The notes under the pieces: generated by a model
What the model was told of the DNA's origin: nothing
Databases searched by the model: none
What the model saw: the letters and a program-made list of their open reading frames with translations, nothing else
Made by a program: the position numbers and the translations under genes
Shown: positions 1-64,000 of the stretch, piece after piece
Layout: the number at the start of each line of letters is the position of its first letter
How positions within the stretch are numbered: position 1 is the stretch's first letter
Assembly (NCBI RefSeq): GCF_001618685.1
Contig: NZ_CP014342.1
Location: forward strand, 2,604,001 to 2,668,000
Length of the DNA stretch: 64,000 bases
From: Geobacillus subterraneus
GTDB lineage: Bacteria > Bacillota > Bacilli > Bacillales > Anoxybacillaceae
Direction: 5' to 3'

Positions 1-116
1 TTAGCGAGCAGGCCAAATGTCAGCGCGATCGGCATATAACCGATGGCGATCGCCACCCCCGCCTGCACTCCTTGGCGAAACGGCGCCATTTTACCAGCCG
101 TCCATGTTGTTTCCAT
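1..116 (-). CDS. azlC: AzlC-family branched-chain amino acid exporter subunit (5' end only)
   Basis: Only the first 38 codons lie in the window; the gene runs off the left edge. The readable N-terminus contains GVAIAIGYMPIALTFGLLA, which fits the first membrane segment of the AzlC family. AzlC pairs with AzlD to export branched-chain amino acids and analogues. The ATG at 116 was chosen because it is the in-frame start 9 bases after a GGGGGA Shine-Dalgarno; two other ATGs just upstream are out of frame. The family call rests on this short segment. Confidence 0.7.
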   Translation of the reverse strand, partial: METTWTAGKMAPFRQGVQAGVAIAIGYMPIALTFGLLA

Positions 117-454
117 CCATCCATTCCCCCGTTTCACTAGTTTGATATGTTTATTGTCTAAAAATCGCTGTCATTTCGCAACCCGAACATAGGTCAGTTC
201 TTTTATCCTCTTAACTAGGAGGCTAGCGAAAACAACGGATTCGCTTAATTTGCAGGAGATGGAAAGGAATAACGTTACAGCGGCGCAAAACTTCTCAATT
301 TAAAAACTGCTCCGTGAAAGCGGCCTCTCCTTTTCAATGCCCGGCCTTCTAGGAAGCTCCCGCTTTGGCACAAAGCGGGAGTAGGGGAGAAAATCAATCT
401 ATGATATAATCGAATTGGTTCATTATTTGCGCAATTGAAAAGGAGTGCACTATC
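117..454. other. Intergenic region between azlC and dat
   Basis: This is a divergent spacer without a convincing ORF. It holds a perfect 11-bp stem-loop at 357-381 (CTCCCGCTTTG / CAAAGCGGGAG, 3-nt loop) with no T-run on either side, so it is not an obvious terminator. An extended -10 box (TGATATAAT, 402-410) lies 44 bases before the dat start. I saw no clear -35 box. Confidence 0.6.
402..410 (+). promoter_or_regulatory. Probable extended -10 promoter of dat
   Basis: TGATATAAT is an extended -10 match (TGnTATAAT). No good -35 lies 17 bases upstream, which is tolerated when the TG extension is present. It sits 44 bases before the dat ATG. Confidence 0.5.
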
Positions 455-1318
455 ATGTCAGTAAAACCGCACGTATTGACCGAACGTGGCATTTTTCGCT
501 ATGAGCAAGTGACGTATCCGATGGAAGAACGCGGCTTGCAGTTTGGCGATGGCGTCTATGAGGTAGTTCGCCTATACAGCGGAGCGTACGTTTGGCTCCA
601 AGAGCATCTCGATCGCCTATACCGTTCGGCGGCCGCTATTCGCCTGTCCGTCCCGTTCGCTCCCGAAGAGCTGTCCGAGCGGCTTGAGCAGCTTCGCCGC
701 ATGAACGACGTGCGTGAAGATGCGATTTTGTATTTGCAAGTGACGCGGGGCAGCTTTCCGCGCAGCCATACGTTCCCGACGGAAAATCGGCCGAATTTGT
801 ACGCCTACATCCAGCCGATGGCGCGGAAAACAGACGAAATAGCACACGGTGTGCACGCCACGTTAACGAAAGATGTTCGTTGGGAATACTGCTATATTAA
901 AAGTTTGAACTTGCTGCCAAACGTGCTGGCGAAACAAGAAGCGGCCGAGCGCGGTGCGTTTGAAGCGATTCTCCACCGCGACGGCATCGTGACCGAGGGC
1001 AGTTCATCGAATATTTTTCTTGTCAAAGACGAAACGGTGTACACTCATCCAGCGACGGAGCGGATTTTAAACGGCATCGTCCGCACGAGAGTGAAGCAGT
1101 TTTGTGGAGAGCTTGGCATCCCGTTCATTGAAGAAGCGTTTTCGGTCCACGACCTCGCTAGGGCGGATGAACTGTTTTTGACGAGCACAACCTCGGCTAT
1201 TACTCCGATCGTCCAAGTGGATGACATAACAATCGGCGACGGCCGGCCAGGAGCGGTGACGAAATCCTTGCAAGCCGCCTATCAAAAGGCGACGCAGCCG
1301 GCCGCAAGCAACGCTTGA
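455..1318 (+). CDS. dat: D-amino-acid (D-alanine) aminotransferase
   Basis: PLP-dependent fold-type IV aminotransferase that interconverts D-alanine and D-glutamate with their keto acids, feeding peptidoglycan and poly-glutamate precursors. The protein has 287 residues, against about 280 for thermophilic Bacillus D-AAT. The PLP lysine is K149 in CYIKSLNLLPN, as in D-AAT (IKSLNLL). The motif EGSSSNIF (181-188) carries the conserved glutamate and the phosphate-binding segment. The KSLNLL context favours D-amino-acid over branched-chain aminotransferase. Start ATG follows AAGGAG. It appears monocistronic, with its own terminator. Confidence 0.9.
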   Translation: MSVKPHVLTERGIFRYEQVTYPMEERGLQFGDGVYEVVRLYSGAYVWLQEHLDRLYRSAAAIRLSVPFAPEELSERLEQLRRMNDVREDAILYLQVTRGSFPRSHTFPTENRPNLYAYIQPMARKTDEIAHGVHATLTKDVRWEYCYIKSLNLLPNVLAKQEAAERGAFEAILHRDGIVTEGSSSNIFLVKDETVYTHPATERILNGIVRTRVKQFCGELGIPFIEEAFSVHDLARADELFLTSTTSAITPIVQVDDITIGDGRPGAVTKSLQAAYQKATQPAASNA

Positions 1319-1337
1319 CCGGCTTCGCCACACAAAA

Positions 1338-1370
1338 GAGGTGTCCCATCATTCTCCTTTGGGACACCTC
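1338..1370. terminator. Bidirectional terminator between dat and the ABC ATPase gene
   Basis: Perfect 11-bp stem GAGGTGTCCCA / TGGGACACCTC with an 11-nt loop between two convergent genes. On the minus strand it runs into TTTTG; on the plus strand into a T-rich stretch. Confidence 0.8.
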
Positions 1371-1377
1371 GCCTTAT

Positions 1378-2175
1378 TTATGAGCTAAGCACAGCGCGGT
1401 CGCTGGCGAACTGGCTGCCGCGGATGCGCTGAAATTCCTCAAGCAGCCGCTCGACCGTCAACTCTTCCTTTTCCTTTCCTTCGGCGGCAAAGATGATTTG
1501 TCCGCCGTCCATCATAATGAGCCGGTTGCCAAGGCGGATCGCCTGCTCCATATTGTGCGTCACCATCAGCGTCGTCAAGTTGTGTTGGGCGACGATTTGT
1601 TTCGTCAGTTCAGTCACAAGCTCGGCCCGCGCCGGATCGAGAGCGGCGGTATGCTCGTCAAGCAAAAGCACATCCGGCTTCGTAAACGTCGCCATCAATA
1701 ACGAGAGCGCTTGCCGCTCTCCACCGGAGAGAAGCCCCACTTTGGCGGTAAGCCGGTTTTCGAGCCCTAAATGGAGCGTTTGCAGCGTTTCCCGGAACCA
1801 TTCGCGCTTTTGCTTTGTCACGCCGAGGCGGAGCGTGCGCCGCTTCGTCCGATTGTAGGCGAGCACTAAGTTTTCTTCAATCGTCATATGCGGTGCGGTG
1901 CCGGCCATCGGATCTTGAAAGACGCGGCCGATGTAGCGGGCGCGTACGTGCTCCTTAAGCGCGGTCACGTTGCGGCCGTTGATCCACACTTCGCCCGTGT
2001 CAGGAGACAACCGACCGGCGATGATGTTCATCAACGTTGATTTTCCGGCGCCGTTGCTGCCGATGACGGTGACGAAATCGCCGGGGGAAAGCGTTAAATC
2101 AATGCCTTGTAAAGCGATTTTCTCATCGGCCGTCCCTTCGTTAAATACTTTTGTAATTCGTCTTAGCTCCAGCAA
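1378..2175 (-). CDS. ABC transporter ATP-binding protein
   Basis: ATPase of a three-gene importer (3197-4210 binding protein, 2141-3148 permease, this gene). Walker A is GSNGAGKST (residues 39-47), the signature LSGGERQ lies near 148-154, and Walker B LLLDEH follows. I chose the TTG at 2175, preceded by GGGGGG, because the upstream in-frame extension lies wholly inside the permease gene; this gives 265 residues and a 35-bp overlap with the permease. The set resembles the PF04392-linked ABC systems of Firmicutes, some of which are predicted aromatic amino acid importers. The substrate cannot be read from sequence. No T-box leader is present. Confidence 0.85.
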   Translation of the reverse strand: MLELRRITKVFNEGTADEKIALQGIDLTLSPGDFVTVIGSNGAGKSTLMNIIAGRLSPDTGEVWINGRNVTALKEHVRARYIGRVFQDPMAGTAPHMTIEENLVLAYNRTKRRTLRLGVTKQKREWFRETLQTLHLGLENRLTAKVGLLSGGERQALSLLMATFTKPDVLLLDEHTAALDPARAELVTELTKQIVAQHNLTTLMVTHNMEQAIRLGNRLIMMDGGQIIFAAEGKEKEELTVERLLEEFQRIRGSQFASDRAVLSS

Positions 2176-3148
2176 TGGACTCCCCCCTCTCCAACTGCTG
2201 CGCTTTTCGCTTTTTCCGCCGCTTTTCTTTTTGTGCCGCCCACACGTTTGGCACGATGAGCGCCGCCATGACAATGAATGCGGTAATCAATTTCACATCG
2301 CCCGTCTCCAAAAACTCGACGCGCAAGGCGATCGCCAAAATGAGGCGGTAAACGACAGCGCCGCCGATGACCGCCCACGTCGCGCGCACGACCGAACGGG
2401 CACCAAACAACGCCTCTCCGATAATCACCGAAGCTAAACCGATGACAATCATCCCGACCCCCATGTTGACATCACTGAACCCCCCGTACTGGGCGATAAG
2501 CGCCCCGGAAAAGGCGACGAGCGCATTCGACAGCCCGAGCCCGAAGACAATGAGCCAGTCCGTGTTGGCGGAAAAGCTCGCCACCATCGGTTTGTTGTCT
2601 CCGGCCGCCCGCAATGCGATTCCGAACTCTGTTTTCATCAGCCAGTCGAGAACCCCTTTGATCACGAACGTCAGCACCGCCATCGAACATAAAATCGCCC
2701 ATGTCCGCGGCGCAAAGCCCGTAAAGGAAAACAGCTGACTGAGCACCGCATCCAATCCCGTTTGCTGCCAGACAGCTGTGATCTTCGTAATGACCGTCTC
2801 CTGCTGCAGCAGCGGCACGTTCGATTTCCCCATAATGCGCAGATTAATGGAATATAAAGCGATCATCATCAAAATGCCGGATAAAAGTGGGTTGATTTTC
2901 CCTTTTGTGTGCAAAAGCCCGGTCACCGCTCCAGCCGCAAAGCCGGCCACCAGCGCTGCAGCCGAAGCGGCAAACGGATTCGCTCCACCGACAATCATCA
3001 CGGCAGCGACCGACGCGCCGGTGACAAAGCTGCCATCGACCGTTAAATCGGGAAAATCCAAAATGCGAAACGACATGTAGACGCCAAGCGCCATGATGGC
3101 ATAAATCAAGCCGGCTTCCACAGAACTAAACATCGCTGCCCACACCAT
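2141..3148 (-). CDS. ABC transporter permease
   Basis: Integral membrane permease of the importer encoded together with 1378-2175 and 3197-4210. It is hydrophobic throughout, with roughly 8-9 membrane segments and the motif FRILDFPDLTVDGSF near the N-terminus, typical of permeases paired with PF04392 binding proteins. The tail is short, basic and cytoplasmic (KEKRRKKRK). The start is uncertain. The open frame reaches a GTG at 3178, but family members begin close to the ATG at 3148 (MVWAAMFSSVEAG), which follows AGGTGAG at short spacing. The 3' end overlaps the ATPase start, indicating translational coupling. Confidence 0.8.
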   Translation of the reverse strand: MVWAAMFSSVEAGLIYAIMALGVYMSFRILDFPDLTVDGSFVTGASVAAVMIVGGANPFAASAAALVAGFAAGAVTGLLHTKGKINPLLSGILMMIALYSINLRIMGKSNVPLLQQETVITKITAVWQQTGLDAVLSQLFSFTGFAPRTWAILCSMAVLTFVIKGVLDWLMKTEFGIALRAAGDNKPMVASFSANTDWLIVFGLGLSNALVAFSGALIAQYGGFSDVNMGVGMIVIGLASVIIGEALFGARSVVRATWAVIGGAVVYRLILAIALRVEFLETGDVKLITAFIVMAALIVPNVWAAQKEKRRKKRKAQQLERGESIAGAKTNYKSI

Positions 3149-3196
3149 TCTCACCTGCCTTTTGGCGCCCCCCTTCACCGAAGGAGGGATGGCCGT

Positions 3197-4210
3197 TTAT
3201 TCGATATATTCAGCGATCGAATCCCATTCCGGGTTGAGTTCAATTCCCATTTCTTGTGCTGCTTTTTTGTTAATGGCCAGCTTCAATTTTTGCGGGTATT
3301 GCACCGGCAGATCGGCCGGCTTTTTCCCCTCTTGCAAAATTTGCGCCGCCATCTCACCGGCTTCATAGCCGATGTCATAATAATCAAACCCGTACGCCGC
3401 AAACCCGCCGCGCTTCACTGAATCAAGCTCGCCGACGAACAGAGGAATGTCGTGTTCATTGGCCACTTGAATGACTGACTCAAGCGCTGACACAACCGTA
3501 TTATCGGTAATGATATACAGGCAGTCGACCTTGCCGATCAGCGATTCGGTCGCCTGCTTCACTTCGGCCGACGTGGATACCGAGGCGGAAACGATTTTCA
3601 AATCGGTTCCTTCCATCGCCTTTTTCACTTGATCCACCTGTGCGACCGAGTTTTGTTCGCCGGCGTTATACACCATTCCGACGCGGTTGCCTTGGATATA
3701 TTTATCAATAAACTGCACCGTTTTCGGAATCGCCTCCGGATGCGTGTCCGTCGTGCCTGTCACATTGCCGCCCGGCTTCTCCATCGATTGGACAAGCTGG
3801 GCGCCGACCGGATCGGTCACTGACGTAAAAACGATCGGAATGTCTTTTGTCGCATTGAGCGCTGCCTGCGCGCTTGGCGTCGAGTTGGCGAAAATCAAGT
3901 CAACGCCATCGGAGGCAAAATTGTTGGCGATCGTTTGGTTGTTGCTTTGGTCTCCTTGGGCGATTTGCACGTCATACTCGACGGACAACCCCTTGTCCTT
4001 TAACGCCTGCTCAAATCCTTTGCGCGCCGCATCAAGCGACGGATGCTCGACGATTTGTGTCACCCCGATTTTGTATGTCTTTTCCTTCGCTTCCTGCCCG
4101 CCGCCGTTTCCTTGGCTGCTTCCTGTTTCGTTCGCTCCACCGCAGCCGCTAAGCAGCAAAAAGCTGGCTGCGCACAACATGGCAAGCCGCCGCATATGTT
4201 TGCCCATCAT
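3197..4210 (-). CDS. ABC transporter substrate-binding lipoprotein
   Basis: Extracytoplasmic binding protein of the PF04392 (ABC_sub_bind) type, 337 residues. A basic N-terminus and hydrophobic stretch end in the lipobox LLSGC, giving lipid-modified C23; a low-complexity Gly/Gln linker follows. Then come the family-typical segments IGVTQIVEHPSLDAARKGF, FASDGVDLIFANSTPSAQ and PIVFTSVTDPVGA. Start ATG at 4210 follows GGGGAATCGG. It is the first gene of a minus-strand operon with the permease 18 bp downstream. A consensus vegetative promoter lies upstream. Ligand unknown. Confidence 0.85.
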   Translation of the reverse strand: MMGKHMRRLAMLCAASFLLLSGCGGANETGSSQGNGGGQEAKEKTYKIGVTQIVEHPSLDAARKGFEQALKDKGLSVEYDVQIAQGDQSNNQTIANNFASDGVDLIFANSTPSAQAALNATKDIPIVFTSVTDPVGAQLVQSMEKPGGNVTGTTDTHPEAIPKTVQFIDKYIQGNRVGMVYNAGEQNSVAQVDQVKKAMEGTDLKIVSASVSTSAEVKQATESLIGKVDCLYIITDNTVVSALESVIQVANEHDIPLFVGELDSVKRGGFAAYGFDYYDIGYEAGEMAAQILQEGKKPADLPVQYPQKLKLAINKKAAQEMGIELNPEWDSIAEYIE

Positions 4211-4270
4211 CCGATTCCCCCTATGTAGATTAGTTTAGTCCTTTTGAACGTTTATGCTTTTATGTGTCAA

Positions 4271-4299
4271 ATTATATAAGTTTATTTCTTCATTTTCAA
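4271..4299 (-). promoter_or_regulatory. Sigma-A promoter of the ABC importer operon
   Basis: On the minus strand TTGAAA (4299-4294) and TATAAT (4276-4271) are separated by exactly 17 bases. The -10 lies about 60 bases upstream of the binding-protein start. Confidence 0.75.
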
Positions 4300-4323
4300 T
4301 ATACTATTCAAAAAAAAGAAAAA

Positions 4324-4341
4324 GTGCTGAATGTTCAGCAC
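4324..4341 (-). terminator. Terminator of lcfB
   Basis: GTGCTGAA / TTCAGCAC hairpin right after the lcfB stop. On the minus strand it is followed by TTTTTCTTTTTTTT, a strong U-tract. Confidence 0.85.
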
Positions 4342-4343
4342 TG

Positions 4344-5888
4344 TTAAGCATGGGAGGCGGTTAACCGTTCTTTTAAGGCTCTCCGCAAAATTTTTCCTGT
4401 CGCATTTTTTGGCAGTTCCTTTAAAAAGCTGATTTCGCCCGGCACTTTATACTTCGCCAACCGCTCGCGGCAGTAGGCAATTAATTGCTCCTCAGTCAGC
4501 TCCGGATTTTTCGCGACGACAAACGCCCGCACCGCCTCGCCGTAATCTGGATCCGGCACGCCGATCACCGCAGCTTCAACGACATCCGGATGGCTGTATA
4601 GCACTTCCTCGACTTCACGCGGGTATACGTTGTAGCCGCCGACGATGATCATCTCTTTTTTTCGGTCGACGATATAGAAATAGCCGTCCTCATCCATGCG
4701 CGCCAAATCGCCGGTGTGCAGCCAACCGTCGCGCAAAGCGGCGGCCGTTTCTTCCGGCATTTTGTAATACCCTTTCATGACGTTGGGGCCGCGGACGACA
4801 AGCTCGCCGACTTCTCCGACCGGCACTTCTTCCCCATATTCATTGACAACTTTGTTTTCAACGTTTTTAATATTCGTCCCAATCGAGCCGGGCTTGCGCG
4901 GCCGGTCAAGCGGGTTGAAGCACGTAACTGGCGACGCCTCCGACAGCCCGTACCCTTCCGAGACGATCACGTTGAATTTTTTCTCAAAGTTTTCCAGTAG
5001 TGCGACCGGCATAGAAGCGCCACCCGAGATGCAAAGCCGAAGCGTGCGTAAATCGTCCGCGCTCCCTTCCTCATGCTGGTAGAGAAAGTTATACATTGTC
5101 GGCACGCCGGCAAAAATCGTCGCCTTTTCCTCGCGGGTTAACGCAAACATGGTCGCTGGGCTGAATTTCGGCATAATCAGTACCGTCGCTCCATTCATAA
5201 GCGGGGCGTTTAACGCCACCGTCAGGCAAAAGACGTGGAACATCGGCAGGGCGGCAATGACGCGGTCATTTTCATTGATGCCCAAATAATCAGCCGTGTC
5301 TTGCGCATTGCTGTACAAGTTTTTATGCGTAAGCATCGCCCCTTTTGGCTTGCCGGTCGTTCCGGACGTATACAAAATAACAGCGACATCATCATCATTA
5401 AGCTCCGGCCCTGTGAAATCCGGACTGCCGGCAGCCAGCACTTCTGCAAACGGTTTCATCTCTGTTGACAATGGAATGCCCTTTTCTTTCCCTTGCGGGG
5501 TTTCGCAAACGATGGCGTGCTTGAAAAGCGGCAGCCGCTTTTTTGCCTCGTCAAACAGCGGCGCGAGCAAATCGAGGCCGACCACCGCTTTGACATCGCC
5601 ATTATGCAAAATGTAGGCAATCTCCTCCGGCGTATAAATCGGGTTGATCGGAATCACAGTCGCCCCGAGCCGCAGCGCTCCGTATAGACCGATGACAAAC
5701 TGAGGCGAATTGCCAAGCAGCAGGGCGATATGGTCGCCTTGGCGGACGCCAAGCTGCGCCAGTCCGTCGGCAAACTTCGATACGGCGGCATTCAATTGTT
5801 GATACGTGCATCGTTCCCCCATAAACACATACGCATCTTTGTCCGGCAGTTGTTGCGCCACTTGTGCCAACCGCGCCGTTAAATTCAT
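4344..5888 (-). CDS. lcfB: Long-chain fatty-acid-CoA ligase
   Basis: ATP-dependent acyl-CoA synthetase that activates fatty acids for beta-oxidation. 514 residues, ANL superfamily. The P-loop-like motif [11 protein letters not shown] is at about 173-183, followed by GYGLSEASP, the hinge motif [12 protein letters not shown] and the C-terminal catalytic lysine region [11 protein letters not shown]. Three ATGs are consecutive; the third (5888) has the best spacing from GGGGGG. Synteny with yhfI/yhfH matches B. subtilis yhfL (lcfB). A FadR-type palindrome upstream implies repression relieved by long-chain acyl-CoA. Neighbouring yhfI is separated by a terminator. Confidence 0.9.
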
Positions 5889-5906
5889 CATCATCCCCCC
5901 AAAAAA

Positions 5907-5924
5907 TGAATGAATGACCATTCA
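5907..5924. promoter_or_regulatory. FadR-type operator of lcfB
   Basis: TGAATGAATGACCATTCA matches 16 of 18 positions of the Bacillus FadR (TetR family) operator as I recall it (TGAATGAMTAVTCATTCA). It lies 18 bases upstream of the lcfB start. This is inference from consensus; fadR itself is not in the window. Confidence 0.7.
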
Positions 5925-5962
5925 TTTTATAAGTAAAAAAATTCGAACTATACTTATTATAA

Positions 5963-6014
5963 AAAAAAGAACAGCAAAGGACAAGAGAAAGCGTTTCCTT
6001 TGCTGTTCTTTTTT
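5963..6014 (-). terminator. Terminator downstream of yhfI
   Basis: Perfect 19-bp inverted repeat: A6 GAACAGCAAAGGA pairs with TCCTTTGCTGTTC T6, 14-nt loop. It separates yhfI from the lcfB promoter region. Confidence 0.85.
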
Positions 6015-6025
6015 CGGTGGCCGGC

Positions 6026-6760
6026 TTATCGTGCCCAGACGAGGCCAGTTTGAGCGAGGCGAATGACGCCTTGAAACGTCCTCCCCGCCTCTTCGATGAG
6101 CTGCCCATGGCGGCCAACGTGCGGCAAATGCGTCAACCATAGCTCGCCGACGCCTGCCCCTTCAGCGATCATTGCCGCCTCTTCGCTCGTCATGTGCCCG
6201 GCGGGCGCCGCATTTTGTCCGGCATAAAAGTTGCACTCGCCAATAAGCAAATCAGCTCCTTTAGCAAACGGCACAAACTCCGGCATATAACTCGAATCGG
6301 CCGTGTACACGATCGTGTTGCCGCCGGCGGTGATGCGCATCGCATAGCACGGCACCGGATGAACTGTTTTTAGGAACGTAAGCGAAAATGGTCCAACAGC
6401 AAGTGTCCCTTTCGGATCATAGGCGATCCCTTCCGTAATGCCGTTATGCGTCAGGTGGGCAAACGCCTCCTCATCTTCCGCATGGCCATAAACCGGAAGC
6501 ACCGGCAAGTCAACTCCCGATTTTTTATAGATGAGGCGGGCGTATTGAAGCGGGCCGATATCAGCGATATGGTCGTAGTGGTAATGAGAGAGGATGACCG
6601 CATCCAAATTTTCCACGGCTGTGTAGTTTTGCAGTTTGGCGAGCGCTCCGCTCCCGCAATCAACGAGCAAGCGAAAGCCGTCATGCTCGAACAAATACGC
6701 CGATGTCGCCTCATTGGCGGCCGGAAATCCCCCCCAATAGCCGATGACCGTTACTTTCAT
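6026..6760 (-). CDS. yhfI: MBL-fold metallo-hydrolase YhfI
   Basis: Metallo-beta-lactamase-fold hydrolase of the RNase Z/phosphodiesterase-like group; physiological substrate unknown. 244 residues, the same length I recall for B. subtilis YhfI. The metal-binding motif HYHYDH is at 59-64, with further ligands likely H117 region (TVHPVP), D in YTADSS, and the C-terminal LTHLPH. The start was set at the ATG at 6760 because it follows AAAGGAGAG at good spacing; the longer upstream reading has no homology-like content. Divergent from yhfH. Confidence 0.85.
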   Translation of the reverse strand: MKVTVIGYWGGFPAANEATSAYLFEHDGFRLLVDCGSGALAKLQNYTAVENLDAVILSHYHYDHIADIGPLQYARLIYKKSGVDLPVLPVYGHAEDEEAFAHLTHNGITEGIAYDPKGTLAVGPFSLTFLKTVHPVPCYAMRITAGGNTIVYTADSSYMPEFVPFAKGADLLIGECNFYAGQNAAPAGHMTSEEAAMIAEGAGVGELWLTHLPHVGRHGQLIEEAGRTFQGVIRLAQTGLVWAR

Positions 6761-6852
6761 TTCCTGTTCTCTCCTTTCATTCATTTTGTCTTCATCATAC
6801 ACAATCGCGTCCATTTTTTCATCTTTATCGATTTTTTGTTTTAAAACACATA

Positions 6853-6882
6853 TTGACATTTTGTTTTGTGTTATAATACAAT
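6853..6882 (+). promoter_or_regulatory. Promoter of yhfH, with flanking palindromes
   Basis: TTGACA (6853-6858) and TACAAT (6877-6882) with an 18-base spacer; TATAAT at 6872 is an overlapping alternative -10. A perfect 12-bp palindrome TGTTTTAAAACA lies just upstream (6837-6848) and an imperfect one, TTGTGTTATAATACAA, covers the -10. They may be protein-binding sites, but no regulator can be assigned. Confidence 0.6.
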
Positions 6883-6912
6883 AAAACTACCAAGACAACG
6901 GAGGGGATCGAA

Positions 6913-7050
6913 ATGTTGACGAAAGTGTTGGAATTTTTCAAAAACCTGCCACCCAAAAAATGCATGCATTGCGGCAAAGAAATGGATGAACAGCATGAAT
7001 GTTACGGCAACACGTGTTCTGACTGCCTTGGCGCCGCTTACCGCCAATAG
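6913..7050 (+). CDS. yhfH: YhfH-family small zinc-ribbon-like protein
   Basis: 45-residue protein beginning MLTKVLEFFKNLPPKK, then two cysteine pairs, CMHCGKE and CSDC, and an extra Cys between them. This pattern fits a small zinc ribbon. It matches the YhfH family found beside yhfI in Bacillus; function unknown. A strong GGAGGGG ribosome-binding site precedes the ATG. It has its own promoter and terminator. Confidence 0.85.
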   Translation: MLTKVLEFFKNLPPKKCMHCGKEMDEQHECYGNTCSDCLGAAYRQ

Positions 7051-7101
7051 GTGAGCGGACGTTGCCCTTGCGTCACGTTCGCCGGCCGCCCCGCCGGCGA
7101 T

Positions 7102-7132
7102 AGGCTGTTCCCCGATGCAGCCTGCCTTTTTT
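7102..7132 (+). terminator. Probable terminator of yhfH
   Basis: AGGCTG / CAGCCT hairpin with a 10-nt loop, followed by GCC and a T6 run, about 50 bases after the yhfH stop. Confidence 0.65.
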
Positions 7133-7417
7133 CTTACCGCCTCCCACTGAGGGGGCATTTTTTTTGCACCATGCACACCTCGCATCTCTGACGCACTTTG
7201 AGACACCGCAATGCAGCCGCAAAAAAGAAAGACAAGTCGGCGACCCAAAACAGGACGGGAATTCCCTCGAGAAACCATTCAAGTCAAACAAAAACAAAAG
7301 GGCTGATCTCAAAAGGATGTTTACAACCTTTTGGGACCAGCCCTTTGTCCGTGAAATGAATCGGTGGTACGTTGTCAGACGCTTCAGGCCGAAAACAATC
7401 GCGCTTAAGCCGCGGTT
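7133..7417. other. Spacer between yhfH and the yhgE remnant
   Basis: No credible ORF. It contains the yhgE-side terminator (7298-7345) and, next to the remnant, the coding-like segment RRYAVWTESETAA read on the minus strand in another frame at about 7407-7446. That segment may be the displaced authentic C-terminus of YhgE. Confidence 0.5.
7298..7345 (-). terminator. Terminator of the yhgE remnant
   Basis: A 19-bp stem with two imperfect pairs (AAGGGCTGATCTCAAAAGG against CCTTTTGGGACCAGCCCTT) and a 10-nt loop. On the minus strand it is followed by TTGTTTTTGTTTG. Confidence 0.75.
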
Positions 7418-9156
7418 TCACTTTCCGTCCATACCGCATAGCGGCGGCGATAAAAAGTACGGGGCAAAGCCAGTTCCGTAGTTGGGCACGTGATGAAGCG
7501 GCCGCTTATCGTTTTGTACCGGATCGGCGATCATCTCAGATACAAGCTCGTTTGCCTGAATACGATCTGCCTTTTCCGCCCCTTCGCTTAAACGGTCAGC
7601 CAACTCGCCCGCCCCTTGTTCAAGACGCGCAAGCCCCGCCGACAACGATCGTCCGCCGCCAAGGAGTCTGTCAAATCCTTGGTGGAGTGAATCCGCTCCT
7701 TTGGCAACAGCAGACACGCCGTCGGAAAGTTCGTTTGCCCCATCCGCCAGTTTGCTCGTCCCCGAGACGAGCCGGCTCGAACCGGAAGCAAGCTGATTGA
7801 TTCCTTCAGCCAGTCTGCTGCTGCCGTCAGCGACCGTTTGTGCTCCTTGATAAGCAGCCTGAAGCTGGTTCTCAAGCTCTTTCGCCCCATCCGCTACTGT
7901 TTGTTGGCCGTCCGCTAAGCGAGCGGCGCCATCAGCAAGCTGCTGTTGCCCGTTAACGAGTTTTTCGATGCCGTCTTGCACCGCCTGCTGCCCGGAAGCG
8001 AGCGCAGCTGCGCCGTCAGCGAGGCGGGAAGCCCCGTTTTGGACCTGCCCCGCTTGGCCGGCTAGCCCGCGGACGCCGGTCGCTATGTTCCCGCTTCCCG
8101 CTACAAGCGGCTGAAGCTGTTCATACAGCATCTGTAACGTCGCTTTTTGCTGCGGGTCATCCGTTTGTTCGATCATCCTTTCGAGTTGGGCGGCATATTG
8201 CTGCAGCCCTTTGTTCACTTCGTCCGCTCCGGCGGCCGCTTCGCCCGCCTTTTGTTGCCACGCTTGCACCCCCTTCTCCAACTCAGCCACCCCGTCATGA
8301 AGCTCGTTCGCCCCGCTAGTTAGGGACGGCAATCGCTCTTGCAGTGCTTTCATGCTATTGAGCGAAGCATGCAATCCATTCGTGAGCGACGTCGCCCCAT
8401 TTTGGGCGGCTAGAGCGCCAGAAGCGAGCTGTTGGCTGCCGGCAGCCAGTTTTCCAAGCCCGTCCTGCAGCGCTGTTGCGCCAGTTTGCAGTTGTTTCGC
8501 TCCATTGTTTCCCGCTTGCAAGCCGTTTTCAAACGACAATGATTGCTCAGCCAGCTCGGTTAAATAACGGGACAAACGAGCGGCCCCGTCTTTGGCTTTT
8601 TCCGCTCCGGCGGCTAAACGGGCGCTCCCTTTCTTCGCCTCCTCCATCCCGCCGGAAAGCGAACGGCTTCCTTGTTCTGCTGTTTGGAGCCCATCGCGCA
8701 GTTGGGCAGTTCCTTGACTTGCCTCACCAAACCCGTCAGCCGCTGTCTTCATCTTCGTTAACATGGCTTCCGCGTACGTTTTCGTCACGTTTTTGGCAAT
8801 TTCTTCTTTTATTGCCTCGATGGCGGAATCGCCAATCTTTCCAGCTAAATAGTTCGCCCCTTCGTTCGGGATGTATACGAGTCTCAGCGGCTTCGGGTTG
8901 CCGCTTTGCACCGTTGCTGCGTTAGCGGAAAAATCGTTAGGAATGATGACGGCCATGTAATACGCCCGGTTCTTCAAGCCGTCGTCCGCTTGCTTGCGGC
9001 TGACGAACCGCCAATCAAACGTGCCGTTTTCCTTCAGCCGCTTCACCACGTCGTCGCCAAGCTGAATGTTCTCGCCGTCAAGCACTGCCCCTTCATCTTC
9101 ATTGACGACCGCGACCGGCAACTGATCTAAATGGCCGTACGGATCCCAAAACGCCC

Positions 9157-9310
9157 GTGAACTACCCCCACTTAATTTTCTAGCGAAAATTTGAAGTGGG
9201 GGCTTCCAAAGAAGTTTGACTGCTTCAAGCAATCCTTATTCTTTGAGGCGTGTCCACTTCGCCGCTAGAGCATAAGACACTCAGGTCTACAGCTTTACTT
9301 TTCTTTAAGA
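9157..9310 (-). ncRNA. Predicted omega/reRNA at the right end of IS copy 1
   Basis: In characterised TnpB systems the 3' part of tnpB plus the right end forms the guide RNA scaffold, and the guide is the adjacent flank. The right-end hairpin (9163-9200 region) fits a scaffold 3' stem. The guide would be GGGCGTTTTGGGATCCGTAC (minus strand, 9156-9137). The 5' limit is approximate. Confidence 0.6.
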
Positions 9311-10472
9311 TGTTTAATGCGCCATTGACATCAGCATTAATTAGTTTGCCAGACTTTGTTCGATACAAGCCGCGCTTAATACGTTTGCCGCTGAACTTAT
9401 ATTCTTTTGGATTGTCGGCATTATATTCAGGAATCTCATCGCCGTCAAAAAAGCTGGCTTGAGACGTATAGGATTCTTCCTGTTTCAAGAATTCAATGCC
9501 GTAAAATTCACAAAGATATTCTAGTTTTTCTTTTATGTTACCGAGAGGAATATTGACAAAGTTTTGATTTGTCTTTTTTCCTAGATTAATATTGCGTTGC
9601 CATGTTTCCGCATAGCCAATGACAAGTTTGCCAATTTGATTTTCAATACAGTAGTTAATGATGTAACGGCAAGTCTTGTTGATATAATCATTCACTTTAT
9701 TATTGCGATTCATAGCAAGCAAAGCCTGTTTACGAGTGGTGCCTTTGATTTTTTGCTTATCTTTTATGCTTTGAAGTCTGGCATTTTCTTTGTTAAACCA
9801 TTGATTTATACTTTTTAATCTCCGCCCATCAATGATGAATGATCTGCCGTCTGATGTGACACAAGTGGCAAGATTGTTTAATCCTAAATCAATGGCCAGT
9901 GCTTTTTGGTCGTTTAATTCTCTTTGATCTTCAGGCATTTCATATTTGTACTGAATCTCAAAGAACCTGGCATGATGCTTAGGAATGATTTCAATCTGCT
10001 TAATCTTTTTGTCCAGTAACACAGGCGGAATCGTTATCGTGATAGGCTTGTGAGTCTTTTTAAATAGGCGAGAATACGGTATCGTGAATTTGTTGCCGTC
10101 TATACGAATCTGGCCAATGATCAGTGAATGAAAGCCATCTTTTTTAAGATATTTTGGAATACTGATAGCCTTGTAGTCATATTTTCCTTGTTTGGCAAGA
10201 CTGATCAAACCAAAGAAAGATTTAAAGGCTTCATTGACCTTTTTTAAAATTTGCTGTGCCATGTTGCTGTTTAACAGCTTATAGTTTTCGTTAGTTTTGG
10301 CAAGATGATCGTTTTTCTCATAATTAAGAAATTCCTTGTGTTCAAAATAGTATTGTCTGACATTGTACAATCCGACGTTGTACATGTTCTTGGCAATATG
10401 GCACAGTTCTCGAAGAGTCAAGTATTCTTCTTTGGTCAAACCATTTAGCTGTTGTTTGATACAAAAATACAT
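9225..10472 (-). CDS. tnpB: TnpB RNA-guided nuclease, copy 1
   Basis: 415 residues, RuvC-like nuclease of IS605-family elements, relative of Cas12. The catalytic triad is visible: D195 in [11 protein letters not shown]289 in VIGYAET and D381 in [10 protein letters not shown]. The segment 333-381 between the last two carries no cysteines, so the zinc ribbon usual in TnpB is missing in this lineage. Start is the ATG at 10472 ([10 protein letters not shown]) directly after GGAGGTGAAAAC; an in-frame ATG 15 bases upstream overlaps that Shine-Dalgarno. It differs from copy 2 at Y100, I236 and W291 (H, M and L there). Triad intact, so probably active. Confidence 0.92.
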
Positions 10473-10742
10473 GTTTTCACCTCCCATCTAACTATATGAT
10501 ACTATATTTTACTGAATCTATCCTATTTTCAGCAAAATATAGTTAAGGCGATTCATCTCCCACTTACTCCGCTTCGCTTCGTTGAAGTGGGAGTCTTCTC
10601 GCCTAATTAAGATAAAAACGCCCCGCTATAAAGAAGAGGAATAAGCAAAACGGCAAGAATCGGAATGAGCACTTTCGGGCGGAAGATGATCGCCCACAAT
10701 TCCTTGACCAACATGGAGATAGTTCCCTCCTTTTTGTACAAA

Positions 10743-10765
10743 TGACCAATTTATTCATTTGGTCA
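10743..10765. promoter_or_regulatory. Predicted YhgD operator upstream of yhgE
   Basis: Inverted repeat TGACCAA-N9-TTGGTCA between yhgD and the yhgE start. The same motif with identical spacing occurs upstream of yhgD. Confidence 0.65.
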
Positions 10766-10792
10766 CATCTGACAAAAAAAAGACAGGATTAT

Positions 10793-11365
10793 CTACTTGG
10801 ACAATCCTTGCAAAAAATACAGCGTAAACAATTCAGCGATTTGCTCTTTTGCCAGCGGCTCATGATCTTTCTCCCAATCGACAATGAGGGCGATGTACAT
10901 CTTGAGCATTAAAAACGCCGTTATTTCGGCATTGCACGGGCGGATTTCCCCTTTTTCCACCGCCGTCTCAATTTTTTGCCGGATAAACTCGACCATCGCC
11001 CGGTCGAGCTTGGTCAGCACTTCCTGCACCGCTGCCGTGCCGATGCTGCGCACTTCCTGAAGCAGTTTCGCGGTCAGCTGATGGCGCTGGCGGAATTCTA
11101 AAATGCGGTACAAGGCGCGATGGACGTTTTCGGAAAACGGCAACGACGGATCCATCGCCTGCTCGGCTTCTGCTTTGATTTCCGCGATCAAGGAAGAAAC
11201 GATTTCATCAAGCAGCTCCTCTTTGCTTTTAAAAAACGTATAAATCGTTCCTTTGCCGACGTTGGCGAGCTTGGCGATCTGTTCCATCGTCGTCGCCTTA
11301 TAACCGAAAGCCGCGAACGATTGGGACGCTGCTTCGATAATTTGCCGTTTACGGTCGCTTGCCAT
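10793..11365 (-). CDS. yhgD: TetR-family regulator YhgD
   Basis: 190-residue TetR-type repressor. The N-terminal helix-turn-helix is readable: IIEAASQSFAAFGYKATTME, then KGTIYTFFKSKEEL. The C-terminal helical ligand-binding domain has no assignable inducer. It lies just upstream of yhgE on the same strand, as in B. subtilis. Matching 23-bp palindromes stand before yhgE and before yhgD itself, which suggests autoregulation plus control of yhgE. Start ATG at 11365 was preferred over 11374 for spacing from AAAGGA. The regulator is intact although its target is broken. Confidence 0.87.
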   Translation of the reverse strand: MASDRKRQIIEAASQSFAAFGYKATTMEQIAKLANVGKGTIYTFFKSKEELLDEIVSSLIAEIKAEAEQAMDPSLPFSENVHRALYRILEFRQRHQLTAKLLQEVRSIGTAAVQEVLTKLDRAMVEFIRQKIETAVEKGEIRPCNAEITAFLMLKMYIALIVDWEKDHEPLAKEQIAELFTLYFLQGLSK

Positions 11366-11383
11366 TGGCCTCATCCTTTAATT

Positions 11384-11406
11384 TGACTGAATGAACAATT
11401 TGGTCA
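11384..11406. promoter_or_regulatory. Predicted YhgD operator upstream of yhgD
   Basis: TGACTGA-N9-TTGGTCA, the same 7-9-7 layout as 10743-10765, with a mismatched left arm (TGACTGA against TGACCAA). It lies 18 bases upstream of the yhgD start. Confidence 0.6.
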
Positions 11407-11560
11407 ATCCGTTTTTACCATATCATATTCTCGCCTCTAGCGTAAAGAGCAAAAATGATTACACCCTAAAAAAGCTTGGCCGCGGCGCCGCTGATTTCAA
11501 GGCAGTTTACACCTTCCACGCCCCAGCCCGGTGCTAATCGACCGCCAGCTAGGCCGCCGG

Positions 11561-13003
11561 CTAGCGGGCGCTGCTGTACGCCGCTTCCGCCGGCCGGTTT
11601 GGTTCCCCTTGCCGCAAATAGTCAAGCACATCGCGGACCGCCCTTTCCCCTTGGTCGATGCAATCAGGCAATCCGAGCCCCTCATAAGAACTGCCGGCTA
11701 AAAACACCCCTGGCAGATCGGACGCCATGTGCCGCTTAATCGCTGCCAGCCGTTCGCGATGCCCGACCGTATACTGCGGCATCGCCCGCTTCCATCGGGA
11801 AATGACGGCAAATTCCGGCTGGCCATCAATTTTCATCACTTTGTTTAAGTCATCAAGCACAATGCGGACGATCTCATCGTCCGGCTGATCAACGATGTCC
11901 TCGTCGCCCGGGCGTCCGACATAGCCGCGTAAAAGCGCTTTGCCGGGCGGCGTCGTATGCGGCCACTTTTTATGCGTCCACGTGCACGCCGTCATCGTGT
12001 AATCGCTGCGGCGCGAGACGACAAACCCGGTGCCATCGATATCTTGGCGGATCGCTTTCTCCGGAAAAGCAAGCGCCACCGTCGCCACCGATGTCAGCGG
12101 CACCGACCGGAACGGGGCAAAAAACGGATAATCAGCGAGCATGTCCGGCACAATGTGGTGCGGCGTGGTGATGATGACGCTGTCCGCCTCCCACGTTTGA
12201 CCGGTGCTCAATTGCAGCCGGTACGCTGAACCGGTGCGGGTGATCCGCTCAATGCGCGTCCCTTTGATGACACTGCCCGGTTCAAGCCGCTTTTCCACTT
12301 CTTCAACCAGCGACTGCAAGCCTGTTTTTAACGTCTGAAACGCCCCTTTTCGCTCTTTCTGTTCTTTTGGCGTCGTCCGTTTCGCTCCGCGAACGAGACT
12401 TCCGTATTTCTGTTCAAGCTGGAAAAACTGGGGAAACGTCGCCATTAAACTCATTTCATCGATGTCGCCAGCGTAAATGCCAGACAGCAGTGGTTCAATC
12501 AAATTGTCCACCACTTCATCGCCCAAACGGCGGCGGAAAAAGCGGCCGAGCGGCATGTCGCCGTCTGCTTTCACCGGCGGCAGCACGAAATCGAGCGCCG
12601 CCCGCAGCTTGCCGGCCGGAGAAAACAGCCCGGTCGTTAAAAACGGGGCGATGCGCGTCGGAATGCCCATCACCGCTCCACCTGGGATCGGATATAATTT
12701 GCCGTTGACTAAAATGTATGATTTCCCAGTCGCATTATGGACGATTTCATGCTCCAGGCCGACTTCCTTTACGAGGCGGAACGCGCTCGTTTTCCGCGCC
12801 AAAAAAGAGTCCGGCCCGCGCTCAATGACATAGCCGTTGCGCATGACCGTCTGCACTTTTCCGCCGAGCCGGTGCGTTGCTTCGACAAGCTTGCACGTCA
12901 GCGGCAGACGCTGTTCTTTGATCGCTTTTTGCAAGTAGTAGGCGGCAGTGAGACCCGTAATGCCGCCGCCGATAATGACAACGGTCCGTTGCCCTTCATT
13001 CAT
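11561..13003 (-). CDS. hemY: Coproporphyrinogen III / protoporphyrinogen oxidase HemY
   Basis: FAD-dependent, oxygen-dependent oxidase of late heme synthesis. In Firmicutes it acts as coproporphyrinogen oxidase (CgoX) in the coproporphyrin-dependent route. 480 residues. The dinucleotide-binding motif [17 protein letters not shown] starts at residue 8, and the C-terminal FAD motif is [18 protein letters not shown]. Last gene of hemE-hemH-hemY, overlapping hemH by 8 bp, so translationally coupled. The order matches B. subtilis. Probably membrane-associated, as for the family. Confidence 0.93.
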
Positions 13004-13946
13004 GCTTATCGCCTTCTTTTGCGAGCCGCTTTAACACGACCGTCGCCAATGCATCAATAAACAGCGGATCGGTGTTCGGCATTTCCGGCCGGTAATAGCG
13101 GGCGCCAATTTCTTCAGTCACTTGCTTACATTCAATGTCATTGTCATATAACACTTCCAAATGATCAGCGACAAAACCGACCGGCGCATAAACAAACGAT
13201 GTATAGCCGCACTCATCGTGCAACTGGCGCGTCAAGTCTTGCACATCCGGGCCCAGCCAAGGTTCTGGTGTATTTCCAGCACTTTGCCAGCCGACGGCGT
13301 AATGGGCAACTCCAGCTTGCTCGGCGATGCGCTTTGCCGTGTCTTCAAGTTGCGCCGGATATGGATCGCCGGCTTGAATGATTTTTTCCGGCAGGCTATG
13401 GGCTGATACGATGAGCACAGCCCGCTCCCGCTCACGCTCCGGCATGGCGGCAAAAACGGCTTTCACTTTTTCCGACCAATAATGCAAAAATTTCGGCTCG
13501 TCATACCATTGGTCAATCGTATAAATAACCGGGCCGCCAAGCTTTTCCGCCGCCGCTTTCGCCCGCTCGTTGTATGAACGGATGCTGAATGTGGAATAAT
13601 GAGGCGCTAAAACAATCGCCACCGCCTCTTTCACACCGTCGGCATGCATGCGTTCAACCGCATCCTCGATCAATGGCTCGATATGCTTCAGCCCTAAATA
13701 CATGCGAAACTCGACTTCCTCTTGCACTTCGTTCAGCCGCGCCTCGAGCTGTGTCGCCTGCGCTTCCGTAATTTTAGCGAGCGGGGACAGCCCGCCAATC
13801 GCCCGATAGCGCGCTTTTAAGTCGTCAATTTGCTCTTGCGGCGGCTTCCGTCCGTGGCGAATATGCGTGTAATACCGTTCGATATCGTCTTCTTTATACG
13901 GGGTTCCATACGCCATGACAAGCAGTCCAACCGTTTGTTTCGCCAT
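12996..13946 (-). CDS. hemH: Coproporphyrin/protoporphyrin ferrochelatase HemH
   Basis: Inserts Fe2+ into the porphyrin; in Gram-positives the physiological substrate is coproporphyrin III (CpfC). 316 residues. The metal-site histidine is H183 in [13 protein letters not shown], at the same number as in the B. subtilis enzyme, with the partner glutamate in the [15 protein letters not shown] region. Soluble, cytoplasmic. Middle gene of hemEHY, with 15 bp to hemE upstream and an 8-bp overlap with hemY downstream. Confidence 0.94.
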
Positions 13947-13961
13947 TGTGCTGCACCTCTT

Positions 13962-14999
13962 TTAGTTCGTGGAAGTATAGTCGTGGATAAAGGCAGTCAG
14001 CCGCTTCAATGTCGCCGGCTGGACGTCCGGGAAAATGCCGTGGCCCAAGTTGAAAATATAGCCCGGCTGCTCCATCCCCTCGTCCAAAATGCGCTTCACC
14101 CGCTCTTCGATCACATCCCACGGCGCGAGCAGCACCGCTGGATCCAAGTTGCCCTGGATCGCCTTTGTAATGCCTTGGCGGCGCGCCTCACGAATCGACA
14201 GCCGCCAATCAAGGCCGATGACATCAAGCGGCAAGTCGTTCCACTCGCGCGCCAAATGGCTCGCACCGACGCCAAACATGATGAGCGGCGCTCCTTCCTC
14301 GCGCAAGGCGGCAAAAATGCGCGCCATCGCCGGCTTAATAAACGTCCGATAATCATCCGCATTGACAGCGCCAACCCAAGAATCAAAAATTTGCACCGCC
14401 CTTGCCCCTGCTTGAATTTGCGCTTTCACATAGCGGATCGTCATTTCGGCAAGCTTGTCCATTAAGGCAAACCATGCTTTCGGTTCAGCGTACATAAATG
14501 CCTTTGTTTTATGATAGTTTTTGGACGGACCGCCTTCAATCATGTAGCTGGCCAGCGTAAACGGCGCGCCGGCAAAGCCGATGAGCGGCACATCAAGCTG
14601 TTCGTTGACAAGCAGCCGGATCGTCTCGAGCACGTACGGCACATCGTGTTCCGGATCGATCTCTCCAAGCCGCTCAACATCATGAAGCGAGCGGATCGGG
14701 TTGGCGATCACCGGCCCGACGCCGCCGCGAATTTCCACATCCACGCCGATCGCCGGCAGCGGCGTCATAATGTCTTTATATAAAATGGCAGCATCCACGC
14801 CATATTGCTCCACCGGAAGCCTGGTGACATAAGCGCAAAGCTCCGGCTGATGCGTAATCTCGAATAATGAATATTTCTCCTTCAGTGCCCGGTATTCCGG
14901 CTGCGACCGTCCGGCCTGCCTCATATACCATACCGGCACATAGGCCGTTTTTTCGCCGCGGCAGGCGCGCAAAAACGTATCGTTCATTCGTCTTGTCAT
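13962..14999 (-). CDS. hemE: Uroporphyrinogen decarboxylase HemE
   Basis: Decarboxylates the four acetates of uroporphyrinogen III to give coproporphyrinogen III. 345 residues. The signature WYMRQAGR (residues 24-31) is near the N-terminus, followed by the active-site aspartate region LYKDIMTPL and the [17 protein letters not shown] motif. Start ATG at 14999 ([12 protein letters not shown]) was preferred; three in-frame ATGs upstream extend beyond the usual family N-terminus and one lies within the ribosome-binding site region. First gene of the heme operon with a sigma-A promoter about 100 bases upstream. Confidence 0.92.
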
Positions 15000-15099
15000 C
15001 TCCATCCGCCTTTCTTTCATCCAGTCCAATCAACCGTTCCTCTATTTTTTGCCCATTCACATTGCTTATCTCTTTTTCACTATACCGCTTTCGATGCCC

Positions 15100-15128
15100 A
15101 ATGTATAGAGAAGGAAACGAACTGTCAA
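15100..15128 (-). promoter_or_regulatory. Sigma-A promoter of hemEHY
   Basis: On the minus strand TTGACA (15128-15123), 17-base spacer, TACATT (15105-15100). Confidence 0.65.
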
Positions 15129-15165
15129 AAAATCGACCGATTTTTCAACCCATACCTATTATAAC

Positions 15166-15201
15166 AAAAAAGCCGTCCCGACCGCACGGGACAGCTTTTT
15201 T
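15166..15201 (-). terminator. Terminator of yhfA
   Basis: AAAAAAGCCGTCCCG / CGGGACAGCTTTTTT, a 15-base inverted repeat with one mismatch and a 6-nt loop, directly after the yhfA stop codon. The U-tract lies within the 3' arm. Confidence 0.85.
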
Positions 15202-15202
15202 G

Positions 15203-16603
15203 TTAGATGAGAAACATGGCGACAACGGTCGTGACCGCCAAGCCGACGGCGACCGGAATTAAGTTGCGGCGCGCCAATTCAAACGGGTCGACTCCGCAAA
15301 TCGCGGCCGCTGGAATGAGCGCCCATGGAACGAGCGTGCCTCCGCCGACCCAAATGGCAGCGATCTGACCAAGCGCCGTTAACGTGGCGGCTCCGCCGCC
15401 AATGGCGACCGCAAACAAATGGGCAACCGAACCGGCAAGCGAGATGCCGGAAAACCCGGAGCCGTCAAGGCCGGTAATCGCCCCGACGATGGTGAGCGTC
15501 ACCGCCCCGATTTCGTTGTTCAGCGGCACCGCATGGGCTAAGGCGACCCCTAAATCATTGACAATGCCTTGGGATGCCTGCGGCAAATAGTCGCCGATAA
15601 TTTTCACGAATCCGGCATCGCCAAGATAGAAAAAGGCGGCAATCGGAATGACGGGGCCGAATACTTTAAACCCAAACTGGAATCCTTCAATAAAGTAGTT
15701 GGTCACTTCCGCAAAGCTTTCTTGCCGGTGGGCTAAAACAGAAATAAGGATCAAGATAAAAATCGCGGTTCCGCCGACTAAGGCTGTCGCCTCGCCGCCT
15801 TGCAAACGCAAATAAAACATCGCGATGACGTCAAGGGCAAACAGCACCGGAATCAACAGCGCCAGCCATTTTTTCGTCGGCTCGGCCAACAGCCCTCCCG
15901 TTTTCTCGAGCGCCGCATCAGTGGCAGCGGCGATTTCTGCATCCCCGCTCGTCAAGCGCCCTTGCTTCATATCGCGGCGCAGCAAATAAAACGCCGTGAC
16001 GGTCGTGACCACCCCCATGACAAAAACGAGCGGCACGCTGGCAGCAATCACTTCGCCAACCGGCAATCCGGCCGCATCAGCGGTCAGTTTCGGCGCTCCT
16101 TGAATGATAAAATCACCAGAAAGGGCGATGCCATGTCCGAACAAGTTCATCGCCATTGCTACTCCTAGCGCCGGCAACCCGACGCGAACCGCCGCCGGCA
16201 ACAGCACCGCCCCCATAAGGGCAACGGCCGGAGACGGCCAGAAAAACCAAGAAATCACCATCATCAAAATCCCGATCGTCCAATACGCCCAGGCCGGCGT
16301 CCGGATAAAACGGACAAACGGCGACACCATCACATCATTGATCCCCGTCGCTGACAACACTTTGCTCATCGCGACAATAATCGAGATGACTAAAATCGTT
16401 GGCAGCAATTCGGTAATGGCGTAAATAAAGCTGTTAAACACCCCGCTGACTGCCGCGCTCAGTGAATGGGTGGCGACCGCCGCCAACAAAAAAATGCCGG
16501 CAATGCAAACGAGCGATGTATCTTTGCGGACGACCATAAACCCGATAATGAGCATGATAAACAGCAAGTAAATCCAGTGCAGCGCCACAAGCTCTACGCC
16601 CAT
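15203..16603 (-). CDS. yhfA: YhfA-type integral membrane transporter
   Basis: 466 residues with about 12 predicted membrane segments. Distantly related to GntP/ion-transporter superfamily carriers; the B. subtilis counterpart YhfA is annotated as a putative Na+/H+ antiporter or related transporter. Gly-rich C-terminal half (AIGGGAATLTALGQIAAIWVGGG) and a cytoplasmic loop around RRDMKQGRLTSGDAEIAAA. Substrate unknown. It stands between hemE and ecsB, as yhfA does in B. subtilis, with its own terminator, and GGGGA before the ATG. Confidence 0.75.
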   Translation of the reverse strand: MGVELVALHWIYLLFIMLIIGFMVVRKDTSLVCIAGIFLLAAVATHSLSAAVSGVFNSFIYAITELLPTILVISIIVAMSKVLSATGINDVMVSPFVRFIRTPAWAYWTIGILMMVISWFFWPSPAVALMGAVLLPAAVRVGLPALGVAMAMNLFGHGIALSGDFIIQGAPKLTADAAGLPVGEVIAASVPLVFVMGVVTTVTAFYLLRRDMKQGRLTSGDAEIAAATDAALEKTGGLLAEPTKKWLALLIPVLFALDVIAMFYLRLQGGEATALVGGTAIFILILISVLAHRQESFAEVTNYFIEGFQFGFKVFGPVIPIAAFFYLGDAGFVKIIGDYLPQASQGIVNDLGVALAHAVPLNNEIGAVTLTIVGAITGLDGSGFSGISLAGSVAHLFAVAIGGGAATLTALGQIAAIWVGGGTLVPWALIPAAAICGVDPFELARRNLIPVAVGLAVTTVVAMFLI

Positions 16604-16819
16604 AAACCAATCCCCTTTCTCTCCAACTTCCAGCCCGGCCTGCCGGACGTGCGCCTAGGCCGGTGTACTACAGCATATGAAGCCGGAACAGAGGTGTGAG
16701 AACAAAGTGCGAGCGACACGGGAAAGCGCAGTGCCAGAACAGAGATGTGAGCAAGGGGCACAAACGGAAAGGTGAACGTAGACAAAGATGGGGGAGCTGC
16801 CAGGCATTTTCGCCAAAAA
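16604..16819. other. Spacer between ecsB and yhfA with an imperfect tandem repeat
   Basis: No gene recognised. An imperfect duplication is visible: GAACAGAGGTGTGAG (from about 16684) and GAACAGAGATGTGAG (from about 16738), each followed by related sequence ending in GGAAA. In B. subtilis ecsC occupies this side of ecsB; nothing like ecsC is seen here. Confidence 0.45.
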
Positions 16820-16864
16820 CAAAAAAAGCCGGCGTCAACGCCAAAACAGCATCAACGCTCGGCT
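16820..16864 (-). terminator. Terminator of ecsAB
   Basis: Minus-strand hairpin AGCCGAGCGT / ACGCCGGCT followed by TTTTTTTG. It overlaps the last codons of ecsB. Confidence 0.7.
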
Positions 16865-18066
16865 TTGTGCCCGCGCCGCGGGCGGACGTACCGTCTGGCC
16901 GTCCAAACGCCCCAACCGATCCCCCCCACCCATGTGGCGAGCCATAGAGGGCGCGGAGAAACGGCAGCCAGCACAAGGTGAAATACCGTATTTTGCCCGG
17001 CGAGTAAAATGGAGAGCAACCGAACAGCAGCGCCAGCCGGCTGCGTCTGCGGCAGCGGGTACAGCTGCGTCCAAAGCGAATAGCGATGGCGGGAAGGCAG
17101 CGCCGCCAGCTGAACAGCGGTCGCATAAAGAAACAAAAACACAATGGCTGCTTGTACGTATTCATGGTCGATCACAGCAAGCAGCACGCTCCCAATCGCT
17201 GTCAGGCGGATGTACAGCCCGGCATACCCGCCGGCGCGCAGAAACGTGCGCGCGTATAAGTAAAAAAAGACGTTTCGTTGTCCGTATGGGATGAGACGAA
17301 GCAGCGGGTCAAGCCAACGGCGCTGTCTCGCTTCCTCCCGCCATTCTGGAACATCGGTGAACAAATTTGCCAATCGGTAAAATGCCCGTAGTGCGCGCTG
17401 CTCTTCGGCAATGAGCCGCTCCCACTTCCATGTTTTTCCTTTTGCGAAGCGTGACAGACAAACCGAAAGAGCCGCGATCAGTGCAATGATCGTCGCGGAA
17501 AACAGCCACGGCGCCGCCGCCAGCCAAAAATAAACGGCTAATGCCGCCAGCCCGAAGCGGGCGAGCGCGCTCTGACGATGAAAAGACGGCTCAGCGATGT
17601 AACTCCCTTTCCAAGCAGCCCATAAATTCCAAAGCTTCAAGGCGATGAGGCCAAGCAAAAAAAGCGGCCACGGCACCGGGGAAAACCGGGAATGGAGCGG
17701 TCCGGCCAACAATAGCAACAAACAGAGGCCGTATGCGTGCCACATGGCCGAGAAGAGGAATGCCCGGCGAATATACGGGTGCAGCTGCCATTCAGCGGCC
17801 AGCAAAAACACCGTATCCGCCTCGCGAAACAATGTGCGCACCGTCCCGGATGCAGCCGCCCAGCCGAATATCACCGCAGCAATGGCCGGGTATGGAAACG
17901 AGCCGGGAAGCGTCTCGACCCAGCGCTCGTACATGACCGCGATGCCGCCAAGAACAATGATTAAGCCGACGAGCAAATGATCATTCAGCATATAGCGCAA
18001 ATAGCGAAGCCTCTTTTTCCCTTCGTCTTGAAGGCGCTGCTGCCAAAGCTTACGCGCATCGATCAT
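16852..18066 (-). CDS. ecsB: ABC transporter permease EcsB
   Basis: 404-residue membrane partner of the EcsA ATPase. The Ecs exporter affects protein secretion, intramembrane proteolysis by RasP and competence/sporulation in B. subtilis. Several hydrophobic segments (for example LLVGLIIVLGGIAVMYERW), a cytoplasmic N-terminus beginning MIDARKLWQQRLQDEGKKRL and a basic C-terminus PRRGHKAER. It overlaps ecsA by 4 bp, as expected for a coupled pair. The neighbour hit is on the other side of ecsA, as in B. subtilis. Confidence 0.88.
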   Translation of the reverse strand: MIDARKLWQQRLQDEGKKRLRYLRYMLNDHLLVGLIIVLGGIAVMYERWVETLPGSFPYPAIAAVIFGWAAASGTVRTLFREADTVFLLAAEWQLHPYIRRAFLFSAMWHAYGLCLLLLLAGPLHSRFSPVPWPLFLLGLIALKLWNLWAAWKGSYIAEPSFHRQSALARFGLAALAVYFWLAAAPWLFSATIIALIAALSVCLSRFAKGKTWKWERLIAEEQRALRAFYRLANLFTDVPEWREEARQRRWLDPLLRLIPYGQRNVFFYLYARTFLRAGGYAGLYIRLTAIGSVLLAVIDHEYVQAAIVFLFLYATAVQLAALPSRHRYSLWTQLYPLPQTQPAGAAVRLLSILLAGQNTVFHLVLAAVSPRPLWLATWVGGIGWGVWTARRYVRPRRGHKAER

Positions 18067-18800
18067 GGCGCATCGTCCTTTGTCAATTCGATATATACTT
18101 CATCGAGCGTCGCAGCTTTCAGCCCGAACTGGCGGCGAATGTCATCAAGCGTTCCTTTCGCTTTGACGCGCCCTTGATGCAAAATGATGAACGAATCGCA
18201 ATACCGCTCCGCTGTCGCCAAAATATGGGTCGACAGCAAAATGCCTGCCCCCTTCGCCTTTTGTTCATTCATCCGCTCAAGCAATGCATGGATGGCGAGC
18301 GGATCAAGGCCGAGAAACGGCTCATCGATAATATAAAGCGGCGGTTCAAGCAAAAAGGCGCAAACGATCATCACTTTTTGTTTCATCCCTTTGGAAAAAT
18401 GCGCCGGAAAGGAGGAAAGCCGCCGCTCTAACCGAAATTCGCTAAGCAGCGGCGGAACGCGGCGCTCATACTCCTCCTCGCTCAGCCCGTACGCCATCGC
18501 CGCCAGACGCAAATGCTCCTCAAGCGTCAATTCCTCATACAGTACCGGCGTTTCCGGAATAAAGGCAAACTGCTTCCGGTACGTTTCCGGCTCCGCCGCA
18601 AGCGTATGTCCGTTGACTGAAACCGTGCCTCGGCGCGGCTCCATCAGGCCGATAATATGTTTGATCGTCGTGCTTTTGCCAGCTCCATTTAAACCGATCA
18701 ACGCGACCATTTCGCCGCGTTCAACTGAAAACGTCACATCTTCAAGCACGTTTTGTGCGGTATACCCCCCGTATAAGTGTTCCACGCGCAAAAGCGTCAT
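18063..18800 (-). CDS. ecsA: ABC transporter ATP-binding protein EcsA
   Basis: 245-residue ATPase of the Ecs exporter. Walker A GLNGAGKST at 36-44, signature FSKGMKQK in place of LSGGQ, Walker B YIIDEPF and the switch histidine in STHILATAERY. The FSKGMKQK signature is typical of EcsA/Nat-type exporters. ATG at 18800 follows AAAGGAAG. First gene of ecsAB, divergent from hit. Confidence 0.92.
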   Translation of the reverse strand: MTLLRVEHLYGGYTAQNVLEDVTFSVERGEMVALIGLNGAGKSTTIKHIIGLMEPRRGTVSVNGHTLAAEPETYRKQFAFIPETPVLYEELTLEEHLRLAAMAYGLSEEEYERRVPPLLSEFRLERRLSSFPAHFSKGMKQKVMIVCAFLLEPPLYIIDEPFLGLDPLAIHALLERMNEQKAKGAGILLSTHILATAERYCDSFIILHQGRVKAKGTLDDIRRQFGLKAATLDEVYIELTKDDAP

Positions 18801-19194
18801 CGTCCGCTTCCTTTCCGTTCTCGAATCACTTTTGTCCCCATTGTACCAAAGAACGGCTGCCTTTACCAAAAAAGTTCTTTTCGTCGTCCTGCATAAATGC
18901 GCTGATCCCGGGCATGATAAATAGCGAAGAGGGGATGGGGAATCACCAAGCAAAGGCTGATGAACGATCCATCTGAAATGGGGTGTTCGTCAAAGACACC
19001 ATTGTGAGCTGCAAGACGTTGTAACCGTTCATGAACAAAGGCCATCTATCTGTTGCTGGGAAGCAACGAACCTGTCCAAAAGGGGATGGTCGCGTTGAAC
19101 AAAGGAAGCGCTCACGTCTAAACGACTTTGTCGCAAATGGGGTGTTCATCAAACGCACATTTGATGTTGAATGATTCTCTCCCCTTTTCACCGG
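18801..19194. other. Intergenic region between ecsA and hit with repeated hairpin motif
   Basis: No convincing CDS. Two similar hairpin-forming segments occur at about 18974-19001 and 19134-19161. Each has the core AATGGGGTGTTC[G/A]TCAAA closed by a complementary arm (ACACCATT or GCACATTT). The stretch ends in a plus-strand terminator at 19195-19237, which implies a plus-strand transcript upstream of hit. See findings. Confidence 0.45.
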
Positions 19195-19237
19195 CCGGGA
19201 TGTAACCGTTTTACGGGATTACATCCCGGTTTTTTTA
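19195..19237 (+). terminator. Strong plus-strand terminator upstream of hit
   Basis: CCGGGATGTAA / TTACATCCCGG, with an inner CCG..CGG pair, followed by T7. It has no U-tract on the minus strand, so it ends a plus-strand RNA before hit. A hit promoter (TTACAT-N16-TAAAAT) appears to overlap it. Confidence 0.85.
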
Positions 19238-19278
19238 TGGTAAAATGAAGAAAACGAAAAGAAAGGGTGACCGTTTCG

Positions 19279-19701
19279 GTGAACGATTGCATTTTTTGCA
19301 AAATTATTGACGGCGAGCTGCCGGCGGCAAAAGTATATGAAGACGAGCACGTACTCGCCTTTTTGGACATCAGCCAAGTGACGAAAGGGCACACACTTGT
19401 CATCCCGAAAGTACATACCGAAAACGTTTTTACCCTCACGCCGGATGTAGCCAGCCAGCTGTTTCGCGTCGTGCCAATGATCGCCAACGCACTGAATAAA
19501 GCATTCTCGCCAGCCGGGCTCAATTTGCTGAACAACAACGGCAAACCGGCCGGGCAAACGGTGTTCCATTACCACCTTCACCTTATTCCGCGCTACGGCA
19601 AAGGCGACGGGTTTGGCGCCGTTTGGAAATCGCACGCAAGCGACTATACCCCTGCCGACTTGCAGGCGATTGCCGCCACCATCCGCAAGCAGCTCAACTA
19701 A
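19279..19701 (+). CDS. hit: HIT-family nucleotide-binding protein
   Basis: 140 residues. The histidine-triad motif HYHLHLIPRYG is near residues 95-105, and the N-terminal CIFCKIIDGELPAAKVYED is typical of the Hit/HinT group that hydrolyses purine nucleoside phosphoramidates. GTG at 19279 was chosen 11 bases after AAAGGG; an in-frame GTG at 19267 abuts the Shine-Dalgarno. Synteny ecsA-hit-prsA matches B. subtilis. Cytoplasmic. It shares a terminator with prsA. Confidence 0.88.
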   Translation: MNDCIFCKIIDGELPAAKVYEDEHVLAFLDISQVTKGHTLVIPKVHTENVFTLTPDVASQLFRVVPMIANALNKAFSPAGLNLLNNNGKPAGQTVFHYHLHLIPRYGKGDGFGAVWKSHASDYTPADLQAIAATIRKQLN

Positions 19702-19735
19702 AAACCGGAAGCAGGATTGCCTGCTTCCGGTTTTT
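19700..19735. terminator. Bidirectional terminator between hit and prsA
   Basis: AAAAACCGGAAGCAGG / CCTGCTTCCGGTTTTT, a perfect 16-bp stem with a 4-nt loop between convergent genes. Confidence 0.92.
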
Positions 19736-20571
19736 TACTGTTGCCCGAGCACATCTTGCAAATCTTTGTCCTTGATCTTGACATCAGCATCTTTCACGAG
19801 CTCGTCCACTTTCGACTGCATCGCCGCCGGGTCGAGTTTGCTCCGTTTCACTTCAAACGTAATTTCATCTTTCATTTCGTTAAACGATTTTTTCTTTTCC
19901 TTATCCGTCACCTTGATGATATGGTAACCGTAATCCGTTTTGATCGGATCGCTTACTTCACCGACTTTCAGCTTATAGGCGGCATCTTCAAACTCTTTGA
20001 CCATTTTCCCCGGACCGAACCAGCCTAAATCACCGCCGTTCGATGCCGAACCAGGATCTTGTGAATACTCTTTCGCCAGCTTGGCGAAGTCCTCGCCTTT
20101 GTCGAGCTTCGCTTTCACTTCTTTTGCCGTTTTTTCATCTTTCACTAAAATATGGCTGGCACGAACTTTCGGCTTGTAGTTGTCATAATACTCTTTCAGC
20201 TCTTTATCCGTCACTTTAATGTCCTCAATCGCCGCTTTCGTCCGCAACAAGTCGAGCTTGATCATCTCGCGGATCACTTTTTCCCCGTTTTGTTGTACGG
20301 CCAAGTCGTACTGTGTGCCGTACGCCTCCTTAATCCGCTCGATTTCGCGGTCGATCTCTTCATCAGTCACCTTGTATTTTTTGCTTAACACTTTTTCGTC
20401 GATCAAGTCGCGAAGCACCGTTTTACCGACGCGCTCTTTCATCTCATGATAAAATTCATCCTTCGTAATATCGCCGCTTTTTGTCTCGACAATTGCTTCT
20501 GAATCGCCGTTATTGCAGGCCGACAAAGCCATCAGCGAAACAACGGCGGCAGCCATCATCCATTTTTTCAT
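19735..20571 (-). CDS. prsA: Foldase lipoprotein PrsA (parvulin-type PPIase)
   Basis: Membrane-anchored peptidyl-prolyl isomerase that folds exported proteins outside the membrane. 278 residues. Signal peptide [19 protein letters not shown] with lipobox LSAC and lipid-modified C19. The parvulin domain spans roughly 135-225: [14 protein letters not shown], then [12 protein letters not shown] and YGYHIIKVT. Helical, charged flanks form the chaperone-like part. Start ATG 20571; an upstream GTG three codons earlier is possible. Likely needed for amylase and protease export. Confidence 0.93.
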
Positions 20572-20873
20572 CCGCTTCACAACTCCTACCCACGTCTTTT
20601 TTCGTTTTCCCTTTCCGGCGCTGCCGGCCATTGATATTCCGGCACCAGGGTTTCAGATCCGTTCCACCCCAGGCGACGCCTTATGCACTTGCGGCGGCAT
20701 CGCGAAACAAAACGCCGAGCCGCCTAAACCACGACAATAACTATATCACATTTGCGGCAAAAAAAAAACCTCTTTCCGTTTTAGTCATCCGCCCACCACA
20801 TGTACGCTTGCCATACATATGATGGGGATGAAGCACCGCAGCGGGCTTCTCCTTGCCGAAAGGGGGTGTTACG
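20572..20873. other. Divergent spacer between prsA and the yjcZ-type gene
   Basis: Holds the long prsA leader. On the minus strand it carries a GGCGGC..GCCGCC hairpin (about 20692-20725) and GCCGG..CCGGC (about 20624-20644). A TATAGT -10-like box lies near 20743. No ORF or recognised riboswitch was seen. Confidence 0.45.
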
Positions 20874-20963
20874 ATGAGCGCACCTTATGCCGGAGGCTTT
20901 GCGTTAATTGTCGTGCTGTTTATTTTGCTAATCATTGTCGGCTGTGCTTGCGTCATCTACTAA
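20874..20963 (+). CDS. YjcZ-family sporulation peptide
   Basis: 29-residue hydrophobic peptide MSAPYAGGFALIVVLF... ending CACVIY, a single membrane segment. The pattern YxGGFALIVVLFILLIIVG is the hallmark of the YjcZ family of very small sporulation membrane proteins. AGGGGG Shine-Dalgarno 9 bases before the ATG and a terminator immediately downstream support it as a real gene. Confidence 0.85.
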   Translation: MSAPYAGGFALIVVLFILLIIVGCACVIY

Positions 20964-20969
20964 ACGAAA

Positions 20970-20998
20970 GAGGGTGTTCCCGCGCTGGGAGCACCCTC
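20970..20998 (+). terminator. Terminator of the yjcZ-type gene
   Basis: GAGGGTG-TTCCC / GGGAG-CACCCTC hairpin followed by TTCCTTC, 7 bases after the stop. Confidence 0.75.
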
Positions 20999-21080
20999 TT
21001 CCTTCATCATCCTCATCTTCGCCTGTGAGCGGAGCAGGCAGCTTTTTATGTAAATAACACTTCAAAATAGGAAGAAATTA

Positions 21081-21234
21081 GTGAACTACCCCCACTTAAT
21101 TTTCTAGCGAAAATTTGAAGTGGGGGCTTCCAAAGAAGTTTGACTGCTTCAAGCAATCCTTATTCTTTGAGGCGTGTCCACTTCGCCGCTAGAGCATAAG
21201 ACACTCAGGTCTACAGCTTTACTTTTCTTTAAAA
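21081..21234 (-). ncRNA. Predicted omega/reRNA at the right end of IS copy 2
   Basis: Same right-end hairpin as copy 1. The predicted guide is the adjacent flank TAATTTCTTCCTATTTTGAA (minus strand, 21080-21061). The 5' limit is approximate. Confidence 0.55.
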
Positions 21235-22396
21235 TGTTTAATGCGCCATTGACATCAGCATTAATTAGTTTGCCAGACTTTGTTCGATACAAGCCGCGCT
21301 TAATACGTTTGCCGCTGAACTTATATTCTTTTGGATTGTCGGCATTATATTCAGGAATCTCATCGCCGTCAAAAAAGCTGGCTTGAGACGTATATGATTC
21401 TTCCTGTTTCAAGAATTCAATGCCGTAAAATTCACAAAGATATTCTAATTTTTCTTTTATGTTACCGAGAGGAATATTGACAAAGTTTTGATTTGTCTTT
21501 TTTCCTAGATTAATATTGCGTTGTAATGTTTCCGCATAGCCAATGACAAGTTTGCCAATTTGATTTTCAATACAGTAGTTAATGATGTAACGGCAAGTCT
21601 TGTTGATATAATCATTCACTTTATTATTGCGATTCATAGCAAGCAAAGCCTGTTTACGAGTCGTGCCTTTGATTTTTTGCTTATCTTTCATGCTTTGAAG
21701 TCTGGCATTTTCTTTGTTAAACCATTGATTTATACTTTTTAATCTCCGCCCATCAATGATGAATGATCTGCCGTCTGATGTGACACAAGTGGCAAGATTG
21801 TTTAATCCTAAATCAATGGCCAGTGCTTTTTGGTCATTTAATTCTCTTTGATCTTCAGGCATTTCATATTTGTACTGAATCTCAAAGAACCTGGCATGAT
21901 GCTTAGGAATGATTTCAATCTGCTTAATCTTTTTGTCCAGCAACACAGGCGGAATCGTTATCGTGATAGGCTTGTGAGTCTTTTTAAATAGGCGAGAATA
22001 CGGTATCGTGAATTTGTTGCCGTCTATACGAATCTGGCCAATGATCAGTGAATGAAAGCCATCTTTTTTAAGATATTTTGGAATACTGATAGCCTTGTGG
22101 TCATATTTTCCTTGTTTGGCAAGACTGATCAAACCAAAGAAAGATTTAAAGGCTTCATTGACCTTTTTTAAAATTTGCTGTGCCATGTTGCTGTTTAACA
22201 GCTTATAGTTTTCGTTAGTTTTTGCAAGATGATCGTTTTTCTCATAATTAAGAAATTCCTTGTGTTCAAAATAGTATTGTCTGACATTGTACAATCCGAC
22301 GTTGTACATGTTCTTGGCAATATGGCACAGTTCTCGAAGAGTCAAGTATTCTTCTTTGGTCAAACCATTTAGCTGTTGTTTGATACAAAAATACAT
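21149..22396 (-). CDS. tnpB: TnpB RNA-guided nuclease, copy 2
   Basis: 415 residues, three substitutions relative to copy 1 (Y100H, I236M, W291L). The RuvC residues D195, E289 and D381 are intact; residue 291 is two positions after the catalytic glutamate. No zinc-ribbon cysteines between 333 and 381. The start after GGAGGTGAAAAC is identical to copy 1. High identity of both copies, including noncoding ends, points to recent spread. Confidence 0.92.
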
Positions 22397-22874
22397 GTTT
22401 TCACCTCCCATCTAACTATATGATACTATATTTTACTGAATCTATCCTATTTTCAGCAAAATATAGTTAAGGCGATTCATCTCCCACTTACTCCGCTTCG
22501 CTTCGTCGAAGTGGGAGTCTTCTCGCCTAATTAAGATAAAATCGTAATAAGTACATTGATCGTGCGAAAAACGGCCGGCTGTTGCTCCTCCGGAATATCA
22601 CGCTGTGCACAAAGCGAGTGGGTGAGCTGGTTCACCAAAAACAAGACCGTAACCGCCAGAGGGATAAAATAAAGCGCCAAAGCCGTTCCCCTCCTCCCCA
22701 TCTTAGCCAAACGCCGCCCATGGCTTTAACTTTACATCGTTCACGGCCGGAAATCAATCTTTTTTTCTCTTTCGAGCATGGCGAACCGATTTTACCTATT
22801 GGTGAATGTGCACAAATTCGGTAAAATATACGTAAAAGCGGTCACATTTTATGTCAGCCAAAGGAGCACGGTGT

Positions 22875-23216
22875 ATGGAATCGTTGGAAAAGCGAGTGGC
22901 CAAGCTCGAATTTCACCAGTCATTGCTGATGGAAATGGTGGATGAAGCGAAAAAACCGTTTTACTCCCTCATCATCCGCGCCGATTTAACAAAGGAAGAA
23001 GTCGACGCGTTCCTTTCGTTTTGCCAGGAGCTCGCCGAACAATATGAGCAGCAAAAAGCGGAAGGATTGACGATCTTTACTCCCCTGCTCGTGCAATTTG
23101 CCGGGATGCTTCATCCGAACCTTCCGCTTGAACAAACAGTTGATGCCATGTTAGCCCAACAAATGTTTGTGCCGCTCATGACCGAGCTAAAAACGCTCAT
23201 CCGAACCGTCAGTTAG
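22875..23216 (+). CDS. yhaI: DUF1878 family protein YhaI
   Basis: 113-residue helical protein of unknown function, matching YhaI of Bacillus in size and position beside hpr. It begins [18 protein letters not shown], an amphipathic helix that could be coiled coil, and continues with [31 protein letters not shown] at 22875 follows AAAGGAG; an upstream ATG at 22851 lacks a ribosome-binding site. Its stop codon lies inside the 3' end of the convergent gene hpr (8-bp overlap). Confidence 0.85.
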
Positions 23217-23814
23217 CCTGACCGGCCAGTTCCTTCTCGTGCTCTTCCGCTTTTGGCGCCCGCTTGACGAGCTTGCCGTCCTGCTCGACGAAATCTTCTT
23301 TAATGTTTTCGAACGCCCGCTCAAAAATCTCCATAAAATCGTCTCCGTAAATATTGCGGACGATGCACATCATTTCTAAAATTTCAGGAAACTTCCCATA
23401 CAGCTCGCGCAGCGGCAACGCCCCGTTAAAGACAGCGTTTTTTGTCGGATCGTACGTCTCCATCAATTTCATCAGCACTTCTTCGCCTTTTTCCGTCAGC
23501 TCAATGTACGTGTTGCGCTTGTCATCTTGCTTTTTCGAAAACGAAAGCAGCCCTTTTTCTTCCAACTTTTTCGAGAAGTTAAACGCCGTCGAAACGTGCA
23601 TCACGCCAAATTTGGCGATTTCCGAAATCGAAGCACCTTTGAAATGGTAAGCAATCCATAAAATGTGGTGTTCGTTAATGTTCAAGTCAAACGGCTTAAT
23701 CCATTGCTGCCAATCTTTTTCAATCGATTTCCACAGCGCCTTGCTTAGCTGGGCGATCCGTTGGCTAAATAACATAGCCTCTTTGACGGAATAATGCTGT
23801 TCTGTCGCTTTCAT
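23209..23814 (-). CDS. hpr: MarR-type transition-state regulator Hpr (ScoC)
   Basis: Winged-helix repressor of extracellular protease genes, sporulation and peptide permeases. 201 residues against 203 in B. subtilis. The DNA-binding core reads [20 protein letters not shown] then [20 protein letters not shown], the MarR recognition helix and wing. The start ATG at 23814 lies just downstream of a GGTGG-type site. The C-terminus is charged ([16 protein letters not shown]). Neighbours prsA, yhaI and trpP match B. subtilis. It ends within yhaI on the opposite strand. Confidence 0.92.
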
Positions 23815-23968
23815 CGTTCCACCCACTCTTCCCTCACCGTATTTTTTGCTTTCTATTATATCAATAAAACAAAAAGGAATAAAGACAAAAACATTTATTT
23901 TTATAATTTTTTTTGCATATTCATAGTAGTAAGCATAAAACGTTTGCCGCATACAGGAGGAGAACATA

Positions 23969-24157
23969 ATGATGTATATACAATGGCTGCTTTCTGCTGT
24001 TGGATTCTTATTTTTCTGTCTTTTTATAAACACCTTTTTTGCCTTATGGAAAGCGCGGGCGTATCCGCCGAAAGCGCTGTTGAAAGAGCAGGCTGTGCGC
24101 TATATTGGAATAGCGTCCATCTGTCTGCTCGCCGCTTGGCTTCTTGGCTACGCCTAG
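23969..24157 (+). CDS. Small two-helix membrane protein
   Basis: 62 residues with two hydrophobic segments ([20 protein letters not shown] and [18 protein letters not shown]) joined by a basic linker [15 protein letters not shown]. Strong GGAGGAG seven bases before the ATG. It is divergent from hpr and shares a terminator region with trpP. I do not recognise the family; a conserved but uncharacterised Bacillaceae membrane protein is likely. Confidence 0.7.
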
Positions 24158-24235
24158 CACTTATTTGAATTTTCACATAACAAAAGATGAAAACAGGCCG
24201 GGAATGGGCATTTTTTCGCCCGTCCCCTTGATAGC

Positions 24236-24267
24236 AAAAAACCCGACCAGCAATGATCGGGTTTTTT
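24236..24267. terminator. Bidirectional terminator between the 62-aa gene and trpP
   Basis: AAAAAACCCGA / TCGGGTTTTTT, perfect 11-bp stem with a 10-nt loop between convergent genes. Confidence 0.88.
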
Positions 24268-24272
24268 GCCGT

Positions 24273-24797
24273 TTACACGTGCGCTGTCACGTTCATCCGC
24301 CGGAAAATCGATGCCACGATCGGATAGACGATGACCATCGCTACTGTGTTCAATGCCGCGGCTGGCAGCACAACGGTGACAAACAGCGCCGAAAACGCCG
24401 TTCCGCCCGGCAACCCGACGAGCAGGAGCGCCGCCGTCAAAAATACCGCGCCGGAGATGACGGTGCCGACAGCCGTCAACACCGCGGCCCCGACAACTGT
24501 TTGGCTATATTTTTTCAGCAAGGTCACTAGGGCAAACACAACAAAGGCAGTGATGATTTTATCGATTACATTAGGCAGCTGACCGCCTGGGAACGTCGTC
24601 GTCATGGCGGAAATCAAGCCGGTGGCGACACCGACAAGGCCGGCCGCTTTGGCGCTTGGAAACAACAAAATCGCCAAAAACATCATCGCCAGCATCATAT
24701 CCGGCTTCATGCCGGCAAACAGCCCGGGAATGACCGCGTGCAACACAGCTCCAATTCCGACTAACAGCGCCATCGATACTAATGTTCTCACATTCAT
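24273..24797 (-). CDS. trpP: Tryptophan transporter TrpP
   Basis: 174-residue membrane protein with about five to six helices, matching B. subtilis TrpP (YhaG), a tryptophan uptake protein regulated by TRAP. The sequence opens MNVRTLVSMALLVGIGAVLHAV and has the conserved stretch FPGGQLPNVIDKIITAF. ATG at 24797 was chosen over 24803 because the latter lies within the Shine-Dalgarno. The leader holds seven GAG/UAG triplets with exact 2-base spacing covering the ribosome-binding site, so tryptophan-bound TRAP should block translation. Confidence 0.92.
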   Translation of the reverse strand: MNVRTLVSMALLVGIGAVLHAVIPGLFAGMKPDMMLAMMFLAILLFPSAKAAGLVGVATGLISAMTTTFPGGQLPNVIDKIITAFVVFALVTLLKKYSQTVVGAAVLTAVGTVISGAVFLTAALLLVGLPGGTAFSALFVTVVLPAAALNTVAMVIVYPIVASIFRRMNVTAHV

Positions 24798-24798
24798 G

Positions 24799-24831
24799 CT
24801 CATCTCTCCTCATCTCTCCTCATCTATTCTC
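24799..24831 (-). promoter_or_regulatory. TRAP-binding site over the trpP ribosome-binding site
   Basis: Minus-strand order: GAG-AA-TAG-AT-GAG-GA-GAG-AT-GAG-GA-GAG-AT-GAG, seven (G/U)AG triplets each separated by exactly two bases, ending one base before the ATG. It contains the Shine-Dalgarno GGAGAG. This is the known TRAP target architecture. Confidence 0.88.
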
Positions 24832-24891
24832 CTGCTTGAGAATGTTTCTATCATTATATCACTTTGCCGTGTAAAAGTGAAGAAGAAATTT

Positions 24892-25974
24892 TCAGGCAAA
24901 ACGACGGCGGAAGTCGTTCATAAACGATGCGAGCGCCTCGCACGCCTCAAGCGGCACCGCGTTGTAAATCGACGCCCGGCAGCCGCCGACCGACCGATGT
25001 CCACCGAGCCCGATAAAGCCCCGCTCTTTCGCCTCAACAAGGAACGCCTTCGTCAGTTCTTCGCTCGGCAGCGTGAACGTGACGTTCATGAGCGAGCGGC
25101 TTCCTTTTTCTGCATGTGGTCTGTAAAAGCCGCCGCTTTCGTCAATGGCCTCATACAGCACGGCCGCTTTTTGCCGGTTGCGCGCTTCGATCGCCGTCAC
25201 GCCGCCCTGTTCTTCAACCCATTCGAGCACGAGCGACAACATATAAATCGCAAACGTCGGCGGTGTGTTGTATAGCGAATTGCTTTTTTGGTGCGTCCGG
25301 TAGTCGAGCATCGTCGGCAGCCCGTCCGGAATGCGTTCAAGCAAATCGTTGCGGAGGATGACGACCGTGACCCCCGACGGGCCAAGATTTTTTTGCGCCC
25401 CGGCGTAAATCAAGGCAAACTTGCCGACATCAAACGGCCGACTCAAAATGTCGCTTGACATATCAGCGATAAGATCAGCCGGCACATCCGGGAACTCCTG
25501 CCATTGCGTGCCGAAAATCGTGTTGTTGGACGTAATATGGACGTAGGCAGCATCCTTTGGCCATTTCACGTCGTCCAACGCCGGAATATGCGTGTAGTTC
25601 GCCTCTTTGCTTGACGCGACGACTGTTGTCAAGCCGACTTTTTGTGCTTCTTTCAGCGCTTTTTCCGACCATGCGCCGGTTAAAATGTAGCAGCCGATTT
25701 TCCCTTCGGTGAGGAAATTCATCGGCACCATCGAAAATTGCAGACTCGCCCCGCCTTGCAAAAACAAAACATCATAGTCATCCGGTACGTTGAGGAGCCG
25801 TTTGAGCCGCTCTTGCGCCGCACGATGGACGGTATCATACTCTTTGCTCCGGTGGCTTAATTCCATCACCGACATGCCGGTGCCCTGAAAATTGAGCAGC
25901 TCCTTTTGCGCCCGTTCGAGCACCGGCAGCGGCAACGCCGACGGGCCGGCATTGAAATTGTACGCGCGTTTCAT
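24892..25974 (-). CDS. serC: Phosphoserine aminotransferase
   Basis: PLP enzyme of serine biosynthesis (3-phosphohydroxypyruvate to phosphoserine, also used in pyridoxal synthesis in some bacteria). 360 residues. The PLP lysine is K195 in IYAGAQKNLGPSG, and the N-terminal substrate loop is NFNAGPSALP. ATG at 25974 (MKRAYNFNAG) lies 8 bases after GAGG; an ATG two codons upstream is poorer. Monocistronic; neighbours hpr-trpP and yhaL match B. subtilis. Confidence 0.95.
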   Translation of the reverse strand: MKRAYNFNAGPSALPLPVLERAQKELLNFQGTGMSVMELSHRSKEYDTVHRAAQERLKRLLNVPDDYDVLFLQGGASLQFSMVPMNFLTEGKIGCYILTGAWSEKALKEAQKVGLTTVVASSKEANYTHIPALDDVKWPKDAAYVHITSNNTIFGTQWQEFPDVPADLIADMSSDILSRPFDVGKFALIYAGAQKNLGPSGVTVVILRNDLLERIPDGLPTMLDYRTHQKSNSLYNTPPTFAIYMLSLVLEWVEEQGGVTAIEARNRQKAAVLYEAIDESGGFYRPHAEKGSRSLMNVTFTLPSEELTKAFLVEAKERGFIGLGGHRSVGGCRASIYNAVPLEACEALASFMNDFRRRFA

Positions 25975-26095
25975 TGTCATCCCTCACTTTATTGTCCAAG
26001 TAGTCCATTTGATATTACTATCCTAACATGAATTTTTAAAAAAGAAAGGGAATTTTTCGAAAAAAGCGTTTTCAAATGATGCTTTCCAAAAAAGA

Positions 26096-26120
26096 AAGCC
26101 CTTGGATCTTACAAGGGCTT
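26096..26120 (-). terminator. Terminator at the yhaL stop codon
   Basis: AAGCCCTTG / CAAGGGCTT hairpin; on the minus strand it runs into TCTTTTTTGG. It overlaps the yhaL stop. Confidence 0.8.
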
Positions 26121-26294
26121 CGCCTGCTTTCGCCGTTCTCGCTCTTGGCGGATGCGCTCCATATAAATTTCCCCTTCTTTTTCAATGAACACCTCATCGA
26201 TTTCCCGCTCCCGCGCCGCTGTTTTCACGGTCATATAGCCGCTGAAAATAATGCCGGCAACAACTAAGTAAATCCACCACGGCAAGCTAAGCAT
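26109..26294 (-). CDS. yhaL: Sporulation protein YhaL
   Basis: 61-residue protein: one N-terminal membrane helix (LPWWIYLVVAGIIFSGYM) followed by a highly charged helical tail rich in Glu, Arg and Lys (REREIDEVFIEKEGE.. RQERERRKQ). This matches YhaL, a sporulation-associated small membrane protein next to yhaM in B. subtilis. ATG at 26294 is 6 bases after GGGGG. Confidence 0.82.
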   Translation of the reverse strand: MLSLPWWIYLVVAGIIFSGYMTVKTAAREREIDEVFIEKEGEIYMERIRQERERRKQAKPL

Positions 26295-26403
26295 CGCCAT
26301 CCCCCTTTTTCATGTGCTTGTCTTACTAAACTATACGCGCAAGCAGACAACCGTATGCATAAAGAAAGAGACGGACATGCCGCCTCTTTCTTCGGGACAA
26401 CGC

Positions 26404-26529
26404 TTATGCTTCGTTTCGCTCTTTCTTTTTCCTCTTCGCTTTCCTCCACTGTCGGCGCAGCTCATTCAACTTTTCTTTCGCCTGTTCGTGCTGAGTCGTT
26501 GGGACGATTTCAATGACCGGTTCGATCAC
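26404..26529 (-). CDS. Small basic hypothetical protein
   Basis: 41 codons from GTG 26529, 8 bases after a full AAGGAGG. It reads MIEPVIEIVPTTQHEQAKEK and ends in a Lys/Arg-rich tail (RRQWRKAKRKKKERNEA). It lies between yhaM and yhaL on the same strand. The strong ribosome-binding site and compact fit support a real gene; function unknown, perhaps nucleic-acid binding by charge. Confidence 0.65.
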   Translation of the reverse strand: MIEPVIEIVPTTQHEQAKEKLNELRRQWRKAKRKKKERNEA

Positions 26530-26553
26530 GCCTCATCCCTCCTTTGCATGACG

Positions 26554-27531
26554 CTATTTTTCATTACCCGCTTTCTTTGGTGCTGAAACAGCCAAAAACG
26601 CCGGCTTGTAAAATGAACGGTTGTCAAGGGCAAAAATGCGTTCCGTGAACTCACCCGGCTTCACCTTTTCCAGCGCGCGGTCGATCATATTCATTTTCGC
26701 ATCCAAATTATCAATATAATGAAGCACTTCCGCCTCTTTGACAAGCGGCGGCTTCGGGCTGCCCCACTCCGCTTTGCCATGGTGCGACAGAACGAGATGC
26801 TGCAAAATGACGACTTCTTCACCTTGAATGCTGAGCTGCTCGGCCGCCTTGCTAATTTCGCTGACCATGATTGAAATATGACCGAGCAAATTGCCTTCAA
26901 GCGTATACACCGCCGATACTGGGCCGGACAGTTCGATCACTTTGCCAAGGTCATGCAAAATAATGCCGGCATAAAGCAAGTCTTTATTGAGCGACGGATA
27001 CAAACGGACAAGCGCCTCAGCAAGTTCGAGCATCGAGACGACGTGATACGCCAGTCCAGAAATAAACTCATGATGGTTTTTCGTCGCCGCTGGATACTCA
27101 AAAAACGGCTTTTCATATTTCTTCAGCAAATAACGCGTAATGCGCTGAATGTTTGGATTTTCCATGGAAAATATGTAATCCATCACTTTCGCCTTCATTT
27201 CCTCACGAGTAAGCGGAGCAGTCTCTAAAAAATCATCAACACGCACCGCTTCGCTCGGATGGGCGGGGCGGATCGAGCGGATGCGAAGCTGCAGTTTGCC
27301 GCGGTAATTATGAATATCACCGACCACTTTGACAATGCATTCCGGCGCGTACCGTTCCTCATCGTCAGGAGACACATCCCACAGCTTTGCTTCAATGTCG
27401 CCGCTTTTATCTTGTAAAATTAATGTTAAAAACGGCTTGCCGTTGCTGGCAATGCCTTTCGTTGCGGATTTGATGAGCAAAAAGAGATCAACTTGTTCCC
27501 CAACCTCATAATGGATGATGCCTTTCGCCAC
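26554..27531 (-). CDS. yhaM: 3'-5' exoribonuclease YhaM
   Basis: 325 residues: an N-terminal OB-fold (about 14-90, [22 protein letters not shown]) and an HD-domain nuclease core with H154 in KNHHEF, H163 and the HD pair at 193-194 (ILHDLGKV). YhaM trims RNA and DNA 3' ends using Mn2+. GTG at 27531 after GGAGGAG was chosen; the upstream extension has no family similarity. First gene of a probable yhaM-(41 aa)-yhaL run. Confidence 0.92.
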
Positions 27532-27599
27532 TTCGTTCTCCTCCGTTTCTCTGTACGTATTTTCTAGTATATCATAACGGGCAAAGGGCAAAAAGAAAG

Positions 27600-27618
27600 C
27601 CTTGCCGAAACGGCAAGG
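27600..27618 (-). terminator. Terminator of yhaPQ
   Basis: CCTTGCCG / CGGCAAGG with a 3-nt loop; on the minus strand it is followed by CTTTCTTTTTG. Confidence 0.85.
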
Positions 27619-27648
27619 GAACATTAGCCCAAACGGCCCGTCCACTGT

Positions 27649-28878
27649 TTATTTTTTTGTCAGCTGGATGGCCTGTTTTATATCCTTGAAAATGTTCATT
27701 CGTCCATACATCAGCACGCCGCCTCGGTACACTTTGGCGCCAAAATAAATGAGCAAGGCAATCGTCGCCGCCAAAAGCGCAAGGCAAAGCGCCACTTCCC
27801 ATCCCGGCACGGAAACGAGGCCAATGCGCAAAAACATGAGCATCGGCGCGAAAAAGGGAACGAACGAAGCGCCGGTCACGAACGCCGACTCTGGCGCATT
27901 CAAGCCAAACATCGCGATCATAAAGGCAGCGACAACCAGCATCATGACCGGCGTAATCGCCGGCTGTACATCCTCAACCCGGCTGACGAGCGAACCGAGC
28001 ACGGCAAACAGCACCGCGTACAAGAGGTAACCGAGCAAGAAAAAAACGAGTGCATACACAAAGATTGAGGCCGGCAGGTGATCCAATCCGAGGAAACGCC
28101 ACACTTCCTGTCCGCTCGTTTTTAACGCGGCGAACGCAACGGCGAAAAACACGAAAAATTGCGTCAAGCTGACAAGCGCAACGCCGATGATTTTGCCAAA
28201 CAGCTGTTGGACTGGCGGGACGCTTGACACTAAAATTTCCATCACGCGCGACGATTTTTCCGTCGCCACCTCCGTCGCGATCATGCCGCCATACATCAAG
28301 ACGAACATATACATCGCGAACAGAAGGACATAAACGAGAGAGCGCGCTTCGTTCAGCTCCTCTTCCGTCTTCGCGTTTTTTTCCAATGCCACCTTTTGGA
28401 ACGGAACCGGTTTGGAAAGCTCCGCCATCTGTTCATCCGTCAGCCCGAGCTTAGCAGCTGAAAGTGCTGTTTTCAGCTGGCTTAGCGCTCGTTCCAACAC
28501 CTCAGGCGTCTGATTGTCCACAATCGTATTGGCATAATACACCGCTGCCGGCAATCCTTCCGCATCCATCGACAAGACGAGCAATCCGTCCCATTTGCCT
28601 TCTTTGACCGCTTCTTTCGCTTCGTTTTCCATATCCGTAATTTTCGTCAACGCGATTTGATTATGGTTTGCCTGCTTCGCAAGCGGACCGTACAAAGATC
28701 CCGTGCGGTCAATGACCGCGACATGAGGCTTTTCATCACCGGTGAAAAACTCAATGATCGGCTGAATGTTGGCCACCCCGATGATCAACAGGCAAGTGAT
28801 GGCAGTGGTCACCAAAAATGCTTTCGCCTTCAGCTTCGTCTGATACGTATGTACCGCCACAAGGAAAAACTTATTCAT
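27649..28878 (-). CDS. yhaP: NatB-like ABC exporter permease YhaP
   Basis: 409 residues, ABC-2 type permease: one N-terminal helix, a large extracytoplasmic domain (about 50-180), then five or more C-terminal helices with the RVMEILVSSVPPVQQLFGKI motif of the NatB/YhaP group. Such pairs export Na+ or other toxic compounds; substrate unproven here. ATG 28878 overlaps the end of yhaQ by 8 bp, giving coupled translation. Confidence 0.87.
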   Translation of the reverse strand: MNKFFLVAVHTYQTKLKAKAFLVTTAITCLLIIGVANIQPIIEFFTGDEKPHVAVIDRTGSLYGPLAKQANHNQIALTKITDMENEAKEAVKEGKWDGLLVLSMDAEGLPAAVYYANTIVDNQTPEVLERALSQLKTALSAAKLGLTDEQMAELSKPVPFQKVALEKNAKTEEELNEARSLVYVLLFAMYMFVLMYGGMIATEVATEKSSRVMEILVSSVPPVQQLFGKIIGVALVSLTQFFVFFAVAFAALKTSGQEVWRFLGLDHLPASIFVYALVFFLLGYLLYAVLFAVLGSLVSRVEDVQPAITPVMMLVVAAFMIAMFGLNAPESAFVTGASFVPFFAPMLMFLRIGLVSVPGWEVALCLALLAATIALLIYFGAKVYRGGVLMYGRMNIFKDIKQAIQLTKK

Positions 28879-29770
28879 ACGCCGCACCTACTTTTTCAAT
28901 AAAGATATCATTCAGAGACGGTTCCTCCAAGGCAAACAGACGAACCGCGAATTTTCCTGCTATATGACCGAGTATCGCTTGCGCCGTCTCCTCATTGGCG
29001 ATTTGCAGCCGCACCCCTTCCGCCGTCCGCTTCCACTGCAAAACACCAGGAAACCGCGCCAATTGTTCAAACGGTCCGTCTCCTTGAATGATAAGAATTT
29101 GCTTGCCAAACGAACGTTTCAGTTCACGCAGCGCTCCCGCCACCACCGCGCGGCCGCGGCGCAAAATGCATACATGCTCGCACAACTCTTCGACGTGTTC
29201 CATCCGATGACTTGAAAAAACAATGGTTGTTCCGTTTCGTTTTAAATCAAGCACCGCCTCTTTCAACAGCTCGACGTTTACCGGATCAAGTCCACTGAAA
29301 GGCTCATCTAAGATTAATAGATTCGGTCGATGAAGCACAGCGGCAATAAACTGGATTTTTTGTTGGTTGCCTTTCGACAACTCCTCAACCCGCTTGTTGG
29401 CGTAATCACGGATATGAAAACGCTCGAGCCAGCGATTGATTTCTGGGACAATATCGGCCTTTTTCATTCCGCGCAACCGTCCTAAATACAAAAGCTGCTC
29501 TTGCACTTTCAACTTCGGATACAATCCGCGCTCTTCCGGCAAATAACCGATCAGGTGACTTTTAGAGTAATCAATCGATTCTCCTTGCCACCGAATCGTG
29601 CCTTCTGTCGGCAATAGGAGCCCTAAAATCATCCGAAAGGTTGTCGTTTTTCCCGCTCCATTTGCCCCAAGCAATCCAAACATTTTCCCTTCTGGAACCG
29701 TCAACGTCAAATGATCAACAGCCGTCGTCTGACCAAATCGCTTCGTCACATCAATGATCTCTAAACTCAT
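28871..29770 (-). CDS. yhaQ: NatA-like ABC exporter ATPase YhaQ
   Basis: 299-residue ATPase partner of YhaP. Walker A GANGAGKTT near residue 38, signature LSKGNQQK, Walker B LLILDEPF and switch region FSSHRMEHVEEL. The extra C-terminal domain (DIFIEKVGAAYE end) is typical of NatA-type ATPases. ATG 29770 follows GGGGGAATGTGG. Order yhaQ-yhaP beside yhaM matches B. subtilis. Confidence 0.9.
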   Translation of the reverse strand: MSLEIIDVTKRFGQTTAVDHLTLTVPEGKMFGLLGANGAGKTTTFRMILGLLLPTEGTIRWQGESIDYSKSHLIGYLPEERGLYPKLKVQEQLLYLGRLRGMKKADIVPEINRWLERFHIRDYANKRVEELSKGNQQKIQFIAAVLHRPNLLILDEPFSGLDPVNVELLKEAVLDLKRNGTTIVFSSHRMEHVEELCEHVCILRRGRAVVAGALRELKRSFGKQILIIQGDGPFEQLARFPGVLQWKRTAEGVRLQIANEETAQAILGHIAGKFAVRLFALEEPSLNDIFIEKVGAAYE

Positions 29771-29917
29771 CCACATTCCCCCAAAATAAAATGAAATTTC
29801 CACCCCTATATATAACGTCTACCACCTAAAAAAAGTTTCAACCACAAGCAGGAATTTTCCTTATGATTCGCTAATGAAAAAGAAGTGAATCATGATTCAG
29901 CGAAGGGAGATGTTCAC

Positions 29918-30103
29918 ATGCCGACGTATACGTTGACCGCTTTTGAACGTAATGGAGAAAAGTTGCTTGATGAGACATTTGAAGCGGCCAATGATGAGGA
30001 AGCAAAAAAAATCGGCGAACAGAAGCTGCGCGAACGCGGCTGTTTTGATAAGACACATCGCTGCGTCAACGCAAGCGGCAAGCTGATTTTGTTTCACCGC
30101 TAA
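29918..30103 (+). CDS. yhzD: YhzD-family small protein
   Basis: 61 residues, starting MPTYTLTAFERNGEKLLDET and ending HRCVNASGKLILFHR. Size, context next to hemZ and the TLTxFExNGEKLLDE pattern fit YhzD-like proteins of Bacillaceae; function unknown, probably a compact alpha/beta fold. ATG at 29918 is 8 bases after GAAGGGAG. An upstream in-frame ATG (29885 reading) lacks a ribosome-binding site. Ends at a shared terminator with hemZ. Confidence 0.8.
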   Translation: MPTYTLTAFERNGEKLLDETFEAANDEEAKKIGEQKLRERGCFDKTHRCVNASGKLILFHR

Positions 30104-30138
30104 GCGAAAACACCCCGGGCGCCCGGGGTGTTTTCGCT
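30103..30138. terminator. Perfect 36-bp palindromic terminator between yhzD and hemZ
   Basis: AGCGAAAACACCCCGGGC followed directly by GCCCGGGGTGTTTTCGCT. It spans from the last base of the yhzD stop to the last base of the hemZ stop and serves both convergent genes. Confidence 0.85.
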
Positions 30139-31643
30139 CAGCCAAACAAGGCGGCCATGATGGTCAATTTTTCTTCTGTATATTCCATAAAATGTTCGTT
30201 ATACACCTTCGGCTCTTTCGGATTCGCCTGACGGGTGAGTTTCCTTGTTTTCGGGTCGACAAATTTGCTTGACGCCCCGCAGCCGAGTCCGATGATCGAC
30301 TGCTGCTCTTCCATGATCATAATATTGTAAATGCTCTCATGTCCCGGCAAGGCGTAACCGACATTTTCGAGATTGCCGAGAATATTTTTTTGCCGATACA
30401 AATAATACGGCACATAACCATGCTTGCTCGTCCACTCTTCGGCCGCTTTCATCATCGCCTGTATTTCTTCGCGGCCGGCGACTTTATACTTTTGTTTGTT
30501 TTTCGTCATTTCCGAAGCCCGCTTAAACGACAGCGTATGAACGGTGAGCGACTCCGGCATGAGCCGTTCCGTCTCGGCGAGCGTATGCGTAAACTCCGGC
30601 AGCCCTTCGCCAGGCAGGCCGATAATTAAGTCCATATTAATATTGTTCATCCCCATTTTTCGTGCCAAGTGAAATTTGTTGATCGTTTCCTCAACAGTAT
30701 GATGGCGGCCGATCGCTTTTAACGTCTCTTGGATATACGATTGCGGATTGATGCTAATGCGGTCGATCCGCCATTTTTTCAAGACGTCAAGCTTTTCTGG
30801 CGTAATCGTGTCCGGCCGCCCAGCTTCGACGGTTATTTCACGGATGCGGTCGACATCTGGAAATACGTTGTACATATGGGCGTACAGCCGGTCCATTTCC
30901 TCGGCCGTAATGCTCGTCGGCGTCCCGCCGCCGTAATAAATCGTCGTAATCCGGATGCCGCGTTCGCGCAAAAAGCGGCCGACCGCTTCCATTTCGTAAT
31001 GAAGCCCGGCTAAAAAGGCGTCAACCGACCCTTGGCGGCCGTTGATTGCATACGCCGGAAACGTGCAGTACGCACATTTCGTCGGACAAAACGGAATGCC
31101 GATATAAATGCTCACTTCATGGGCCAAATCGTACAAGTCCGGCACCACCGTGAGCTGGCGGTCAACGATCGCTTGCATGAGCTCGATTTTTTCTTTTGTT
31201 ACTAAATATTCTTGCGCTAGCTTCCGATGCGCCTCTTCTTTCGTCATCCCGGAACGCAGCAGCTGATGAAGCAGCTTCACCGGGCGGACGCCGGTTAAAA
31301 TGCCCCACGGCTGCACGATGCCGGTATAACGTTCAAGAAGCGTTATATACACATGGAAAACCGCGTTTTTCAACTGTTTTTCGCGCGCTTTTCCATCGGC
31401 TTCAGCCGGCGCCTCATGCTCATGCCCGGCCTCCTCGACGCGCCCGGACGTCCGATCCGCCAGCGTTCCGGAAACGGTGATGCGGCCGTTCTCGTTAACA
31501 GTAAACGAAACGGAGATATCCGCTTCCGGAAGCGGCGTAAATGAAAGCGCGGCCGATTCAAAAAACAGCTCGCTCATCACTTCGAGCGGACGCTGAAACC
31601 GTTCGGGATTCGGCAGTCCTTGAATTTCGATACGCACGTTCAT
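30138..31643 (-). CDS. hemZ: Oxygen-independent coproporphyrinogen III dehydrogenase-type HemZ
   Basis: Radical-SAM enzyme of the HemN/HemZ group, for heme synthesis under low oxygen. 501 residues, as in B. subtilis HemZ. The [4Fe-4S] motif CPTKCAYC has C186, C190 and C193, preceded by IYIGIPF and followed by YYGGGTPTS. The N-terminal 180-residue extension is characteristic of HemZ. ATG 31643 sits right behind AAAAGGTG. Complements the aerobic hemEHY operon at 11.5-15 kb. Confidence 0.93.
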   Translation of the reverse strand: MNVRIEIQGLPNPERFQRPLEVMSELFFESAALSFTPLPEADISVSFTVNENGRITVSGTLADRTSGRVEEAGHEHEAPAEADGKAREKQLKNAVFHVYITLLERYTGIVQPWGILTGVRPVKLLHQLLRSGMTKEEAHRKLAQEYLVTKEKIELMQAIVDRQLTVVPDLYDLAHEVSIYIGIPFCPTKCAYCTFPAYAINGRQGSVDAFLAGLHYEMEAVGRFLRERGIRITTIYYGGGTPTSITAEEMDRLYAHMYNVFPDVDRIREITVEAGRPDTITPEKLDVLKKWRIDRISINPQSYIQETLKAIGRHHTVEETINKFHLARKMGMNNINMDLIIGLPGEGLPEFTHTLAETERLMPESLTVHTLSFKRASEMTKNKQKYKVAGREEIQAMMKAAEEWTSKHGYVPYYLYRQKNILGNLENVGYALPGHESIYNIMIMEEQQSIIGLGCGASSKFVDPKTRKLTRQANPKEPKVYNEHFMEYTEEKLTIMAALFG

Positions 31644-31950
31644 CACCTTTTCTGTCAAACTTCTTTCAGTGTACAGAACTGCTGTTTCCCTCGTCAAGCG
31701 GAAGAATGCACCTCCCCCGCCGCCTTTACGGGAAAGCGCCGCTTCGATCCAGGTGATGAAAAAATCAACGATGCAAACAGACCACAGATCGTTTCTCGAT
31801 GGCGGTTTCAGAAAGAAAAAAAGAGGTCTCCAACACAACGGGACCCCCTTTTTTCAATAGGCTATATATACATTGAACGGTTTCACAATTCGATATGCTC
31901 TGTCCCACTAGAGAGCAGACCGCTTTTGAGTCAGTCCCCTCCCTTGCCGT
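31644..31950. other. Spacer between yhaX and hemZ
   Basis: Contains the yhaX terminator (31816-31854) and the hemZ upstream region. No ORF with a ribosome-binding site and no recognised operator was found. Confidence 0.5.
31816..31854 (-). terminator. Terminator of yhaX
   Basis: Imperfect stem AAAAAAGaGGTCtCC / GGgACCcCTTTTTT; on the minus strand GGTCCC..GGAGACC runs into TCTTTTTTTC. Confidence 0.7.
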
Positions 31951-32814
31951 TTACTGTTTCGTTTTAAGTTTTTGCAAAAATTCGATTCGCTGTTGTTTGC
32001 GGAAATGTTCTTTTACCATGTAAGCGACGCCGAGCTGTTCGTTCGAGCGCGTCACCCAGTCGGCTGCCCGCTTCACCTCGGCCGGCGCATTGCCCATGGC
32101 GACGCCAAGCCCAGCCGCCTCAATCACCGGCAAGTCGTCAACGCCATCGCCGATCACTACCGTTTCTTTGAGCGATACGCCGATATGCTGAGCGAGCCGG
32201 CGCAGCCCAGCGAGCTTGGATACGCCTTGCGGGACAATTTCCATTTTTCCGCCCGGCTGCATAATCATATCAATGGACGGAACGGATTTCGCCAGCACAG
32301 CCGCGGCTTCATCCCGCTCCGCATCCCCGGCAAAATAGACATCCATTTTCGGCACGGCCATCGGTTCGTCGATCAGCACATCGCCGAGCGAATCGACAAA
32401 CTGGGTCGGGTAGAAAAACGGATCGCTTGACGAGAGCACTGTCTGTACGACGAGATTTTTTTTCACTTTTTTCCGGTTGCCGAGCGAATACCGCTCATGC
32501 ATCAGACGAATATTGCAGTTAAAGTTTTCCAAAATCTGCACAATGTTAAACGTCCGCTCTTCTGGAATTACCGCCTCAAACAGCTTGTCATCAAGCGTTT
32601 TGCCGATGATCGCCCCTTGAAAGGTGATAAGCAACCCATCAAGCCGCAGCGCTTTGGCCACTTTGCGGGCGGAGAGCAAATTGCGGCTCGTGATTAATGT
32701 GACGTAAACCCCTTTTCGCTTCACATAGTCGACCGCCTCTTTCGTTTCGCGCGGCAGGCGGCCGTTATTTTTCAAAATGGTTCCATCGATGTTGAGCGCT
32801 AACAGCTTATACAC
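31951..32814 (-). CDS. yhaX: Cof-type HAD-superfamily protein YhaX
   Basis: 287 residues, HAD hydrolase of subfamily IIB by layout: motif I region LLALNIDGTILKNNG (N8-x-D10), motif II TSR, cap domain, and motif IV GDGVDDLPV. The nucleophile position, normally Asp in DxDGT, is Asn (N8), so classical phosphatase chemistry would be impaired. B. subtilis YhaX, in the same place near hemZ, is sporulation-expressed. GTG start at 32814 follows AAAGGGGGAG. Confidence 0.85.
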   Translation of the reverse strand: MYKLLALNIDGTILKNNGRLPRETKEAVDYVKRKGVYVTLITSRNLLSARKVAKALRLDGLLITFQGAIIGKTLDDKLFEAVIPEERTFNIVQILENFNCNIRLMHERYSLGNRKKVKKNLVVQTVLSSSDPFFYPTQFVDSLGDVLIDEPMAVPKMDVYFAGDAERDEAAAVLAKSVPSIDMIMQPGGKMEIVPQGVSKLAGLRRLAQHIGVSLKETVVIGDGVDDLPVIEAAGLGVAMGNAPAEVKRAADWVTRSNEQLGVAYMVKEHFRKQQRIEFLQKLKTKQ

Positions 32815-32940
32815 GGCTGTCTCCCCCTTTTGTCCGTCCCTCGTTTTCCGTCAACTTTCTTTGACGCCGCCTCTTCATCTGCTAGCGGCAGCTTTGCATT
32901 TCCTGTCATTCTCATGACTATGACAGAACGGACAAAAAAA

Positions 32941-32960
32941 GAACACCCGACCGGGTGTTC
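32941..32960 (-). terminator. Terminator of yheA
   Basis: GAACACCCG / CGGGTGTTC, 2-nt spacer; on the minus strand followed by TTTTTTTG. Confidence 0.85.
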
Positions 32961-32964
32961 TTTC

Positions 32965-33324
32965 CTATTTTTCTCCCATCAACGAACGATGCAACTCTTC
33001 GAGCGGTTTCATGGCGATCTGTTGGACTTCAGCGATCGTCATGCTCATTTGCTGCTCGAGTGCCATCAAGCGAGCTAATTTGGCGTTTTGCTGGGCGAGC
33101 GCCATCGCCTTTTGCGCCTGTTCCATTTCATCCGGCAAGATGGCCGCTCCGCGCATTTGTTTTTCGTGCAGCCGGAGCTGAATGTCGCGGAAGTTGGCAA
33201 ACAGCCGGTAGGCGGTTTCATCACGACGGACATCTTCGTACGCGTGTTTCAGCTGCTGAAATGGCTGGCTCGCCCGAATCGCCTGCTCAAGCTGTCTGGC
33301 GAGCGCGTGAAGAGATTCAGACAT
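32965..33324 (-). CDS. yheA: YheA/YmcA-family protein (UPF0342)
   Basis: 119-residue all-helical protein of the YlbF/YmcA-like family, with regularly spaced charged and hydrophobic residues suggesting coiled coils (LEQAIRASQPFQQLKHAYED, LHEKQMRG). Function of YheA unknown; relatives act in the Y-complex affecting RNA processing. ATG preceded by GGAGGC. Adjacent to yheB as in B. subtilis, and has its own terminator. Confidence 0.87.
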   Translation of the reverse strand: MSESLHALARQLEQAIRASQPFQQLKHAYEDVRRDETAYRLFANFRDIQLRLHEKQMRGAAILPDEMEQAQKAMALAQQNAKLARLMALEQQMSMTIAEVQQIAMKPLEELHRSLMGEK

Positions 33325-33395
33325 AAAAAGAGCCTCCTACACGAATATCGTTCACGTTCTAACGTATGCGCCAACGGGCGGCGATATGCCCAAAG

Positions 33396-34529
33396 CTACA
33401 GCCATAAGCCGATCGTGCCTTGAACGGCGCCGATCAGCGCGCCAAGCAAAGCGCCCAAATACGTAATCATTTTCAGCTCGCGGCGGGCAATTGATAAAAT
33501 GATCGCCTCTAATCTTCTTAGTGAAAACGACTCCACTTGATCGCGGACAATGTCTGCCAATCCAAGCTGCGCCACGATTCCCTCGATCTTATCACCAAGC
33601 ACATGGATCGCTTTGCCCGTTGCCTGTGGAACGAGACGGTCAAACAGTTCCTGTTCATACGGAGCGACAAGCTCGGCGATGGGGCGGTGCAGCCAGCCGT
33701 TGCTCCGCACAAGACGACGGGCGGCGGCGCGCACCGCCTCGTGAATACGCTGGCGCCCGATCATCCCTTCCACAGCGGCCAGCGGATAGTCGAGCCACTT
33801 GTTCCATTCCGTCCAAAGAAGGCGGGCTAGCATCGTTCTTGTACCGGCATGGCGTAAAAATTTGCTCAGCTCCGATTGCACTTTATCAACGAGATTGACA
33901 TTGCCGAGCAACATGTGCAACATGCCTCCGACCATCCCTCTCTCTTGGAAAAAGCGGTCAACCATGCCCGCCAGCTGCCGTTTTCCTTCTTCGCTGCTGA
34001 AATAGTCAAGCACCCGGTCAGCCAAGTAGTCGGCCAATGTGTCGATGCGCGCCTCCATCGCCCCCTTCAATTCCGGCGGCAATAGATCGCGAATAGGCCG
34101 CAGACGCCACGTTTCCCCCCATCGTTCATACGCCTGCTCCGCTTGTTCAGCTGCCAGCTCACTAAGCCGCTCATCAGGCAAATGGACGCTGAGGCGTTCA
34201 AGCAGTTGGGCCGGTGTTTCCCGGCGCGAAAGCCACCGTTTCAACCATTCGCGCCCCCAATCAGCCGCCCCCGCCGCGAAGGCAGAATCGGTGAGCTTGC
34301 GCCGCAGCCCTTCCGGCGTCACTAAATGCTCAACGACCGTTTTCCCGAGCTGTTCGGCGAGTTCCCGCTTCCGTTTCGGGATCAAGCCGGGAGTTAGCGG
34401 CAGCCGCTTCCCGCCTATGTAGATTGGTTCATATGGGCGAAACAACATGACGATCGCGATAAAGTTCGTCACCCCGCCGATGAGCGCCCCGACCGCCATC
34501 ATAAACACCAAATAAACGAACGTGTCCAT
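33396..34529 (-). CDS. yheB: DUF445 membrane protein YheB
   Basis: 377 residues: an N-terminal membrane helix ([22 protein letters not shown]), the conserved segment [24 protein letters not shown] (DUF445 hallmark [10 protein letters not shown]), a long amphipathic helical middle and a C-terminal membrane helix ([21 protein letters not shown]). Function unknown. Divergent from the ATP-grasp cluster, as yheB is from yheCD in B. subtilis. Confidence 0.88.
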
Positions 34530-34558
34530 CGTCTTCCCCTTTCGTCCGTACCGCTGTC

Positions 34559-34586
34559 ACCAAACGGCCTCCCCCATCATACGATA
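34559..34586 (+). promoter_or_regulatory. Candidate sigma-K promoter for the ATP-grasp cluster
   Basis: AC at 34559-34560, a 17-base gap, then CATACGATA (34578-34586), a perfect match to the sigma-K -10 CATAnnnTA. It lies about 70 bases before the first cluster gene. The motif is short, so this is inference supported by the spore-coat role of the family. Confidence 0.45.
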
Positions 34587-34654
34587 CGGTATAAACGTTT
34601 GCCTAATTTTCCATTATAGAGCTTACCTGACGAATGCGCAAATGAGGGACTGCG

Positions 34655-35731
34655 ATGAGCAAACAACGAACCGTTGCCGTGCTGACGGAAATAAAGGAAA
34701 CAAGTGAACAAACATCGTTTAGGTCCATTCATCGTTTTTGCGAAGAATTGGCGCAATACGGGAAAGAGCGCGGCCTCTTTTTTTACGTCACATCGCCGTC
34801 GCTTTACTTGCAGCGCACCGGCTATCAATGGATTGACGGCGAGTGGGCGAAACGGGACGTGCCCCCGGCTGACGTGGTCTACAACCGGCTTCACTCGCGG
34901 CAATCGGAACATTCTCCTTTGTTCGCTGAATTGCTCATCCGTCTTGCCGAGGAAGGCGGGGCGATGTTCAACCGCCGTTTTTTGCATAAATGGGAAGTAT
35001 ACCGCCTGTTCGAGCGTCACGAATACTTGCACCCGCATTTGCCCAAAACGGCGTTATGGAGCAGCGAGGATGTGCTGGAGTCATTTCTCGGCGCCTTCCC
35101 ATCCGTCTTTCTCAAACCGATCCACGGCAGTCAAGGACGGGGGATCTTCTGCCTTGAACGTTCAGACGGCGGAATTCGCCTTCGCCATTCCACTTCCGCT
35201 TCAGCAGCCATATACAGCTCAACAGACACATTAGCTTCCGCTTTACGGCGACGAACGAAGCTGCCAATGATCGTTCAACAAGGGCTTGAGCTCCGCACGC
35301 TTGACGGCCGCCCGGTCGATTTCCGGCTCCTTTGCCATCGCGTCCGCAACAATCATTGGCGCGTCACCTCAGCCGTTGCCCGCGTAGCGCCGCCCGATCA
35401 GTTTGTGGCCAACCTCGCCCGCGGCGGGGAACTGATGGCGATCAATGCGGTATTGCGGAAATGGCATACGGCGTCGGACGCCTTCCACCAAAAACAGCTT
35501 CTCAAAGAAATTGCAATTGAAGCAGCGACTGTGCTCGCGTTCGAGGCGGAAGGGCTGTACGGGGAGTTTGGCATCGATCTCGCCATCGATGTTCATGGGC
35601 AGCCATGGATCATTGAGGTGAATACAAAGCCGTCGAAACAGACAGAGACGACGGCTGCCTCACAAACCGTTCGCCCGTCGGCGAAAGCGATTATTGACTA
35701 CTGTTTGACACTGATAGAGGAAAAGGAGTGA
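34655..35731 (+). CDS. YheC/YheD-family ATP-grasp protein 1
   Basis: 358-residue member of the ATPgrasp_YheCD family, the endospore coat-associated proteins of Bacillus. Typical landmarks: VVYNRLHSRQSE, NRRFLHKWEVYRLF, KPIHGSQGRGIF (ATP-binding Lys and Gly-rich loop) and the metal-binding C-terminal motif GEFGIDLAIDVHGQPWIIEVNTKPSK. ATP-grasp enzymes make acid-amine or acid-thiol bonds; no substrate is known for this family. First of four consecutive paralogues, ATG after GAGGGA. It begins a probable mother-cell operon. Confidence 0.85.
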   Translation: MSKQRTVAVLTEIKETSEQTSFRSIHRFCEELAQYGKERGLFFYVTSPSLYLQRTGYQWIDGEWAKRDVPPADVVYNRLHSRQSEHSPLFAELLIRLAEEGGAMFNRRFLHKWEVYRLFERHEYLHPHLPKTALWSSEDVLESFLGAFPSVFLKPIHGSQGRGIFCLERSDGGIRLRHSTSASAAIYSSTDTLASALRRRTKLPMIVQQGLELRTLDGRPVDFRLLCHRVRNNHWRVTSAVARVAPPDQFVANLARGGELMAINAVLRKWHTASDAFHQKQLLKEIAIEAATVLAFEAEGLYGEFGIDLAIDVHGQPWIIEVNTKPSKQTETTAASQTVRPSAKAIIDYCLTLIEEKE

Positions 35732-35737
35732 ACGACA

Positions 35738-36805
35738 TTGATTTCACTCGGTTTTGTCACCCTTGACGAACAGCAAGAGCGCGGGTATTGCACCGAGGTG
35801 GCCAAACGCGCCGGGCGCTACGGCATTTCGGTTTGCCGTTTTTCACCGTTAAATATCGACCCGCAGACGGAATATGTTCACGGCTCGATCTTTCAGGCGG
35901 AAACGAGCGAATGGACCGACGCCGTCTTTGCTATTCCGCCGTTTTTATACGACCGTTGCTTTTACGGCTATGACGATCGTTCGAAAAAAGCGAAACCGAT
36001 TATGCATTGGCTGAAGCAGCGGCCGGATGTAGTCTTTTTAGGCTACGGCCTGCCGGGCAAGTGGGAGGTGTACGAATCGCTTTCCTCTCACCCGCTTCTG
36101 TCAGCGTATGTACCGCCGACCATCCGCCTCGAGCGCGCCGATGACATGCTCGAACTTCTCCGCCATGAACACGCCGTCGTCGCCAAACCGGTGCACGGCT
36201 CCGGCGGACGCGGCATTTACATCATTCAAAAACAAGGAAAAACGCTGTCCGTCCAGGACGGGTTTGGCCAAGAACGGACGGTCATCGCCCGCCGGAAAGA
36301 ACTCGAGCGGCTCATCACCTCTTTGAATCGCCGCGACGGCTATGCGCTGCAGCCGCTTCTTTCGCTGTCCACTCCGGCGCGCGAACCGTTTGATCTCCGC
36401 TTTTTCTTGCAAAAAGATGAAACGGGCCGTTGGATCGAACAGGTGCGGGCTGTGCGGATCGGACGCCCGGGAACATGGGTGGCCAACGTCCGCGCTGGTG
36501 CCGATATTCGCCCGTTCGCCGATTGGCTTGACCACTTGCCTTCTCCCAAGCGCATCCTGGTGCTTGACGGCATCGAAACGATCATTCGCACACTGCCAAC
36601 TTATATCGACAGTGAATTCGGACCGCTGTTTGAGATCGGCTTAGACCTTGGCGTGACTGACAACGGAGCGGTCTGGATTTTGGATGTAAATTCGAAACCA
36701 GGAAGAAAAGTAATCAGTATTCTCCCGCCGGAGCAGCAAAACGACATCTATGAGGCACCGCTCCGCTACTGTTTGTTTCTAGCAAGCGAGGTGAATCACC
36801 GATGA
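35738..36805 (+). CDS. YheC/YheD-family ATP-grasp protein 2
   Basis: 355 residues, second of four paralogues. Landmarks: FLGYGLPGKWEVYESL, VVAKPVHGSGGRGIYIIQ, RFFLQKDETGRW and EIGLDLGVTDNGAVWILDVNSKPGR (ATP-grasp metal ligands Asp/Asn). TTG start 35738 lies 8 bases after AAAGGAG and only 6 bases beyond the stop of gene 1. Its 3' end overlaps gene 3 by 4 bases (ATGA). The N-terminal third differs from the other three, so substrate or partner recognition may differ. Confidence 0.85.
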   Translation: MISLGFVTLDEQQERGYCTEVAKRAGRYGISVCRFSPLNIDPQTEYVHGSIFQAETSEWTDAVFAIPPFLYDRCFYGYDDRSKKAKPIMHWLKQRPDVVFLGYGLPGKWEVYESLSSHPLLSAYVPPTIRLERADDMLELLRHEHAVVAKPVHGSGGRGIYIIQKQGKTLSVQDGFGQERTVIARRKELERLITSLNRRDGYALQPLLSLSTPAREPFDLRFFLQKDETGRWIEQVRAVRIGRPGTWVANVRAGADIRPFADWLDHLPSPKRILVLDGIETIIRTLPTYIDSEFGPLFEIGLDLGVTDNGAVWILDVNSKPGRKVISILPPEQQNDIYEAPLRYCLFLASEVNHR

Positions 36806-38151
36806 CCTATACGTTACTCATTGATGACAAAGGGAAAAACACCGTCACCTTGCCGGCTTCGTTGCAAACATCCGGGCAAACGGCAGCCGCGTTTGGCAGC
36901 CTGCTTGTCCCGTGCCGAATCGTTTCCTCTTCCGCACTTACTGACTGCGTGATCATAACAAGCGACATCGCCCGACGCCTGTCCATTCCGTTTGCTGCTA
37001 ACATCCATGTCTTTTTGACGGCGGAGGCCGTCCACCTCGGCCCGCTCGTCGGCATTTTGACCGCCGGGTTCACCAAGTCGCTCCATCGCCCAGTTGGAAG
37101 CCGGAGCTTCTTTTTCGCCAAGTTGCTGGCACAAGAGAAGCAAGTCGGCGGGTTTGCCTTTTTGTTCGGCACTTCTCATATCGACTGGGAAAACGGCATG
37201 GTCAACGGTTATTTTTATACGGAACGAGGCTGGGAGCGTCATATCGTGCCGTTGCCGACCGTGATTTACAACCGCCTGCCGAACCGGCGCATCGAAAATG
37301 ACGAAACATTTCAAACGATCACTGAGACGCTGCAAACCGCCTATGGCATCCCGGTCTTTAATGGCCATTTTTTCAACAAATGGGAGATTTACCGCCGGCT
37401 CGCCTCCCATCCCGAAGCGCAGCCATACTTGCCGACGACAGCCGCCCATATCACATGGCAGACGGTCGAACAGTTTCTTGCCCGCCACACAGAGGCATAC
37501 GTAAAACCGGCCGACGGCAGCCTCGGCCGCGGCATCTACCATTTAACGAAAAAAAATAATGTCTACGAATGCCGTTTTCGCGATGAACAAGGGGAAACGA
37601 AAACCGCTCTGTTTCCGACCGCTATGGCATTATGGCACCACTTGCTCGCCAATGCGCCGCTTCACCGCTATGTCATCCAGCAAGCTGTGCCGCTCATGAC
37701 CGTCAATGGCCGGCCGACGGATTTTCGCGTCCACACCAATAAAAACGAATACGGTCAATGGCAAGTGAGCGCCATTGCCGCCAAAATCGCCGGGAGGCAA
37801 AGCATCACCACCCATATGAACAGCGGTGGAATCGTCAAAACGCTCGAAGAAATTTTTCCGGACACCGTCCAACGCGAAACCGTGCTAACCCGCCTGCATC
37901 ATGCCGCTCTCACGCTTAGCCGTTGCCTTGACGAAACGTCGGAAACATTGATCGGTGAAATTGGCTTTGATCTCGGTGTGGATAAACAAGGGAGAATTTG
38001 GATGTTCGAAGCCAACTCCAAACCAGGACGCTCGATTTTTAAGCATCCGGGTCTGAAAGAAGCGGATGAGCGCACGGCGTTGCTGCCGCTTGCTTACGCT
38101 GTCCATCTAAGCAAAACGGCCCTCACCGAACCAGAGGCGCTTTGGCCATGA
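36802..38151 (+). CDS. YheD-type ATP-grasp protein 3
   Basis: 449 residues, the longest of the four and closest in length to B. subtilis YheD (about 453). An N-terminal domain of about 80 residues ends in the family motif HLGPLVGILTAG. Then VIYNRLPNRRIE, FFNKWEIYRRLASH, YVKPADGSLGRGIYHL, DFRVHTNKNEYGQW and EIGFDLGVDKQGRIWMFEAN. It overlaps gene 2 by ATGA and gene 4 by ATGA, so the cluster is translated as a unit. Confidence 0.87.
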   Translation: MTYTLLIDDKGKNTVTLPASLQTSGQTAAAFGSLLVPCRIVSSSALTDCVIITSDIARRLSIPFAANIHVFLTAEAVHLGPLVGILTAGFTKSLHRPVGSRSFFFAKLLAQEKQVGGFAFLFGTSHIDWENGMVNGYFYTERGWERHIVPLPTVIYNRLPNRRIENDETFQTITETLQTAYGIPVFNGHFFNKWEIYRRLASHPEAQPYLPTTAAHITWQTVEQFLARHTEAYVKPADGSLGRGIYHLTKKNNVYECRFRDEQGETKTALFPTAMALWHHLLANAPLHRYVIQQAVPLMTVNGRPTDFRVHTNKNEYGQWQVSAIAAKIAGRQSITTHMNSGGIVKTLEEIFPDTVQRETVLTRLHHAALTLSRCLDETSETLIGEIGFDLGVDKQGRIWMFEANSKPGRSIFKHPGLKEADERTALLPLAYAVHLSKTALTEPEALWP

Positions 38152-39314
38152 TCACCATCGGTTACCGGCGCGACACTGGCGAGTGGGTTTGCGAGGAAGG
38201 GAGCGGGCTTTACCGATTTGGCAGCGGCTCTCTCACTTCCGCCGCTTCCCTTCCTGATCTCACTTTTGCTGTCCGTGCGCAAGGCGGGCGGGTCGGGCCG
38301 CTTGTTGGCATTTTGATCAGCGCCTCATCTATTCCAGCTTTGCTTGACGGGAGAAAGCGGTGGCTTGAGTCCGTCATCCGCTCGCTCCATGCTGCCGGCG
38401 GCATCGCCATCGTCAGTGCCGCCGCCGGCATCGGCGAGAAAGCGGTCTCCGGCTATGTATTCGTCCCGTCGCTCGAGCGTTTTGTCGAGGCATCGACTCC
38501 GTTGCCAGACGTCGTCTACAATCGGGTGAAAAGCCGCAAGGAAGAACAAAACACGCCGTTTCAAACAGCGGCCGCCCGGCTTGCTGCCCATGGCATCCCG
38601 CTTGTTAACCGTTCCTTTTTCCGCAAATCGGACGTTTACGACGCATTGCGGGCTGACCGTCGGCTTTGGCCGCATTTGTTGCCGACTGCGCCGATTGACA
38701 CAGTGGACGATGTGCGCGCTTGGCTTGCTCAGTACGGCTGCGTCTATGTAAAACAAGATGACGGCTCAAGGGGAAGCGGTTTGCTCCGTCTCACCTCCTT
38801 GCCCGAAGCGGCGGTCATCTGCGAATCCCCCCGCGGCCAAACACGGCTCGGATCGCTCGATGAGCTGGCGCCGCTTGTCCGATCTTGCCGCTACATTGTC
38901 CAAGCAGCAGCTGACACCGATACATGGAACGGCCACCGTTACGATTTGCGCGTGCTTGCTCATTGGCAGCGCGGCTGCCACACCATTACCGGCATCGGTG
39001 TCCGCCTCGCCGGAACGCAGTCGGTGACCACCCATGTCTTTCATGGCGGAACGGTGTTGCCCTACACCGAAGTCAAAGAACGCATCGACGAACAGGCGCT
39101 CGAGCAGCTGATTGCGCTTAGCGGCGCACGGCTTAGCGAGCAGTTCGGCCTTGTCGGCGAATTTTCCGCCGACATCGGCGTCGGCCGCGAGCGGCAGCTA
39201 TACATTTATGAGATCAATGCGAAACCGATGGTGTTTGATGAATCGGCAATTGAAGCAGAGCGGCTTAAACGGCTCCATCAACTGTTCGCCGAATTAGCTC
39301 ATCTTGCGCCATAG
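38148..39314 (+). CDS. YheC/YheD-family ATP-grasp protein 4
   Basis: 388 residues, last of four paralogues. It keeps VGPLVGILISAS, VVYNRVKSRKEEQN, VYVKQDDGSRGSGLLRL and EFSADIGVGRERQLYIYEIN. The ATP-binding segment reads KQDDGSRGSG where its relatives have KP-x-x-G-S-x-GRG. ATG 38148 overlaps the stop of gene 3 (ATGA). Its last 50 bases overlap the convergent gene 39265-39678. Confidence 0.85.
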   Translation: MITIGYRRDTGEWVCEEGSGLYRFGSGSLTSAASLPDLTFAVRAQGGRVGPLVGILISASSIPALLDGRKRWLESVIRSLHAAGGIAIVSAAAGIGEKAVSGYVFVPSLERFVEASTPLPDVVYNRVKSRKEEQNTPFQTAAARLAAHGIPLVNRSFFRKSDVYDALRADRRLWPHLLPTAPIDTVDDVRAWLAQYGCVYVKQDDGSRGSGLLRLTSLPEAAVICESPRGQTRLGSLDELAPLVRSCRYIVQAAADTDTWNGHRYDLRVLAHWQRGCHTITGIGVRLAGTQSVTTHVFHGGTVLPYTEVKERIDEQALEQLIALSGARLSEQFGLVGEFSADIGVGRERQLYIYEINAKPMVFDESAIEAERLKRLHQLFAELAHLAP

Positions 39315-39678
39315 CTAAAAACTCACCGCTGTACTGAAGAGCCCGGCGAAACACTTGGTCAGCTGCCTGTTTGGCCGCACCGTCCAATCGTTTGCTAATA
39401 TCCTGGCATAACTTTGCCTTTTCCCATTCTGCTTCAGCAAGGGATTGCAGCAAATCAAAACGGCTGGCATCCGCTTCTTTTTTCCCCCTTGCTTCACCGC
39501 ATTCCACATCAACGCCAGCCGCTAAATAGTACACATATTGCCAGAGCCGCTGCTGCCGGCAAGCCTCATCTAAGTAGCCGGCCCATGTCGGCTCGTCCGT
39601 TTCGAGCTCGGCAAGCTGTCTTGCCTTTTTCTCGGCCGCGGTCGTTATGCCGATCAGTTTTTTTATGGGAACGATCAT
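39265..39678 (-). CDS. Hypothetical helical protein overlapping the ATP-grasp cluster
   Basis: 137 residues, charged and Ala/Glu/Lys-rich, beginning MIVPIKKLIGITTAAEKKAR, probably all-helical. A very good GGAGGAG ribosome-binding site lies 12 bases before the ATG. Its C-terminus is antisense to the final 50 bases of the fourth ATP-grasp gene, a tail-to-tail overlap. No family recognised. Confidence 0.65.
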   Translation of the reverse strand: MIVPIKKLIGITTAAEKKARQLAELETDEPTWAGYLDEACRQQRLWQYVYYLAAGVDVECGEARGKKEADASRFDLLQSLAEAEWEKAKLCQDISKRLDGAAKQAADQVFRRALQYSGEFLAMAQDELIRRTVDGAV

Positions 39679-39787
39679 ACCGGATCACTCCTCCCTCGTC
39701 TGTTTCTTCTCTATCCATATGACGGCAGCGGATAACGTATGCCTATTCGGCGCAAACTAGGAAAAACAATGAGGGAGGAGCAAAACG

Positions 39788-39976
39788 ATGGAACGAAAAG
39801 AAGCCGGACGCCAAGACGCTTTATACGAGGGGCGCGACGAATATTATCTCGATATCGACCGCATGATTAATGAAGGAATGGCCGGCGGCGCCGTGCACGG
39901 CCGCGGCGATGAGGTCAATATCGAGGAAGCGCGCGATCTTGTCAAAGAGGAACCTCCTTATGAAGCAGGCGAGTGA
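39788..39976 (+). CDS. Small acidic hypothetical protein
   Basis: 62 residues, strongly acidic, starting MERKEAGRQDALYEGRDEYY and ending EARDLVKEEPPYEAGE. GGGAGGAG eight bases before the ATG and a terminator 7 bases after the stop support it. No transmembrane segment. Family not recognised; location next to spore genes is the only clue. Confidence 0.7.
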   Translation: MERKEAGRQDALYEGRDEYYLDIDRMINEGMAGGAVHGRGDEVNIEEARDLVKEEPPYEAGE

Positions 39977-39982
39977 CCGACG

Positions 39983-40017
39983 AGCCGACTTTCCCTCCGC
40001 CGGGAAGTCGGCTTTTT
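39983..40017 (+). terminator. Terminator of the 62-residue acidic protein gene
   Basis: AGCCGACTT-CCC / GGG-AAGTCGGCT hairpin followed by TTTTTG. The next gene's likely -10 (TATAAT) begins immediately afterwards. Confidence 0.85.
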
Positions 40018-40057
40018 GTTATAATGAATGAAAAACGACAGAAAGGGTTGCGCCGCG

Positions 40058-40945
40058 ATGTTAAAGGAGCTCGAATCGCTTTACGAAGGGGATATCGTCA
40101 TTAACGGCCAGCCGGAATATCCAGAGGCATATGAATGGTTTTATACCGCTGACGGCGATGAAATTGGCATCGCCAAACAGCGGTTAACGAAGCGGGAACG
40201 GCAATTGTTGACGCTGTTTTTGACCCCAGCCGAACACCGGCGGGAGCGGGAAAGCGAAGAGGAGCGGGCGTGGAAGCGCTGGATGGCGAGCGGCGACCCG
40301 GCGGCATCCGCTATGCTGGCTGCTCCGTACTGCCGGCTGATTCACTTTACTGCCAACCGGTCGATCGCGAACAAAGCCGAGTTTACCGAAACAATCCGCA
40401 GCTTGTTTGAGTCCCCGATCACGATCGTTTGGGACAAAGACAGGGGCGGCCTGATCATCGAAGCGAGGCAAAAACGAACGGCTGAACTGCCCTTGCTGAC
40501 GGAGATGGCTGACGCGCTCGCCGCCGATTTTTACGCTGCAATCCATCTATTTATCGGTCCGGTCCGTCCGGTCGACGATCGGCTATATGAATCGTTTCTC
40601 CTCGAAAAAGAATGTTTTGCCGCTGCCCGCCGCTTTTGGCCGAAGCAGACGGTGTATGAGTGGGAAGATGTCATTCCACTTCCCCTCCTTGGCGCTGGCA
40701 TCGATGAGAAGACTGCTCAACTCTTATCGTTTCTCGATGAGTTTGATGAAGATGAAATCCGGGCAATGGAGACGTTTTTGCAATGCAATTTAAACGTCTC
40801 GATGGCGGCGAAAAAGCTGTATATGCACCGCAACAGTTTGCAATACCGGATCGATAAATGGACGGAGCAAACCGGTATCGACATCAAGCGATTTAAAGGG
40901 GCGGCAGCGATCTACTTAGCTATTTTGCACCGCCGCCGCTCTTGA
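40058..40945 (+). CDS. PucR/CdaR-type transcriptional regulator
   Basis: 295 residues. The C-terminal 60 residues form a PucR-type helix-turn-helix: QCNLNVSMAAKKLYMHRNSL then QYRIDKWTEQTGIDIKRF. The upstream part is a GGDEF-like/ligand region without identifiable catalytic residues. Such regulators often control uptake or catabolism genes nearby. The next gene is an MsmX-type sugar ATPase, about 135 bp downstream behind a terminator. ATG 40058 was chosen for AAAGGG; an ATG at 40028 lies before that site. Confidence 0.75.
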   Translation: MLKELESLYEGDIVINGQPEYPEAYEWFYTADGDEIGIAKQRLTKRERQLLTLFLTPAEHRRERESEEERAWKRWMASGDPAASAMLAAPYCRLIHFTANRSIANKAEFTETIRSLFESPITIVWDKDRGGLIIEARQKRTAELPLLTEMADALAADFYAAIHLFIGPVRPVDDRLYESFLLEKECFAAARRFWPKQTVYEWEDVIPLPLLGAGIDEKTAQLLSFLDEFDEDEIRAMETFLQCNLNVSMAAKKLYMHRNSLQYRIDKWTEQTGIDIKRFKGAAAIYLAILHRRRS

Positions 40946-40966
40946 TCCCCGATGCACCGTCTTGTC

Positions 40967-40994
40967 ATGTCGCCGAAAACGGGCGGCATTTTTT
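40967..40994 (+). terminator. Terminator of the PucR-type gene
   Basis: ATGTCGCC / GGCGGCAT (one G-U pair), 7-nt loop, followed by a T6 run. Confidence 0.7.
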
Positions 40995-41080
40995 GTGCAT
41001 CTTGTCCATTTACCAATGTTCGTATTTTTCTATACACTAGTACTACAAGAAAACGATTTCAATAACAGGGGGGATTCACG

Positions 41081-42193
41081 ATGGCAGAACTCGTTCTCGA
41101 TCATATTTACAAAATTTACGACAACAATGTCACCGCCGTCAAAGATTTCAACTTACATATTCAAGATAAGGAGTTTATCGTCTTTGTCGGTCCGTCCGGC
41201 TGCGGCAAATCGACGACATTGCGGATGGTCGCCGGTCTTGAGGAAATTTCAAAAGGCGATCTCTATATCGACGGCAAGCGGATGAACGATGTGCCGCCGA
41301 AAGACCGCGATATTGCCATGGTGTTCCAAAACTATGCCCTTTACCCGCATATGAGCGTTTATGACAACATGGCATTCGGCTTAAAGCTTCGCAAGTTCCC
41401 AAAAGCGGAAATCGAGAAACGCGTCCGCGAGGCGGCCCGCATCCTCGGGCTCGAACAATACTTAGACCGGAAACCGAAGGCGCTCTCCGGCGGACAGCGG
41501 CAGCGCGTGGCATTAGGGCGCGCCATCGTCCGCGATGCGAAAGTATTTTTAATGGATGAACCGCTTTCAAACTTGGATGCGAAACTGCGCGTGCAAATGC
41601 GTTCGGAGATTGCCAAGCTCCACCAGCGTCTGGAAACAACGACGATTTACGTCACCCACGACCAAACGGAAGCGATGACGATGGCGACTCGCCTTGTCGT
41701 CATGAAAGACGGCGTCATCCAGCAAGTCGGGACGCCGCGCGAAGTGTACGAAAGACCGGAAAACATTTTCGTCGGCGGCTTTATCGGTTCTCCGGCCATG
41801 AACTTTATTAAAGGGACGCTGCAAGACGGCAAATTTGTTGTCGACCGCACATCGTTCGGCATTCCGGAAGGAAAAATGAAAGTATTGCGCGACCAAGGGT
41901 ATATCGGCAAGGAAGTCATTTTAGGCATCCGTCCGGAGGACATTCACGACGAGCCGCTCTTCTTGGAGGCATCGCCGGCGACAAAAATTACAGCGCACGT
42001 TGAAGTCGCCGAGCTGCTTGGCGCCGAATCGATGATTTACTCGAACATCGACGGCCAGGAGTTCGTCGCCCGCATTGACGCCCGCACCGAGATCAAACCG
42101 GGCCACCGCATTGACCTCGCTTTGGATATGAACAAAGCGCACTTCTTTGACATTGAAACGGAGCGGCGCATTCGAGCGGCGGACGAAAAGTAA
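41081..42193 (+). CDS. msmX: MsmX/UgpC-type ABC sugar importer ATPase
   Basis: 370 residues, carbohydrate-uptake-1 family ATPase. Walker A GPSGCGKST (37-45), signature LSGGQRQRVALGRAIVRD, Walker B VFLMDEPLSNLDAKLR, switch YVTHDQTEAM, and a C-terminal regulatory TOBE-like domain from about residue 240. In Bacillus, MsmX energises several different sugar importers in trans. The gene here stands alone, without permeases or binding protein, consistent with that shared role. ATG follows a GGGGG site. Confidence 0.9.
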   Translation: MAELVLDHIYKIYDNNVTAVKDFNLHIQDKEFIVFVGPSGCGKSTTLRMVAGLEEISKGDLYIDGKRMNDVPPKDRDIAMVFQNYALYPHMSVYDNMAFGLKLRKFPKAEIEKRVREAARILGLEQYLDRKPKALSGGQRQRVALGRAIVRDAKVFLMDEPLSNLDAKLRVQMRSEIAKLHQRLETTTIYVTHDQTEAMTMATRLVVMKDGVIQQVGTPREVYERPENIFVGGFIGSPAMNFIKGTLQDGKFVVDRTSFGIPEGKMKVLRDQGYIGKEVILGIRPEDIHDEPLFLEASPATKITAHVEVAELLGAESMIYSNIDGQEFVARIDARTEIKPGHRIDLALDMNKAHFFDIETERRIRAADEK

Positions 42194-42220
42194 GCCCCCC
42201 TTTTGTTTCGATATAGATGC

Positions 42221-42251
42221 AATAGGCTCTAGCGTTGTGCTAGAGCCTATT
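42221..42251. terminator. Bidirectional terminator after msmX
   Basis: AATAGGCTCTAGC / GCTAGAGCCTATT, perfect 13-bp stem, 5-nt loop, then CTTTAAT; shared with the convergent zinc-ribbon gene. Confidence 0.88.
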
Positions 42252-42489
42252 CTTTAATAAAGCGCACTTCCTCTTCACGGCAGTGCGGGCAATAAAACAA
42301 GTGAACGCACTCATGGTTCGTATAGGTGCGCGGGTAACCGTCGACAAACTTCATGATGTCTGCATCCATATACGGACTGTAATCATCGAAATAGTCAGTA
42401 ATTTTCCCTTGGTCTTCCATCGGCTGCCGGCAGTAGCTGCAGTATACCGTCATCCGGCGCAGCCCGTTGCAAAGCGGGCACACATTCAT
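42247..42489 (-). CDS. Small cysteine-rich zinc-ribbon-like protein
   Basis: 80 residues with three CxxC pairs: CPLC near residue 4, CSYC near 17 and CPHC near 68. The middle is acidic/aromatic (ITDYFDDYSPYMDADIMKF). The layout suggests one or two zinc ribbons. ATG follows GGAGGAAGC. Conserved-hypothetical in appearance; no function assigned. Confidence 0.75.
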   Translation of the reverse strand: MNVCPLCNGLRRMTVYCSYCRQPMEDQGKITDYFDDYSPYMDADIMKFVDGYPRTYTNHECVHLFYCPHCREEEVRFIKE

Positions 42490-42577
42490 GCTGCTTCCTC
42501 CTCTAAGATGCTCCTTATTTTACATATTCCCTAATGATGACGGCGATAAAACGTTAAAAATTACCACATCCCCACGA

Positions 42578-42607
42578 TGAATAACGGGCTAAAAACGACC
42601 CAAACTA
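42578..42607 (+). promoter_or_regulatory. Sigma-G promoter of the SASP gene
   Basis: TGAATA (42578-42583), 17-base spacer, CAAACTA (42601-42607). The forespore sigma-G consensus is about TGAATA-N17/18-CATACTA, so only one base deviates. It predicts a start near 42613-42614, giving a leader of about 164 nt before the SASP ATG. Confidence 0.8.
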
Positions 42608-42612
42608 TGAGT

Positions 42613-42776
42613 ACCGCCAGCCAAATAGGCCACCCGCCATAACGACTATGCTGGCGAAGGCAAAAGCGGGTGGGCGTTGGGTTCAGCCAAGCTTGGCAGC
42701 GCGCCTTACGGCGTGCGGCGCTGGTGCAAATCCAGCCAACCCAGCCATCAAAATTTACAAGAGGAGATGATCAACT
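42613..42776 (+). ncRNA. Structured 5' leader of the SASP mRNA
   Basis: Two long helices cross each other: CGCCAGC (42615-42621) with GCTGGCG (42650-42656), and CCACCCGC (42630-42637) with GCGGGTGG (42666-42673). Together they form a potential pseudoknot with an internal CATA/TATG hairpin. A tRNA-like fold (42678-42747) follows, then the GAGGAG ribosome-binding site (42761-42766). It matches no riboswitch consensus I know. Confidence 0.65.
42678..42747 (+). ncRNA. tRNA-like element (decayed tRNA-Gln-like) ending in CCA
   Basis: Acceptor TGGGTT pairs with AACCCA. D-arm-like GCCA-AGCT-TGGC. A long middle hairpin GCGCGCC-TTAC-GGCGTGC. T-arm GCTGG-TGCAAAT-CCAGC with exact 5-bp stem and 7-nt loop, followed directly by 7 acceptor bases, G and CCA. 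The D-loop is shortened (no GG) and the anticodon arm is not canonical, so it should not decode. Similarity to bacterial tRNA-Gln is from memory. Confidence 0.6.
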
Positions 42777-42989
42777 ATGGCACGCAACAATAACAATAAC
42801 CAACTGTTAGTCGCTGGTGCCCAACAAGCCATCGACCAAATGAAATTCGAGATCGCTCAAGAGTTTGGTGTCAACCTTGGCGCTGATACGACTTCCCGCG
42901 CGAACGGTTCGGTCGGCGGTGAAATTACGAAACGCCTTGTAGCGATGGCCCAACAACAACTCGGCGGCCAATTCGGCAACGTTCAATAA
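42777..42989 (+). CDS. Alpha/beta-type small acid-soluble spore protein
   Basis: 70 residues, with the SASP family motifs [19 protein letters not shown] (the GPR protease cleavage region) and [20 protein letters not shown]. These proteins saturate forespore DNA, protect it from UV and heat, and are degraded on germination for amino acids. N-terminus [11 protein letters not shown] is typical of thermophilic Bacillaceae. Ribosome-binding site GAGGAG; own sigma-G-like promoter and terminator. Confidence 0.95.
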
Positions 42990-43022
42990 CCTTTTCAGAG
43001 ACAATTCCATATAGATGGCAAA

Positions 43023-43047
43023 AGCCCCAGGCGGTCAGCCTGGGGCT
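43023..43047 (+). terminator. Terminator of the SASP gene
   Basis: AGCCCCAGGC / GCCTGGGGCT with a 5-nt loop followed by CTTTC. Confidence 0.88.
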
Positions 43048-43061
43048 CTTTCATCTCATCG

Positions 43062-44333
43062 TCACATGCCTCCTGCCTGCTCAGCGAGCGGTTGGCTCAA
43101 GGAGACGAGCACTTTGCGAATGCGTCGGTTATCCACTTGACGGACGGTCAGCGTCAGTGGGCCGTACTGCAACGTTTCGCCGACTGCCGGAATGCGCTCA
43201 AACATTTCAAAAATCCAGCCGCCTAACGTATGTGATTCGCTTTCCGGCACATCGATCTTCATCACTTCACAAAACTCGTCAAGCGGCAGTTCGGCGCTGA
43301 ATTCAAAGCTATGCTCATCGATTTGGCGCACCGTTTTCACTGCTTCATCATGCTCATCCCATATTTCCCCAACGATCTGCTCGATAATATCCTCGAGCGT
43401 AATCAAGCCGGCCGTGCCGCCGAACTCATCGACGACGATCGCCATATGCACTTTGCTTTTTTGCAGTTCCGGCAGCAGGTCGGATACTTTCATCGATTCA
43501 ACGACAAACAGTGGCTGGCGCAACAACTCGCGGATGCGCACATCGTGCTTTTGTACAAGTTCGCTGAAAAAGTCGCTTTCCGACAAAATGCCGATGACAT
43601 TGTCAATATCCCCTTCATACACCGGAATGCGAGAGTACCGTTCTTCCAAAAACACGTCGCGGATCTCTTCAATCGGCTGATTCACCTCAACCGCCACCAT
43701 ATCGGCGCGCGGCGTGAAAATTTCTTCGACTAAAATTTCATCAAAATCGAGCGAACGTTGGATCAGTTCTTTTTCTTTGTTGTCAATAACCCCTTCTTCT
43801 TCACTCAGTTCGACCATCACTTTAATATCCTCTTCCGTGACGGCCGGCGCGGCGGCCCCGTTGGCGAACCGTCGGGCAATTCGTTCCCTTATGGCATGGA
43901 ACAATGCCGTTATGGGCGCCATTAGTTTCATCAGCCCGTAGGCGAGGCTGGCATACCGAATCGCGAGCGGTTCTGCCTGCTCTTTCGCCATCGATTTTGG
44001 CAAAATTTCACCGAAGACGACGGACAAGATCGTCATCACCGCAATCGAGACAAATAACCCCGTCTGTTCCCCAAGCAGTGAAGCAGCGATATGAATAAAC
44101 AGCGCGACCGCTGTGATGCTCGTCAGACGGTTGGCAATCGCGAGCGTCAACAACGCGCGATCAAGCTGTTCGATCACCGCCTGCAGACGCTTGTTGTGTG
44201 GGCGCTCTCCCGCATAATGCTTTAACCGGGTTTTGCTTGCCGATGAAAACGCCGCCTCGGCCGAAGCGAACAATGCGTTTACGAGCAGGAAAAGAAAAAA
44301 CCAACCGAACAACCTTAACGGCCACTCTTCCAA
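43062..44333 (-). CDS. CNNM-domain/CBS membrane protein (CorC/HlyC family)
   Basis: 423 residues: CNNM (DUF21) membrane domain with about four helices up to residue 155 (FGEILPKSMAKEQAE motif), then a CBS pair (about 205-330; FTPRADMVAVEV, VVDEFGGTAGLITLEDIIEQIVG), and a C-terminal CorC/HlyC domain (GGWIFEMFERIPAVGE). Bacillus relatives such as YhdP and YugS are implicated in Mg2+ or other cation handling. Not a haemolysin. Convergent with the SASP gene. Confidence 0.87.
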   Translation of the reverse strand: MEEWPLRLFGWFFLFLLVNALFASAEAAFSSASKTRLKHYAGERPHNKRLQAVIEQLDRALLTLAIANRLTSITAVALFIHIAASLLGEQTGLFVSIAVMTILSVVFGEILPKSMAKEQAEPLAIRYASLAYGLMKLMAPITALFHAIRERIARRFANGAAAPAVTEEDIKVMVELSEEEGVIDNKEKELIQRSLDFDEILVEEIFTPRADMVAVEVNQPIEEIRDVFLEERYSRIPVYEGDIDNVIGILSESDFFSELVQKHDVRIRELLRQPLFVVESMKVSDLLPELQKSKVHMAIVVDEFGGTAGLITLEDIIEQIVGEIWDEHDEAVKTVRQIDEHSFEFSAELPLDEFCEVMKIDVPESESHTLGGWIFEMFERIPAVGETLQYGPLTLTVRQVDNRRIRKVLVSLSQPLAEQAGGM

Positions 44334-44543
44334 CGAATCTTCACACTCCTATAGGAACATGACTATGTTATTCATATCCATTTTTTCGCCGAAACATGCC
44401 TGTGAATACAAAGTTTGCCTTACCCGACGGAAGCGGCTGTACATGCCACGAGTCGTCGATTTCCGTCCTTCACTTTAAATATAACAAATTTTTTGCCAAC
44501 TGGCTACAATGGATAGGTTGTATTTCCAAATAAACCCAAAATT

Positions 44544-44573
44544 AAAACACGCCGGAGCGCGCCGGCGCGTTTT
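44544..44573 (-). terminator. Terminator of the 27-residue membrane peptide gene
   Basis: AAAACACGCCGG / CCGGCGCGTTTT (one G-U pair); on the minus strand it runs into TTTTAATTTTGGG. It overlaps the stop codon of the tiny ORF 44572-44655. Confidence 0.75.
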
Positions 44574-44655
44574 AGGATTCAAGCCAACAAGATCCAATAA
44601 AATACACGAGCACCAACAATGAAGCAATGTTCAGCGTAATTGACCACTCATCCAT
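44572..44655 (-). CDS. 27-residue putative membrane peptide
   Basis: ATG 44655, ten bases after GGAGGGG, reads MDEWSITLNIASLLVLVYFI and ends GSCWLES. A single membrane helix with an acidic N-terminus. The strong ribosome-binding site and an intrinsic terminator exactly at the stop argue it is expressed. No family recognised; type I toxin-like or stress peptide are possibilities without direct evidence. Confidence 0.6.
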   Translation of the reverse strand: MDEWSITLNIASLLVLVYFIGSCWLES

Positions 44656-44779
44656 TCATCTTCCCCTCCCGTTCTCATCGTACCATATTGACGGGCGGAA
44701 GAAGCGGGAAAAGAAAGAACGCTTTTTGACAGTTTGGTGACAGTTGAAAACGAGGGGGCGCCCCTCATTGCCATTAGCT

Positions 44780-45805
44780 TTACCCTAAATAACGATAATA
44801 AATCGTTTTCGCCTCGTGCACGTCTTTCGTGCCGTGCACGAGCGCACGGCCGTCCCCAAATACAACGAGCCGCTTGTCGCCAAGGGAAACGGAGACGAGA
44901 TACGGGTTGGCTTCGGCTTGAAGCCCTTGGCGGCGAAACAGCGCTGCTAATTCGTCTAAATCGTACTCACGCCGGCCGGACGGGCGGATTTGGACGGAAT
45001 CGCGCCCGCACAACACGGCGGTTTTAGTCTGCTGTTCATAAGAAAGGAACGGATAGGACGGATGATGGCCGCACGTCGGGCACTCATCCCGTTTCACCGC
45101 ATCAATGCGAATGGCCGCGTATTCGTTCGTCCAAAGATCAAACGAGACGAGCTTGCCGCGCAGCGCTGCCCAGTCTTCCACTAAAATTTTCAGCGCTTCA
45201 GCCGTTTGATAACCGACGACCATTTGCACAGCCGGGCTAATAATACCGGCCGTGTCACACGTCAAGCCCCCTTGCGGCACCGTTTCAAGCAGGCAGTATA
45301 GACAAGGGGTGCGCCCGGGGATGAAGGCGTAACTTAAGCCGTAGCTGCCGACGCAAGCGCCGTAAATCCACGGAATGCCGTATTTATAGGCGACGTCATT
45401 CATGACCATGCGCGCGTCAAAATTGTCAGTCGCGTCAATCAATAAATGAGGGCGCTGTTCGGCCACAAGCATCTCCAGCTCTTGTGCGCCGGCATCCCCA
45501 ACAATGGCCTCAATGTTGACCTCGCTGTTAACTCGTTCGAGTCGCCGCTTGGCAGCGATGGCCTTTGGCAGCCGCTCTTTCGCGTCCGCTTCGCTATACA
45601 GCTGCTGGCGCTGCAAATTGCTCCATTCGACGTAATCGCGGTCAATGATCGTCAATTTGCCGACCCCGGCGCGCACGAGCGCTTCGGCATTGCCCGTGCC
45701 AAGCGCTCCGGCGCCGATTAAGACAACATGCTTTTCCCGTATTTTCTTTTGTCCTTCCTCACCGATCGGGGTAAACAATTGCTGTCGGGAATATCGTTCG
45801 TTCAA
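44780..45805 (-). CDS. thiF: ThiS adenylyltransferase ThiF
   Basis: E1-like enzyme that adenylates the ThiS C-terminus for sulfur transfer in thiazole synthesis. 341 residues. The nucleotide-binding loop is [11 protein letters not shown] (about 31-41), with [16 protein letters not shown] downstream; zinc cysteines are CLYC and CPTC. A C-terminal extension of about 90 residues is present. TTG start at 45805 overlaps the thiG stop (TTGA), preceded by GGAAGGA. Last gene of the TPP-controlled operon. Confidence 0.92.
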
Positions 45806-46569
45806 ACAACACTCATTCCTTCCATTGGGCTGCTCGCTGACGCGTATCGTTTTTTCGGAATGCGCCCGGCTTCATAGCCAAGCCGGCCCGCTTCAATCGC
45901 CAACTTCATCGCTTTTGCCATTTTCACCGGATCAGCTGCGCCAGAAACAGCCGTGTTCAATAGCACCCCGTCCGCTCCTAATTCCATCGCCAGCGCCGCA
46001 TCCGCCGGACCGCCGATGCCGGCATCGACAATGACCGGCACGGTCGCCTGCTCGATAATGAAGCGCAAATTGAGCGGATTCACGATGCCTTGTCCTGACC
46101 CGATGGGCGATGCTCCCGGCATGACCGCATGGCAGCCAAGCTCCTGCAGCCGTCTCGCCAACACCACATCATCGGACGTATACGGCAACACAATAAACCC
46201 TTCCTCAAGGAGCATTTCCGCTGCCTTTAACGTTTCAACCGGGTCCGGGAGCAGCGTTTTGTCGCAGCCGATCACTTCTACCTTAATCATATCACATAAC
46301 CCGGACGCTTTCGCCAACCGAGCAATGCGCACCGCCTCCTCGGCTGTTTTCGCCCCGGCGGTGTTCGGCAGCAGCTTATATTTGCTTAAGTCCAGCTGTT
46401 CTAAAAAGTTCGGCTGCTCCGGAGAGAAAATATTCATCCGCCGGACGGCAAACGTCAAAATTTCTGCACCTGATGCTTCTACTGCCTTTTTTTGTACATC
46501 CAAATTTGGATACTTGCCTGTGCCAAGCAACAGCCGCGAAGAAAATTCATATGGACCGATTTTCAACAT
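45802..46569 (-). CDS. thiG: Thiazole synthase ThiG
   Basis: Forms thiazole phosphate from DXP, dehydroglycine and ThiS-thiocarboxylate. 255 residues, TIM barrel. Landmarks: [14 protein letters not shown], the Schiff-base lysine in [21 protein letters not shown] and [27 protein letters not shown] (phosphate site). ATG after GGAGGCGG. One base separates it from thiS; 4-base overlap with thiF. Confidence 0.95.
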
Positions 46570-46570
46570 C

Positions 46571-46774
46571 TCAACCGCCTCCTACAAAATGAACGATTTC
46601 GACGCGATCGCCGTTCGCGAGCGCCGTTATTCCATACTCATGCTTTTGAATAATGCGGACGTTGACTTCCACAATGGCCAGTTTATTGTCAAGCCGGAAA
46701 TGAGAAAGCAAATCGCTCACCGTTTTGATCTCATCGGGCACCGTAACGGTCTCCCCGTTAATGATCAACGTCAT
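46571..46774 (-). CDS. thiS: Sulfur carrier protein ThiS
   Basis: 67-residue ubiquitin-like carrier. It begins [20 protein letters not shown] and ends FVGGG, with the C-terminal Gly-Gly that is adenylated by ThiF and becomes a thiocarboxylate. Overlaps the thiO stop by 4 bases and abuts thiG. Confidence 0.94.
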
Positions 46775-47910
46775 TCAATCCCCACCTTTTCTTCTGTATG
46801 GCGCGTCAACGAAAACGGCGACAAATCAACTCCCAGCTCTTTTCGCTCGACTAAGTCCGCCATTAGACGCCCGGTGATTGCGCTAAGCAAAATCCCGTTT
46901 CGGTAATGGCCGGCAGCGACAAACAAACCGCGCCGTTCCGGATGTTCGCCGATGTATGGCAAGCCGTCTTTCGTCTGCGGGCGGATGCCGCTCCACGCCC
47001 TTACCCATTCGGCCTGTTGAACGTCCGGAAGCAGGCGGGCAGCGCGGTGAAGCAGGCTCATCACCCCGCCGGCGGACACGCGCCGGTCGTATGTGCCCGG
47101 AGCGGATGTCGCGCCAATCAGCAGCTGGTTGCCCCGCTTCGGGACGATGTAGCAGCCGTTTTTCGCAAACACGGTCGCCTTTAGCAGCGGAACCGACGTG
47201 CGCACCATGACGCACTCCCCTTTGACCGGGTATACGGAGAGAGAAAGCCCAAGCAGTGCACCAAGCCGCGACGCCCAAGCGCCCGTGGCGATGACGACCG
47301 CCCCAGCGGCAAACGTTCCACCCGTCGTGTCAATGAGATGCCCGCCGGCGTCTGAACGGATGTTTACTACTTCCGTATGCTCATATAAGCGAGCGCCAGC
47401 TGATGCGGCAGCATGAGCGAGAGCGCTGGCCAAATCCGGGGCGCTCACTTGTCCGTCCCCTTCAATATACATGGCACCAACAATGGCTTCCGCTGCGAGG
47501 CGGGGCTCCATCTCAAGCGCTTCCTCCTTCGTCAGCCAGCGCACCGGCTGGTCGGTCGCACGCCAAAATGCATAATGGCGGCGAAGCTCATCCACCTCTT
47601 CGTCCGTTGCCGCTATTTTGATCATCCCGTTTTCAACAAGACCGATGTCAATCCCGGTTCGCCCTTTCAACTCTTCCACCAAGGACGGCATGAGGGCTCT
47701 GCTTTTTAAGGCGAACGGAACGAGCGGGCTTGGCGCGGAAAATTCTGCTTGCGCCCCGAGCATGCCAGCGGCCGCGCTCGACGCCTCGGCGCTCATCGTT
47801 CCTTTTTCCAAAATCGCGACGCGGTGCTGCCGCTTGGCAAGCTCGAAGGCAACCGCCGCCCCGATCACCCCGCCGCCGACAATCGCGACGTCATAATGAT
47901 GTATCGTCAT
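46771..47910 (-). CDS. thiO: Glycine oxidase ThiO
   Basis: FAD enzyme oxidising glycine to dehydroglycine for thiazole formation, the aerobic alternative to ThiH. 379 residues. N-terminal FAD motif YDVAIVGGGVIGAAVAFELA; C-terminal motif FVAAGHYRNGILLSAITG. Overlaps tenI by 4 bases and thiS by 4 bases. Confidence 0.93.
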   Translation of the reverse strand: MTIHHYDVAIVGGGVIGAAVAFELAKRQHRVAILEKGTMSAEASSAAAGMLGAQAEFSAPSPLVPFALKSRALMPSLVEELKGRTGIDIGLVENGMIKIAATDEEVDELRRHYAFWRATDQPVRWLTKEEALEMEPRLAAEAIVGAMYIEGDGQVSAPDLASALAHAAASAGARLYEHTEVVNIRSDAGGHLIDTTGGTFAAGAVVIATGAWASRLGALLGLSLSVYPVKGECVMVRTSVPLLKATVFAKNGCYIVPKRGNQLLIGATSAPGTYDRRVSAGGVMSLLHRAARLLPDVQQAEWVRAWSGIRPQTKDGLPYIGEHPERRGLFVAAGHYRNGILLSAITGRLMADLVERKELGVDLSPFSLTRHTEEKVGIE

Positions 47911-48518
47911 ATGATCCCCTCCCCTTTAACCAATTCAGCAAGCCGTTTCGCCTCGCCGACCGGATCCGCTGCGAAAAAGACAGCCGACAACACCGCCACT
48001 CCCGCCGCGCCTGCTTCGAGCGCTTGACGGGCATTGCCGGCATGGATGCCGCCGATGGCAATGACGGGAATATGTACAGCAGCGGCTATTTCTTTGAGCG
48101 AGTCCACGCCGCGCGGCGGCAACCCGGGCTTGCTGCTGCTTGGAAAAACATGGCCGAATAAACAAAAGTGGGCTCCATCTTCTTCCGCCTGCCTCGCCTC
48201 CGCCAATCCATGCACCGAGCAGCCGACTGCCAAACTAGGGAACGAACGGCGGACAGCGCGCACCGGCAGGCTATGATAGGCGAGTTGCACGCCGTGGACG
48301 CCGTACACAGCGGCAACATCGACCCGGTCGTTGACGATGATTTTTTTTGGCGGCACTCCGGCGCGAAGCAGCGCGGTGACAAACGCGGCAACCTCGCGCG
48401 CCGTTTTCTCTTTTTCACGAATATGAATGGCGTCGGCGTACGGATGGATGTGCTGACAAATGGCAGCGAACTCATCGGCCGTCTGCCGACCGGTCGAAAC
48501 GAAATGAAGCATTCCCAT
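47907..48518 (-). CDS. tenI: Thiazole tautomerase TenI
   Basis: ThiE-like TIM-barrel protein that aromatises the thiazole carboxylate product of ThiG in Bacillus. 203 residues. Landmarks: IHIREKEKTAREV, NDRVDVAAVYGVHGVQLAYH, FGHVFPSSSKPG and VIAIGGIHAGN. A true thiamin phosphate synthase would normally have a different loop around its pyrophosphate site, so TenI is preferred, supported by its place before thiO-thiS-thiG-thiF as in B. subtilis. ATG 48518 follows GAAAGGG. Confidence 0.88.
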   Translation of the reverse strand: MGMLHFVSTGRQTADEFAAICQHIHPYADAIHIREKEKTAREVAAFVTALLRAGVPPKKIIVNDRVDVAAVYGVHGVQLAYHSLPVRAVRRSFPSLAVGCSVHGLAEARQAEEDGAHFCLFGHVFPSSSKPGLPPRGVDSLKEIAAAVHIPVIAIGGIHAGNARQALEAGAAGVAVLSAVFFAADPVGEAKRLAELVKGEGII

Positions 48519-48534
48519 CGCGATCCCTTTCTTT

Positions 48535-49317
48535 CTACCGTACATCGTTGATCGAAAGATACGGATAATGAATGCCGACATAATAAGAAGCAAACGCCAA
48601 CATGGCAAACAAAACAACAAACAGTACATCGTATTTGCTAAACCCGATTTCATAGTAAAACGTGCGCGGACCGCTGCCGGAAAATTGTTTCGCCTCCATC
48701 GCCACCGCGATGCGCTGGGCGCGGCGGATGCTTTGCGACAAAAGCGGGATGGCATAGCGCTTCACCTTGCTAAGCCCGCCGCGGCTTGGGACGCCGCGCA
48801 CCTTCAAAGCATAGTGCACGGTTTGAAACTCCTCCATCATCATCGGCAGCAAACGGACGGCCGCTAAAAAGCTGTACGCATATTTCGGCTTGAGCTTCAG
48901 CTGCTGCATAAGCGAATAAAACAGGTGCACCGGCCGGGTCGTCAAAGAAAAAATCAATCCCAACAGCCCGAGCGCCAAAGCGCGGAATCCAAGATGCACG
49001 CCGCGCCAAAAGCTCTCTTCCGTAACATGGATGAGCCCCCAGCGAAACCATGTCGTCGTTCCCTCACCAAACATCATCATCGATGAGGCGGTGGAAACAA
49101 AGATGAGAAAGAACGGCAAAAACAGCCAGGCAAGCACATTCGCAGGATAGCCGGTCGCAAAGCAAAACAAAACAAAAAGGGCAAGAGAAAAATTGATGAG
49201 CACGTTCGGATTATGCATAAACAAAACGGCAAAAAAGAGAACAACGAGCACGATCAATTTCAAGCTCGGGTTCGTCTCATAAAGCCATGTCTCGCGGCGA
49301 TGAATCTCCCATTTCAC
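48535..49317 (-). CDS. ykoC: ECF transporter T component YkoC
   Basis: 260-residue energy-coupling (EcfT-like) membrane protein of the hydroxymethylpyrimidine/thiamin transporter YkoEDC. Five or so membrane helices and the cytoplasmic coupling helices with the Ala-Arg-Gly-type motif ALKVRGVPSRGG. It couples YkoD ATP hydrolysis to YkoE. Overlaps ykoD by 4 bases. In B. subtilis ykoFEDC is TPP-riboswitch controlled; here the genes are embedded in the tenA-thi operon. Confidence 0.87.
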   Translation of the reverse strand: MKWEIHRRETWLYETNPSLKLIVLVVLFFAVLFMHNPNVLINFSLALFVLFCFATGYPANVLAWLFLPFFLIFVSTASSMMMFGEGTTTWFRWGLIHVTEESFWRGVHLGFRALALGLLGLIFSLTTRPVHLFYSLMQQLKLKPKYAYSFLAAVRLLPMMMEEFQTVHYALKVRGVPSRGGLSKVKRYAIPLLSQSIRRAQRIAVAMEAKQFSGSGPRTFYYEIGFSKYDVLFVVLFAMLAFASYYVGIHYPYLSINDVR

Positions 49318-50771
49318 CGTCCCGCTCCCCCTTCGGCGAGCGCCAGCCGCCTGATGTCTAACCGCTCGTCCCGAACAAGCGCTCCGTCTTCAATCACCCA
49401 ACGCCTCGTCGCAAAGCGGCGGACGATTTGTTCATCGTGAGTAACCATCACAATCGCTGCCCCTTGTTCACGGTACGACTCAAGCATTTCGAGCAAAGCG
49501 AACGTGCTTTTCGCATCCTGTCCAAATGTCGGTTCATCAAGCAAAAAGAGGCGCTGGCCGGCAACGATTGAAGCAGCCACGCTCAATCGCCGCTTTTGGC
49601 CGACTGACAGCTGGTACGGATGCATATCTTGCAGCTTGGCAAGGTCAAATTCGCGCAAAAGACGGGCGACCGTTTCTTCCGTTTCCTCCGTTGAACGCCC
49701 CTCGAGCCGGAGCGAATAGGCGAGCTCATCGCGTACGGAATGCGTGACGAACTGAAACTCCGGATTTTGAAACACAAAAGCGATGTAACGGTGCAACGGC
49801 TGCCGCTGCTTGACATCCTCCCCTAACAGCTGATAGTCTCCTTGTGTACGGATAAGCTGCATGAGCGCATGCAAAAGCGTGCTCTTGCCGGCGCCGTTTC
49901 GCCCGGTGACGGCAATCCATTCGCCTGCGCGCACCGTCGTTTCAGGGACGTTGATTTTCACTTCCCGGTTGCGAAAGCCGCGAAAATCGCGGAGGCAAAG
50001 GAGTTCCTCTCCTTCCCACCACTTCCGCCGCTGCGCCCTCCGGTCATATTCCTCCCAAACGCCTGGATGCCAAATGCCTTCGGTGCTCATGACGTCTTTA
50101 TATTCAGAAAATATCCCCCCCGCCTTTCCGTCAGCCATCACTTGCCCATCGCGGCCGAGCAGGATAATCCGGTCGACAAAGTCAAGGACATGATCGATTT
50201 TATGTTCGACGATGACGACCGTTTTATCGCGGCCCACCTTCTTGACCGTTTGCCACACCGCCTTCGTCCCTTCCTCATCAAGCAGCGCCGTCGGCTCATC
50301 CAAAAACAGGACGTCCGGCTCAAGTGCGAGTACAGATGCGAGCGCCAGCCGCTGTTTCATCCCGCCGGAGAGAGTATGGATATCCGTATGCGGCGCGATT
50401 GCCAAGCCGACTTGATCCAACAGCGCGCGGATGCGGGCAGGCATCTCCTCGCGCGGCACACCTCTATTTTCAAGAGCAAACGCGATTTCCTCATCGGCGT
50501 ACGGCATGCAAAATTGCGCATCCGGGTCTTGAAACACGTAGCCCCACCGTTTAGGCAGCTCGAGATGCTCCGCCTTCATCGGCACATCGATCGAATTCGG
50601 AATGATGCCGGCCATCACTTGCAGCAACGTCGATTTGCCGCATCCCGACGGGCCGAGAAGGAGCACTTTCTCCCCGGCGGCAATCGACAGCGAGAAGTCG
50701 CGAAACAACAGCTCATGATGTCCGGGAAATTTGAGGCGCAGTTGATCGATCGCAATCACATGTCCCATCAT
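49314..50771 (-). CDS. ykoD: ECF transporter duplicated ATPase YkoD
   Basis: 485 residues with two ABC ATPase domains in one chain: Walker A GPSGCGKST (near 38) with LSGGMKQRLALASVLA, and Walker A GRNGAGKST (near 300) with LSVGQKRRLSVAASIVAGQ. In the second signature the G-G is V-G. Walker B motifs are VLFLDEPT and LFLLDEPT. The fused pair replaces separate EcfA1/EcfA2. Preceded by ykoE (12 bp), followed by ykoC with overlap. Confidence 0.9.
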   Translation of the reverse strand: MMGHVIAIDQLRLKFPGHHELLFRDFSLSIAAGEKVLLLGPSGCGKSTLLQVMAGIIPNSIDVPMKAEHLELPKRWGYVFQDPDAQFCMPYADEEIAFALENRGVPREEMPARIRALLDQVGLAIAPHTDIHTLSGGMKQRLALASVLALEPDVLFLDEPTALLDEEGTKAVWQTVKKVGRDKTVVIVEHKIDHVLDFVDRIILLGRDGQVMADGKAGGIFSEYKDVMSTEGIWHPGVWEEYDRRAQRRKWWEGEELLCLRDFRGFRNREVKINVPETTVRAGEWIAVTGRNGAGKSTLLHALMQLIRTQGDYQLLGEDVKQRQPLHRYIAFVFQNPEFQFVTHSVRDELAYSLRLEGRSTEETEETVARLLREFDLAKLQDMHPYQLSVGQKRRLSVAASIVAGQRLFLLDEPTFGQDAKSTFALLEMLESYREQGAAIVMVTHDEQIVRRFATRRWVIEDGALVRDERLDIRRLALAEGGAGR

Positions 50772-50783
50772 TTCCCCGCCGCC

Positions 50784-51374
50784 TCACCGGTTAAGCGCAT
50801 CATAATCTTCCTTTGAAGCCGGACGCCACATTTGCGTCACCCCGGTTTTCTCAAGCGCCTTGGCCAACGAGACAGCGAACACGCCGGCAATGAGGATGGC
50901 GCCGGCAAAGCGCGCCAGCAAAAAAAGCGCCATGTTCCAAGGGGCCAACGCCTCAATGTACCCTTTGTAAAAGTCCATGATGAGCGAACCGACCGTCGCG
51001 CCGACCGCGCTTAGCGATACGACGAGCACGTCAAACCGCCGATAGCGGAACGCCGCAAACACGAGCTCGGCAAACAGCCCTTGAATGAATCCATAAATGA
51101 GCACTTCAAGCCCCCATTGCGACCCCATGATCAGCTCGCCGGACGAAGCCGCCATTTCGGCAAGCAACGCCACCCCCGGCTTGCGGATGAGCAAATAGGC
51201 GAGCGAAGAAGCAATAAACCACATGCCGTAAATCAATTGATCCGCATGAAACCCGAACACTTTCACCACTTCATATAATGGCCCCCATACTTTGTAAATG
51301 ACGCCAAACACGACCGCAATTACAATCGTCGTCAAAATGTCAGCCAACTTCAATCCTTTGGTTGTCTTCTCCAT
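50784..51374 (-). CDS. ykoE: ECF transporter S component YkoE
   Basis: 196-residue membrane substrate-binding subunit predicted to bind HMP or thiamin. About six helices, with motifs LADILTTIVIAVVFGVIYKVWGP and FIQGLFAELVFAAFRYRRFD; aromatic residues in the first loop are typical of thiamin-precursor S components. Second gene of the operon, 33 bp after tenA. Confidence 0.88.
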   Translation of the reverse strand: MEKTTKGLKLADILTTIVIAVVFGVIYKVWGPLYEVVKVFGFHADQLIYGMWFIASSLAYLLIRKPGVALLAEMAASSGELIMGSQWGLEVLIYGFIQGLFAELVFAAFRYRRFDVLVVSLSAVGATVGSLIMDFYKGYIEALAPWNMALFLLARFAGAILIAGVFAVSLAKALEKTGVTQMWRPASKEDYDALNR

Positions 51375-51407
51375 CGCATGCCTCTCCTTCCATGATTGAA
51401 CCGTACG

Positions 51408-52091
51408 TCACTCGTTCACCGCCGGCCTGACGGACCGCCATCGTTCGAGCCGGTACGCCATGTCCCAAAACTCATACTCATATTCGCTGCTGATCAAAAA
51501 ATGCTGTTCCATCCGGCGCCGATCCTCTTCTGTGACAGCGGCAGCGATGACATCAAGCCGGGCGATCTGCTCTTCAACAAGCGAACGGAACCAATCAGAA
51601 CTGTATGCACCGATCCATTTTTCGTAAATCGGGTCATTCGGTTGGCACGTTTTCAATCGTTCGCCAATTTCATAGTACAGCCAATAGCAAGGCAAAATGG
51701 CAGCGATGACGTCCCCTAAGTGCCCTTCATACGCAGCACGGTACATATGAGAAGTATAGGCGTACGCCGTCGGTGCGGGAACAAATGCTGCCCGCTCCTC
51801 TTCAGTAATGTTGAGCAGCTCGGCGAACGTTTCATGCAGCGACAACTCCGCCTCGCATGTGCTTTGCGCATGATGCGCCAGCCGAGCGGTCGAGGCCAAA
51901 TCCGGCGCCTTTGCCGCCCCGATCGCCTGCACGCGGGCGAAATGGCGCAAGTAATACGCATCTTGCATCACATAATAGCGAAATTTTTCGCGCTCGAGCG
52001 TTCCTTGGCCGAGCTCTTGAACGAACGAATGGCGAAAACTCGCCTGCCAGATCGGGTCGGCGGCTTCGCGCACTCGCTTGGCAAAAGACAT
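51408..52091 (-). CDS. tenA: Aminopyrimidine aminohydrolase/thiaminase II TenA
   Basis: Salvages degraded thiamin by hydrolysing aminopyrimidine to HMP. 227 residues, all-helical. The catalytic cysteine is C135 (ILPCYWLYYEIG), with D44 (VMQDAYYL) and the late glutamate region ending MEQHFLISSEYEYEFWD. Numbering of C135 and D44 equals the B. subtilis enzyme. ATG 52091 follows GGGGGAGG. First gene after the TPP riboswitch. Confidence 0.93.
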   Translation of the reverse strand: MSFAKRVREAADPIWQASFRHSFVQELGQGTLEREKFRYYVMQDAYYLRHFARVQAIGAAKAPDLASTARLAHHAQSTCEAELSLHETFAELLNITEEERAAFVPAPTAYAYTSHMYRAAYEGHLGDVIAAILPCYWLYYEIGERLKTCQPNDPIYEKWIGAYSSDWFRSLVEEQIARLDVIAAAVTEEDRRRMEQHFLISSEYEYEFWDMAYRLERWRSVRPAVNE

Positions 52092-52119
52092 TCTTCCTCC
52101 CCCTTTTTGCAAAATAAAA

Positions 52120-52159
52120 ACGCCGCTTCCTTTACCGACTAGCGTAAAGAAAGCGGCGT
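52120..52159 (-). terminator. Regulatory terminator of the TPP riboswitch
   Basis: ACGCCGCTT-CTTTAC / GTAAAG-AAGCGGCGT, 16-bp arms with minor mismatch; on the minus strand the hairpin is followed by TTTTATTTTG. It stands between the aptamer and tenA, as in a transcription-attenuation platform. Confidence 0.88.
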
Positions 52160-52211
52160 GAGCCTACAATGTCGCAAGGCAAAGCCATCGTCGCCTATGC
52201 ATAGCTCCTCT

Positions 52212-52302
52212 CCACTTCCCTACGCTGGTATTACCCAGATCAGGTGCTAAGGGTCTCAAAGGCACACTTTGATCTCAGCCTTTCTAAAGGCCCCCCTAGT
52301 GG
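52212..52302 (-). promoter_or_regulatory. TPP riboswitch (THI element)
   Basis: On the minus strand: CCACTAGGGGGGCC, GGCTGAGATCAAA, GAGACCCTTAGCACCTGATC, TGGGTAATACCAGCGTAGGG and AAGTGG. These are the conserved blocks of the thiamin pyrophosphate aptamer in the right order. It controls the nine-gene operon tenA to thiF, repressing when TPP is abundant. Confidence 0.97.
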
Positions 52303-52454
52303 ATGTTCCGTCATGATGCCATTGTTCTGTTTACATTTATCATATCACGGCAACGGCGGTTGTCAACCTTTTTTTCCGTCCTGCGTTGCGTCGCCCACCG
52401 CGATTCGCTATGATTAAAACGCAACGACTCACTATCGAATGGGAGTGGAACTAC

Positions 52455-53639
52455 ATGGCAAAAGTCATTTTAAAACGGCAGCGAAAAAAACGGCTTGAAC
52501 AAGGTCATCCGTGGATTTTCCAAAGCGAAGTCGACCGCATCGAGGGCGACATCACGCCGGGCGACTTCGTTGACGTCTATAACCATCAAGGCTATTGGCT
52601 GGCGAAAGGGTACATCAACCCGGCCTCGCAAATCATCGTGCGCGTGCTGACGCAAAACCCCGATGACGAATTGGATGAGCGGTTTTTTATCGAGCGCATC
52701 CGCCAGGCATGGGCATACCGCGAACGGATGATCCCCGGCGTCCGCTCTTGCCGCGCCATCTATGGAGAGGCCGATTTTCTGCCGGGGCTTATCGTCGATA
52801 AATACGAGGACGTTCTCGCTGTGCAAATTTTGGCGCTGGGGATGGAAAAGCGCAAAGACTGGATTTTGCGCGGTTTGCTTGACGTGTTCGCGCCAAGAGC
52901 CATTTACTTGCGCAACGATGTGTACGTTCGGGAGCTTGAGGGGCTCGAACAAGAAAAAGGCTTTTGGTACGGAGAAGCGGAAACGGAAATCGAAATCGAG
53001 GAAAACGGCGTCAAATATATGGTCGATATTGAAGGCGGTCAAAAAACCGGCTTTTTCTTCGACCAACGGCAAAACCGCGCCGCCCTCCGCCCGCTCATCG
53101 GTCCGGAAACAACGGTGCTTGACTGCTTCACCCATACCGGTTCATTTACGTTAAACGCTTGTCTGTATGGGGCAAAGCACGTCACCGCCGTCGACATTTC
53201 CGAGCATGCGATTGAAACGGCGAAACGAAACGCAGCCTTAAACGGCTTTTCAAACGTCGACTTTGTCGTCGCCAACGCCTTTGACTATTTGCGCGAATCG
53301 GTGCGCGCCGGCAAGCAGTGGGATGTCGTCATCATCGACCCGCCGGCGTTTGCCAAGTCAGCCCATGCGGTCCCGAAAGCGCTGCGCGGCTATAAAGACA
53401 TTAACTTAAACGGATTAAAGCTCGTCAAGGACGGCGGCTTTTTTGTCACTTCGAGCTGCTCGTACCATGTCCGTCCGCACATGTTCGAAGAGATGGTCGC
53501 CGATGCAGCGTTTGACGCCAAAAAAGTGCTTCGCCAAGTGTACTGGAACGGCGCCGGCTATGACCATCCGAAGTTGCTCGCTGCCGATGAAGGCGACTAT
53601 TTAAAATTCGCCATTTATGAAGTGCATTCGCGGCGTTAA
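52455..53639 (+). CDS. Class I SAM-dependent 23S rRNA methyltransferase (RlmI-like)
   Basis: 394 residues: N-terminal PUA-like domain (VILKRQRKKRLEQGHPWIFQSEVDRI), a middle RlmI-type domain (YGEADFLPGLIVDKYEDVLAVQ), and a Rossmann methyltransferase with VLDCFTHTGSFTLNACLYGA (SAM loop) and DVVIIDPPAFAKS (catalytic segment). Closest to RlmI/YwbD-type rRNA methyltransferases; the exact nucleotide cannot be read. ATG at 52455 follows GGGAGTGG. Shares a terminator with the convergent MFS gene. Confidence 0.88.
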   Translation: MAKVILKRQRKKRLEQGHPWIFQSEVDRIEGDITPGDFVDVYNHQGYWLAKGYINPASQIIVRVLTQNPDDELDERFFIERIRQAWAYRERMIPGVRSCRAIYGEADFLPGLIVDKYEDVLAVQILALGMEKRKDWILRGLLDVFAPRAIYLRNDVYVRELEGLEQEKGFWYGEAETEIEIEENGVKYMVDIEGGQKTGFFFDQRQNRAALRPLIGPETTVLDCFTHTGSFTLNACLYGAKHVTAVDISEHAIETAKRNAALNGFSNVDFVVANAFDYLRESVRAGKQWDVVIIDPPAFAKSAHAVPKALRGYKDINLNGLKLVKDGGFFVTSSCSYHVRPHMFEEMVADAAFDAKKVLRQVYWNGAGYDHPKLLAADEGDYLKFAIYEVHSRR

Positions 53640-53645
53640 AGAAAA

Positions 53646-53670
53646 ACGCTTAAGGGCAAGCCTTAAGCGT
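53646..53670. terminator. Bidirectional terminator between rlmI-like and MFS genes
   Basis: ACGCTTAAGG / CCTTAAGCGT, 5-nt loop, flanked by GAAAAA on the left and TTCTTTC on the right. Confidence 0.85.
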
Positions 53671-54868
53671 TTCTTTCTTGTCTCGGGCGAAGCGGCTGTT
53701 CTTTGCGCAACACGCTCAAATAAACGAGCATTGAAACAAACACCGAACCGGCGGCAGCTAGATAAATGCTCGGGTAGCCGAACCAATGGCTGATTTGCCC
53801 AAAGACGATGGCTCCGATGCCGACGCCTAAATCAAAAAACGAGAAAAACGTCGCGTTCGCCATCCCTTTCCGGTGAACAGGCGCCCGCTCCACCGACCAT
53901 GCCTGCAGCCCTGGCTGCACCATGCCAAACCCAAAACCGTACAGCACTGCCGCAGCCAATAACGCCCATTCCCCCGGCAGCCAGGCGAGCATAAGCATCG
54001 CCAGCAAAATGAGCCCAGCGCCGGGAAGAAAGACAGCCCGATGACCTTTCCGGTCATACAGCTGACCAGCGAACGCCCGCGTGACCATTAAAGCGAGCGC
54101 GTAAAGCAAAAAGTAAAGCTGCAAGCCTCCGATCTGTTTTTGCGCTGTATATAAGGGCAAAAACGAGGCGATGCCGCCAAACGTCACCGTTAAAAAGAAG
54201 AGCAACACCGATGGAATCAAAGCCGTCTTTTCGTAAAGATCCCATTTGTTCACCCTCTGGCCATGTCCCGCCTCCGCTTTTTTATATGTAATCACAGCGG
54301 CAAACAACAAGGAGGCCACACCGAGCGCCGCACAAATCATAAATAAGTGGCTGTACGGAATGGCGGCTGCCAACACGAGTCCGAGCGACGGTCCAAAGGC
54401 AAGGGCGATGTTCCCTGACAGCCCGTAATACCCCATCCCTTCCCCGCGGCGGTTCGCCGGGATGATGTCTGTCGCCACCGTGCCGGATGCCGTTGTCGAA
54501 AACCCCCAGCCGATCCCTTGGACGACCCGCATCAAAAAGAGAAGAAAAATGCTCGAGATGAAGCTGTACGAGCCGACCGAAACGACGAAAATCACCAAAC
54601 CGAGCAAAAACACAAACCGCCGCCCCCGCGTCTCAAGCGCATGGCCAGCGAATGGCCGGACGATGAGCGCCGAAAACGTAAACACTCCGACAACAAGGCC
54701 AATTAACTGATCATTGCCGCCTAAATGTTCGACAAACAGCGGCAATGTCGGCAGCGTCATTTGAAATCCGAGAAAGATGAAAAAGTTAGCTAAGCAAATT
54801 AAAACAAAATTGTGCGTCCAAATTTTTTCTTTTTGTTCCGCAACAACTTGCTTTTGTTGCGCATTCAT
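53663..54868 (-). CDS. MFS transporter (drug/metabolite exporter type)
   Basis: 401 residues, 12 predicted helices with a cytoplasmic loop near residue 200 (KKAEAGHGQRVNKWDLYEKT). The motif between helices 2 and 3 is GHALETRGRRFVF, an MFS motif A variant; helix 5 has the antiporter-like motif region GLSGNIALAFGPSLG. Similar to YwoG/YttB-type Bacillus exporters. Substrate unknown. ATG after a GGGGGAT site, monocistronic. Confidence 0.82.
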   Translation of the reverse strand: MNAQQKQVVAEQKEKIWTHNFVLICLANFFIFLGFQMTLPTLPLFVEHLGGNDQLIGLVVGVFTFSALIVRPFAGHALETRGRRFVFLLGLVIFVVSVGSYSFISSIFLLFLMRVVQGIGWGFSTTASGTVATDIIPANRRGEGMGYYGLSGNIALAFGPSLGLVLAAAIPYSHLFMICAALGVASLLFAAVITYKKAEAGHGQRVNKWDLYEKTALIPSVLLFFLTVTFGGIASFLPLYTAQKQIGGLQLYFLLYALALMVTRAFAGQLYDRKGHRAVFLPGAGLILLAMLMLAWLPGEWALLAAAVLYGFGFGMVQPGLQAWSVERAPVHRKGMANATFFSFFDLGVGIGAIVFGQISHWFGYPSIYLAAAGSVFVSMLVYLSVLRKEQPLRPRQERNA

Positions 54869-54983
54869 GCCGATCCCCCTTATGAAATATGTATTTCGTG
54901 TCCCTTAATATTTGTCAGTATAACATAACTGTATGCTTCTGTTTAACCAAAATGTTTTTCATCCATATTTTTTATGTAAATGT

Positions 54984-55010
54984 AAAAAGCCGCCGAATTG
55001 GCGGCTTTTT
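54984..55010. terminator. Terminator of the YfiT-like gene
   Basis: AAAAAGCCGCC / GGCGGCTTTTT with a 5-nt loop, immediately after the stop at 55009. Confidence 0.88.
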
Positions 55011-55545
55011 ACCATCCTTTCCGTTCGCGCAATGCCGTAATTTGCGCCGTATGATGCTTCCCATGCCATGTGTACAATGCCGTCAATACGTACAACGGCA
55101 TCGTTTGTTTCGCCCCTTCCGGGCGAACAAGGCGGTGGAAATCCGCTTCCGTCATTGACTCAAGCAGCGCTGCCCATCGTGCGTGCAGTCCGTCAAGCAG
55201 CCGTAACGACGGTTCGATCGGCAGCGAGCGGGCGTCGGCCGTTTTTGCCCATTCACTTTCTTCAAACGGCTTAATGACCGGCGTATCCTCTGTCAAGCCC
55301 CATTTTGTGCGCAAAAATGCGTTCATGCTTGCGTCAGCCAAATGGTGGACGACTTGGGCCACAGTCCAGCCGCCGTCACGGTATGGCGTGTTTAACTGCT
55401 CATCGTTCAAATCGGAGACGGCAGCCCGCAATGCGCCTGGCAGCTCACGGACGGCGGCGATCCATCCTTGTGCCTCCTCCGTGCGAAACTGTGCCGGCGC
55501 TTGAAACGTTCCGATCGGGTAACGGATCGGATCGATCGTTGACAT
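55009..55545 (-). CDS. YfiT/DinB-family metal-dependent protein, putative bacillithiol transferase
   Basis: 178 residues, four-helix DinB fold. The metal-binding triad is readable: His in [11 protein letters not shown] (about 66-68) and H-x3-H in [12 protein letters not shown] (about 160-164). The N-terminus [12 protein letters not shown] is characteristic of the YfiT subgroup, whose members include bacillithiol S-transferases. It likely adds bacillithiol to electrophiles. ATG 55545 follows GGGAGATG. Monocistronic. Confidence 0.85.
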
Positions 55546-55601
55546 CGTTGATCATCTCCCTTCCACCTTTATTTATTCAACGCAAGGGAGCGAACTCCTT
55601 C

Positions 55602-57269
55602 TTATTCTTTCCAGACATAGACCCGAGCTTCATACGGTTTGAGCTTAAAGCGGGTCGCGTTTTTATGCGGCCGGACCGGATAGTTGCCAAGCACCAAATC
55701 GTCCGACTGAAGGCGGATGCCGTCATAGCGGTAAAGTGACGGGCGGTCCGACAAGTTGACGACTACAAGCGCGCGATCACGTCCGAGCGTTCTTGTGTAC
55801 GCGTAAATGGATGGGTGGTTTTCCAAAAGCAGATCGTACGTTCCGTAAACAAACAGCTCGTTCGCTTTCCGAAGCTGAATCATTTGTCGATAAAACGACC
55901 ATACCGAGTTCGGATCGCGCCGCTCGGCCTCGACATTGATCGTACGATAGTTTTCGTTCACCTTGATCCATGGCGTACCTGTCGTGAATCCAGCGTTTGA
56001 GGCACCAGACCATTGCATCGGGGTGCGCGAGTTGTCGCGCCCGGTTTTCCAAATGATCGTCATCGCTTCCTCATGGGTCCGCCCCTTCGCCCGTTCGAGT
56101 TCATACAGGCGAAGAGCGGACACATCACGATAATCACGGATGTCATCGAACTGCACGTTCGTCATACCGATCTCTTGGCCTTGGTAAATGAATGGCGTCC
56201 CTTGCATAAAAAAGTAGAGCGCGCCGAGCGCCTTTGCGCTCTCCGCCCAATAATTACGGTCATCCCCCCACGTCGAAACGGAGCGGGGCAAGTCATGGTT
56301 TTCCAAAAAGAGGGCGTTCCAGCCGCGGTTTTCTAACCCCTTTTGCCATTTCGTCAACGTCCGCTTCAGCCGACGGACATCGATCGAGCCATCGGTCCGC
56401 CGTTGCCATAGCCCTAAATGCTCAAATTGGAAAATCATATTAAAAATGCCGTCCTCTTCGCCCACCCATTGTTCCGCCTCGTCGACAGTCACCCCGTTCG
56501 CCTCGCCAACCGTCATAATATCATAACGCGCAAACGTTTGCCCTTTCAACTCTTTTAAATAATCCATAATTCCCGGCTGATTCATATGTCCAGCAAACGA
56601 CGGAACGTACTTCAGTCCTTTCGGATTCGGCAAATCAGGTAGCCCCGGCTTTTTCTTAATATGAGAAATCGCATCAACGCGGAACCCGTCAATTCCTTTG
56701 TCAAGCCACCAGTTGACCATCTCATACAGCGCCTGACGGACTTCGTCGTTTTCCCAGTTCAAGTCGGGCTGCTTCACGTCGAAAATATGCAAATAATATT
56801 GTCCCGTCTGCTCATCATATTGCCATGCCGAGCCGCCAAAAATGCTTTCCCAGTTGTTCGGCTCGCGCCCGTCTTTGCCGTCGCGCCAAATATACCAGTC
56901 GCGCTTCGGGTTGTCCCGCGAGGAGCGCGATTCAATAAACCACGGATGCTCATCACTCGTATGGTTGATGACCAAATCCAAAATGACTTTCAACCCGCGC
57001 CGATGGGCTTGGGCAAGCAATTCATCGAAGTCATCCATCGTTCCAAACTCATCCATAATGGCATAATAATCGCTGATGTCATATCCGTTATCGGCGTTCG
57101 GCGACCGGTAAATTGGACAAATCCAAACGATGTCGACTCCAAGCTCCACCAAATAATCCAGCTTTTCGATGATGCCGCGAAGATCGCCGATGCCGTCGCC
57201 GTTGGCATCCATAAAGCTGCGCGGATAAATTTGATAGGCGACGCCCTCTTTCCACCATGTTTTTTTCAA
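55602..57269 (-). CDS. Exo-alpha-1,4-glucosidase (GH13)
   Basis: 555 residues, GH13_31-type glucosidase. The catalytic residues are D199 (GFRVDAISH), E256 (TVGEANG) and D326 (ENHDLPR). Residue 200 is Ala, as in alpha-1,4-specific enzymes; oligo-1,6-glucosidases have Val, so maltose and maltooligosaccharides are the likely substrates. Length and numbering match thermostable Geobacillus alpha-glucosidases. TTG start 57269 follows GGGGGAGG. No signal peptide, so it acts in the cytoplasm on imported sugars. No sugar transporter permease is adjacent. Confidence 0.9.
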   Translation of the reverse strand: MKKTWWKEGVAYQIYPRSFMDANGDGIGDLRGIIEKLDYLVELGVDIVWICPIYRSPNADNGYDISDYYAIMDEFGTMDDFDELLAQAHRRGLKVILDLVINHTSDEHPWFIESRSSRDNPKRDWYIWRDGKDGREPNNWESIFGGSAWQYDEQTGQYYLHIFDVKQPDLNWENDEVRQALYEMVNWWLDKGIDGFRVDAISHIKKKPGLPDLPNPKGLKYVPSFAGHMNQPGIMDYLKELKGQTFARYDIMTVGEANGVTVDEAEQWVGEEDGIFNMIFQFEHLGLWQRRTDGSIDVRRLKRTLTKWQKGLENRGWNALFLENHDLPRSVSTWGDDRNYWAESAKALGALYFFMQGTPFIYQGQEIGMTNVQFDDIRDYRDVSALRLYELERAKGRTHEEAMTIIWKTGRDNSRTPMQWSGASNAGFTTGTPWIKVNENYRTINVEAERRDPNSVWSFYRQMIQLRKANELFVYGTYDLLLENHPSIYAYTRTLGRDRALVVVNLSDRPSLYRYDGIRLQSDDLVLGNYPVRPHKNATRFKLKPYEARVYVWKE

Positions 57270-57381
57270 GGCTGCCTCCCCCTTTGTGCACACGTTTTCA
57301 CTATCCACTGTACACTACATGACGGCAATATACAACTCTCTTTTTCAAGACTAGCGAAAAAATGATTGATGAATATTTTTA

Positions 57382-57451
57382 GGCTGTTGTTTTCAATTGC
57401 CGCCCGTAAAACAACAGCCGTTTGCCAGACGATCGACATGCTGGCAAACGG
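57382..57451. repeat. Two adjacent stem-loops between the glucosidase gene and panE
   Basis: GGCTGTTGTTTT / AAAACAACAGCC (57382-57419) and CCGTTTGCCAG / CTGGCAAACGG (57418-57451) share two bases. No long T-run follows on either strand. They may end panE transcription or protect a 3' end. Confidence 0.55.
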
Positions 57452-57467
57452 CCGATTCGAACGATAA

Positions 57468-58397
57468 TCAACGTTCATTAGCGGTGCGGCCCGCTTCGTA
57501 AATTTTCAAGTTATGATAGACGGTTTCAAGCATCGGGGCGTGGATGTCATACTGTTTCGCCAGCTCCAGCAAATACCCTTGCAAATGATCGGCTTCAATC
57601 GGCAGCCCTTTTTCCATATCACGCTGCATCGATGACTTCATCGTCGGGGCGATCTGTTCGAGCTGAACGCGCTGTCGTTCTGCCATCTCCTCAGTGAGCG
57701 GCGCGCCGTGCGCTTGCATAATCATTTTGATTTCCCCAAGCAGTCGGCTGATGATGACGCTCCCGTACTCGCCGGAACGAATCGGCCCGATCGGAGCGCG
57801 AAACAGCGTCGTCACCCCTGACATAGTGGCAATAAACAAATACTTGTTCCACATGTCCGAAACGATTCGCTCACTTAACCGAAACCGGGCATTGGCGCCG
57901 GCAAACAACGATTCCAACGCTTTCACCCGCCCTGTCCGTTCTCCCGACCACTCGCCGAAACGAACTTCATGGGCCGGACTTGTTTGAACGATTTCCCCTT
58001 TTTCGTTTAACGTCGTTTCGATGAAACAAAGACCCCCCAACACCTTGTCATCGCCAAATGACTCCCGCAACACATCCATATGGGCCATGCCGTTTAAGAG
58101 TGGCAAAATCATCGTTGTCTCACCGACGTACGGTTTAGCATCAGCGATGGCGCCCGCCAAATGATACGCCTTGTTTGAAAACACAACAAGATCGAACGGC
58201 TCCGTCCGTTCACCGGCCGCGATCAGTTTCGGCGCGAGCACTGCATCGCCGTGAACGCTGCGGATGACAAGCCCGCGTTCCTCAAGCTCCCGCTTTCTCC
58301 GCTCACGGACGAGAAATGTCACATCGACGCCTTTTTCGAGCAGGCGTCCGCCGAAATAGCCGCCAACCGCCCCCGCTCCCACGACAAGAACGCGCAT
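57468..58397 (-). CDS. panE: 2-dehydropantoate 2-reductase
   Basis: NADPH-dependent ketopantoate reductase of pantothenate/CoA synthesis. 309 residues. N-terminal GAGAVGGYFGGRL (7-19) binds NADPH; the catalytic lysine is probably K185 in SDMWNKYLF; the C-terminal helical domain carries IEADHLQGYLLELA. Family also includes other ketoacid reductases, so the substrate is inferred. ATG preceded by a GGGGGAT site. Monocistronic. Confidence 0.87.
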   Translation of the reverse strand: MRVLVVGAGAVGGYFGGRLLEKGVDVTFLVRERRKRELEERGLVIRSVHGDAVLAPKLIAAGERTEPFDLVVFSNKAYHLAGAIADAKPYVGETTMILPLLNGMAHMDVLRESFGDDKVLGGLCFIETTLNEKGEIVQTSPAHEVRFGEWSGERTGRVKALESLFAGANARFRLSERIVSDMWNKYLFIATMSGVTTLFRAPIGPIRSGEYGSVIISRLLGEIKMIMQAHGAPLTEEMAERQRVQLEQIAPTMKSSMQRDMEKGLPIEADHLQGYLLELAKQYDIHAPMLETVYHNLKIYEAGRTANER

Positions 58398-58473
58398 GTT
58401 ATGTATCCCCCTTTTCCCACATGTTCATAGCCAAGCCTAGGCTGGAATGGACAGCGTTTCGATGCAGACGTTG

Positions 58474-58506
58474 AAAAAAGGAAGAAGGGGACCCCCCTCC
58501 TTCCTT
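58474..58506 (-). terminator. Terminator of cstA-ybdD
   Basis: GGAAGgAGGGG / CCCCTTCTTCC on the minus strand, followed by T6. Confidence 0.8.
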
Positions 58507-58514
58507 TCCAGCCG

Positions 58515-58718
58515 CTAGCAGCAACGCGACACTTTGCCGCCCTTGGCATTGTAGCGCGCCTCTTGCGCCTCGCAGAAAAACTCTTTCCGCGACTTGATCG
58601 GCTCACCCGGATGATGGGTTTTCATATGCTCGACATATTTTTCATAACTCGGCACGCCGACAAGCAAGTCAAGAAACTGCCGGCGATAGGCCAACACAGT
58701 TTGCAGCCATTTAGGCAT
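58515..58718 (-). CDS. YbdD/YjiX-family small protein
   Basis: 67 residues, PF04328 type, starting MPKWLQTVLAYRRQFLDLLVG and containing YVEHMKTHHPGEP and EFFCEAQEARYNAKGG, the family's typical signature. It ends in RCC. It accompanies CstA/BtsT pyruvate-peptide transporters and is needed for their function in E. coli. ATG 58718 overlaps the cstA stop by 8 bases. Confidence 0.9.
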   Translation of the reverse strand: MPKWLQTVLAYRRQFLDLLVGVPSYEKYVEHMKTHHPGEPIKSRKEFFCEAQEARYNAKGGKVSRCC

Positions 58719-60786
58719 AATGCTTCGCTCCTTCTCCATCGCGCGGCACGTACGGCGCTTCTTTGAGCGGCACATGTTTGTTTTGCAGCACTTTGATCCA
58801 GATGTTCAACGCCGAGATCAACATCGCAATCACAACGAGCATGAAAATCGCACACAATGTCGCATCAATGTAGTCGTTCATAATAATTTGCCGCATTTGC
58901 GCCTCATTCGTGGCCGGCGCCAAAATTTTGCCTTGGCTCAAGCTGTCTTGGAACATTTTCGCATGCGACAAGAAACCAATTTTAACGTTTTCATGGAACA
59001 GCTTTTGATACCCCGCCGTCAACGTGACGACCAAAAGCCATGTCGTCGGCACGAGCGTCACCCAAACATAAGCCTTTTTGCCCATTTTAAATAGAATGGT
59101 CGTCGCAAACAACAAGGCGATGCCCGCCAACATTTGGTTGGCGATGCCAAACAGCGGCCATAGGGTGTTGATGCCCCCAAGCGGATCGACGACGCCTTGG
59201 TACAGGAAGTAACCCCACGCCAACACACAAAGGGTCGTGGCGATCAAGTTCGAGGCAAGCGAATCCGTTTTGCCGAGCGGCTTGTAGAACGTGCCCATAA
59301 TGTCTTGGATCATGAAACGGCCGACACGCGTGCCGGCGTCAATTGTCGTCAAGATGAACAGCGCTTCAAACAAGATGGCGAAGTGATACCAGAATGCCAT
59401 CAATGCCTTGCCGCCAATGACGCTCGACAAAATGACCGCCATCCCGATGGCCAGCGTCGGCGCCCCGCCGGTGCGCGACAACACCGTTTGTTCACCGACA
59501 TCTTTCGCCAGCTCCGTCAACATGTCAGGAGTGAGCGTAAACCCCCACGACGATATGACTTTGGCGGCCTGCGCCACATCCGCCCCGATTACCGCCGCCG
59601 GGCTGTTGATGGCAAAATACACCCCCGGCGTCAAGACGCAAGCCGCCACCATCGCCATAACCGCGACGAACGACTCCATCAACATCGCACCGTAGCCGAT
59701 CGTCCGCGCATGGCTTTCAAGCTCAATCATCTTCGGCGTCGTGCCGGATGAAACGAGCGCGTGGAACCCGGACACCGCCCCGCAGGCGATCGTAATGAAC
59801 AAGAACGGGAACAAGTCGCCGGCAAACACCGGTCCCGTTCCATCAACAAATTTCGTTACAGCCGGCATTTGCAAATCAGGCGTAACGACTAAAATGCCGA
59901 GTGCTAGTCCAACAATCGTGCCGATTTTCAAAAATGTGCTCAAATAGTCGCGCGGCGCCAACAGCAGCCACACCGGCAGCGCCGAGGCGACAAAACCGTA
60001 AATAATCATCAAGATCGCGATCGTTTCGCCTTTTAACGTAAACATTGCCGAGAGCGTTGGATGCTCCGCAACGTATTGCCCGGCCACGATCGACAAAATC
60101 AATAATACAAATCCCCCGAGCGACGCCTCGGCAACACGCCCCGGGCGAATGAAGCGCATGTAAATGCCCATCAAAATCGCAATCGGAATCGTCGCGGCGA
60201 TCGTAAACATCCCCCACGGGCTTCCGACAAGCGCTTTCACAACAACGAGCGCCAATACGGCCAATAAAATAATCATAATGCCCAAAATGCCAAGCGCTGC
60301 GATCAAGCCCGTCACCGGTCCCATTTCTTCCTTGATCATTTCGCCAAGCGACTTCCCATTGCGGCGCATCGACGCAAACAAAATGACAAAGTCTTGCACC
60401 GCGCCGCCGAGCACAACGCCAATGATGATCCAAAGCGTCCCGGGCAAGTACCCCATCTGCGCAGCCAAAATCGGTCCGACAAGCGGTCCGGCGCCGGCAA
60501 TGGCGGCGAAGTGATGCCCGAACAGCACCCATTTGTTCGTCGGGACATAGTCTTTCCCGTCGTTAAACACTTCAGCCGGCGTTTTTCGGTTATCATCAAG
60601 ACCGAACACTTTGTGGGCGATAAACCGGCTGTAAAAACGATAGGCGACCGCATACGTGCAGACGGCGGCGACGATCAGCCACATGGCGTTGACCGACTCA
60701 CCGCGGCTTAAAGCCAAAATGGCAAACGCGGCAGCCCCGAGGACGGAAATGAGCCCCCATAACAAGATCGATTTTAGTCCCTTCAC
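58711..60786 (-). CDS. cstA: Carbon starvation protein CstA (pyruvate/peptide transporter)
   Basis: 691 residues, about 16-18 membrane helices. Conserved motifs: FGHHFAAIAGAGPLVGPILAAQ near 68-90, MRRNGKSLGEM and FHALVSSGTTPK. CstA-family proteins import pyruvate or peptides when preferred carbon is low. GTG start 60786 lies 8 bases after AAAGGAGG. Forms an operon with the overlapping ybdD-type gene. Confidence 0.92.
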   Translation of the reverse strand: MKGLKSILLWGLISVLGAAAFAILALSRGESVNAMWLIVAAVCTYAVAYRFYSRFIAHKVFGLDDNRKTPAEVFNDGKDYVPTNKWVLFGHHFAAIAGAGPLVGPILAAQMGYLPGTLWIIIGVVLGGAVQDFVILFASMRRNGKSLGEMIKEEMGPVTGLIAALGILGIMIILLAVLALVVVKALVGSPWGMFTIAATIPIAILMGIYMRFIRPGRVAEASLGGFVLLILSIVAGQYVAEHPTLSAMFTLKGETIAILMIIYGFVASALPVWLLLAPRDYLSTFLKIGTIVGLALGILVVTPDLQMPAVTKFVDGTGPVFAGDLFPFLFITIACGAVSGFHALVSSGTTPKMIELESHARTIGYGAMLMESFVAVMAMVAACVLTPGVYFAINSPAAVIGADVAQAAKVISSWGFTLTPDMLTELAKDVGEQTVLSRTGGAPTLAIGMAVILSSVIGGKALMAFWYHFAILFEALFILTTIDAGTRVGRFMIQDIMGTFYKPLGKTDSLASNLIATTLCVLAWGYFLYQGVVDPLGGINTLWPLFGIANQMLAGIALLFATTILFKMGKKAYVWVTLVPTTWLLVVTLTAGYQKLFHENVKIGFLSHAKMFQDSLSQGKILAPATNEAQMRQIIMNDYIDATLCAIFMLVVIAMLISALNIWIKVLQNKHVPLKEAPYVPRDGEGAKHYA

Positions 60787-61087
60787 ACCTGTTCCTCCTT
60801 TTCAGCAGAAAGATTCTACACATTACTATTATATTCATTATTCCGAAAAATCGAAAGGCATTTTTCTTCCTTTGGCCCGCCCATTGTTTTCCTCTTATAA
60901 GGGGTGCGCTCCTGCTTTATTATTTCGAAAAAGTATAAATTAGGACTTTCGTGCGAAAAATGTAATTGCGCGCCACCCGTTTCCCTTTTTTTGATAGATG
61001 TCTCGTTTTTGCTGCTGTCCACTCCATCACATGGTGCAACGGATGAAGCAACCATCATCACCATTATCTTAGCAAAGGGTCGAGAAA
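60787..61087. other. Divergent spacer upstream of cstA
   Basis: AT-rich promoter region. TATAAT lies on the minus strand near 60830 for cstA, with no clear -35. No ORF or known riboswitch was seen. I could not confirm a CcpA site. Confidence 0.45.
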
Positions 61088-61552
61088 GTGAAAACGATCG
61101 AGGCATTGTTGTGGAGCATCGCCTTGCCTGGCTTCGGGCAACTGTTGAACAAAAAATATATCAAAGGAATTTTGTTTATTGCGTTGGAATTTGTGATTAA
61201 TACCCAATCTCACTTCAACGAAGCCATCCATCTCAGCTTTTTGGGACGTACGGATGAGGCGGCCCGCATCATCGACATCGGATGGCTGATGTTTTATCCA
61301 TGTCTATACTTTTTTGCCATGTGGGATGCGTTTAAAGACGCCGGGGGAGGACGGACACCGTACTCATTTTTGCCGTTTGTCGTCTCCGCCTACTTTGTGA
61401 CGATCGGCTTGATGTACTCAACGCACGTAACGGTTGGCGGCGTATTTTTCGGACCGATTTGGCTGCCGATGTTATCCGTCATCCCCGGGCTGGTCATTGG
61501 TTGGCTATTGCAGTTCCTTTTGTTGAAATGGAAGCAACCGTCTATTTCATAA
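61088..61552 (+). CDS. Four-helix membrane protein of unknown function
   Basis: 154 residues, starting KTIEALLWSIALPGFGQLLNKKYIKG, a TM2-like opening (PGxGQ followed by a small-loop KKYxKG), then helices separated by NTQSHFNEAIHLSFLGRTDEA and a charged cytoplasmic loop KDAGGGRTPY. GTG start preceded by AAAGGG. No partner gene in the same direction. Confidence 0.72.
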   Translation: MKTIEALLWSIALPGFGQLLNKKYIKGILFIALEFVINTQSHFNEAIHLSFLGRTDEAARIIDIGWLMFYPCLYFFAMWDAFKDAGGGRTPYSFLPFVVSAYFVTIGLMYSTHVTVGGVFFGPIWLPMLSVIPGLVIGWLLQFLLLKWKQPSIS

Positions 61553-61565
61553 CCGCTCCATCAGA

Positions 61566-61594
61566 AAAGCCGCCAATCATTCGTTGGCGGCTTT
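61566..61594. terminator. Terminator of terC, shared with the upstream plus-strand gene
   Basis: AAAGCCGCCAA / TTGGCGGCTTT hairpin that overlaps the terC stop codon at 61577, between two convergent genes. Confidence 0.78.
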
Positions 61595-62269
61595 CGGCTG
61601 CGGTTCTTTGGCGGCTTTCCTTTTTTTCAGCGTTCCAACTGTAAGGACAGCGGCAACAACAAGCAGCTCAAATCCGTATTTAATCACAGGGTTGGCAAAG
61701 TACTCTTTCAAAAACGGCTCGCCGACAATCATTTTTGACGCTGTCCAAGCAAGAACGCCAGCGCCGATCGTGATAATGATCGGGAAGCGTTCAATCCATT
61801 TTAAAATGAGCGTGCTGCCCCATACCATGATTGGAACAGAAATGAGCAGCCCAAGGATAACAAGGAGAAAACTTCCATGCGCGGCACCGGCGACCGCCAA
61901 CACGTTGTCAAGCCCCATCAACGCATCGGCAATAATAATCGTGCGCATCGCTTCCCATAAACTTCCCCCAGCCTCGATATCATCGTGCCCCTTTTCCTCA
62001 ACGAGCAGCTTGTAAGCGATCCAGACAAGTAAGAGACCGCCAACAAGCAAGAGGCCTGGAATTTTAAGAAGCCATACAACGAAAATCGTTGCTAACGCCC
62101 GAACAACAACGGCGCCGGCCGTTCCCCAAATGATGGCCTTTTTTTGCTGATGCTTTGGCAAGTTGCGGGCCGCGAGTCCGATGACAATCGCATTATCCCC
62201 CGCCAAGACAAGGTCAATAATGATAATGGACAGCAACGCTGTCCAAAACTCTGGAGAAAAGAAATCCAC
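61577..62269 (-). CDS. TerC-family membrane protein, probable Mn2+ exporter
   Basis: 230 residues with about seven helices. TerC motifs: IIIIDLVLAGDNAIVIGLAAR near the N-terminus and ALMGLDNVLAVAGAAHG in the middle, carrying the acidic residues that bind metal. Bacillus relatives YkoY and YceF (MeeY/MeeF) export manganese to exported metalloenzymes. A yybP-ykoY Mn2+ riboswitch upstream supports Mn-induced expression. ATG 62269, 14 bp after ykvA. Confidence 0.9.
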   Translation of the reverse strand: MDFFSPEFWTALLSIIIIDLVLAGDNAIVIGLAARNLPKHQQKKAIIWGTAGAVVVRALATIFVVWLLKIPGLLLVGGLLLVWIAYKLLVEEKGHDDIEAGGSLWEAMRTIIIADALMGLDNVLAVAGAAHGSFLLVILGLLISVPIMVWGSTLILKWIERFPIIITIGAGVLAWTASKMIVGEPFLKEYFANPVIKYGFELLVVAAVLTVGTLKKRKAAKEPQPKAANE

Positions 62270-62283
62270 AGCATTGTCCCCCT

Positions 62284-62556
62284 TTATAGGTTATATTTTT
62301 CTTTTAATGAAACTGGAGCCATCTTAATAACTTGCTGCAAAATAAACATGAAAACGGCCAAATCATCGATAAAACCAAATAACGCGAGAAAATCAGGAAT
62401 AAGATCAAACGGCAACGCCATATACAGCAGCAATAGCCCAATCGCGAATGCTTTTTTTTGCATCGGCACATCGCGTGAGACGAAAAATTCAAGCAAAAAC
62501 GGAAGAAAGCGTCGGACGTTTACGATGAAGCGAAGTCGTTTCCACCACTTGCGCAC
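62284..62556 (-). CDS. YkvA-family (DUF1232) small membrane protein
   Basis: 90 residues starting at GTG 62556 after GGAGGGAG. One or two helices with the DUF1232 core YMALPFDLIPDFLALFGFID. Function unknown. It sits between the Mn riboswitch and terC in the same transcript. A longer reading from ATG 62580 is possible but lacks a ribosome-binding site. Confidence 0.82.
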   Translation of the reverse strand: MRKWWKRLRFIVNVRRFLPFLLEFFVSRDVPMQKKAFAIGLLLLYMALPFDLIPDFLALFGFIDDLAVFMFILQQVIKMAPVSLKEKYNL

Positions 62557-62653
62557 GTCATCTCCCTCCGTATTTATCATCGTTTATCCCATTAAGAATC
62601 GAGCCCATCTTCCTTTACGATTAGCTTCCCCCTTTCGTTTCGTAAAAATAAGA

Positions 62654-62685
62654 AAAGACCTTTGCCATACTTGGTAAAGGTCTTT
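62654..62685 (-). terminator. Riboswitch-controlled terminator before ykvA-terC
   Basis: AAAGACCTTTGCC / GGTAAAGGTCTTT (one G-U pair), followed on the minus strand by TTCTTATTTTTAC. Its 5' arm repeats the sequence of the aptamer's last hairpin, as needed for an alternative pairing. Confidence 0.85.
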
Positions 62686-62694
62686 AAGCAAACA

Positions 62695-62808
62695 AAGACC
62701 TTTACCGCAGCAGGTAAAGGTCTCGCTAACAACGTCACCGTTGCCAACAAAGCCGAGGGCGTACACCCTGAACTGACGACTTTGTTGTTAAAGCTACTCC
62801 CCTTTAAC
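62695..62808 (-). promoter_or_regulatory. yybP-ykoY (Mn2+) riboswitch
   Basis: On the minus strand the conserved blocks appear in order: GTTAAAGGGGAGTAGC, CAAAGTCGTCAG, GCCCTCGGCTTTGTTG, GACGTTGTTAGCGAGACC. They match the yybP-ykoY consensus. Mn2+ should favour readthrough into ykvA-terC. Confidence 0.93.
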
Positions 62809-62976
62809 AAAAGGATATTTACTTTTTACAATTCCATGATATTCAATGTTTATGCGTGCTGTCAACGCAATTTTTTTCTAACCGCAATAAAAAATCGAAC
62901 TTTCCATCCCGGACGGAAGAAGGAACGGAACGTCTGCCTTCGAAACCGACTGATAATTTCTTGCTCCTTCCGTTTT

Positions 62977-63297
62977 TTACTGCGCTGCCGTAAACTTTAA
63001 ACCGATGATCCCGACGAGAATAAACAACAAAAAGATGATCCGCGGCGCGTTGACGGGTTCGTTTAAAAACATCATGCCAATGACGACCGCTCCAAGCGCT
63101 CCAATTCCTGTCCATACCGCGTAGGCGGTGCCGATCGGCAAAGTTTTTGTCGCAATCGATAAAAAGTAAAAGCTGGCGATCATCCCGGCAACGGTCACGG
63201 CAGACGGCCACAGGCGGGTGAACCCAGCCGTATATTTCAAGGAAATGGCCCAGACGATTTCGAAGATCCCGGCGACAATTAAGTATATCCACGCCAT
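62977..63297 (-). CDS. gdx: SMR-family guanidinium exporter (Gdx/SugE)
   Basis: 106 residues, four helices. Conserved E13 in AGIFEIVWAISLKY and the TAYAVWTGIGALGAVV signature separate the Gdx/SugE branch from the drug-exporting EmrE branch. Works as a dimer, exchanging protons for guanidinium. A guanidine-I riboswitch lies directly upstream, which fits the assignment well. ATG preceded by AAAGGAGG. Confidence 0.93.
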   Translation of the reverse strand: MAWIYLIVAGIFEIVWAISLKYTAGFTRLWPSAVTVAGMIASFYFLSIATKTLPIGTAYAVWTGIGALGAVVIGMMFLNEPVNAPRIIFLLFILVGIIGLKFTAAQ

Positions 63298-63324
63298 GTT
63301 TCATTCCTCCTTTCAAAAAATAAA

Positions 63325-63371
63325 AAAGCCGTGAGAAATATCAAAATGATACTCCTCCCGGGCTTTTGTCC
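63325..63371 (-). terminator. Regulatory terminator of the guanidine riboswitch
   Basis: On the minus strand AAAGCC-CGGGAG..TATCA pairs with TGATATTTCTC..GGCTTT and runs into TTTTTATTTTTTG. It reuses the aptamer's 3' segment (AAAGCCCGGGAG), so ligand binding and terminator are mutually exclusive. Confidence 0.82.
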
Positions 63372-63449
63372 CTCCGTGTACGCGAGAATGCCGCGCGTTT
63401 TCTCTCGGTCGCAGGCCAGCCGCAAAGCAGCCGCGGAACCCTAGAAAAC
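63350..63449 (-). promoter_or_regulatory. Guanidine-I (ykkC) riboswitch
   Basis: Conserved blocks on the minus strand: TTCTAGGGTTCCG, GGCTGGCCTGCGACCGAGAG, AAAACGC, then TACACGGAGGGACAAAAGCC and CGGGAG. They match the guanidine-I consensus in order. It controls gdx. Confidence 0.95.
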
Positions 63450-63562
63450 CTTTTTCTTCCTTTATCCGCTGTTATTGTATCATGTTCGTTGCCAACCGGC
63501 AACTGATTTGACTTGCCGCATTATCATCATAGAAGAAAGCAGACGGGACATGCCCACCTGCC

Positions 63563-63856
63563 TTATACCGGATCGTTATCAACATCGCTGTACGATTCAA
63601 TCGCTTGATCGAGCGCCCGATAGGCCTCAGCGAAAGCGTTTGTCGCCGATTCATCTCCCGCCTCGGCCAGCTCCATTCGTGCATTGCGTGCGTGAGTCAC
63701 CGCACGAATGACATCTTCGATCATTTGCCGTTTGTCCCCGGCGCTCGCTTTTAACCGTTCAAGCTCATGAATCGCCCCATCAAGACTCGTCGAGCGCGGT
63801 TCGTCAAACGATTGTTCCAGCTGCTCTTTCACACGCTCTAATATTTCTTTCATCAT
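63563..63856 (-). CDS. Hypothetical helical protein
   Basis: 97 residues, all-helical and acidic: MKEILERVKEQLEQSFDEPR then HELERLKASAGDKRQMIEDV and a C-terminal YRALDQAIESYSDVDNDPV. AAAGGAT lies a few bases before two consecutive ATGs; 63856 is given, 63853 equally possible. No family recognised. Confidence 0.65.
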   Translation of the reverse strand: MMKEILERVKEQLEQSFDEPRSTSLDGAIHELERLKASAGDKRQMIEDVIRAVTHARNARMELAEAGDESATNAFAEAYRALDQAIESYSDVDNDPV

Positions 63857-63936
63857 CGCCCATCCTTTCTTTATTCGTTGTCATCCGCTAGTGTGGGCGA
63901 TTGGCGGCAAACTATGCACTACTAAGACGCTGATGT

Positions 63937-64000
63937 TTATTCATTTACGTGCACATCTTTCAAACCAGCCCAAAACGCGGCGATGATCGACAGAGCGACG
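63937..64000 (-). CDS. C-terminal end of a membrane protein (partial)
   Basis: The last 20 codons read VALSIIAAFWAGLKDVHVNE before TAA at 63937-63939. A hydrophobic helix followed by a short polar tail suggests an integral membrane protein. The rest lies beyond the right edge. Confidence 0.5.
   Translation of the reverse strand, partial: VALSIIAAFWAGLKDVHVNE

Follow-up and report, generated by a model that had tools for sequence, protein, structure and literature searches.

The window, by which we mean the whole stretch of 64,000 nt analysed here, lies at 2604001-2668000 in a genome consisting of a single 3.47-Mb contig and carries an alpha/beta-type SASP gene (Table 1), whose ORF of 70 amino acid residues (10 Gln and 8 Asn, ATG at 42777) matched Pfam PF00269 with 77.6 bits (cut-off 22) and had its closest named relatives in Geobacillus in a protein comparison. 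The two promoter boxes and the long leader that separates them from the start codon are present as described in the first-pass annotation, and judged by the consensus the promoter is probably of the sigma-G type. Ordinary SASP leaders had been said to be short, and this was borne out for the sole other gene of the genome that was checked, the SASP gene at 474349, where a -10-like motif, CATTCTA, starts 30 nt ahead of the ATG. Three SASP genes of the genome score above the Pfam cut-off, and the cloverleaf element described below occurs once.

Around this gene we noticed a UgpC/MsmX-like ABC ATPase gene on its upstream side (41081-42193, + strand), an 80-residue ORF with several CxxC pairs and no NCBIfam match between the ATPase gene and the SASP promoter (42247-42489, - strand) and, 3' of the SASP stop codon, a GC-rich inverted repeat, AGCCCCAGGC/GCCTGGGGCT, with a short T-run (43020-43051, + strand) that looks terminator-like by eye. 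By the same kind of visual comparison, a UgpC/MsmX-like gene also precedes the element-bearing SASP gene in L017, L046 and L043, and the recurrence of this neighbour across several genera suggests one orthologous locus. Elsewhere in the window there are a TPP riboswitch (52200-52307, - strand, 90.1 bits, gathering score 54.3) and a Guanidine-I riboswitch (63353-63455, - strand, 86.2 bits, gathering score 63).

Table 1. Coordinates of the features of the SASP locus, given as positions in the window.
Feature	Position	Strand	Basis
Sigma-G-type promoter (assumed assignment): TGAATA 42578-42583, 17 nt, CAAACTA 42601-42607	42578-42607	+	Sequence
H-type pseudoknot candidate, genus-specific: helices A and B	42615-42673	+	Shuffles, 14 genus leaders
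Predicted tRNA-Gln-like cloverleaf with embedded GCCA	42676-42747	+	Matched by models R1 and R2
Acceptor-like stem: TGGGTT 42678-42683 / AACCCA 42738-42743	42678-42743	+	Alignment, covariation
D-arm-like hairpin: GCC 42686-42688, loop AAGCTT, GGC 42695-42697	42686-42697	+	Alignment, covariation
Anticodon-arm-like hairpin: 42699-42705 / 42710-42716	42699-42716	+	Alignment, covariation
T-arm-like hairpin: GCTGG 42720-42724, loop TGCAAAT 42725-42731, CCAGC 42732-42736	42720-42736	+	Alignment, covariation
GCCA, equivalent of discriminator and CCA	42744-42747	+	Alignment
Shine-Dalgarno GAGGAG	42761-42766	+	Sequence
Alpha/beta-type SASP gene	42777-42989	+	Pfam PF00269, sequence

Comparison with related leaders indicates that the conserved core of this leader is a tRNA-Gln-like cloverleaf, which the first-pass annotation had overlooked. 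The covariance model R1, built from 25 copies with the window copy among them, scores the latter at 83.8 bits. Folding of the complete leader by MFE (-65.5 kcal/mol, z -1.96, equalled by 6 of 200 shuffles) likewise gives, from about 42675 on, an acceptor-like stem with three hairpins and the RCCA. Acceptor and T-stem are retained in the MFE of 85 of 94 copies; these MFE counts, like those of isoacceptors and spacing below, refer to the 95 distinct CCA-ending rows among 108, a start codon being found in 94. The junction between acceptor and D-arm (columns 9-11) has mostly two bases, such as AA, CA or AC. The third, anticodon-like arm varies in sequence and loop length and shows no conserved anticodon, its unpaired stretch ranging from 0 to 50 nt by alignment columns (TTAC in the window copy); in L115:144-247 and L249:451-563, with match lengths of 104 and 113 nt, this arm is much enlarged.

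When 61 related genomes were searched at the DNA level, 39 had a match; for the 23 members of the family that lie outside the genus, the top match starts at query position 116-120 (around 42675). R1 matched 24 of 80 named SASP loci at E ≤ 0.01 (loci picked by protein similarity, paralogues included), and one search of relatives with this model took in 100 loci picked by hand. About 115 of the 397 genomes of the order have an R1 match of at least 48.8 bits (hand count); the tally of 365 of 397 is not a count of the element, as the weaker 77-nt matches are probably tRNA-Gln genes, which is what they were in the genome itself and in three others where this was checked. CCA-ending copies come from at least 21 labelled families of the order (96 of the 108 rows used). 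With R1 and a threshold of E ≤ 1.5e-8, which weaker copies would escape, all genomes with a match were of the same order, 19 of 398 in the class sample and 5 of 398 in the phylum sample; model R2 gave poorer E-values (15/398 at E ≤ 1e-9).

The genomic context is uniform: an SASP ORF lies no more than 260 nt downstream in all 90 loci from the genome-wide model search (30 + 60) and follows 107 of the 108 rows of alignment A2, the exception being a weak second match in L270 (L270:86-149) that is likely false. Of 94 copies, 87 have 16-38 nt between CCA and start codon, and the other 7 have 90-153 nt. Tandem cloverleaves precede one SASP gene at L053:1313-1475 and L106:1308-1475, and also in L063, L069, L096, L231, L228, L059 and L089. 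In B. siamensis, four SASP genes exceed the cut-off and an R1 match lies beside one only, at C40:183053, in the neighbourhood of an ATP-grasp protein, an NAD-binding protein and an ABC transporter; we provisionally take this gene to be sspB-like, since its neighbours resemble the yheD-sspB-yheG-yheH order. A phage remnant was rejected as an explanation, because the B. siamensis copy, the one copy searched, had no match in a phage collection. The presence of the element before SASP genes only (90/90) would suit autoregulation, in which an SASP or another forespore protein would bind the cloverleaf and limit its own synthesis. SASPs are known as DNA-binding proteins, however, and the paralogues of the genome lack the element, and we consider such a loop very improbable.

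The cloverleaf is well supported by covariation. Across the 20 pairs of A2, 96.3% of cells are paired (79.7% when shuffled, at most 53.5% when slid), both-sided change occurs in 17 pairs (12.4 +/- 0.8 when shuffled) and in 369 cells (91 when shuffled), and the covariation score is 0.443 (0.152 when shuffled, at most 0.078 when slid). None of 500 shuffles reached the paired-cell, both-sided-change or score values. The counts lean towards the structure of R1, to which A2 was fitted, and shuffling leaves relatedness in place; the margin is large. Both-sided change is frequent in the inner three acceptor pairs, one D-stem pair, the third arm and three T-stem pairs, while the outer acceptor pairs are nearly invariant (U1-A72 in 100, G2-C71 in 106 and G3-C70 in 105 of 107 rows). 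Judged from these alignments, the leader almost certainly contains a real, conserved and structured element.

In nearly all rows the T-loop has the pattern T-[G/T]-C-R-A-N-Y, and apart from position 55, which is G in 88 and T in 20 of the 108 copies, its positions agree in nearly all of them with the T54-T55-C56-R57-A58 of tRNA. A GG in the D-loop accompanies T55 in 16 of 20 copies, four T55 copies being without it, and G55 in 2 of 88 (Fisher 1.3e-13, relatedness uncorrected). This T55/GG state is found in families f44, f4 and f23 among the CCA-ending copies, and in downstream tandem copies; the downstream member of a tandem pair mostly combines T55 with a GG-type D-loop and lacks CCA. The association is what an 18-55/19-56 elbow contact would lead one to expect, and it is suggestive of such a contact.

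Several comparisons point to one particular tRNA. When the whole genome was scanned with R1, the four matches that followed the element were the four tRNA-Gln genes (46.4, 44, 42.1 and 39.5 bits), the next match scoring 22.1 bits in a genome with 88 tRNA genes above the RF00005 cut-off. In a simple alignment the window copy scored 64 against tRNA-Gln and at best 45 against any other of 59 distinct tRNA sequences, and Gln was the best isoacceptor for 82 of the 95 distinct copies (8 of 95 when shuffled), with Leu, Trp, His, Met, Pro or Ser best for the other 13. The T-loop pattern, the D-arm, the acceptor pairs U1-A72, G2-C71 and G3-C70 and the RCCA are shared with tRNA-Gln; on the other hand, the element has a six-pair acceptor, a short D-loop mostly without GG, mostly G55 and a variable third arm without an anticodon loop, and it sits inside an mRNA. 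We describe the element as very probably tRNA-Gln-like, and the cloverleaf is most likely either derived from tRNA-Gln or a mimic of it, descent and mimicry being indistinguishable here. A functional tRNA gene was rejected: the third arm does not have the 7-nt loop with anticodon of a tRNA anticodon arm, the whole-genome scan with RF00005 left the element unmatched at E ≤ 10, and ARAGORN reported no tRNA in the window or in L001, L017, L053, L089, L095, L096 and L081.

The likeness to tRNA-Gln invites a reading as a Gln-tRNA sensor, in which a free tRNA-Gln-binding enzyme, most likely GatCAB, would bind the mimic and the supply of Gln-tRNA would set the synthesis of the Gln-rich SASP. The model of the mimic is indeed tRNA-Gln, the genome has gatB and no GlnRS above the cut-off, 10 of the 70 residues of the SASP are Gln, and the three outer acceptor pairs stay nearly invariant while the inner ones covary, the conserved U1-A72 matching the reliance of amidotransferases on this pair (PMC9976931). 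Charging of the mimic by GluRS is unlikely, because the anticodon is not conserved. Against the sensor, a Gln-rich SASP paralogue lacks the element, the acceptor conservation may stem from descent, and the discriminator is A in 67 copies and G in 28, whereas the bacterial tRNA-Gln identity set includes G73 (PMC9976931). On balance we find this reading distinctly doubtful.

The RCCA end is present in 95 of the 108 aligned copies, and L033 additionally has CCA. Eight of the 12 rows without CCA are downstream tandem members, one is the likely false match in L270, and the others are the upstream copy of L089, which ends in GCCT, and the single copies L254 and L054. Over all rows, CCA is strongly favoured and not essential. 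RNase P recognises its substrates by the acceptor and T-arm together with RCCA. The element has this acceptor/T-arm stack with RCCA, where its conservation is highest, the anticodon-like arm being free to vary, and it lies near the transcript start: a -10-like motif occurs no more than 140 nt upstream of the cloverleaf in 88 of 96 copies (28 of 96 when shuffled), and the end of this box is usually 18-48 nt before U1. Processing by RNase P could thus be the main point, yielding either an mRNA whose tRNA-like 5' end resists exonuclease or a small tRNA-like RNA that is set free. This appears unlikely as the sole explanation, however, given that 100 of 107 rows retain U1-A72, beyond what RNase P should need, and that the argument from RNase P or RNase Z is weakened by the missing RCCA of L254 and L054 and by the GCCT of the L089 upstream copy.

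As one alternative, the first-pass annotation had proposed a sensor outside the riboswitch classes it knew. No Rfam 15 family (4227 families) matched at the element in the window, at E ≤ 10 over 42500-43060. The yjdF riboswitch family, presumably RF01764, gave no match at E ≤ 10 in that interval and none in 11 relatives at E ≤ 1. In these relatives there were four Rfam matches below the gathering score, and a Twister-sister match of 23.4 bits (gathering score 34) at L063:1301-1383 (+ strand), which overlaps a cloverleaf copy, was taken as chance. A known riboswitch was accordingly rejected.

The closest system is nevertheless the yjdF riboswitch, a tRNA-Lys-like leader with a D-loop/T-loop contact (PMC9142559). 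Both are cloverleaves akin to one tRNA that precede the Shine-Dalgarno in the leader of an mRNA, and such a contact is suggested for the SASP leader as well, whereas the latter resembles tRNA-Gln instead of tRNA-Lys, has RCCA in most copies, precedes SASP genes and has a short acceptor/D-arm junction in place of the extended purine-rich J1/2 of yjdF (PMC9142559). With this precedent, a ligand-binding riboswitch on a tRNA-like scaffold can be considered, its off state sequestering the Shine-Dalgarno, which in yjdF is paired by the T-arm. In the SASP leaders at least three Shine-Dalgarno bases are paired, with whatever partner, in 33 of the 94 predicted MFE structures; tandem copies would also fit. 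The mostly two-base junction and the association with a single gene type that has no metabolic link, together with the lack of any Rfam match in the window to yjdF or other classes, argue against it and make it improbable. The thrS-type operators of E. coli synthetase mRNAs likewise carry a tRNA mimic in the 5' untranslated region and bind their own synthetase via an anticodon-loop mimic (PMC9976931); the SASP leader has no conserved anticodon-like arm and does not precede a synthetase gene.

The crossing helices on which the first-pass annotation had centred lie 5' of the cloverleaf, and their positions and lengths were exact: helix A (CGCCAGC 42615-42621 / GCTGGCG 42650-42656, 7 bp) and helix B (CCACCCGC 42630-42637 / GCGGGTGG 42666-42673, 8 bp) are perfect and cross each other. 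The crossing is beyond chance: of 20,000 dinucleotide-shuffled versions of these 64 nt, one had perfect crossing helices of at least 7 and 8 bp, and among 7,992 segments of 64 nt taken from the 64-kb sequence two had them. The expectation that homologous leaders would keep both helices, with compensatory changes, held in part. Among 14 genus leaders the complementarity seems to be kept in most members (97.1% of cells paired; 96.2% shuffled, at most 49.8% slid), with weak support from covariation (score 0.174 against 0.151 shuffled, reached by 21 of 500 shuffles): one pair of helix B shows a compensated change, in two sequences (L005 and L006), helix A is nearly invariant and, by eye, the pairing of helix B is lost in part in L006 and L014. 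The sister genera within the family, by contrast, lack both helices and have a shorter leader, in which the cloverleaf comes immediately after the promoter and a GTACC-like start.

Since these genera keep the cloverleaf without the pseudoknot, the latter cannot be the general element, and the Geobacillus-type pseudoknot would be a later addition 5' of the cloverleaf. That it is the functional RNA device, with the rest accessory, is barely credible to us: its helices exceed chance and persist in most of the 14 genus members, but the sister genera and the disrupted helix B of L006 and L014 speak against it. The proposal of an RNA element that controls stability or translation fared better, as a leader element is strongly supported and such control is the best inference, although the pseudoknot is not its core; nothing was found in favour of the temperature or small-molecule sensor proposed with it.

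We tentatively favour a ligand-free cis booster or stabiliser of SASP output, ahead of RNase P processing alone, the Gln-pathway sensor, the ligand riboswitch, autoregulation and the pseudoknot device, in this order. On this reading the cloverleaf would work on its own mRNA, need no small-molecule ligand and increase the output of a protein that is abundant in the forespore. Its tRNA-like fold would hold the ribosome-binding site open and favour initiation, as tRNAs grafted in vitro do: authentic tRNAs placed upstream of a Shine-Dalgarno increased translation 2- to 6.3-fold, removal of the acceptor stem with ACCA from the grafted tRNA cost 25%, and an elbow mutation in the yjdF leader brought translation near background (PMC9142559). 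RNase P would probably trim the transcript just before U1, leaving a 5' end closed in the acceptor stem that would be a poor entry for a 5' exonuclease.

Control is likely to be exerted on translation or stability, since the sequence that separates the element from the gene shows no apparent intrinsic terminator. A transcription attenuator was rejected, U-runs between cloverleaf and gene being of at most 3 on reading the sequence, and so was pairing of CCAT with the ATGG start, CCAT being unconserved by eye. The fixed place before a highly expressed gene fits a booster, sspB being among the most highly expressed genes of B. subtilis DB104 at mid-sporulation (PMC10745405). Counting against it, the pairing of Shine-Dalgarno bases predicted in 33 of the 94 MFEs makes switching by sequestration possible, the tandem copies of several genomes recall ligand-binding switches, and the element precedes only one of the three SASP genes above the Pfam cut-off in the genome. 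A booster role also leaves the RCCA unexplained, because replacing ACCA by UAAU in a grafted tRNA cost little translation in vitro (PMC9142559). The kept RCCA and first acceptor pairs appear to ask for more, be it RNase P recognition or a tRNA-Gln-specific binder.

We found no description of a tRNA-like SASP leader in the open-access literature, including by term search in PMC6429828, PMC2864571 and PMC8632094 (older subscription papers on ssp genes lie outside this scope), and no report there of a regulator built from a captured tRNA gene for spore genes. The leader thus appears to hold a conserved RNA element not described before, which accompanies a sporulation gene with strong expression and is spread over at least 21 families of a single order; as a natural tRNA-like leader it would belong to a kind known from yjdF, undescribed before SASP genes. 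It would be a natural counterpart of the translation boost given in vitro by leader-grafted tRNAs, and a case of a tRNA turned cis element. The Gln-pathway sensor, if true, would go beyond this kind: an enzyme acting on Glu-tRNA-Gln, such as GatCAB, would bind the mimic in the forespore and so couple SASP synthesis to the Gln-tRNA pathway via a captured tRNA gene. The element reaches into the B. subtilis group (B. siamensis), where it is open to direct testing, and it would be relevant to the control of SASP output and mRNA stability in the forespore.
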